DNA of 32,307 bases from assembly GCA_019115525.1 (NCBI GenBank), contig DXDJ01000043.1, forward strand, positions 1-32,307, in the 5' to 3' direction. Both the position numbers and the translations under genes were made by a program. The stretch's first letter is position 1. Each line of letters begins with the position of its first letter. Source of the stretch: Candidatus Helicobacter avistercoris (GTDB lineage Bacteria > Campylobacterota > Campylobacteria > Campylobacterales > Helicobacteraceae). The notes beneath the pieces are model-generated. The model was not told the origin of the DNA. It was given only the letters and a program-made list of their open reading frames with translations, and did no database searches. Of the stretch, positions 1-32,307 are shown piece by piece.

Positions 1-706
1 CAAGACTAAGAGGGGGCAAGAGTGTAGCTCCACTCTCTTTGGCTATTTCTTGAGCCTCTTTGGTATAGGAGTGAGAGAGGATCAAAGACTCAATCAATGG
101 TTGTATTGTTTTGCACACCTCAATCCACTGCTTGATAGGATACATTTTTTCTCTCTTAGAAGCTTCAAATACAACCAAAAGTTTCTTTTTTTCTCCTTTT
201 AGAAGTGGGGTGATTGTCTGCAAAGACTGAGGAAGGTAACCAAAGGCCTCTTGTGTATTTGTAACCCCTACCCCCAAAAGAGCTTCATTGCGTTTGAGAA
301 TGTTTGCTTGATAGGGGATTTGTATCTTTTGAGTATAAAAAAGTGAGGCAATAGGCTCCTTAATAGAATCCCAAGCAAAACCTTGAAATATCTTTGTAGG
401 GATCATTTTCCCCAGAAGAGATGACTTGATGAGTCCTTGCATATCAAAAAGAATGTCATAGGGCTTTAGAGAGTTTAGGGTTTTTTTCACAGAATAAAGC
501 CCTTTAAAATCTTTTGCTTTAAGCAGTCGCTTCAAAGGAATGGAATAAACACAATCAATCAATGGTGAATTTTGCAAAATCCCCTCAAAACGCTCATCTA
601 CAAACCAGTCAATTTGGCATTGGTATTTTTCTTTTAGGGCACTTAAAAAACTCATTGCTACAACAATATCGCCCAGTGCGGAGAGCTTGATAATCCCTAT
701 TCTCAA
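1..706 (-). CDS. waaC: Lipopolysaccharide heptosyltransferase I (partial, C-terminus off window)
   Basis: Adds the first L-glycero-D-manno-heptose to Kdo in the LPS inner core, on the cytoplasmic face of the inner membrane. About 235 N-terminal residues are visible and the reading frame runs off the left edge. The N-terminus reads LRIGIIKLSALGDIVVA, the typical GT9 start (K-x-SALGD). Further in are the LFDMQGLIKSS and VVFEASKREKMYPIKQW segments, the latter being the usual donor-site region. The start is taken as TTG at 706-704, preceded by AGGATGA at a good distance; it overlaps the TGA stop of the upstream phosphatase gene, so the two are probably translationally coupled. The order ferredoxin-gppA-waaC matches H. 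pylori HP0277-HP0279. I prefer WaaC to WaaF because of this synteny. Confidence 0.88.
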   Translation of the reverse strand, partial: MRIGIIKLSALGDIVVAMSFLSALKEKYQCQIDWFVDERFEGILQNSPLIDCVYSIPLKRLLKAKDFKGLYSVKKTLNSLKPYDILFDMQGLIKSSLLGKMIPTKIFQGFAWDSIKEPIASLFYTQKIQIPYQANILKRNEALLGVGVTNTQEAFGYLPQSLQTITPLLKGEKKKLLVVFEASKREKMYPIKQWIEVCKTIQPLIESLILSHSYTKEAQEIAKESGATLLPPLSL

Positions 707-2178
707 AAAGTCATCCTAGGATGAAGTTTGTTGGACAAAATATTCTTGCTCTCAAAAGCCACTTCAAAATCAAAATTCTTAACAACCTTTAAGATCTGCT
801 CTCGTGCTAAGTGTCCTGCACCATCAATTTGCAAAACTCCAGTAGCTGGTGAGGAGTATTGCACTCTTGGAGAATAAGAGAGAATCTTAGCAAGAGAGAG
901 AAAGCTACAAAGCATTTTTAACTCTTTAAGAGAAAGGGATTTGAAGCGTGATTCTTTGGGGAGTTTTTTACCACTGTATTCAATCAAAGTTTTTATCAAA
1001 CTTCTTTCATTGTAAGAAAATCCATATTCCAAACCATTAAAAGCAAGATAGGCACTATGAGCAGATTGAGAGTGGCATCCCAACCTCTCTCCAAGCAAAG
1101 AAAGCCTAGAAGCAATCGCTAAAGAGGCTTTGTATTTTTCGCTGATTTTGTGAAAACTGCTTAGAGTGTCAAAGATTTGCAAAGCTTGTTTTTTGATTTC
1201 TTTTGCTCTTGATTTTTTATCTTCAAATCGATCAAGCAAAGACTTAAGAGACGGATTGAAACCTTTGGGGAATCTACTGCCACAATGCCTTAGCAAATCT
1301 GACAAAAACACCCCCTCTCTTACACCCACACCACAAGTGATCACTTTTTTGATGCCAAAATACTCCAAAAATGCACAAAACACCAAAGCCCCACTCTTAA
1401 TGCTATCAACCCTATCCTCGCTAAACCCCATTTCACTGAGCATATCATTATGGCTTTCAGAGATCTTGCGAGAAAAATCAATATAGTATTCTGCCTCTAC
1501 CTCCAATCCATGCAAAAAAGCAACCCCTCGCTCTTTGGCAATAATCTTGCTCAAAGCCCGTATGCTCCCCCCTATACCCAATGCGTATTTGTGAGAATAA
1601 TCTTTTGGAAGCTTTTGCAACTCTTGCTTGATAAAATTCCTTGCCCCCTCTACATCATTTTTTCCATCAAAAAACAATTCTTTGATACGGATTGCTCCAA
1701 TATCTAGTGATGCCATTGAGAGGATTTTCCCCTCTTCTAGCAAGGCACATTCACTTGATCCTCCACCAACATCAATTGTGATTCCGCTTTTTTGATGAGA
1801 AAGGTTAAGGCAAGAAATCGCTCCATAATAGGCTTCTTTTTTGCCATCTATAATTTTGATTTGGATTCCACACTCTCTCTTAGCTCTTTGCAAAAACTCG
1901 CTTGAATTGGGGGCATCCCTTAGGGCACTTGTAGCAACGCAAAAGATCTTTCTTGCCCCCTTTTGTTTGGCTCTTTGCATAAACTCTTTGAGTGCAAAAA
2001 GTGTGCGTTGCATTGGATACTCTTGCAGAATTCCCCCATTCTCATAGCTCCCCTCAGAAACCCTCACTCTTGATTTGCATTCCTCCAGAAGAAAAAAGCC
2101 AAAGTGGCTTGTTTTCTCAAAAATCGCCATTCGTGCAGAATTTGAACCTATATCAATTACTGCAACGATCTTTGCCAT
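703..2178 (-). CDS. gppA: Ppx/GppA family phosphatase (exopolyphosphatase / guanosine pentaphosphatase)
   Basis: Hydrolyses terminal phosphates of polyphosphate and/or the 5'-gamma phosphate of pppGpp, linking phosphate storage and the stringent response; cytoplasmic. The 491-residue protein has the ASKHA-fold signatures: DIGSNS at residues 9-14, ATSALRDA at 82-89, the conserved Glu in KEAYYG (E115) and DVGGGS at 136-141. The C-terminal third (about 300-491) resembles the HD-type helical domain of long Ppx/GppA proteins. Its ATG overlaps the ferredoxin stop by one base (TAATG), and its stop overlaps the start of waaC, so the three genes form one unit. Sequence alone does not separate Ppx from GppA activity; in Campylobacterota members of this family often do both. 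Confidence 0.9.
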   Translation of the reverse strand: MAKIVAVIDIGSNSARMAIFEKTSHFGFFLLEECKSRVRVSEGSYENGGILQEYPMQRTLFALKEFMQRAKQKGARKIFCVATSALRDAPNSSEFLQRAKRECGIQIKIIDGKKEAYYGAISCLNLSHQKSGITIDVGGGSSECALLEEGKILSMASLDIGAIRIKELFFDGKNDVEGARNFIKQELQKLPKDYSHKYALGIGGSIRALSKIIAKERGVAFLHGLEVEAEYYIDFSRKISESHNDMLSEMGFSEDRVDSIKSGALVFCAFLEYFGIKKVITCGVGVREGVFLSDLLRHCGSRFPKGFNPSLKSLLDRFEDKKSRAKEIKKQALQIFDTLSSFHKISEKYKASLAIASRLSLLGERLGCHSQSAHSAYLAFNGLEYGFSYNERSLIKTLIEYSGKKLPKESRFKSLSLKELKMLCSFLSLAKILSYSPRVQYSSPATGVLQIDGAGHLAREQILKVVKNFDFEVAFESKNILSNKLHPRMTF

Positions 2179-2429
2179 TACTCGCCTTGCTGAAGTTGCT
2201 CGTATTTATACTTTAGCTCTTCCATTGATTCGATATTGTCAGGATCTGAAACAATTGCATCAACAGGGCAAACTGCGATACAGCTAGGCTCATCATAAGA
2301 TCCTACACACTCTGTGCAACGATCAGGATCGATACAATAGATCGGATCACCCTCTTCAATTGCCTCATTGGGGCATTCTTCGCGACACGCATCACACGCA
2401 ATACATTCATCACTAATCAAAACTGACAT
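2178..2429 (-). CDS. 2[4Fe-4S] ferredoxin, Alvin (Allochromatium) type
   Basis: Small cytoplasmic electron carrier of 83 residues. The first cluster motif is C9-x2-C12-x2-C15-x3-C19-P. The second is the extended form C38-x2-C41-x8-C50-x3-C54-P, which marks the Alvin-type subgroup with low-potential clusters. A further Cys (C32) lies between them. The acidic C-terminal tail (about 60-83) is expected to form a helix. A strong AGGAG lies just upstream of the ATG. The gene is first in the ferredoxin-gppA-waaC operon, as in H. pylori (HP0277). Its electron partner cannot be told from the sequence; pyruvate or 2-oxoglutarate oxidoreductases are the usual ones in this group. Confidence 0.93.
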   Translation of the reverse strand: MSVLISDECIACDACREECPNEAIEEGDPIYCIDPDRCTECVGSYDEPSCIAVCPVDAIVSDPDNIESMEELKYKYEQLQQGE

Positions 2430-2456
2430 CTTTTTCTCCTTGATATGGGTTTGCTC

Positions 2457-2462
2457 TTTATA
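2457..2462 (-). promoter_or_regulatory. Candidate -10 box (TATAAA) for the ferredoxin-gppA-waaC operon
   Basis: TATAAA on the minus strand, about 28 bases upstream of the ferredoxin start codon, in the only gap before this operon. No clear -35 is seen, which is usual for Helicobacter RpoD promoters. Assigned by eye. Confidence 0.35.
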
Positions 2463-2494
2463 GCTGATTTAGCCAGAAACAAAAATTGCTTATT

Positions 2495-3739
2495 TTAGCG
2501 ACTTTTGCAATTTAAAAGAGTTTTTTGATGATCTTTTAGCTCATTTAGCTCTGAAATTTTAGATTGGGGGATTTTAGAGAAAAGCTCTTTTGCTTTTTGA
2601 CAATCTCCAAGCTTATAATACCCCCACGCCAAAGAATCTAAAAATTCATAAGAATTAGGGCTTTGATCCAATGCCTCTTGCACATACTTCATCCCCCCCT
2701 TGATATCCAAATCATAATCAATCATCAAATATCCCAAAAAGTTCAAATACTCTGGCAACCCTTGCGGAGCTTTTTCTTCTTTTTTGAGTTGTGCAATCCC
2801 TTCTTTGAGATTGGCTATCATCGATTTAAGATCTTCTTTGCTTGGATTTTTTTGTATCAACTCAAAGCGATAAATTTCTGAAAGAATAAGCATTTCGGGG
2901 TTTTTACTCTCATCATAAATGAGTTTTGCCTGTGCAGAAGCTTGGGCAAAATCACCCTTTCCTACATAAAGCTCCAATAAAATACTTCGGTTTAGAGGAT
3001 ATTTTTTTGCAACCTCAATAGCTTCATCATATTTTTTGCTGTATGCATAAACTGCGATGAGATTTGTAGCATTTTGGATTGTAGGGGATTGTTCCTCAAT
3101 GCGTTTTAGCAATCTCTCTACTCGACTAATTTGCTTTGTTTTGACATAAAACTCTATGCTTCGTTTGCATAAATCCTGAGAGCACCCATACTTTTCCAAA
3201 TGTGTATTGAGCAAATCACCAATACGCTCATTGTTTTGGGTATTAGAATAGATTGAGATGAGTTTTTCTAGACTTCTTTCACTATGGCTTTCATCATAAG
3301 CTTTATTGAGCTCCATAAGAGCATCTTCGATTCTATTGCTCTGATAGTATAGGTTGCCTAAAATCTCATGAACAAGCGGAGAATTTTCTTTTGTCTTAAT
3401 TTTTTCAATTGTAATAATTGAATTTTTGACATCCCCTAATCTGAGATAAGAATCTGCTAAAACCTTTTCAATTTCCAAATCATAATCTTTATTTTTTTTC
3501 TGAAATGAGAGGATAAGGTTGATCGTGCCTTGTGGATCATTTAGATAAGCTGAAACCAAAATACTTTCTCTTAGATATTCAATCTTTCCACTCTCTTCAT
3601 AGAGCAAAAGATAAAGATCTCTTGCTTGGGCATATTGTTTTAACTCTATGGCATTTAAAGCTTCATTTACCATATCATCTTCATTGACTTCCCCCCAAAG
3701 GCAGAGCATACAAAACAATACAAACAAAATTTTTTTCAT
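2495..3739 (-). CDS. Exported TPR-repeat protein
   Basis: Protein of 414 residues with an N-terminal signal peptide (hydrophobic core about 4-15, then WGEVNEDD), so probably periplasmic. The rest is helical-repeat sequence. The clearest TPR units are at about 117-150 (with LGNLYYQ...A...KAY spacing) and 360-393 (SLAWGYYKLGDCQKAKELF). TPR proteins act as protein-interaction scaffolds, so no reaction can be given. No convincing lipobox is present (LFCMLCLWG lacks the usual small residues before Cys). Its ATG overlaps the stop of the YkgJ-type gene upstream by four bases (ATGA), which implies translational coupling. It is last in the three-gene MMPL unit, and a role in envelope assembly or transport is inferred from that context only. 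Confidence 0.75.
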   Translation of the reverse strand: MKKILFVLFCMLCLWGEVNEDDMVNEALNAIELKQYAQARDLYLLLYEESGKIEYLRESILVSAYLNDPQGTINLILSFQKKNKDYDLEIEKVLADSYLRLGDVKNSIITIEKIKTKENSPLVHEILGNLYYQSNRIEDALMELNKAYDESHSERSLEKLISIYSNTQNNERIGDLLNTHLEKYGCSQDLCKRSIEFYVKTKQISRVERLLKRIEEQSPTIQNATNLIAVYAYSKKYDEAIEVAKKYPLNRSILLELYVGKGDFAQASAQAKLIYDESKNPEMLILSEIYRFELIQKNPSKEDLKSMIANLKEGIAQLKKEEKAPQGLPEYLNFLGYLMIDYDLDIKGGMKYVQEALDQSPNSYEFLDSLAWGYYKLGDCQKAKELFSKIPQSKISELNELKDHQKTLLNCKSR

Positions 3740-4125
3740 TTTTTTCTCTCCTCATCAAACTTCACGCCCATACATTCTTTTTTGAGATATTCTAGTTGTT
3801 CTTGTTCTAAAAATATTTTCCAAAAAGGAAAATCTCTGCATTGTTTGGGGCGAACTTCATAAATACTGCATTGTTTTTTGTTTTCATCAAAAAATATGCA
3901 CGCATAGCCATTATTATAAGTTTTTTCTATAAAGGAAAATTTATAGCCTACTTTTTTGACATATTTTTCAAGACATTGCTCAAAATCAATATTTAAAAAT
4001 CCTGCCACATTTTGAATCTCATTAAGTGAAGCAAAAATATATCCACTCTCACCAACGCAACATTTTCCTCCGCATTCCTCACATGCTCGCTGATCAAAAC
4101 TAAAACAATATCCCTCTTCTCTCAT
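3736..4125 (-). CDS. YkgJ family cysteine-cluster protein
   Basis: Small protein of 129 residues with the YkgJ/UPF0153 signature: C15-x2-C18-x3-C22-C23 near the N-terminus, then C76, C86 and C96 in the YACIFFD, KQCSIYEVRP and KQCRDFP segments. This cysteine set is thought to bind a metal or Fe-S cluster; the function of the family is not established. No signal peptide is seen. The start overlaps the end of the MMPL gene (ATGA) and its end overlaps the TPR gene (ATGA), so it is expressed in fixed proportion to both. Family assignment is firm, function unknown. Confidence 0.8.
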   Translation of the reverse strand: MREEGYCFSFDQRACEECGGKCCVGESGYIFASLNEIQNVAGFLNIDFEQCLEKYVKKVGYKFSFIEKTYNNGYACIFFDENKKQCSIYEVRPKQCRDFPFWKIFLEQEQLEYLKKECMGVKFDEERKK

Positions 4126-6194
4126 CGCCTATCTTTTTGCAAAAAAATCAATACCAACAAACTTCCCGTCCCCAAACAAATCACTTCACCAAAGGAATTT
4201 AATGCTCGAGTTTGGCTAAACAAGAAAAAACCAAAAGAAAAAAGCGTTGTAAGGGTTGAAAACAAAATTGCACTTCTTGCCCCTTCCACTCTCCCTTCGC
4301 GTGTGTGATAGATTCCATAATCAACCCCTACAACTACCACGATTAGAAGTGCAAAAAGATGCATAATATTCACAGCACTTCTAAGTGAGAGATAGCACAT
4401 AACAACACCAAAGGGGAAAAGAATAAAACTTAGAGCATTGAAAAAATCTCCTCTTGTGCTTATAGCCAACAAAACAACCATTGCAACAAATGCAAGTGCA
4501 AGAATGCTAACCATTGGTGCATAAATCCCTTGCGTAATTTGTGCGATAAGATCTTGGATTTGTGAAGTATTCACTCCTGTGAGATGCTCAAGCTTACTTA
4601 GCTCACTTGTATAGCTTTGCGTATAGTATTTTTTGCCATCTTTGATAATAGTAAAACCCATCAAACTCAGCTCATCAAAGGTAAGTTCTCCTTGGAATCT
4701 TGGAATATTTTTATAAGCATAAGAGAGGGTTTGAGCTAGATTTTTATCTATCTTTCCAATTTGATAAACCGCGTCTTCATAACGCTTTTTAAAATCATAA
4801 AATGACATTGATTTGTAATATCTCTCTCTTTTTTTGATTTCTGCTTTTGTTGGAAATATCGCCAAAGCAGTAGGAGAGGAAAGGAGACTATCAATCTCTC
4901 TAGCCTTTGCAATCAAGCCATCAATACTTGTTGCATAAAACAAATAGGGCTTCTCCACATCTTGCAGAGGAGCAAAAAAATCTTTTTGGGCATTCATTTG
5001 GACATTTTGGTAATCCAATTTTGACAGATCAAAATCTGCTGTAATTTTGACACTCATAACACCAAGCATTACAACGCTCAAGATTAAAAAATAAAAAGAG
5101 GGAATGCAATTAAGAGATATTTCTTCAATCTTTTGATACATTCTTGGTTTTTCAAAGCCAATTTTTTGATACAAAAAAGCAAAGCATAAGTATGCTGCTG
5201 TGAGATTGATCATAGCATAGAGTGCAAGCTGATTAAGAAGAGGAAAGGGAACAAACAAACATACAAAAAATCCCACCAAAGTCGTTATAAATCCATAAAA
5301 TACGGCAGAATTAAATCTAATTTTTCTTTGAAGATAAAACCCTAAAAAATGATGGTGCATCATATAATCGATACAAATATTGCTAATCCCTATCCCAAAG
5401 CTCAAAGACATAATACTCACGCTAGGATAAAGAAGCAAAAGAGCCAAGATCGCAATAAGATTGGAAAATACAAGAGTGGCAATCATATTAAAAGTAAGAA
5501 GAGGCATTCTCAAAATTACAAAATACAAAATCAAGAAGAATCCTGCAGAAAACAGCATAAGCAGATTTACCTCATCCATAATAAGCTGAGGATTTTCTAC
5601 GCTCATAAAAAGAGGAGAGAAGTAATGCTTGATTCCATATTTTTGAGCCAAAGAAGTGAATTCTTCATAAAGTAGATGCACTTTTTTTGCATCTGCACTT
5701 TTCATCTGCACAACAACATAAGGCTCATTTTCAAATACAAAATCCTTAGCAAACTGAGGAATTTCAATAATTTTTAAAGGATCTAGGGGATTAAAATTGG
5801 GGCTTGAGGCTGATTGAAGCAGAGTATTTAACATCTCTTTTGGTTCCATTTTATTGGCTCTTAAAACTCCTAGATAAAAATAATTCTTGCTCAAAAATTC
5901 TTGGAAAAAGAGATTGGGTTTTACTCCTTGATGAACCGTGGCGACATTGGGCAAAAGTGCAACATCTGAAATAAAAGTATCAAAATCCCTTGCATCCTTT
6001 TTGGAGACATAAATCGTTTTTGAATCACTAAATTTGCGATTTAGATCTACCCATTCTCGCTCATTTCCCTGAGGAAAAAGATCCAATACATCCAAACTAA
6101 TCTTTTTGCTCCAATACTCAGGAGAACTCCAAAAGACTCCAAAAACAACAATCGCTACGAAAAAAAACAAAATAAAATTTAAACTCTTTCTCAA
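4122..6194 (-). CDS. MMPL/RND superfamily transporter
   Basis: Inner-membrane protein of 690 residues with the duplicated RND-like plan. TM1 is at about 6-22 and a large periplasmic loop at 25-205. A five-helix block follows at about 208-342, with a further helix at about 365-382, a second periplasmic loop and a second block near 555-685. Each block carries the GxxxDY-like element (GIGISNICIDYMMHH at about 267-281; VVGVDYGIYHTREG near the second block) that supports proton coupling in RND/MMPL proteins. Related proteins export lipids or hopanoids; the substrate here is unknown. The start is TTG at 6194-6192. It heads a tight three-gene unit with the YkgJ-type and TPR genes. Length is near that of other single-polypeptide MMPL exporters. 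Confidence 0.8.
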   Translation of the reverse strand: MRKSLNFILFFFVAIVVFGVFWSSPEYWSKKISLDVLDLFPQGNEREWVDLNRKFSDSKTIYVSKKDARDFDTFISDVALLPNVATVHQGVKPNLFFQEFLSKNYFYLGVLRANKMEPKEMLNTLLQSASSPNFNPLDPLKIIEIPQFAKDFVFENEPYVVVQMKSADAKKVHLLYEEFTSLAQKYGIKHYFSPLFMSVENPQLIMDEVNLLMLFSAGFFLILYFVILRMPLLTFNMIATLVFSNLIAILALLLLYPSVSIMSLSFGIGISNICIDYMMHHHFLGFYLQRKIRFNSAVFYGFITTLVGFFVCLFVPFPLLNQLALYAMINLTAAYLCFAFLYQKIGFEKPRMYQKIEEISLNCIPSFYFLILSVVMLGVMSVKITADFDLSKLDYQNVQMNAQKDFFAPLQDVEKPYLFYATSIDGLIAKAREIDSLLSSPTALAIFPTKAEIKKRERYYKSMSFYDFKKRYEDAVYQIGKIDKNLAQTLSYAYKNIPRFQGELTFDELSLMGFTIIKDGKKYYTQSYTSELSKLEHLTGVNTSQIQDLIAQITQGIYAPMVSILALAFVAMVVLLAISTRGDFFNALSFILFPFGVVMCYLSLRSAVNIMHLFALLIVVVVGVDYGIYHTREGRVEGARSAILFSTLTTLFSFGFFLFSQTRALNSFGEVICLGTGSLLVLIFLQKDRR

Positions 6195-6230
6195 TTTTCA
6201 CTCTTTCTATTTCGCAAAATCAATCCAAAA

Positions 6231-6238
6231 ATTATAAT
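6231..6238. promoter_or_regulatory. Back-to-back -10 boxes between the MMPL operon and xseB
   Basis: The sequence ATTATAAT contains TATAAT on the plus strand (6233-6238), 40 bases before the xseB start. It also contains TATAAT on the minus strand (6236-6231), 37 bases before the MMPL start. The 83-bp divergent gap therefore has one AT-rich core that could serve both directions. Assigned by eye. Confidence 0.45.
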
Positions 6239-6277
6239 ATACATTTCTCTAAACCATTTCATACCTAAAGGCACAAA

Positions 6278-6472
6278 ATGCAAACAACTCCCAATTTTGA
6301 AGAACTAATTGAACTCTCCAAACGCTCTCTTGATTCACTTAGCAATCAAAACCTTCCTCTCAAAGAAAGCTTAGAGATTTACAAACAAGGACTTTCTTAT
6401 CTTAAAGAAGCACAAAGGCTCCTAGAAGAAGCAAAGCTTGAATATCAAGAAATTTCAAAGCCCCAAGAATAG
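6278..6472 (+). CDS. xseB: Exodeoxyribonuclease VII small subunit
   Basis: Small subunit of the cytoplasmic nuclease that degrades single-stranded DNA to oligonucleotides; several copies bind the XseA large subunit, which is not in this window. The 64-residue protein follows the family pattern: FEELIELSKRSLDSL, then a hinge LPLKESLEIYKQGLSYL and a final helix AQRLLEEAKLEYQEI, giving the usual two-helix hairpin. Length is typical. AAAGG lies upstream of the ATG. It is followed by rpoD from its own promoter. Confidence 0.85.
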   Translation: MQTTPNFEELIELSKRSLDSLSNQNLPLKESLEIYKQGLSYLKEAQRLLEEAKLEYQEISKPQE

Positions 6473-6502
6473 GGAGCTTGAAAAAGGTTTAAAAATTTTG
6501 GG

Positions 6503-6508
6503 TATAAT
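6503..6508 (+). promoter_or_regulatory. rpoD promoter -10 box (TATAAT)
   Basis: A perfect TATAAT preceded by TGGG, in the 124-base gap between xseB and rpoD. The expected transcript would have a leader of about 80 bases before the rpoD ATG. Assigned by eye from position and match to the Helicobacter sigma-80 consensus. Confidence 0.6.
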
Positions 6509-6596
6509 CCAAACTTTTTGAAGTGATAAAATGCTTTAGTTTTTGTGCATTTTGTCGATTTCCTGCATTCAACTTCATACCCAAAGGCTTTTTCTT

Positions 6597-8468
6597 ATGG
6601 AAACTGAAAATCAACAAACCCCAAAAACCAAAAAAGACCCAAATAAAGAGCTCGAACTGCTTTTTAGTGAAGAGGAAACTCCTTATATTTCTTATGAGAA
6701 GATTGCTCAAACTCTACAAAAAGCTCCCACTCCTGCACAAGTCAAAAAAGTCAGAGAATTGGCAACAAAATACAACAAACAGCTAATGAGTTCATCAGAA
6801 GTTGCAAAACTTCTTAATATTCAAGACAAAACAAAACTTATAGAAGAAAAAAGAAAAGTTCTTGATGGTGAGCTTGAGGATGAATTTGACTTTATGAAAG
6901 AGCGTGAGCTTTTGGAGTGGAGTAGAAGTGATAGCCCTGTAAGAATGTATCTGCGTGAAATGGGGCAAATCCCCCTACTTACAAAAGAAGAAGAAGTTAT
7001 TTTAAGCAAACAAATCGAACTAGGCGAAGATACGATCTTAGATGCAATTTGCTCTGTGCCTTATTTGATTGATTTTATCCATGATTATCGCGACGCTCTC
7101 ATTAACCGCGAACGAAGAGTTAAAGAACTTTTTAGAAATTTTGATGATGATGGTGAAGAGGAGGAGGGCGACGAGGAAGAAAATATTGAGGTCGATGATA
7201 ATGATGAAACCCTCAAACCTATTAGCAAAAAAGATCAAAAACGCATCGACAATGTTCTTGCGAGTTTTAAAAATCTAGAAAAAGCCAAAAAAGAATGGCT
7301 AAAGGTTTTAGAATCTGAGTCAAATGTTGATGATGATGAATTGGGGCATATTTTACTTCTTGCACACAAAAAGTATGTCCTCAAAGAAAGTTTGCTTGAA
7401 TTGGGGCCGACAAGCAAACTTATCAGCGAACTTGTCAAAGCAATGGAAAACACACTTAAGAGTGGTGATGGATTTGAGAGAGAATTGAAGCGTCTTGAAT
7501 ACAAACTTCCACTTTTTAACGATGTAATGATTGCAAATCACAAAAAAATTCTTGAAAATATTACCAATATGTCAAGAGAAGAGATCATAGAAGTTGTTCC
7601 AGAAAGCACTATGGTTAGCGTATATATGGAGCTAAAAAAACTCTTCCAAACCAAAGAAGCAAGCGAAGGAGGATTTGATCTTGAGCCTGAGAAGCTCAAA
7701 GAGATTTTGGAACAAATCAAAAGAGGAAAAACAATTTCTGACAAAGCCAAAGGCAAAATGGCACGCTCCAACTTGCGACTTGTTGTCTCAATCGCTAAGC
7801 GTTACACCAATCGCGGGCTCCCTTTCCTTGATCTTATCCAAGAAGGAAATATTGGTCTTATGAAAGCTGTGGATAAATTTGAGTATAAAAAAGGCTTCAA
7901 ATTCTCTACTTATGCGACTTGGTGGATCCGTCAAGCCATTTCAAGAGCAATTGCTGATCAAGCAAGAACGATTAGAATCCCCATCCACATGATTGAAACC
8001 ATCAATAGGATTCATAAAATTATGCGAAAGCACATCCAAGAACATGGAAAAGAGCCTGATGTAGAGTTTATTGCTCAAGAAGTGGGATTAAGTGTAGATA
8101 AGGTTAAGAATGTAATTAAGATTACAAAAGAGCCTATCAGTCTTGAAGCACCTATTGGAAGTGATGAGGATGGGAAGTTTGGAGATTTTGTTGAGGATAA
8201 GAATGCCATAGGTCCTATGGATCACATCCTCAAAGAAGACTTGCGAGGACAAATTGAACTTATTTTAGATCAACTCAATGATAGAGAGCAAGCTGTGATT
8301 AGAATGAGATTTGGACTCTTAGATGATGAGAGCGATCGAACGCTTGAGGAAATTGGAAAAGAGCTCAATGTAACAAGAGAGCGAGTAAGACAAATTGAAT
8401 CTAGCGCGATTAAAAAACTCAAACACCCCAAAGTTGGAAGACAGCTCAAAAACTATATGGAGGAATAA
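6597..8468 (+). CDS. rpoD: RNA polymerase housekeeping sigma factor RpoD (sigma-70/sigma-80)
   Basis: Directs RNA polymerase to housekeeping promoters. The start is placed at ATG 6597; an in-frame TTG at 6543 would add 18 residues unlike the family, and AAAGG precedes the ATG. From this start the protein has 623 residues. Region 1.2 ([11 protein letters not shown]) is near 113, regions 2.1-2.4 are at about 386-465 ([16 protein letters not shown], the [12 protein letters not shown] core and [13 protein letters not shown]), and region 3 follows. Region 4, with the helix-turn-helix [19 protein letters not shown], is at about 583-602. The non-conserved segment between 1.2 and 2 holds a very acidic run at about 183-204. 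It is preceded by xseB and followed after 27 bases by the eptA-like gene. Confidence 0.96.
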
Positions 8469-8495
8469 TCCCCCATATAGCCCTCAAGAACAAAT

Positions 8496-10049
8496 ATGCT
8501 AAAGAAAAAATTTTCCTATCACTTCCTTATTTTTTTCGCCTCGCTTTTTATTGTTAGCTTTTTTAATCATATTTTCTTCTCCTCACTTTTAGAGATTTTT
8601 CCTTTTTACAAGGTTGCCTCTACATGGGCTTTTATGCTTTTTGCCCTTTGCTTGTGTTTCGAGCTACTTTGTTTTGGAAGGATATGCAAAGCAATTTTGA
8701 TCTGTTTTGTTCTCTACTGTTCTTTTGTAGCATATTTTATTGAAACTCTCAATATTGGAATCACACCAGATATTATTCAAAGTTTTTTAAATACCCATAT
8801 CTCAGAAGCAAAGAGTTTTTTGACTCCGTCATTTATCGGATATATTTCTTTTTTGGGGGTTTTGCCCTCTATTTTGATTTTTTTCTTCCCTGCCTCTTAT
8901 TCTAGATTTGTCAAAGAATTGATTTTAAAGCTTTCTTTGATGGTTTTATATGCATGCCTCTCTTTTGTTTTGTGGTCTTTTGTTGTTGGTCAAGATCTTA
9001 TCTATCTCTTTACAACTCAACACAAATTCCAGCATATCACACTTCCCATCTCCCCTATTCGCTCAAGCATTATGCTCTATACTCAAAAACAAAAACTCTC
9101 AATCCCCTATCAGCAAGTAGCCCTAGATGCTACACTTGCAAACTCTTCAAAAAAGAAAATCTTAGTTTTGGTTATTGGAGAGAGTGTTAGAGCTTCTGAA
9201 CTTCAAGACTATTCAAGAAATCTCTTGCCTCAAACCAAATCTCACTTCAATCTTGTTAATTTCTCAAATTTTAGTTCTTGTGGGGTTATTACTGCCATTT
9301 CTGTGCCTTGTATGCTTACGCCCTACACACACTCTACCTATACCAATCGCTATCTTTCAAACTTTACAGATAACATCTTAGATATTACTCAAAGAGTGGG
9401 GATCAAAACCTACTGGCTAGATAGCAATAGTGGGGATGCACAAAGCTGTATTGGGGGAGTGTGCAAACGAATTGAGAATGTTTTTTATTTTGATGATTTA
9501 GATGAGGCCTTGTTTAAAAAATTTGATTCACTTACTCATCATCTGTCTGTTGATTCTAATTATCTTTTTGTTTTACATACTTTTGGAAGTCATGGGCCAG
9601 ATTATTTTAGACGCTATCCCAAAGAGTTTGAGATTTATACCCCTGTGTGCAAAGAAAAAAATCCAAATCTCTGCACAAAAGAAAAACTCATCAATGCTTA
9701 TGATAATTCTATTTTATATACAGACTTTTTGCTTCATTCTGCGATCTTGCGACTAGAAGAGTTACAAAAAGAATTTGATGTATCCTTATGGTATATAAGT
9801 GATCATGGCGAGAGTTTGGGCGAACTTGGCAATTATATGCACGGTGGACTTCCCTACTCACTTGCTCCCAAAAACCAAACCCTAGTAGGGGCTTTAGCTT
9901 GGTTTGGAAATAATCTTGGAGTGCAATATCAAGCTTTCAAATCAAAACAAAATTCAGAGCTTTCTCAAGATTTTATTTTTCATAGTATTTTGGGGTTTTT
10001 CAAGATCAATACAAAAGTTTATGATCAGTCTTTGGATTTGGGACATTAA
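8496..10049 (+). CDS. eptA: Phosphoethanolamine transferase (EptA/EptC family)
   Basis: Moves phosphoethanolamine from phosphatidylethanolamine to an envelope acceptor (lipid A, and in Campylobacter also LOS core and flagellar rod), at the periplasmic side of the inner membrane. The 517-residue protein has about five TM helices in the first 165-170 residues, then the alkaline-phosphatase-fold domain. The catalytic set is visible: E229 in VIGESVRAS, nucleophile T266 in SSCGVITAIS, D436-H437 in SDHGESLG, and H449 in YMHGG. Cys pairs such as C262/C272 and C318/C323 fit the disulfides of the family. It is 27 bases after rpoD and its stop overlaps the convergent neighbour by two bases. Acceptor specificity cannot be read from sequence. 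Confidence 0.88.
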   Translation: MLKKKFSYHFLIFFASLFIVSFFNHIFFSSLLEIFPFYKVASTWAFMLFALCLCFELLCFGRICKAILICFVLYCSFVAYFIETLNIGITPDIIQSFLNTHISEAKSFLTPSFIGYISFLGVLPSILIFFFPASYSRFVKELILKLSLMVLYACLSFVLWSFVVGQDLIYLFTTQHKFQHITLPISPIRSSIMLYTQKQKLSIPYQQVALDATLANSSKKKILVLVIGESVRASELQDYSRNLLPQTKSHFNLVNFSNFSSCGVITAISVPCMLTPYTHSTYTNRYLSNFTDNILDITQRVGIKTYWLDSNSGDAQSCIGGVCKRIENVFYFDDLDEALFKKFDSLTHHLSVDSNYLFVLHTFGSHGPDYFRRYPKEFEIYTPVCKEKNPNLCTKEKLINAYDNSILYTDFLLHSAILRLEELQKEFDVSLWYISDHGESLGELGNYMHGGLPYSLAPKNQTLVGALAWFGNNLGVQYQAFKSKQNSELSQDFIFHSILGFFKINTKVYDQSLDLGH

Positions 10050-10612
10050 ATATCGCCATATAAAAATCGAATCAAAAACAATGCATTTCCTCCCTTTGTT
10101 GGGCTATAACCAAATAGCCCAACCCCAAAAATAGGCAATTGCAAAGAAAGTTCTAGCATGTGATAATCATCGATTAAAAATTGAGTGGCAATCCTTGCAC
10201 GAATTTCTGCTGAGAGAGTTGTTAGCGACATAGATCGCAAAGCACCGCGTCCATGATAATTAAAAACATTAAGATAAGCCCCGCTCCCCAAAATCCATCT
10301 AGAAGCAATGCCATCTTGCATCCTTGTGGCATACACCTTGTTTAAAGACAAGCCCCCCACTATATGTCTTCCCTCAAATTGCTTGTTGTAATGACTGGCA
10401 ACCTTGTAAAGATCATAGATTAGAACCGCTTGTTTGTAGGAGTGGGTTTTGGGTTTGAAAAACATGGGAGAAGAGTGGATATAAAAATCACGACTCTCTT
10501 GTTTTTTCTCCAAATATGTATCCTTTGCAATCTTGGCTTCTTCATACAAGAAATAGCGAGTATTTCCATACAAAACCACCCCCAAAGCCAATAAGCAAAG
10601 GATTCTAGCCAT
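10046..10612 (-). CDS. Exported protein of unknown function downstream of lpxD
   Basis: Protein of 188 residues that I do not recognise. It starts with a plausible signal peptide (MARILCLLALGVVLYGNT), so it is probably exported. The second half has alternating polar and hydrophobic stretches (RWILGSGAYLNVF, SAEIRARIATQFLI, MLELSLQLPIFGVGLFG, ALFLIRFLYGDI) that would suit beta strands of a small outer-membrane barrel, but the terminal residue is Ile rather than the Phe typical of barrels. It begins three bases after the lpxD stop, so it is very likely cotranscribed with lpxD. Its stop overlaps the convergent eptA stop within a shared TTAA. An outer-membrane role is an inference from topology and context. 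Confidence 0.65.
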   Translation of the reverse strand: MARILCLLALGVVLYGNTRYFLYEEAKIAKDTYLEKKQESRDFYIHSSPMFFKPKTHSYKQAVLIYDLYKVASHYNKQFEGRHIVGGLSLNKVYATRMQDGIASRWILGSGAYLNVFNYHGRGALRSMSLTTLSAEIRARIATQFLIDDYHMLELSLQLPIFGVGLFGYSPTKGGNALFLIRFLYGDI

Positions 10613-10615
10613 TAT

Positions 10616-11578
10616 CTAATGTTTTGCTTTTTTAAGCATCATCCTCAAGCTCACATAAAACTTCATCCACTCATCAAGCTCCATCAATGGGTGTCCGCCC
10701 CACTTGGTGTTTGGTGGAAGATTTTTACCCACTGCTCCACGCCCTGCAATCTGCACAAAATCTCCAATATGGATGTGTCCTCCAGTTCCAGCTTGTCCTC
10801 CCATTACAACATTTCGCCCAGTCGTAGTTGAGCCTGCAAGCCCTACTTGAGAAACCAGAATGCTATGCTCTCCGATGATACAGTTGTGTCCGATTTGCAC
10901 GAGGTTATCAATCTTGCTTCCTTTTTTAATGCGTGTTTCACCAAAGACTGCTCGATCAAGCGTGCAGTTTGCACCAATCTCTACATCATCCTCTATCACC
11001 ACTCTTCCATTGTGATAGATCTTGATATGGGCACCATCTTGGGTATGAGCGTATCCAAAACCATCGCTTCCTACAACACTTCCTGCATGGATACTCACCC
11101 TATCTCCTAAAATCGTATCTGCATAAAGCACGACATTGGGGAAGATTTTGCACCCATTGCCTATTTTTACCCTATCACCAATCACAGCCCCAGCCATAAT
11201 CACACAATCCTCTCCAATCTCAACATCTCTGCCTAGATATGCTCCACTCATTACCTTAGAGCTAGAAGCCACCTTTGCGTCCGCTCCACTCTCCTCAAAC
11301 ATCTCTCTAGCAAAAAAGCTTGAGAGATAAGCAAAGGCTAGATGAGGATTTTTCACTACAATGGCTTGAATATGCGAGGGGATGAGAGAGGCATTTTTCT
11401 CGCTCACAAGCACTGCCCCTGCTTTGCATTCTGAAAGCTTGGGGAGATATTTGTCTTGATCGACATAAACTAGATCGCTTGACGTCGCTTCCTCAAGTGT
11501 GCTTAGGGATTTGACATCAAAATCTTTGAGATTTTTTGTATCAACATCCAAATATTTCATCATTTCAAATAAACGCAT
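10616..11578 (-). CDS. lpxD: UDP-3-O-(3-hydroxyacyl)glucosamine N-acyltransferase
   Basis: Third step of lipid A synthesis: adds the second 3-hydroxyacyl chain from acyl-ACP to UDP-acyl-glucosamine in the cytoplasm. The 320 residues comprise an N-terminal uridine-binding domain (about 1-100), then a left-handed beta-helix of hexapeptide repeats (about 105-285; VEIGEDCVIMAGAVIGD and similar), then a C-terminal helix. H231 in VQIGHN aligns with the catalytic His of E. coli LpxD, and GSDGFGYA at 170-177 is the family signature. It is divergent from pdxJ and followed after three bases by the exported 188-residue protein. No other lipid A gene is adjacent, apart from the eptA-like gene that converges on the pair. 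Confidence 0.95.
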   Translation of the reverse strand: MRLFEMMKYLDVDTKNLKDFDVKSLSTLEEATSSDLVYVDQDKYLPKLSECKAGAVLVSEKNASLIPSHIQAIVVKNPHLAFAYLSSFFAREMFEESGADAKVASSSKVMSGAYLGRDVEIGEDCVIMAGAVIGDRVKIGNGCKIFPNVVLYADTILGDRVSIHAGSVVGSDGFGYAHTQDGAHIKIYHNGRVVIEDDVEIGANCTLDRAVFGETRIKKGSKIDNLVQIGHNCIIGEHSILVSQVGLAGSTTTGRNVVMGGQAGTGGHIHIGDFVQIAGRGAVGKNLPPNTKWGGHPLMELDEWMKFYVSLRMMLKKAKH

Positions 11579-11612
11579 TACTTTTCCTTGCTCAAAATTT
11601 TTTCAACGATTT

Positions 11613-11618
11613 TATAAT
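11613..11618 (+). promoter_or_regulatory. Candidate -10 box (TATAAT) for pdxJ-pdxA
   Basis: Perfect TATAAT in the 67-base divergent gap between lpxD and pdxJ, 33 bases before the pdxJ ATG and followed by an AAAAGGAG ribosome-binding site. Assigned by eye. Confidence 0.55.
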
Positions 11619-11645
11619 ACTTTATTTTATAAAAGGAGTTTTGCA

Positions 11646-12416
11646 ATGCTACTTGGAGTAAATATTGATCATATTGCTACTTTACGTGAAGCTAGGAAAA
11701 TCAATGAGCCAAATCCTTTGGAGGCGATCTTCATCCTTAAAAATGCTGGAGCATCCCAAGTTACACTTCACTTGCGTGAAGATCGACGCCATATTCACGA
11801 TGAAGATTTCAAAGCTATTATCTCTCAAAGCTTTTTACCTCTCAATCTTGAGTGTGCAAGCTCGATGATTGATACTATTGCACCCTACTCTCCTCATCGT
11901 GTAACTTTAGTGCCTGAAAAAAGAGAGGAGGTAACTACTGAGGGCGGATTGGATTTACATCAAAAACAAGTTCAAGACGCAATAAAAAAACTTCAAACTC
12001 ACTCTATCCCCACCTCACTTTTCATCGATCCAAAAATAGAAAACATCCAACTTGCTAAAAAACTAGGAGTGCAGAGCATTGAGCTTCATACAGGAGAGTG
12101 GGCAAATCTTTTTTTGATGGCTTACACCAATCTCAAACACACTCATAACTCTATCCCCTCTCTTAATCTTCCCACTCAAGAGTTGGAAAAACAAATGCAA
12201 GAGAATCTAAACAAACTCAAAGAATGCTCAATCCTAGCAAAAGAGCTAGGACTTGAAGTTTTTGCAGGACATGGATTAAACTATCAAAACGTCTCCCCTA
12301 TCGCCTCAATCCCTCAAATCACTGAGCTCAATATCGGACACGCGATTATTGCACGTGCTATTTTTGTAGGACTTTTTGAAGCAATTAGAGAAATGAAGGA
12401 GCTCATCAAAAGATGA
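11646..12416 (+). CDS. pdxJ: Pyridoxine 5'-phosphate synthase
   Basis: Final ring-closing step of the DXP-dependent vitamin B6 pathway: condenses 1-deoxyxylulose 5-phosphate with 3-amino-2-oxopropyl phosphate. The start is placed at ATG 11646, which has AGGAG seven bases upstream and gives the canonical N-terminus MLLGVNIDHIATLREAR; earlier in-frame codons lie within the lpxD start. From here the protein has 256 residues. Family motifs follow in order: VTLHLREDRRHI, NLECASS, VTLVPEKREEVTTEGG, and the C-terminal GHGLNY and ELNIGHAIIARA phosphate-binding loops of the TIM barrel. It overlaps pdxA by four bases (ATGA), giving the pdxJ-pdxA pair also found in H. pylori (HP1582-HP1583). Confidence 0.96.
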   Translation: MLLGVNIDHIATLREARKINEPNPLEAIFILKNAGASQVTLHLREDRRHIHDEDFKAIISQSFLPLNLECASSMIDTIAPYSPHRVTLVPEKREEVTTEGGLDLHQKQVQDAIKKLQTHSIPTSLFIDPKIENIQLAKKLGVQSIELHTGEWANLFLMAYTNLKHTHNSIPSLNLPTQELEKQMQENLNKLKECSILAKELGLEVFAGHGLNYQNVSPIASIPQITELNIGHAIIARAIFVGLFEAIREMKELIKR

Positions 12417-13327
12417 AAAAGATTGCTATAAGCTGTGGAGATATCAATGGCATTGGGCTTGAGATCTTGCTTAAAGCTCACGAGCAGATTATCCAAAAAG
12501 TCATTCCGATTTATTGTGTGCATTATGAGCTTTTACAAACTGCCTCAAAGCTTCTCTCTCTTCCTCTGCCTCCCTCACTAACTCCCTCAATGTGCACCCC
12601 CCCAAAGCTTGAGATTCCAATAATTGAGCCAAAATCTATAAGCAAAATTAGTGGGGAATACAGCTATGAGAGTTTTATGCTAGGCTGTAAGCTTTGTGAA
12701 GAAAAACAGGCCAATGCCCTTGTTACTCTTCCTATTCACAAGCAAGCTTGGCTTCTGGCTGGAATGAATGCCATAGGACATACACAAGCCCTAAGAGAAC
12801 GCTATGGCAAAGAAGCGATTATGATGCTAGGATGTGAGAAAATGTTTGTAGCACTCTATACAGATCACATCCCCCTAAAAGATGTATCCTCTCGCATCAA
12901 AAGCCAAAAGCTAGTTGAGTTTTTTAAAGCCCTTTATAGCACTCACAAAAGTGAAAGCTATTGTGTAATGGGAGTCAATCCTCACGCAGGAGATGGAGGC
13001 ATGATGGGCGATGAAGAGAGAGAAATCCAAAAAGCCATAGATGAGATGAATGCGATTTTGGGAAAAGAAATATTTAGGGGTGTATATCCTCCAGATTGCT
13101 CTTTTATCCCTGCAAGACAAAGAGAGTTTGATACTTGGATAGCGATGTATCACGATGTGGGCTTATGTGTGCTAAAGGCAATGTATTTTGATGAGAGTAT
13201 CAATGTAAGCTTAAATCTTCCTATCCTCAGAACCTCAGTGGATCACGGAGTGGCGTTTGATATTGCTTATGAAGGAAAGGCGAGTATTGTGAGTTATCTC
13301 AATGCTGTGGCTTACGCCACAAAATAG
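12413..13327 (+). CDS. pdxA: 4-hydroxythreonine-4-phosphate dehydrogenase
   Basis: Oxidises 4-phospho-hydroxythreonine with NAD(P)+ to supply the amino-oxopropyl phosphate used by PdxJ. The 304 residues match the family length. Visible landmarks are GDINGIGLEI at the N-terminus (family GDPxGIG), LPIHK, the GHTQALRERYG substrate loop, and the metal-ligand histidine regions VNPHAGDGG and MYHDVGL. The C-terminus SVDHGVAFDIAYEGKA is typical. The start codon overlaps the pdxJ stop (ATGA), so the two are translationally coupled and work in one pathway. It converges on rplS with a 9-base gap. Confidence 0.95.
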   Translation: MKKIAISCGDINGIGLEILLKAHEQIIQKVIPIYCVHYELLQTASKLLSLPLPPSLTPSMCTPPKLEIPIIEPKSISKISGEYSYESFMLGCKLCEEKQANALVTLPIHKQAWLLAGMNAIGHTQALRERYGKEAIMMLGCEKMFVALYTDHIPLKDVSSRIKSQKLVEFFKALYSTHKSESYCVMGVNPHAGDGGMMGDEEREIQKAIDEMNAILGKEIFRGVYPPDCSFIPARQREFDTWIAMYHDVGLCVLKAMYFDESINVSLNLPILRTSVDHGVAFDIAYEGKASIVSYLNAVAYATK

Positions 13328-13336
13328 AAGAGGAGC

Positions 13337-13693
13337 TCACTTTCTAAGCTCTTTAATTCTTGCAGATTTACCTTTTCTATCTCTTAGATAGTAGAGTTTC
13401 GCTCTTCTAACACGACCGATTCTTAAAACTTCAATTCGCTCAAGAGACTCGCTATAAAGTGGGAATACTTTCTCCACTCCAACATTGTTTGCTCCCATTT
13501 TTCTAACTGTAAAAGTTCTATCTACACCATTTCCACGGATAGCAATACAAATCCCCTCAAAGTTTTGAATCCTACTTTTATCTCCCTCTTGGATTTTGAT
13601 CCCAAGTCTAAGAGTATCGCCTGCTTTAAATGCAGGAACTTCTTTTCCAGCAATTTGTGCTTTCTCAAAGCTCTCGATATATCGATTTTTCAT
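13337..13693 (-). CDS. rplS: 50S ribosomal protein L19
   Basis: Protein of the large subunit at the 30S-50S interface. The 118 residues include the family signatures [26 protein letters not shown], with the RxGVERVFPLYSE-type core visible as [13 protein letters not shown], and [14 protein letters not shown] near the C-terminus. It is the last gene of the rpsP-KH-rimM-trmD-rplS operon, starting inside the end of trmD (4-base overlap). The order equals H. pylori HP1151-HP1147. Confidence 0.97.
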
Positions 13694-14397
13694 TTTCTAT
13701 CCTTATGATTTTTCCATTTCTGATACAAATCGGGTCGGTAATATTTTGTCCTCAATGCAGAAAGGTCAAGTTTTAAACTTGTAATTTTACTATGATTTCC
13801 CTTGAAAAATTCTAAAGGTGGTGAAATTTTTTCAAATTTTTCATCTTTTTTGATTGTTTTTGCAAAAATAGGGGCTTCTAAAAGATGATTTTCAAAACTC
13901 TCTCCAAGTAGAGAATCTTCATTTCCTAGCACACCTTTAATCTGTCTGGCAATACTATCACACAAGCAGAGTGCGGGAAGTTCTCCTCCTGTAAGAATAA
14001 AATCTCCTATGCAAAACACCTCATCTGCCCACATCTCAATCACCCTCTCATCAAACCCCTCATACCGTCCGCATACAAAGATGATATGCTCTTTTTGCGA
14101 CAAACGCACACTATCTTTTTGCGAAAATTGAGGCGCTGAGGGAGTGAGAAAAATAATATGAGAATCTTGACTTGCAATATGGCTTAATGCTCTATCAAGC
14201 ACATCAGCACAAATCACTTGCCCTGCCCCTCCTCCGATCTGAGGCTCATCTACTTTTCCATAGCGATTGGAGGCAAACTCTCTGGGATTGAGATAATCAA
14301 TCTGGATCTTCCCACTTTCAATTGCACGATGAAGAATAGAATCACAAAAATAAGATTGCAAAATATGAGGAAAGAGTGTTAAAAAAGTAAAACGCAT
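13690..14397 (-). CDS. trmD: tRNA (guanine-37-N1) methyltransferase
   Basis: Methylates G37 next to the anticodon with SAM, preventing +1 frameshifting. The 235-residue SPOUT-fold enzyme shows FLTLFPHIL at the start, the GGGAGQV segment, [12 protein letters not shown] and the trefoil-knot SAM-binding region [31 protein letters not shown]-terminal helical domain ends in YRPDLYQKW, which is typical for TrmD. It begins at the base after the rimM stop and overlaps rplS by four bases. Confidence 0.97.
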
Positions 14398-14913
14398 TTA
14401 GCTAGAGAGCCAAATATCTTTGGCACCTTGTGTGTAGATCTTTTTCTCTTTGCATTCAAGCACATATCGATGAATGTAAGGAAGCAAAAAACGCTTTGGA
14501 AATTTCTCACTCTCAATGGCTTGGATCAGCAGATAATCCACTCCACCCATCCTATCCACATCAATCACTTCTCCAAGTTTCTCTCCCTCCTCAATCACCT
14601 CACACCCTACAACATCAAACCAAAACATCTCCCCCTCTTTTAGCTCACAATATTTGCGTGTATCTTCCAAAGAAGCATAGAGAGTGAAGTTTGTTAGAGT
14701 CTTAACACTCTCTCTGCTTTCATACCCTTCAAACACAACAATACCATTTTCAAATGATTTGATTTTGAGAAGGAGACTTTGGGGGTTTAATCCTATGGAT
14801 TTTGCAGTGTAGGTAATATCTTGGGCAAAGATTTCTGGGAAGTCAGTAAGAATGTGGAGTCTTGCTCCACCATTGACCCCCACGCTTTTGCCAATCTTTG
14901 CAACCTGTATCAT
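14398..14913 (-). CDS. rimM: Ribosome maturation factor RimM
   Basis: Assembly factor that binds S19 and helps mature the 30S head. The 171 residues contain the N-terminal RimM domain, with the family start VAKIGKSVGVNGGARLHILTDFPE, and a C-terminal PRC-barrel with GEVIDVDRMGGVDYLLIQ and FLLPYIHRYV. It overlaps the KH-protein gene upstream by four bases and directly abuts trmD, so the operon is tightly packed. Length is typical. Confidence 0.95.
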   Translation of the reverse strand: MIQVAKIGKSVGVNGGARLHILTDFPEIFAQDITYTAKSIGLNPQSLLLKIKSFENGIVVFEGYESRESVKTLTNFTLYASLEDTRKYCELKEGEMFWFDVVGCEVIEEGEKLGEVIDVDRMGGVDYLLIQAIESEKFPKRFLLPYIHRYVLECKEKKIYTQGAKDIWLSS

Positions 14914-15146
14914 ACAGATTGAACAACGATCTTGTAACTTTGACCATTTTTAACTTTGCAACCTGAAAGCACATTTTTAAGGGAATGAATCATCTTTCCG
15001 TTTTTCCCGATGAATTTTCCCATATCTTCTTGAGAAGAAAAGAGCGTGATTTGGATACCCTCTTCGCACTCTTGTGTTTGCACTCGGATTTGCTCAGGAT
15101 GCAAAGCAATTTTTTTGGCATATTCCAAAATAAAATGTTCAACCAT
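14910..15146 (-). CDS. khpA: KH-domain RNA-binding protein (KhpA/YlqC family)
   Basis: Small protein of 78 residues made of one type II KH domain. The RNA-binding GxxG loop is IGKNGK, inside MGKFIGKNGKMIHSLKNVL. The N-terminus VEHFILEYAKKIALHPEQIRV is typical of the family that sits between rpsP and rimM in many bacteria. In Gram-positives the protein pairs with KhpB/Jag; its targets in Helicobacter are not known to me. It overlaps rimM by four bases and lies two bases after rpsP. Confidence 0.92.
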   Translation of the reverse strand: MVEHFILEYAKKIALHPEQIRVQTQECEEGIQITLFSSQEDMGKFIGKNGKMIHSLKNVLSGCKVKNGQSYKIVVQSV

Positions 15147-15148
15147 TG

Positions 15149-15379
15149 TTATTTTGAAGTTAGTTTTTCAACTCTTTCGCTCATTTTTGCCCCTACACCC
15201 TTCCAATAAGCCAATCTCTCTGCATTGATTTTTACATACGCAGGCTCCACTAGAGGATTGTAAATCCCGATAGATTCAATCCATCCACCATCTCTTCTTT
15301 TTCTGCTGTCTGTAACAACTACTCTATAAAAAGGTTTTTTCTTTCGACCCATTCTTGTCAATCGAATCACTGTTGCCAT
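15149..15379 (-). CDS. rpsP: 30S ribosomal protein S16
   Basis: Small-subunit assembly protein. The start is set at ATG 15379, which has AGGAGA upstream and gives the family N-terminus [22 protein letters not shown]; an in-frame extension to 15409 lies over the ribosome-binding site. From here it has 76 residues. [17 protein letters not shown] and [14 protein letters not shown] are further signatures. It is the first gene of the operon. In H. pylori ffh precedes rpsP (HP1152); here a divergent aminotransferase gene is found instead. Confidence 0.97.
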
Positions 15380-15417
15380 TGATAATTTTCTCCTGTTAAA
15401 ATATTTCAAAAGCTTCT

Positions 15418-15423
15418 ATTATA
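15418..15423 (-). promoter_or_regulatory. Candidate -10 box (TATAAT) for the rpsP operon
   Basis: Perfect TATAAT on the minus strand, 38 bases upstream of the rpsP start in the 124-base divergent gap with the aminotransferase gene. Assigned by eye. Confidence 0.55.
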
Positions 15424-15503
15424 GAGTTTTTTTGCTTAAAACGCAGTAAGTTTTTCTCCAATCGTGGCAAAATGATGAAAAAATTGCAAAAACAAGGAAG
15501 ATT

Positions 15504-16508
15504 ATGTTTCTCTTCACCGCAGGTCCATCTCAGATTTCTCCTCAAATCTCAGAAATTCTCTCCTCTCCTATCATTCATCATCGAAGCCTTGAGTTTGAAA
15601 AAATTTTTCACACTTGCTACGATGAACTGCTTAGAATCTGCCCTATGCAAGAGGTGTTTTTCCTCTGCTCTAGTGGAAGTGGGGCAATGGAGAGTGCGAT
15701 AAGCTCTCTTGCTCCTAAGCATTTACTGATTTTGGAGAATGGGAAGTTTTCTGGTAGGTGGGGAGAGATTGCAAAGAATTTTGGGGTCACAATCACTACA
15801 CTCTCATGCTCTTGGGATCGCTCTCACAAAGCAGAAGAAGTGCTAGAAACTCTCAAAAAATATCCTAGCATTGATGGAGTGTGTCTATGCGGAGTGGAAA
15901 GTTCGGGGGGAGTGAGGGAAGAGTATGAAGAGATTTGTAGAGTTACAAAAGAAGCCAACCCCTCGCTTCTAACCTTTGTAGATGCTATTGCACTTTTTGG
16001 AAGTGAAAAGATTGAAACCACACATATTGATGTGCTTGTAACCTCAAGTCAAAAAGTCCTAGGACTTCCTGTGGGGCTTGGGTTTGTATTTACTAGCTCT
16101 TATGCCCTCTCACTGATCAAAGAGAGAAGCCCAAAATCTTTCTATCTTGCACTTCAAAACTATCTCAAAAACCCCATTGCCTTTTCCCTTCCCTCAAATC
16201 TATTTCTCGCCCTAGATTTTGTGCTAAAAAATATCAACTTCAGATCTAACCATGTCCTGATTCAAGAGAGATTTAAGAGGACAAAAGAAATCCTATACTC
16301 CAAGGGAATCTCACTCTATACCAAAAGTCCTTCTTATTCCATCATTGCCTTCAATGATCCTGCAAATGCAATAAAAACTTCTTTAGCCAAGCAAAATCTC
16401 CTCATCTCAAGTGGGCAAAGCCATCTTAAAAATAGCGTTTCAAGGATAGGAAATTTTGGAGGATTTCAAGAGTATGAAAGATTGCTTGAGGGGTTGGAGA
16501 GGGTTTAA
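15504..16508 (+). CDS. Class V PLP-dependent aminotransferase (serine/alanine-glyoxylate type)
   Basis: Cytoplasmic fold-type I PLP enzyme of 334 residues. It opens with FTAGPSQISPQI, the GPxxxxP entry of the class V serine-pyruvate/alanine-glyoxylate aminotransferase branch. The cofactor site is visible: SSGSGAMES at 56-64 binds phosphate, D160 in FVDAIALFG pairs with the pyridine nitrogen, and K184 in TSSQKVLGLPVGLGF forms the Schiff base. The substrate cannot be fixed from sequence; a role in serine synthesis (phosphohydroxypyruvate to phosphoserine) is possible because Helicobacter proteins of this kind are sometimes annotated so. It diverges from rpsP; the 3' end carries a hairpin over the stop codon. 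Confidence 0.85.
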   Translation: MFLFTAGPSQISPQISEILSSPIIHHRSLEFEKIFHTCYDELLRICPMQEVFFLCSSGSGAMESAISSLAPKHLLILENGKFSGRWGEIAKNFGVTITTLSCSWDRSHKAEEVLETLKKYPSIDGVCLCGVESSGGVREEYEEICRVTKEANPSLLTFVDAIALFGSEKIETTHIDVLVTSSQKVLGLPVGLGFVFTSSYALSLIKERSPKSFYLALQNYLKNPIAFSLPSNLFLALDFVLKNINFRSNHVLIQERFKRTKEILYSKGISLYTKSPSYSIIAFNDPANAIKTSLAKQNLLISSGQSHLKNSVSRIGNFGGFQEYERLLEGLERV

Positions 16509-16517
16509 CCCCTCTCC
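16496..16517 (+). terminator. Hairpin over the end of the aminotransferase gene
   Basis: Perfect 8-bp GC-rich stem GGAGAGGG/CCCTCTCC with a 6-base loop holding the TAA stop. It lies in the convergent gap before 16554. No T-run follows, so it may act as an intrinsic terminator of the U-poor type or only as a 3' stabiliser. Confidence 0.45.
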
Positions 16518-16553
16518 CCTAAGTATCGAGATTTGAGGGTTATGCCAAAACCT

Positions 16554-17608
16554 TTAATCTTTGAATTTCTCTGCAACTTCTAGCAATTTTCCTCTGAAAG
16601 AATACAAATCTTGCAATTTTTCAAATTTAATTTTTTCATCTATACCATCATTGTATGCAATGTATTTGGTTCTTCCTTTTAGAAACAATCTACATACCCA
16701 TTTTTGCCATTTATCATCACATAACACACTAAAATACTGTGTTGTATTTGAATAACTAATTCTATCTCCCTCAATGATTTCAGCAAGGATTGCACGAACA
16801 ATATAAAAAGCTTTTTGCTCCTCACTATTAATACTATTTGACTGTTGCTCTTCTTTTACCTCATCTTGTTGCGTTTTTGCTTCTTGATTTTGAATTTTTA
16901 GTTTGTCTTGAATTGAGTTGATTTGATCTTTTGCAATATCAAAAATCATTTCTTGCATTGAATTGCGAATATATTCTTTAAACTGTTCAATAAGTCCTTG
17001 CGTAGCACGACGATTGCCGAGCTTGGAGATAAAAAACTTGGCAAAATCTTCACTTGGTTCGCTCATCTCACTTGTTAATACTTCTCTGATAGCCCGTGTG
17101 TATTTTTCGTGACTTGCCATACCCAAAATATTATCTATATTTAATTTGTCGCGTGCAAATCGTTCAAGGCAAGCCCTATCCCTCTCTTTAAATGAAGCCA
17201 AATTAATTACCATAAAAGGGGTTAAGTCCATTTTGTTCTTTTCATCTAAATCAGAAAAAAGCGATACTCAATCCCATTTGTAAGAATTCCAAACTTTGCA
17301 TCAGTCACTGTAAAGTATCTTACAAGCTGATTATTGTGGTTGTCTAAATTTTCGTGAACGCTCTTTGCTTCAATAAGGATCAATGGTTTGCCGTTATCCA
17401 TAATGGCATAATCCACCTTCTCCCCTTTTTTACTACCCACATCAGCCACAAACTCAGGCACAACAATGCTAGGATCAAAAACATCATAACCCAAGAGGTT
17501 CAAGAAAGAAGCGATAAACGCCATTTTTGTAGCTTCTTCTGTTTGAATATTTTCTTTTGGAGTATTCCGAATCTTTTCCACCAAAGCATCGAGTCCTGAA
17601 AAATCCAT
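16554..17608 (-). pseudogene. HsdR N-terminal-like (PD-(D/E)XK) protein, split by a -1 frameshift
   Basis: Two adjacent frames, 17246-17608 (120 residues) and 16554-17231 (225 residues), together make one gene. The first ends FGILTNGIEYRFFLI with an early TAG. Adding one base to the A6 run at 17255-17260 (T6 in the coding strand) continues the protein as RFFSDLDEKNKMDLTPF into the second frame, giving 351 residues. The N-terminal half has the type I restriction R-subunit N-terminal nuclease pattern: D66 in KVDYAIM, E80-x-K82 in LILIEAKS, and QLVRY at 94-98. The C-terminal half is mainly helical, with a low-complexity linker around TQQDEVKEEQQSNS. No helicase or modification genes are near, so this is an orphan nuclease-like protein, not a full restriction system. 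The break could be real decay, slippage or a sequencing error. AAAGGA precedes the ATG. Confidence 0.8.
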
Positions 17609-17746
17609 AAAAATCCTTTTTTATTAAAATGTAAAGAATAATTATGACATACCCTACTTTTCAAATCAAGATAATTTTTAGATTATGCTATTTTTTATAT
17701 TTTCCTTTTACGAAAATACACACAAAACTAAAATTTTACAAGAACC

Positions 17747-17805
17747 TTATACCAATGCCTCTTTTAGCACTTCTTCTACTCTCTCAACAGCGATAATTTC
17801 TAGGC
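17747..17805 (-). repeat. Detached second copy of the lon 3' end (distal copy)
   Basis: 59 bases matching 18496-18554 at 56 positions, same orientation, 749 bases away. Read on the minus strand it encodes SLEIIAVERVEEVLKEALV and a stop; the three differences from lon (CTA/TTA, ATT/ATC, GCA/GCG) are synonymous. Weak similarity continues to GTCAAA at 17813-17808 and, on the other side, to an AAAACTAAA at 17724-17732 that also lies below lon at 18477-18485. No start codon or rest of lon is attached, so it is a remnant. The neighbouring 17609-17746 is AT-rich, holds no gene I can see, and should carry the promoter of the split nuclease-like gene. Confidence 0.9.
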
Positions 17806-17815
17806 TTTTTGACAA

Positions 17816-18250
17816 TTATTTATGTTTTTTAGAATCTTTTTGAAACTCTCTATAAATTTTTGGTGAAGCAATCACAAAGCTAAACCCCATTGCTCCCCAA
17901 CCTTGCGTTGAATAGCCTTTGAGAGTAAGCCACACACCACAACAAAAAACAATCAAAGGAAAAAGATATGAGCCAATGATTCCAAAACCACTCCATCGAT
18001 AATAAAGCTTCATATCCTCTTCTCTCATTTCCTGCTCTTTTCTCTCAATGCCTATGATTTCTTTATCACAAGCATTGCGATGATCGACACATTCCTCCCA
18101 TTTTTTCATTGCACGATTTGCTAATTCTGGGGAAGTGTGATAGAGCTTTTCAATTGCATTAAGCTCATTTTCTACAAGGATATTGTTTTGTTGGTTGAAT
18201 TGATTGAGGACATTGCTGTTTTCCTCTTTTTTCTTGACTTGTGAGCTCAT
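17816..18250 (-). CDS. Small membrane protein, DUF2335-like
   Basis: Protein of 144 residues with a charged, coiled-coil-prone N-terminal part (about 20-82; SPELANRAMKKWEECVDHR and ERKEQEMREEDMK). Two membrane helices follow at about 87-109 (FGIIGSYLFPLIVFCCGVWLTL) and 114-130, with a short basic tail. The plan, a proline/alanine helix, an ExxxHR-like segment, then a two-helix hairpin split by a KGY turn, resembles the DUF2335 predicted membrane proteins; I judge this by eye only. Function unknown. It starts 5 bases after the 57-residue ORF and ends two bases from the distal lon-tail remnant, so it is probably cargo of the inserted segment. The ribosome-binding site is weak, which suggests coupling to the upstream ORF. 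Confidence 0.65.
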   Translation of the reverse strand: MSSQVKKKEENSNVLNQFNQQNNILVENELNAIEKLYHTSPELANRAMKKWEECVDHRNACDKEIIGIERKEQEMREEDMKLYYRWSGFGIIGSYLFPLIVFCCGVWLTLKGYSTQGWGAMGFSFVIASPKIYREFQKDSKKHK

Positions 18251-18255
18251 TGGGC

Positions 18256-18429
18256 TTATAGACTTAACTCTTTTCTTGCTTCAATCTGCTTTGCATTGAT
18301 TTTTTTATACTCTTGAACTTGTCTTGCTCTAATTGAGGTGATAATCTCTCCCTTTTTTTTACACAATCCAAAAGAATCTATCTCACCCCTCACATAACTA
18401 TTCCAAAATAATTTCAATCTTTTATCCAT
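18256..18429 (-). CDS. 57-residue hypothetical protein in the lon-tail insert
   Basis: Not recognised. A GTG at 18438 is in frame but overlaps the ribosome-binding site; ATG 18429 has AGGTGA with a 5-base spacer and is preferred. The protein is basic, starts MDKRLKLFWNSYVRGEIDSFG, has a single CKKKGE segment and ends in a charged helix with RARQVQEYKKINAKQIEARKE. It has no signal peptide or membrane helix. It lies 66 bases below lon and 5 bases before the DUF2335-like gene, and the two look like a small operon. The good ribosome-binding site is the main support for it being a real gene. Confidence 0.5.
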   Translation of the reverse strand: MDKRLKLFWNSYVRGEIDSFGLCKKKGEIITSIRARQVQEYKKINAKQIEARKELSL

Positions 18430-18495
18430 AGCAATCACCTCTAATCTTTATCTCATTCTAGCAAAAAGCTATCCATAAAACTAAATTTCTTGTTT

Positions 18496-18554
18496 TTATA
18501 CCAACGCCTCTTTTAGCACTTCTTCTACTCTCTCAACAGCGATGATTTCTAAGC
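18496..18554 (-). repeat. lon 3' end, proximal copy of the 59-bp direct repeat
   Basis: The intact last 19 codons plus stop of lon, repeated at 17747-17805. The two copies bracket 18495-17806, which carries the 57-residue ORF and the DUF2335-like gene. Direct repeats of a gene's 3' end on either side of cargo are what site-specific integration into that gene's end leaves behind. Confidence 0.9.
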
Positions 18555-20853
18555 CCCCTTTGACTTCCTCGGGGATTTCATCCAGATCTCTTTGGTAGTT
18601 TTTTGTAGGGATGAGAGCTTTTTTGATCCCTGCTTTATGTGCAGCGATAAGCTTTTCTTTTAGCCCTCCGATAGGAAGCACTTTGCCTGTGAGGGTCAGC
18701 TCTCCTGTCATTGCGATATCCCCTCGCACTTTTTTATCACACAAGATTGAGGCGATCACTGTTGCCATTGCGATCCCTGCACTTGGCCCATCTTTAGGAG
18801 TAGCTCCCTCAGGGACATGCAAATGGAGATCATAGACATCATAGACTGGCTTTTGGGGTTTGTCTTTGCTCTTTGGAAGCTTAAGAGTGCTTTTGAGTTT
18901 GCCTTCACTTAGAAGAACTTTTATGACAGAGTGGGCGATACGAGCAGATTCTTTCATCACATCGCCCAAACTTCCTGTAAGGCTCAATGCCCCCTTACCC
19001 TCCATTCTCACTGCCTCAATTTTTAGCACATCTCCCCCCACGCTCGTCCAAGCCAATCCATTGACAACCCCCACTTGTGGAGCTTTGTCTGCTGGATCGA
19101 TTTCAAAAATGATTTTATCAAGGTATTGGCTTAGATTTTTTTGTGTGATGGAGATCTTGCTTTTCTCTCCGCTTGTGCTATCCACCAAAACCTTTTGAGC
19201 CACTTTTCGCATAATTGTAGCGATTTGGCGACGCAAATTCCTCACTCCAGATTCTCGTGTGTATTTCTCTATCGCTTCTCGCAATGCAAGGGCAGTGATA
19301 CTCACTTCATAAGCTTTGAGTCCATGCTTTTTCATCTCTTGAGGGATAAGATATTTTTTGGCAATCTGCTCTTTTTCTTGAGGAGTGTAGCTAGAGATAT
19401 GGATAAACTCCATTCGATCTCTTAGGGGGGCTGGGATTTGAGAGATATCATTGGCTGTGGCGATAAAAATGATGTTTGAGAGATCAAGATTGAAATTTGT
19501 ATAATAGTCCCTAAACTCTTTGTTTTGCTCAGGATCTAGAATCTCAAGCAATACACTTGTAGGATCCCCTCTAAAGCTTCTCCCCACCTTATCAATCTCA
19601 TCAAGCACCATTACAGGATCCATCTCTTTTGCATCAATCAGCCCCTGCGTGATTCTCCCTGGCATTGCTCCAAGATAGGTTCTTCGATGTCCTCTTAGCT
19701 CGTTGACATCCTCCAATCCTCCTAGAGCTAGTCGTACAAGAGGGCGTCCCATCGCTTTGGCAATAGAGTTTGCTAGTGAAGTTTTTCCGACCCCTGGAGG
19801 ACCATAAAAGCAAAGGATCGTTCCTTTGGAATCTTTGTTTTCCTTTCCTCTTAAAGCAAGTAATTCTCTCACTGCAAAAAACTCTACAATCCTTTTCTTT
19901 GGCTTCTCAAGTGAGTAGTGATCTTCATCAAGCTGTTTGCCTACGCTCTCAATAGAGAGTTTTTGCTTGCTAAATTTTCCAAAGGGGATTTCAAGCACCC
20001 ATTCGATGTAGTTTTGCACGATACTTGCATCGCCACTATCTTGATTCATCTTACTTAGCCTGTCAATTTGACGTTTGATTTCTTTATGGATTTCAGCAGA
20101 AATAAAAGCCTTGATAGAAGCAAGCTTTTCTCTATATCTCTCAATCTCTTCTTCTTTTTGCCCCTCAAGTCCTAGCTCTTTGTGAATTTGACGGATTTGC
20201 TCTTTGAGAAAGTATTCTTTGTTGATTTTATCCATTTTGCTTTGCACACGAGATTTGATCTCTTTTTGGAGTTTTTGATTTTCAATATCAGCTACAACAT
20301 ACTCAATCAAAAGGATCATTCTCTCTTGGACATCATCTTTTGCAAAAAGTTCAAAAGCTTGAGTTTTTGGAAGTTTGAGGCTTGAAGCGATAAGATCGAT
20401 TGTTCGATTAAGATTACTGCTCTCTTCCACAGCCTTAATCAGCTCATTGGTTACATTGTGATTGACATTAGCAAGATAGCCAAGCTGTTCTTTAAGCACT
20501 TCAAAAGTTGCCTTGAGTTTGTCAGATGAGAAGGTTTTGTAATCTCGCATTACTACATTTCCAAGAAGTGGAGCACTAGTGATGATATCCTCGATCATCC
20601 CCCTACCTATTCCCCTAAAGAGGATTTTTACTCGACCATCAGGCAGTGCGACTTTTCTCATAATTTCGCCAACAACACCGATTTTATAAAACTCTTCTTC
20701 ACTCCCCTCTTTAAAGAAAGCAACAAAAATTTGCTTATCTTTTTTATAAGCCTCATCAATTGCTTGAATGTTTCTCTGCGAGCTTACAAAAATGGGGATA
20801 ATCATAAAAGGATAAACAGCAAAATCCTCTTCTACAATAATATGCATTTCCAT
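18496..20853 (-). CDS. lon: ATP-dependent protease Lon (La)
   Basis: Cytoplasmic AAA+ protease that removes misfolded and regulatory proteins. The 785 residues show the N-terminal substrate-binding LON domain (about 8-190), a coiled coil (about 195-270), and Walker A GPPGVGKT at 351-358. Walker B follows at 413-422 (PVMVLDEIDK), and then the serine protease domain. There S691 in PKDGPSAG and K734 in GGLKEKL form the Ser-Lys dyad with the same 43-residue spacing as E. coli. The start at ATG 20853 has AGGAGA five bases upstream; a second ATG two codons on is possible. It follows bamD closely (H. pylori HP1379-HP1378 order). Its last 19 codons are duplicated downstream at 17747-17805. Confidence 0.97.
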   Translation of the reverse strand: MEMHIIVEEDFAVYPFMIIPIFVSSQRNIQAIDEAYKKDKQIFVAFFKEGSEEEFYKIGVVGEIMRKVALPDGRVKILFRGIGRGMIEDIITSAPLLGNVVMRDYKTFSSDKLKATFEVLKEQLGYLANVNHNVTNELIKAVEESSNLNRTIDLIASSLKLPKTQAFELFAKDDVQERMILLIEYVVADIENQKLQKEIKSRVQSKMDKINKEYFLKEQIRQIHKELGLEGQKEEEIERYREKLASIKAFISAEIHKEIKRQIDRLSKMNQDSGDASIVQNYIEWVLEIPFGKFSKQKLSIESVGKQLDEDHYSLEKPKKRIVEFFAVRELLALRGKENKDSKGTILCFYGPPGVGKTSLANSIAKAMGRPLVRLALGGLEDVNELRGHRRTYLGAMPGRITQGLIDAKEMDPVMVLDEIDKVGRSFRGDPTSVLLEILDPEQNKEFRDYYTNFNLDLSNIIFIATANDISQIPAPLRDRMEFIHISSYTPQEKEQIAKKYLIPQEMKKHGLKAYEVSITALALREAIEKYTRESGVRNLRRQIATIMRKVAQKVLVDSTSGEKSKISITQKNLSQYLDKIIFEIDPADKAPQVGVVNGLAWTSVGGDVLKIEAVRMEGKGALSLTGSLGDVMKESARIAHSVIKVLLSEGKLKSTLKLPKSKDKPQKPVYDVYDLHLHVPEGATPKDGPSAGIAMATVIASILCDKKVRGDIAMTGELTLTGKVLPIGGLKEKLIAAHKAGIKKALIPTKNYQRDLDEIPEEVKGGLEIIAVERVEEVLKEALV

Positions 20854-20869
20854 ACACTATCTCCTAAAA

Positions 20870-21577
20870 TTACCAATTAAAAATCATCACATACCAAGGC
20901 ACATAAGAGGGGATGATATAGTCAATCTGCTTGAGTTCAATTGCATCCATCACATACCAAGGCAATCCATTTGTGATCGTTCTAAAGTTCTTTTGCAATG
21001 CACTATCGCTTCGCTTTAGATATAGATTTGCTGCATACTCTTTGTCTTGCTTACGATATACATTGGCGATGGCTTGATTTAATTCAATTTGTCCAAGCTT
21101 GAATTTTGTATAAATATATCCAACAAAGGGAGTATAAATCTCATCAGGATAGGCATCAAGATAGTTTTTGATTTCTATGGCGGATTCATTCATAAACTCT
21201 TGATCTTTACTTTGATTCTTAAAAGAATAAAATCGTGCCAAAATTTTTAGATAATTGATATAGCTGTAATTTTGACGATTTGAAAATCTTTTGAGATATT
21301 CATCAAAATAAAATTCTGCGAGCAAAAATTCATCTTGTGCCATATGTGCATGTCCTAATGCAAGCATTGCCTCAGGGATCAAGGGGGAATTAGTATGCTC
21401 ACTTTGCAATGAAGCAAACTTTGTATCTGCCGTTTCTAGATTGTTATAACGAATCTCTTTAAAAATCTCCTCATACCAATACATCGCAGGCTTGTCAAAC
21501 TCCTCGACTTTATTGGAACAAGCCGTGAGCAAGTAAGCAAAAAGTGCAAAAAGATAAATGCTAATGTTTTTTTTCAT
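20870..21577 (-). CDS. bamD: Outer-membrane assembly lipoprotein BamD (ComL)
   Basis: Lipoprotein partner of BamA in outer-membrane protein insertion. The 235 residues begin with a lipoprotein signal peptide whose lipobox is LLTAC, with C20 as the lipidated residue. TPR-type repeats follow: MYWYEEIFKEIRYNNLETADTKF..., then ALGHAHMAQDEFLLAEFYFDEYLKRF and YLKILARFY. The C-terminal part (about 150-235) has Y/W-rich segments. Upstream of lon by 16 bases in one operon, as in H. pylori (HP1378). fliW diverges from it. Confidence 0.9.
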   Translation of the reverse strand: MKKNISIYLFALFAYLLTACSNKVEEFDKPAMYWYEEIFKEIRYNNLETADTKFASLQSEHTNSPLIPEAMLALGHAHMAQDEFLLAEFYFDEYLKRFSNRQNYSYINYLKILARFYSFKNQSKDQEFMNESAIEIKNYLDAYPDEIYTPFVGYIYTKFKLGQIELNQAIANVYRKQDKEYAANLYLKRSDSALQKNFRTITNGLPWYVMDAIELKQIDYIIPSYVPWYVMIFNW

Positions 21578-21625
21578 TTTTTAACTTTATATTTTGTAAA
21601 AATTTTCCTAGTGATTTATCCTTGA

Positions 21626-21631
21626 ATTATA
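21626..21631 (-). promoter_or_regulatory. Candidate -10 box (TATAAT) for bamD-lon
   Basis: TATAAT on the minus strand, 48 bases upstream of bamD in the divergent gap with fliW. Good match to the Helicobacter housekeeping consensus; no -35 evident. Confidence 0.5.
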
Positions 21632-21694
21632 TCCAAGCATTAAAGTTTGGGGGTTTATTTTTAATATTTTTGCTAAAAAACATAAAATCTAGGA

Positions 21695-21700
21695 TAGAAT
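21695..21700 (+). promoter_or_regulatory. Candidate -10 box (TAGAAT) for fliW-proC-miaA
   Basis: TAGAAT on the plus strand, 48 bases before fliW in the same divergent gap as the bamD promoter. I saw no clear sigma-28 or sigma-54 flagellar promoter here. Low-confidence call by eye. Confidence 0.3.
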
Positions 21701-21748
21701 TTTGCATACTACCTTGTTTAAATAAGTTTGATTAGGAGCATTTGACCT

Positions 21749-22147
21749 ATGGTTTTTGAGGTAAAGTCGCCAATTCTTGGCTTTGAAGATGTTAGTAAAA
21801 TGAGACTTGAAAAGATTGATGATTTGTTTATGAAACTTTCAAATGATGAGGATTCCTCGCCAATCTTTACACTCATCAACCCTTTTGCTTTGCGTGAATA
21901 CGATTTTGAAATTCCCACAGCATTACAACTCTTACTTGAAATTGAAAGTCAAGAGGATATTTTGGTTGGCAACATTATGGTTTTGCAAACTCCCATTGAA
22001 AACTCTACAATCAACTTTCTTGCTCCAGTAGTCTTTAATGTAAAAAATCAAACTATGGCACAAGTCGTTCTTGATAGCACAAAATATCCACAATATGGAC
22101 TTTCAGAATCTATTGACGCCTACTATCAAGATCAAATCAAATCTTAA
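21749..22147 (+). CDS. fliW: Flagellar assembly factor FliW
   Basis: FliW binds flagellin and the translational regulator CsrA, so it couples flagellin secretion to flagellin synthesis; cytoplasmic. The 132 residues show the family features: [13 protein letters not shown] at the start (typical (I/F)xGFE), [19 protein letters not shown] in the middle, then [23 protein letters not shown], the conserved TxNL.AP motif. An in-frame TGA two codons upstream fixes the start at ATG 21749 or later; AGGAG lies ten bases upstream. In H. pylori a fliW gene (HP1377) is also next to bamD-lon. The stop overlaps the proC start (TAATG). Confidence 0.92.
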
Positions 22148-22935
22148 TGCAATCCTTACTTATTATTGGCTATGGAAACCTTGCCCACTCCATAGTCAAA
22201 GGTATCACTCCTAATACTTATAAGCTTTTTGTCCTTGGGAGAGATTTTGAAAAATCTAAAGCTTTTTCTCAAGATTTTCCTACCCACTTGATTGCTCCTA
22301 TTCAGAATATTCAAGAATTAGATGGGCAAAACCCTATCATTCTTCTTTGTGTCAAACCAAAGGGAGTACAAAACTTCTCTTGTGATTTTGCCTCTCCTTT
22401 GGTGTATTCGGTTATGGCTGGGGTGAGGGTGCAATCCATCATCTCGCAATTTCCCAATGCCCTAGCCTATGTAAGAGCGATGCCCAATATCGGAGCATTG
22501 ATCAAAAAATCATCCACTGCTTTGTATGCTTATGCCAAAGATCCAGCCTCTCTACAAGAAGCCAAAGAAAGGGCACTTGCTCTAAGCTTGGCGTTTGGAA
22601 ATGCTGTTTGGGTTGATAGTGAAGAGCTGATTGATGCTTCAATTGCCACAAGTGGAAGCTCACCTGCATTCCTTTCTCTTGTCGCTCAAGCCCTCATAGA
22701 CGCAGGAGTGCGTGAAGGATTGAATGCCACGCAGAGTAAAGAATTGGTTCAAGCTACTTTTGAAGGTTTCTCTGAACTTCTTAAGCTTTATACTCTAGCA
22801 GAAATCAAAACCCTTGTAACAAGTCCAGCAGGGACAACTGCTGAGGGATTAGTATATCTTGAAGAAAGAGGATTTAAGGGGATTTTGGAGCAAGGGGCTC
22901 ACAGAAGTGCACTCAAGGCCAAAGGCAAAATCTAG
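22147..22935 (+). CDS. proC: Pyrroline-5-carboxylate reductase
   Basis: Last step of proline synthesis: NAD(P)H reduction of pyrroline-5-carboxylate. The 262 residues have the Rossmann start LLIIGYGNLAHSI (GYGNLA at 8-13), ILLCVKPKGV, YVRAMPNIGALI, ATSGSSPAFLSL and the dimerisation/catalytic segment VTSPAGTTAEGLVYLEE. Length matches the family. It begins in the stop codon of fliW and is followed after six bases by miaA, so a metabolic and a tRNA-modification gene share the flagellar regulator's transcript. Confidence 0.94.
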   Translation: MQSLLIIGYGNLAHSIVKGITPNTYKLFVLGRDFEKSKAFSQDFPTHLIAPIQNIQELDGQNPIILLCVKPKGVQNFSCDFASPLVYSVMAGVRVQSIISQFPNALAYVRAMPNIGALIKKSSTALYAYAKDPASLQEAKERALALSLAFGNAVWVDSEELIDASIATSGSSPAFLSLVAQALIDAGVREGLNATQSKELVQATFEGFSELLKLYTLAEIKTLVTSPAGTTAEGLVYLEERGFKGILEQGAHRSALKAKGKI

Positions 22936-22941
22936 CCAAAT

Positions 22942-23871
22942 ATGAGGCTCATTGCGATTTTGGGGGGAAGCGGAAGTGGAAAAAGTCAGCTTGGGCTTGA
23001 GCTTGCTCAGAAACATAATTGTGAAATCTTCTCTCTTGATTCGCTCTCAATCTATCAAGAAATTGATATTGCTTCAGCCAAACCTACAAAAGAGGAACTC
23101 GAGAGCGTTGCCCATTATGGGATCAATATCCTCTCCCCCACAGAACACAACAATGCCATTGTTTTTGACACTTTGCTAAAAGAGGCGATTGCCAGCACTC
23201 AGAGCAAAGGAAAAGATACCTTACTTATCATTGGGGGCTCCAGCTTTTATCTTAAAGCAATCATTGATGGACTTTCTCCATTACCCACACTGACAAACAA
23301 TCAAAGAGAGGCAATCAAAGAGCAAATCTCTTCTCTTAAGAATCCTTTAGAGTTTTTGCTTTCTATTGAGTCCAATCTCCCCTTTTCTTATCAAGATTCC
23401 TATCGTATCCATAAATACCTAGAAATCTACTTCTCCACAAATCTTGCTCCCTCACTCTATTTCAAGCAAAACCCAAAAACCCCCTTTGCCTACCCGATTG
23501 AGAAATACGCCTTGGTTTTGGATAGAGAGGTTTTAAGAGAGAGAATTAGACTTAGAAGTGAAAAAATGTATGAGTTTGGAATTTTAGATGAAGCTCAAAG
23601 ACTATTGCAAAAATATGGGGATAGGATTCAGCCCTTTGGCTCCATAGGATTAAAAGAGTGCAAAGAGTATTTTGAAGGAAAGATTAAATCTCAAGAAGAG
23701 CTTATCTCGCTTATTAGCACCCATACAGCCCAACTTGCCAAACGCCAAAGCACCTTTAATCGCACACAGTTTGGCATCCCCAAAGAGATTGGCTCTTGGA
23801 TCTCTCCTAGAGAATATGCCATAGAGCATATTATTCAAGGAGATTATGCAAGTTTGCTTAGAAGCATTTAG
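22942..23871 (+). CDS. miaA: tRNA dimethylallyltransferase
   Basis: Adds the dimethylallyl group to A37 of tRNAs that read UNN codons. The 309 residues carry a P-loop GGSGSGKS at 8-15 (usually GPTASGKT), then FSLDSLSIYQEIDIASAKPT (family DSxQxYxxxDIGTAKP). IIGGSSFYLKAIIDGLSPLP is the GGTGLY motif counterpart, and RIHKYLEIYFST and IGLKECKEY complete the set. The Ser replacements in the P-loop and GGSS motif occur in related Campylobacterota as far as I recall. It is third in the fliW-proC-miaA unit and its stop overlaps the convergent symporter gene. Confidence 0.92.
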   Translation: MRLIAILGGSGSGKSQLGLELAQKHNCEIFSLDSLSIYQEIDIASAKPTKEELESVAHYGINILSPTEHNNAIVFDTLLKEAIASTQSKGKDTLLIIGGSSFYLKAIIDGLSPLPTLTNNQREAIKEQISSLKNPLEFLLSIESNLPFSYQDSYRIHKYLEIYFSTNLAPSLYFKQNPKTPFAYPIEKYALVLDREVLRERIRLRSEKMYEFGILDEAQRLLQKYGDRIQPFGSIGLKECKEYFEGKIKSQEELISLISTHTAQLAKRQSTFNRTQFGIPKEIGSWISPREYAIEHIIQGDYASLLRSI

Positions 23872-25253
23872 GCATTATACTTTTGGATATCTAGACTTCC
23901 TAGCTCTTTGTCAGTGGCAATAGCTGAAATCATTGCACCACTCACATTGCTCATCGTTCTTGCCATATCCATAATTGGATCGATTCCTAGCACAATGGCT
24001 AAAATCCCAAAATGCTCCCCCATTCCAAGACCCGTTAGCACAATTGAGGCAACCATTGTCGCAGTTCCTGGAATCCCAGCCACACCAATACTTGCAAAGA
24101 CAGAGAGAATCACAATCATCATCCCCTCAATCACCCCGATATGCATTCCCATCACATTGAGTGCAAAAATCCCTACAAGTCCTCCAAAATATCCAGCACA
24201 GCCATTTGCACCAATAGAAGTTCCTAGCGTTGCTACAAATGGGGCAGTTGCCTCGCTCACCCCAAGTCTGTCTTTGAGCGTATTGATCGTAACTGGCAGT
24301 GTTGCAACAGAAGATCTTGAAGTAAAAGCCATAAGCAATGCAGGGATAGCCTTTTTGCAATACTGCCACGGATTTAGCCCGTGAAGTGCCAAAATCAGTA
24401 GGTGAATGATAAACATACAAAAGGCACATACATAAATCAAAGCAATAAAAAGCAATGCAGGTTTAATCACATCAAAGCCAAATCTCAAAAAAATCCCAGC
24501 CATCATCACCACTACTGCATAAGGCATAAAGGCAATGATTCCTAATGCAAACTTATAAACAACGGCATGTAAAAATTCAATAAAACTTACAAATGAATCA
24601 TAAGCCTTATATTGTTCTCCTACACTCTTGGCACTCAAAGCAAAAATAAAAGCAAATATCACAACACCCACAACACTATTACTCCCCATTGAAGCAATAA
24701 TATTGCTGGGGATAAGTCCTAGAAAGATTTGATCTAAACTTTTTATCTCTCTTGCACTCTTTATCCCATCGCCAATCCCTATTCCACTTCCTAAGTCAAA
24801 ATAAGCTCCAAAACTTACAGCAATCACACAAGCAATCCCTGTGGTAAGAAGTAGCCAAAAAGCAGAACGCATAAAAAGAGAGGAGAATCTCACATCAGAT
24901 TTAAGGTTTAAAATCACATACAAGATCCCTACCAAAACAATTGGCACGACCAATAACTTCAAAAAACTCACAAAAACACTAGCAAAAAATCCAAACCATA
25001 CATAGCTCTCATAAAACCAGCGCAAAGATGCATTGGCTTTAAAAACATCGATTGAACCATTGGGGAATCCTGCAAAGACCTGCATGACAAAACCAAATCC
25101 AACCCCCATAAGCAAAGCCAAAAACATCCTTTGTGAAAAACTTAGCTTCTCTCTTAAGACATACAAAACTCCAAACACTCCAAAGAGCAAAATCATCACA
25201 AGAAGTGTTTTCCAAGATGAAAAAAGAAAAAAATCTTGCAAAAAATTTTCCAT
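23868..25253 (-). CDS. Dicarboxylate/amino acid:cation symporter, TcyP-like (probable L-cystine transporter)
   Basis: Inner-membrane secondary transporter of the DAACS (glutamate/aspartate symporter) family, 461 residues with about eight TM helices and two hairpins. Landmarks are SRSS at 312-315 (hairpin 1), GANGCAGYFGG at 348-358, VAGIPGTA at 391-398 (hairpin 2), and the substrate/cation site DPIMDMARTMSNVSG at 425-439. The long N-terminal part and the VAGIPGTA form favour the TcyP/YdjN cystine branch over GltP, but substrate is inferred. AAGGAGAGAGG precedes the start. It converges on miaA with a four-base overlap. Confidence 0.82.
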   Translation of the reverse strand: MENFLQDFFLFSSWKTLLVMILLFGVFGVLYVLREKLSFSQRMFLALLMGVGFGFVMQVFAGFPNGSIDVFKANASLRWFYESYVWFGFFASVFVSFLKLLVVPIVLVGILYVILNLKSDVRFSSLFMRSAFWLLLTTGIACVIAVSFGAYFDLGSGIGIGDGIKSAREIKSLDQIFLGLIPSNIIASMGSNSVVGVVIFAFIFALSAKSVGEQYKAYDSFVSFIEFLHAVVYKFALGIIAFMPYAVVVMMAGIFLRFGFDVIKPALLFIALIYVCAFCMFIIHLLILALHGLNPWQYCKKAIPALLMAFTSRSSVATLPVTINTLKDRLGVSEATAPFVATLGTSIGANGCAGYFGGLVGIFALNVMGMHIGVIEGMMIVILSVFASIGVAGIPGTATMVASIVLTGLGMGEHFGILAIVLGIDPIMDMARTMSNVSGAMISAIATDKELGSLDIQKYNA

Positions 25254-25297
25254 CCTCTCTCCTTTTGCACAAAAAATATCTTAAAAATTGGGTGGGG

Positions 25298-25303
25298 ATT
25301 TTA
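25298..25303 (-). promoter_or_regulatory. Candidate -10 box (TAAAAT) for the TcyP-like symporter
   Basis: TAAAAT on the minus strand, 44 bases before the symporter start, in the 64-base gap after prmC. Assigned by eye. Confidence 0.35.
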
Positions 25304-25317
25304 GCTTAAATTCTTTG

Positions 25318-26166
25318 TTACAATGCTCTTTTTGCAACAAATCCACGATCTAATCCACTTAAATCTTGATAAAACTCGAGATCTGCGAAATCTTTTGCAG
25401 ATTCTTTTATGAACTGCTTTTGATCCCAGCCCATTTCACAAGCAAGATAGGGGATTTGATGCTCTTTTGATTTTTGAAGAATTTTTTGTAATATCTCATC
25501 CCCCCTCTCCCCCCCAAAGAGTGCTTCTTTTGGTTCGTAACTAACATTTTTGGGCAAAATATAATCATTGGCAATATAGGGAGGATTGGACACCCAAAGC
25601 TCAAGGGAATGACTAAGAAAAAATTCATCACTCTGCAAAACATCTCCCTCAAATAAAATAATCCGATCTTTTAAACTCTCATCAAGTAAGCAGAATTTTT
25701 GGATATTTTTTTGAGTAAGGGCCAATGCTAGAGGATTGATATCACTTGCAATGATTTGAATCTCTGGATTAAGCAAAGCCAGAGAAATAGAGATGATCCC
25801 ACTCCCTACCCCTAGCTCAAAAATATGCTTCACTCCTCTCTGCTTGATAAGCTCATCGCATTTATCCACCAAAATCTCCGTCTCAGGCCTTGGGATCAAC
25901 ACTCCTTCACAAATCTCAAATTCCCAATCATAAAAACTTACCTTTTGAGTGAGATATTCTATGGGTTTTCCCTCTTTGGCTTCATTAACAAGTCGCTTAA
26001 AGTCTTCAAACTCGCTAGATTTCAAAATACATTTTGAATGGGTATGCAAATAGATTCGGTTGCTTTGCAAAATATGAGCTAGAAGGATCTCGCTCTCAAG
26101 CCTTGAGCGAATAGTGGCGAGAGTTGTGGCTCCAAAGTCCAAAGCCTCTTGGATACTAAAACTCAT
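25318..26166 (-). CDS. prmC: Peptide chain release factor N5-glutamine methyltransferase
   Basis: Methylates the Gln of the GGQ motif in RF1/RF2 with SAM, increasing termination efficiency. The 282 residues consist of an N-terminal helical domain (about 1-75) and a Rossmann methyltransferase domain with IPRPETE at 91-97, SAM-binding ELGVGSG at 117-123 and catalytic NPPY at 194-197. The ATG start lies inside the end of the M48 protease gene (11-base overlap), so the two are coupled. The same two genes are neighbours in H. pylori (HP0381-HP0382). Confidence 0.94.
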   Translation of the reverse strand: MSFSIQEALDFGATTLATIRSRLESEILLAHILQSNRIYLHTHSKCILKSSEFEDFKRLVNEAKEGKPIEYLTQKVSFYDWEFEICEGVLIPRPETEILVDKCDELIKQRGVKHIFELGVGSGIISISLALLNPEIQIIASDINPLALALTQKNIQKFCLLDESLKDRIILFEGDVLQSDEFFLSHSLELWVSNPPYIANDYILPKNVSYEPKEALFGGERGDEILQKILQKSKEHQIPYLACEMGWDQKQFIKESAKDFADLEFYQDLSGLDRGFVAKRAL

Positions 26167-27376
26167 AATCCAGAGCTTTTAGGCGTTGCAATAAAGGGGG
26201 ATGAGTGTAATAAAAGAAAATATAGGCAGGGTGAGAGCTTGGAAAAGATTTATTCTCATTGACAAGTCTTATAAGAGCCTCAGCAAGAGCTTGCTTGGAT
26301 GCAAGGCTTGAACCAAACTCATCAGCTCGATATTCTGCTTTGCGTGAGAAAAAACCAATCACGGGCAAAAACCAAAATGAGATTACAGGAGCAAGCAAAA
26401 TGAGCAAAATGAGCAAATTTCCTGCATTTTTTTTGATCTCAAGCTCATCAAAAAAACTTTGCGGCAGCTGTCCAATAACAAAAAATACCGCAAACAAAAA
26501 GATTCCACTCACTAAGAGATTGATGAGTAGATCTTTGTATTTAAAATGTCCTAGCTCATGCCCTAAGATTGCAATCAGTCCATCTGAGCTGACTTTATCA
26601 AGCAAGGTGTCAAATAACACCACTCGCTTGTTTTTTCCAAATCCTCCAAAATAAGCATTGAGTCTGCCATCTCTTTTGCTTGCATCCATAATAAAAATTC
26701 CGCTACTCTTAAAGCCTACACTCACAAGAAGTCCTTCAATCCTTGCTTGAAGATTTTCATCTTTTAAGGGTGTGAATGTATTAAAAAGTGGGGCAATCCA
26801 AGTGGGATACAAGAAATTTACCAAAACAATCACTACAAAAGAAAGCAAAGCTCCATAAAACCACCAATACTCAAAGAAATAGATCGTATAAACAAGCAGG
26901 TATAAAACTGCACCACCTAGGACAATCGTCATCCCTAGCCCTTTGAGCAAATCGATGACAAAAGTTTGATTGCTTTGTTTACTAAATCCATATCTTTTAT
27001 CCAAAATCATCTCTGTGTAATATTTAAATGGGATAGAGAGAATCTGAGAAATCAAAATAAAGGCCAAAATCATTGCCACGCAATTAAGATTCTTGCCTCT
27101 AGGCAGATGATAATTTTCTATAAAATCATTAACAAGACATAACCCATATAAAATCCAAAAAGCAAACAAAAGAGCATTGAAAAAGTGTTGAGAGATGGAG
27201 ATTTTAAGCTTTTGCAGTGCATATCTCCCAGCTTGGATATAGTCAGCTCTTGGCAAAATAACAGGTCTTTGTGTGAGTGCTAGAGCAATATGGCGATATT
27301 GAAGAATATCTACAACTACACTTGGAATGAGAAAAACACAGATATAAATCGCAATAAGAGCAACTTGCATTGACAT
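26156..27376 (-). CDS. M48 family membrane metalloprotease (Ste24/CAAX protease-like)
   Basis: Integral membrane zinc protease of 406 residues, similar to Ste24 prenyl protease and related to HtpX. It has about six or seven TM helices. The zinc site is HELGH at 273-277, with the third ligand E348 in SRKAEYRADEFG. The upstream DASKRDGRLNAYFGGFG at 231-247 is the Ste24-type substrate-strand motif. Bacteria have no prenylated CAAX proteins of this kind, so the role is presumably membrane-protein quality control. It overlaps prmC by 11 bases and lies 22 bases after the YhhQ-type gene. Confidence 0.9.
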   Translation of the reverse strand: MSMQVALIAIYICVFLIPSVVVDILQYRHIALALTQRPVILPRADYIQAGRYALQKLKISISQHFFNALLFAFWILYGLCLVNDFIENYHLPRGKNLNCVAMILAFILISQILSIPFKYYTEMILDKRYGFSKQSNQTFVIDLLKGLGMTIVLGGAVLYLLVYTIYFFEYWWFYGALLSFVVIVLVNFLYPTWIAPLFNTFTPLKDENLQARIEGLLVSVGFKSSGIFIMDASKRDGRLNAYFGGFGKNKRVVLFDTLLDKVSSDGLIAILGHELGHFKYKDLLINLLVSGIFLFAVFFVIGQLPQSFFDELEIKKNAGNLLILLILLAPVISFWFLPVIGFFSRKAEYRADEFGSSLASKQALAEALIRLVNENKSFPSSHPAYIFFYYTHPPLLQRLKALDYEF

Positions 27377-27398
27377 CCTAATCTTTAGATTTTTTCCT

Positions 27399-28103
27399 TT
27401 ATCTTAATCTTTGTTTGTTTCTTTTTGATAAATAAACAATCAAATAAAGTGCAGGGGTATCCAAAAGCGAAGTGAAGATAAAAATCACATAACTTGAGAA
27501 AATAATCTGCATAATCACATCGATCTCCAATACTCCATAAAAAGCCCCGAAACTAAAAAGTATCGTATTTAAAAGCTGAGAGAGAAGCGTAGAGGCATTG
27601 TTCCTAAGCCACAAAAATCGCTCTCTTCTCCCCCAAATCTTCGTGCTGAGTTTCCACCACCAATGATAAAGCCAAACATCTACATAAGAAGCGATAGCAA
27701 AAACAATCAATGAAACAATCACAATGCGTGGAGTTTGAGAAAAAATTTGAGCCATCGCTGTGTGTAATGAGGCATCTTGGAGGGTATATACAAGCCACAT
27801 CTGAGAAGCTATTAAGAAAACTACACTACCAAAGATTGTGAGTTTGATTGATTCTTGAGCAATTCTCTTTCCTCGAATCTCGCTCAATGCATCAGTGATA
27901 AGAAAAGTTGAAGCAAACAGCACATTTCCCAGTGTTTGCTCCATTCCAAAAGCTTTGATCAAAAGCACGACTTCAATATTTGCAAGCACTGTTGCCAAAA
28001 CTGCAAAAACAAGCAATCCTTTTGTTTTAAAAAACCCATAGGCAAGCACTATGCCGCCATAGATTACCACAACACTCAAGCACAACAAAAATTCATTACT
28101 CAT
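27399..28103 (-). CDS. yhhQ: Queuosine precursor transporter (YhhQ/VUT family)
   Basis: Inner-membrane uptake protein of 234 residues with about six TM helices. YhhQ of E. coli imports preQ0 and preQ1, and a Chlamydia homologue takes up queuine. Family features seen: TFLITDALSEIRGKRIAQESI in the first third (the conserved T-D-x-x-x-E-x-x-G-K segment), VDVWLYHWWWK, and LWLRNNASTLLSQLLNTILF. Its start overlaps the end of the radical SAM gene by eight bases, so the two are coupled. The base transported here is not determinable from sequence. Confidence 0.85.
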   Translation of the reverse strand: MSNEFLLCLSVVVIYGGIVLAYGFFKTKGLLVFAVLATVLANIEVVLLIKAFGMEQTLGNVLFASTFLITDALSEIRGKRIAQESIKLTIFGSVVFLIASQMWLVYTLQDASLHTAMAQIFSQTPRIVIVSLIVFAIASYVDVWLYHWWWKLSTKIWGRRERFLWLRNNASTLLSQLLNTILFSFGAFYGVLEIDVIMQIIFSSYVIFIFTSLLDTPALYLIVYLSKRNKQRLR

Positions 28104-28788
28104 TGATTTCTCCTACACCAAAATCTGTATTCTCCAACAAAATATCAATCCTTGGATGATCTTTTATTTGCGGATAAATTTTGTTTAAAAAAACTTCTAT
28201 CACCCCTCTATCTGCTTGCATTTTAGAATTATCACACATCACATTTAAGCAAATACGCTCAAAGTATTTTAATCCTAGTTCTATATCTTTGTTTATCATG
28301 TCTTCATTTTGAGAAGTAATGCCAATCAAAAAATTTGCTTCATCAAAATCTTTGGCAATTTCTTGCGGATCTTTTGGTTTGATTCCTTTTTTTAATAACC
28401 CTTCTCTTAGAGCATAATCAAAACTTTCAAGGCCGAGCTTGATCTTGACTTCAAAATCCAAAAAGAAATTTTTTAGTGAAGGAATCTTGTTTTTATAAAG
28501 ATAATGACACTCAAAAATTAAAATACCAATCCCCTTATCTTTTGCCACTTTTAAAATCTTTTGCATACTTTTTGAATCAATTTCATCAAAACTGCCCGAG
28601 TTAATAACTTCAAGAACACCATAAATCCCCTTGACTTGCTCAAGAGTTTGAGAGTTGATTGTGTAGCTATTTTTGCTTACATCAAGATAATAATCACAAA
28701 AGGTGCATTGCTTATATTTGCATCCATTGCCTTGAAGCAAAACAATCTCGCGTTTGTTTTTGTTGTGAATTTCTGCGTAACGATTCAT
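28096..28788 (-). CDS. Radical SAM-type protein with CX4CX2C motif
   Basis: Cytoplasmic protein of 230 residues. The putative [4Fe-4S]/SAM motif is C23-x4-C28-x2-C31 within GNGCKYKQCTFCDYY, one residue longer than the canonical CX3CX2C. It is followed by INSGSFDEID at about 63-72 (the GSF element common in Elp3-like radical SAM enzymes), then FECHYLY and GLESFDYALREGLLKKGI, which are typical barrel strands. The domain is short and has no extra Fe-S or substrate domain. The eight-base overlap with the YhhQ-type transporter gene suggests a role with deazapurine precursors of queuosine, for example a queuine-lyase (QueL)-like salvage step. That is an inference from context. The ribosome-binding site is weak. 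Confidence 0.75.
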   Translation of the reverse strand: MNRYAEIHNKNKREIVLLQGNGCKYKQCTFCDYYLDVSKNSYTINSQTLEQVKGIYGVLEVINSGSFDEIDSKSMQKILKVAKDKGIGILIFECHYLYKNKIPSLKNFFLDFEVKIKLGLESFDYALREGLLKKGIKPKDPQEIAKDFDEANFLIGITSQNEDMINKDIELGLKYFERICLNVMCDNSKMQADRGVIEVFLNKIYPQIKDHPRIDILLENTDFGVGEINE

Positions 28789-28821
28789 TTTTGATTAAGT
28801 GGAAAAAGAGAGGGGGAAGTA

Positions 28822-28846
28822 AGAGAAGGGGATTAACCCTTTCTCT
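28822..28846 (-). terminator. Hairpin at the end of fusA
   Basis: On the minus strand AGAGAAAGGG and CCCCTTCTCT form a 10-bp stem with one mismatch and a 5-base loop; the fusA stop codon lies within it. A C- and T-rich stretch ending in CTCTCTTTTT follows about 15-25 bases on. Likely the end, perhaps leaky, of the str operon transcript before the radical SAM gene. Confidence 0.45.
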
Positions 28847-30911
28847 TCTCTGTGATTTCTTTTGCGATATTTGCTGGAACTTCTCCGTAGTGATCAAACT
28901 CCATAGTATATGTTCCTCTACCTTGAGTTGCAGAACGCAAGTCAGTAGAGTATCCAAACATTTCTGCAAGTGGAACAAATGCATTGACAATCTTAAGTCC
29001 CATTCGATCATCCATAGAATTGATTTGTCCTCTTCTTCTATTGAGATCCCCAATCACATCTCCCATATACTCCTCAGGAACTTCTACTTCAACTTTCATC
29101 ATTGGCTCAAGAAGAACTGGAGTAGCTTTTCTACAAGCATCTTTGAACGCCATAGAACCTGCGATTTTAAACGCCATCTCGGAACTATCTACATCATGGT
29201 AGCTTCCATCAAAAAGCGTAACTTTGAAATCTACAACTGGATAACCTGCAAGCACACCATTTTGCATTGCCTCTTGGATACCTTTATCAACTGCAGGGAT
29301 ATATTCTTTTGGAATCACACCACCTGAAATTTCGTTGACAAACTCATATCCGCTTCCAGCTTCTTTTGGCTCAAGCTTGATAAATACATGTCCGTATTGC
29401 CCTCTACCACCTGATTGCTTTGCGTATTTGCACTCTTGCTCCACAGATCCACGGATTGTTTCACGGAATGCAACTTGAGGCTGTCCAATTTCTGCCTCAA
29501 CTTTAAACTCTCTCTTGAGACGATCAACAATGATTTCAAGGTGAAGCTCACCCATACCACCAATAAGAGTTTGACCTGTTTCTTCTTGTGTGCTTACTCT
29601 AAAGCTTGGATCTTCCTCAGCGAGTTTTCCAAGTGCAACAGCCATTTTCTCTTGATCTGCCTTTGTTTTTGGCTCAACTGCAATGTGAATTACAGGCTCT
29701 GGGAATTCCATTCTCTCCAAAATTACAGGATCTTTTTCAGAACAAAGCGTATCTCCTGTGAGAGTATCTTTAAGCCCGACAAACGCACAAATCTCTCCAG
29801 CATAAACATCTTTGATGTCCTCACGCTTATTTGAATGCATTTTTAGAAGTCTTCCCACTCTCTCTTTCTTGCCTTTTGTAGAGTTGAGTACATAGCTTCC
29901 ACTCTCAAGCATTCCTCGATATACACGCACGAAAGTAAGCTGTCCTACAAATGGATCTGTCATGATCTTAAACGCAAGTCCTGCAAACTCTCCATTATCT
30001 CCTGATTTAACGCTCACTTCTTCTTCTGTCTTAGGATCAATTCCCTTAATATCTGCAACTTCTGTTGGTGCAGGCAAGAAATCAATTACCGCATCAAGCA
30101 ATGTTTGAACACCTTTGTTTTTGAAAGATGAACCACAAAGCATAGGAATAAGACTCATGCTTAGACATCCAGCTTTGATGCCCTTTTTGATCTCTTCTAC
30201 TGTTAGCTCTTCACCACCAAGGTATTTCTCCATCAAAGCCTCATCTTGCTCAGCAGCAGCCTCTACAAGCTTTTCTCTATACTCATTGGCTTTTTCTAGC
30301 AAATCAGCAGGAATGTCTTCAATGTCATATTTTGCACCCATTGTTTCATCATTCCAAACGATAGCCTTCATTTGAATAAGATCAATAACACCTTTGAAGC
30401 TATCTTCTGCACCAATTGGAATATTGATAGGCACTGGATTAGCTTTAAGTCGTGCTTTGATTTGTTCTTCAACATTGTAGAAGTTTGCACCGATTCTATC
30501 CATTTTATTAACAAATACCATTCTTGGAACGCCGTATTTGTTTGCTTGTCGCCATACAGTTTCACTTTGAGGTTGAACACCACCAACAGAACAAAATACC
30601 GCAACAGCACCATCCAAAACCCTCATAGATCGTTCTACTTCGATTGTAAAATCCACGTGTCCTGGAGTATCGATTAGATTGATTTGATAGTCTTTCCAAA
30701 AACAAGTTGTCGCAGCAGAAGTAATTGTAATCCCTCTTTCTTTCTCTTGCTCCATCCAGTCCATTGTTGCAGCACCATCATGAACCTCACCGATTTTGTG
30801 ACTTACACCTGTATAAAAAAGAATTCTCTCAGAAGTCGTTGTTTTTCCTGCATCAATATGAGCAGCAATACCAATATTTCTAATTCGATTTAATGGGGTT
30901 TTTCTTGCCAT
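28833..30911 (-). CDS. fusA: Translation elongation factor G
   Basis: GTPase that moves tRNA and mRNA through the ribosome and, with RRF, recycles it. The 692 residues contain GTP-binding motifs AHIDAGKT (17-24), the switch I region [11 protein letters not shown] (59-69), DTPGH (81-85) and NKMD (135-138). Domains II-V follow, with the domain IV sequence [16 protein letters not shown] and the terminal [20 protein letters not shown] precedes the ATG. It is the last gene of the str operon here; tuf does not follow, consistent with Helicobacter, where tuf is elsewhere. Confidence 0.98.
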
Positions 30912-30949
30912 TTTATTTCCTTAATAAGTAATTTGTAGAATATGAGTTT

Positions 30950-30968
30950 GACTTCCAAGGAGGAAGTC
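30950..30968 (-). other. Intercistronic hairpin between rpsG and fusA
   Basis: Perfect 7-bp stem GACTTCC/GGAAGTC with a 5-base loop, in the 64-base gap 30912-30975. No T-run follows, so it is more likely an RNA processing or stability element than a terminator. Confidence 0.5.
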
Positions 30969-30975
30969 TAGAGTT

Positions 30976-31446
<471 letters not shown>

Positions 31447-31460
31447 TTAACCTTCCTTAC

Positions 31461-31847
31461 TTACTTTTTATCGCCAGCTTTGGCTTTTTTAGCACCATAC
31501 TTACTTCTTGAAACAGTTCGCTTAGCAACACCAGCTGTATCAAGAGCACCACGAATAATGTGATACTTAACACCTGGCAAGTCTTTTACCCTTCCACCTC
31601 TTACAAGCACGATTGAGTGCTCTTGAAGATTGTGTCCCTCACCTGGGATATAGCTAATCACTTCTACTTTACTTGTTAGCTTAACCTTTGCAACTTTTCT
31701 CAAAGCTGAGTTTGGTTTTTTTGGTGTTGTTGTATAAACACGAGTACAAACTCCTCTTCTTTGAGGACACTCCATCAAAGCTGGAGACTTAGTCTTCTTG
31801 ATGACTTTCTTTCTTTCTTTTCTAATCAATTGATTGATCGTAGGCAC
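31461..31847 (-). CDS. rpsL: 30S ribosomal protein S12
   Basis: Decoding-centre protein of the 30S subunit. The start is set at GTG 31847, which gives the family N-terminus [14 protein letters not shown] and has GGGAG upstream; an in-frame ATG at 31937 would add 30 residues unlike S12. From here it has 128 residues. [11 protein letters not shown] has Lys at position 43, and [10 protein letters not shown] has Lys at the position 88 equivalent. Both are the wild-type residues whose change gives streptomycin resistance, so no known rpsL resistance allele is seen. It lies 102 bases after rpoBC. Confidence 0.97.
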
Positions 31848-31888
31848 TTTTTTCTCCCTTATATTTTTTAAAATGAAAAAATGCTGTG

Positions 31889-31894
31889 ATTTTA
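31889..31894 (-). promoter_or_regulatory. Candidate extended -10 box (TG-TAAAAT) for rpsL-rpsG-fusA
   Basis: TGTAAAAT on the minus strand, 41 bases before the rpsL start, downstream of the hairpin at 31919-31942. It could allow the str genes to be expressed apart from rpoBC. Assigned by eye. Confidence 0.35.
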
Positions 31895-31918
31895 CAACAA
31901 TTTTTCCTTGTTTTACCC

Positions 31919-31942
31919 TATAAGTGGGAAAATCCACTTATA
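31919..31942 (-). other. Hairpin between rpoBC and rpsL
   Basis: Perfect 9-bp stem TATAAGTGG/CCACTTATA with a 6-base loop, starting eight bases after the rpoBC stop. On the minus strand it is followed by GGGTAAAACAAGG, not a T-run, so it is not a classical terminator; attenuation or RNA processing are alternatives. Confidence 0.6.
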
Positions 31943-31949
31943 AAGAGAC

Positions 31950-32307
<358 letters not shown>

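Follow-up and report, generated by a model that had tools for sequence, protein, structure and literature searches.

Which substrate is served by a radical SAM gene that runs into the gene of a YhhQ-type transporter in a gut Helicobacter? The pair lies in a stretch of 32,307 nucleotides of Candidatus Helicobacter avistercoris (contig DXDJ01000043.1, positions 1 to 32,307), referred to here as the window. The original prediction, made from the letters of the DNA, was that enzyme and transporter together scavenge queuine, the free base of queuosine. We consider it highly probable that the two genes, queL and yhhQ, form a horizontally acquired queuine-salvage unit that has replaced a lost de novo route. 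The homology and fold of the enzyme, a gap in the queuosine pathway and the consistent presence of a YhhQ neighbour all support the interpretation in terms of queuine salvage. Animals cannot synthesize queuine, a micronutrient, and have to take it up from microbes and food. If the interpretation is true, a Helicobacter lineage that consumes queuine and does not produce it would compete with its host for this compound.

Layout of the queL-yhhQ locus

The gene with the cysteine pattern C23-x4-C28-x2-C31 was found as an intact reading frame, and its predicted overlap of eight bases with the YhhQ-type gene was confirmed to the base. The features of the locus are as follows.

28096..28788, minus strand: queL, predicted radical SAM queuine lyase, 230 aa, ATG start
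28696..28722, minus strand: CX4CX2C [4Fe-4S] motif of QueL, codons C23 to C31
27399..28103, minus strand: yhhQ/vut (QPTR, PF02592) transporter gene, 234 aa; predicted queuine importer
28096..28103, minus strand: queL/yhhQ overlap, ATGAGTAA, 8 bp, holding the queL stop TAA and the yhhQ start ATG
28110..28113, minus strand: GGAG, Shine-Dalgarno-like as read from the sequence, inside the 3' end of queL and 6 bases before the yhhQ ATG
28833..30911, minus strand: fusA, for elongation factor G; follows rpsL and rpsG and lies 44 bp upstream of queL in the same orientation

The fusA gene is context only and lies outside the salvage unit; the same fusA-queL order is found in H. cholecystus. In two other species, H. 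pametensis and the one represented by genome G005, tgt is directly upstream of queL, giving the order tgt-queL-yhhQ. Downstream of the unit, genes for an M48 protease, PrmC and a DctA-like protein are conserved across the six sampled species of this genus-level group of Helicobacter. An ancestral insertion of the unit between tgt and the M48 protease gene was considered and found no support, as the two genes are not adjacent in Helicobacteraceae that lack queL. An Rfam scan of the window and eleven related loci found no preQ1 riboswitch.

The coupling on which the original prediction was built holds among the relatives, the closest homologues of QueL consistently adjoining a YhhQ gene. The two genes are neighbours in each of the six group species and at all 34 loci of the QueL group containing the window protein, with the transporter always directly downstream, and we therefore conclude that the arrangement is not due to chance. 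The other neighbours of the pair vary across the 34 loci.

Homology and fold of the radical SAM protein

No Pfam model, including those for radical SAM proteins, matched the queL product above its cut-off. A comparison with known queuine lyases had been proposed in the original prediction. When the protein was searched against the PDB with phmmer, the single match was the queuine lyase of Clostridium spiroforme (6P78), covering residues 1-227 with an E-value of 8e-45 and ~42% identity. A profile built from 40 related proteins matched 6P78 with an E-value of 5.8e-95; the next match had 0.086, and nothing else rose above noise. The AlphaFold model of the window QueL (pLDDT 92.4) fits 6P78, an entry whose description names SAM and queuine as bound ligands, with a TM-score of 0.92 and an rmsd of 2.0, while the PDB entry ranked second, another radical SAM enzyme, reached only 0.56. 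Judged by its sequence and its predicted fold, the window QueL is a full-length homologue of a characterised queuine lyase, and no other radical SAM family matches it better.

The spacing of the cysteines had been taken as atypical and as a possible mark of a distinct subgroup. This part of the original prediction did not hold up: CX4CX2C occurs in every one of the 82 QueL sequences whose N-terminus is complete, among them 6P78, and so is a signature of the QueL family and not of a subgroup. In an alignment of 40 related sequences the motif and 28 residues are invariant. An apparent internal TGA in queL of three genomes (G002, G004 and G005) raised the possibility of selenocysteine or of a broken gene; this was dismissed, as the frames are open to the terminal stop in all three.

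The reaction of QueL has been described (PMC11130926, PMC10723273), and the window protein resembles the enzymes of C. spiroforme and Clostridioides difficile in whole-length homology, in fold and in the CX4CX2C motif. From this family homology, together with the gap in the pathway described below, we infer that the window QueL converts queuine to preQ1. The [4Fe-4S] cluster, bound by C23, C28 and C31, would act with S-adenosylmethionine to generate a 5'-deoxyadenosyl radical, which would start the cleavage of queuine between its cyclopentenediol ring and the aminomethyl nitrogen, leaving preQ1.

A QueL-like radical SAM enzyme might instead act on a different 7-deazapurine or on a different imported base. 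The window QueL falls in a clade separate from that of the C. spiroforme enzyme, its 42% identity to the latter leaves room for a shifted substrate, and it is weakly related to RaSEA, a radical SAM protein of archaeosine synthesis (TIGR01210, 38 bits with the cut-off at 212). However, a good fold match was obtained with 6P78 only, the gap in the genome is exactly the one that a queuine lyase would fill, and tgt adjoins queL in the two species mentioned above. We regard a different substrate of this kind as very unlikely.

Queuosine pathway genes and the imported base

The presence or absence of the que genes and tgt had been put forward as a check on queuine salvage, and the outcome is in its favor: the genome lacks QueC, QueD and QueF and has tgt, queA and queH. 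The same holds across the group. QueD is absent from the six group genomes. A true QueC was not found in any of the six, in which partial matches within larger frames covered at most ~71 of 210 positions, about a third of the model, with E-values of ~1e-7, compared with full-model matches of 1e-49 to 1e-79 in those Helicobacteraceae and members of related families that have QueC. A true QueF was likewise not found in the six genomes; sub-threshold matches extended over 57-60 of 81 positions in frames of ~185 aa, the size of GTP cyclohydrolase I, a relative, which these frames may encode. For QueE one model was used, with little power beyond E. coli-like sequences, and it gave no match in the six genomes.

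Tgt, QueA and QueH, on the other hand, are present in all six genomes, and the substrate pocket of Tgt reads GGLAVG in every species. This motif is that of a preQ1-type Tgt, the queuine-type enzyme having GG[LS][AS]G (PMC10723273). With such a gene set the cell should be able to turn preQ1 into Q-tRNA and unable to make preQ1, which must therefore be regenerated, a gap that QueL would fill. The loss of the de novo genes, the retention of Tgt, QueA and QueH and the GGLAVG pocket fit the known "indirect" salvage route, and the same combination of Tgt, QueA and QueH without de novo genes is seen in C. spiroforme and C. difficile. In the mechanism that we propose, the YhhQ-type protein would import queuine as the free base, from the host or its diet, and the preQ1 released by QueL would be inserted by the ordinary preQ1-type Tgt into tRNAs with GUN anticodons. 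QueA would add the epoxycyclopentanediol, and QueH would then reduce it to queuosine. The unit would in this way stand in for the lost QueD/QueE/QueC/QueF route.

A direct route has also to be considered, in which queuine is itself the substrate of Tgt and the radical SAM gene plays no part or is in decay. Chlamydia salvages queuine with YhhQ and Tgt alone (PMC10723273), and C. trachomatis shares with the Helicobacter group a PF02592 transporter, a predicted import of queuine and the absence of the de novo genes. The Tgt of C. trachomatis, however, is of the queuine type, whereas the Helicobacter pocket is of the preQ1 type in all six species; QueA and QueH have been kept, a predicted QueL is available for the conversion, and all the genomes have an intact queL. 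A direct route is thus extremely improbable here.

We now turn from the indirect route itself to the base that enters it. The window transporter matches Vut_1/PF02592 of Pfam with an E-value of 9.7e-38 (130.3 bits against a cut-off of 27.2) and TIGR00697, "queuosine precursor transporter", with 143.6 bits against 50.95. Although the YhhQ/PF02592 proteins of other Helicobacter, presumed preQ0/preQ1 transporters, belong to the same Pfam family, they form a distant, separate clade. In the transporter tree, the QueL-linked copies from Helicobacter adjoin those from clostridia; the window protein scores 206-254 bits against most of the clostridial QueL-linked copies and 32-47 bits against the other Helicobacter proteins. 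Its linkage to QueL suggests that the transporter is a queuine importer, a role that we assign less firmly than that of the enzyme, and it could import preQ1 as well.

It is also conceivable, if rather unlikely, that the assignment of QueL is correct while the transporter imports preQ1/preQ0 or the Q nucleoside, with queuine coming from elsewhere or from turnover of the cell's own tRNA. The preQ1-type Tgt has been kept, and members of PF02592 with preQ0/preQ1 specificity are well documented (PMC10723273). Yet the transporter accompanies QueL at all 34 loci and is only distantly related to the other Helicobacter copies, which is what one would expect of a protein serving the substrate of QueL, and the six genomes contain no second PF02592 gene. 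Recycling of Q from the cell's own tRNA requires a nucleosidase, and no member of IU_nuc_hydro, the QueK family, was detected in the six genomes by a search directed at that family; an unrelated nucleosidase such as Qng1 might take its part. Import of queuine by the linked transporter remains the reading that we prefer, and linkage to QueL offers a testable rule for assigning a queuine substrate within the large and poorly resolved YhhQ family.

Both queuine lyase and the indirect route have already been published; what is probably new is their occurrence in Helicobacter. No mention of Helicobacter was found in those papers naming queuine lyase that were checked, other than the primary one on QueL (PNAS 2019). 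The combination found here, QueL with a YhhQ-type transporter and without QueK, differs from the characterised QueK-QueT-QueL set of C. difficile: the partner is a PF02592 protein in place of ECF/QueT, no nucleosidase of the QueK family was detected, and the pair resides in a Helicobacter. Neither a QueK nucleosidase nor an ECF/QueT gene adjoins the window queL.

Distribution and origin of the pair

The nearest named relatives are H. cholecystus (77% identity), H. brantae (74%) and H. pametensis (62%), all of which belong to the six sampled species of the genus-level group that carry queL-yhhQ. Among the Campylobacterota the unit is rare: strong matches to QueL were present in 7 of 397 genomes, a count that leaves out three genomes with weak partial matches (E 4e-8 to 9e-4). 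The seventh genome (G111) is from another genus-level group of the Helicobacteraceae; it has queL-yhhQ and lacks QueC, whereas its group mates G008 and G030 have QueC. Among the best 80 loci of a bacterial and archaeal genome collection, QueL is mainly a gene of Bacillota.

In the QueL tree the seven Helicobacteraceae proteins cluster together (support 99) among sequences from gut Lachnospiraceae, Ruminococcaceae and Epulopiscium, and this clade and 6P78 are located in separate halves of the tree. The pairs from these clostridia resemble that of the window in gene order and orientation, with the transporter directly downstream and QueL identities of up to ~56%; they differ in that none has tgt adjoining queL, and their other neighbours vary. 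On the 6P78 side, queL often adjoins genes for a nucleoside hydrolase and for an ECF or QueT component, in agreement with the C. difficile pathway (PMC10723273).

Joint horizontal transfer of queL and yhhQ from gut clostridia is the simplest reading of these sequence relationships, the direction of transfer being probable only, since the tree is poorly resolved around the Helicobacter clade. If this is correct, the salvage module is able to spread between phyla as a unit. We also lean towards a broader view, in which one distinct clade of QueL invariably occurs with a YhhQ branch of its own, specific for queuine, and this module crossed phyla into gut Helicobacter. There it would have taken the place of de novo synthesis and of the native preQ0/preQ1 transporter, making the cells dependent on queuine from the host, its diet or neighbouring organisms.

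The G+C content of queL is 31.3%, compared with 36-40% for its neighbours and 37.6% for the window, which is compatible with a foreign origin. A search for carriage of queL by phages gave no phage match. Carriage on plasmids was rejected: the one match among plasmid records is a 2.1-Mb record from Fusobacterium that, given its size, is probably a chromosome.

Several other loci differ in the partner of QueL. A homologue with 42% identity is encoded in Francisella sp. SYW-9 (L093:6001-6696, NZ_VXKQ01000014.1), immediately behind the gene of a pfkB-family kinase and close to a MoxR/VWA-type cluster, and may be a gammaproteobacterial QueL without a linked transporter. A well-supported clostridial QueL clade on a long stem (L054, L055, L060, L062, L067, L068 and L082) has no adjoining PF02592 gene. 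At three loci from Spirochaetaceae (L061, L063 and L080) and one from Muribaculaceae (L059), a very divergent PF02592 transporter gene precedes queL (~5000-6700), apparently a second, independent pairing of YhhQ and QueL outside the Bacillota. Within the Helicobacteraceae, QueC, QueF and QueL are missing from seven genomes (G007, G009, G014, G019, G021, G025 and G034), whose PF02592 transporter is a distant one. Such a gene set suggests simple salvage of preQ1, so that the family seems to comprise members with de novo synthesis, members that salvage preQ0/preQ1 and members of the QueL type.
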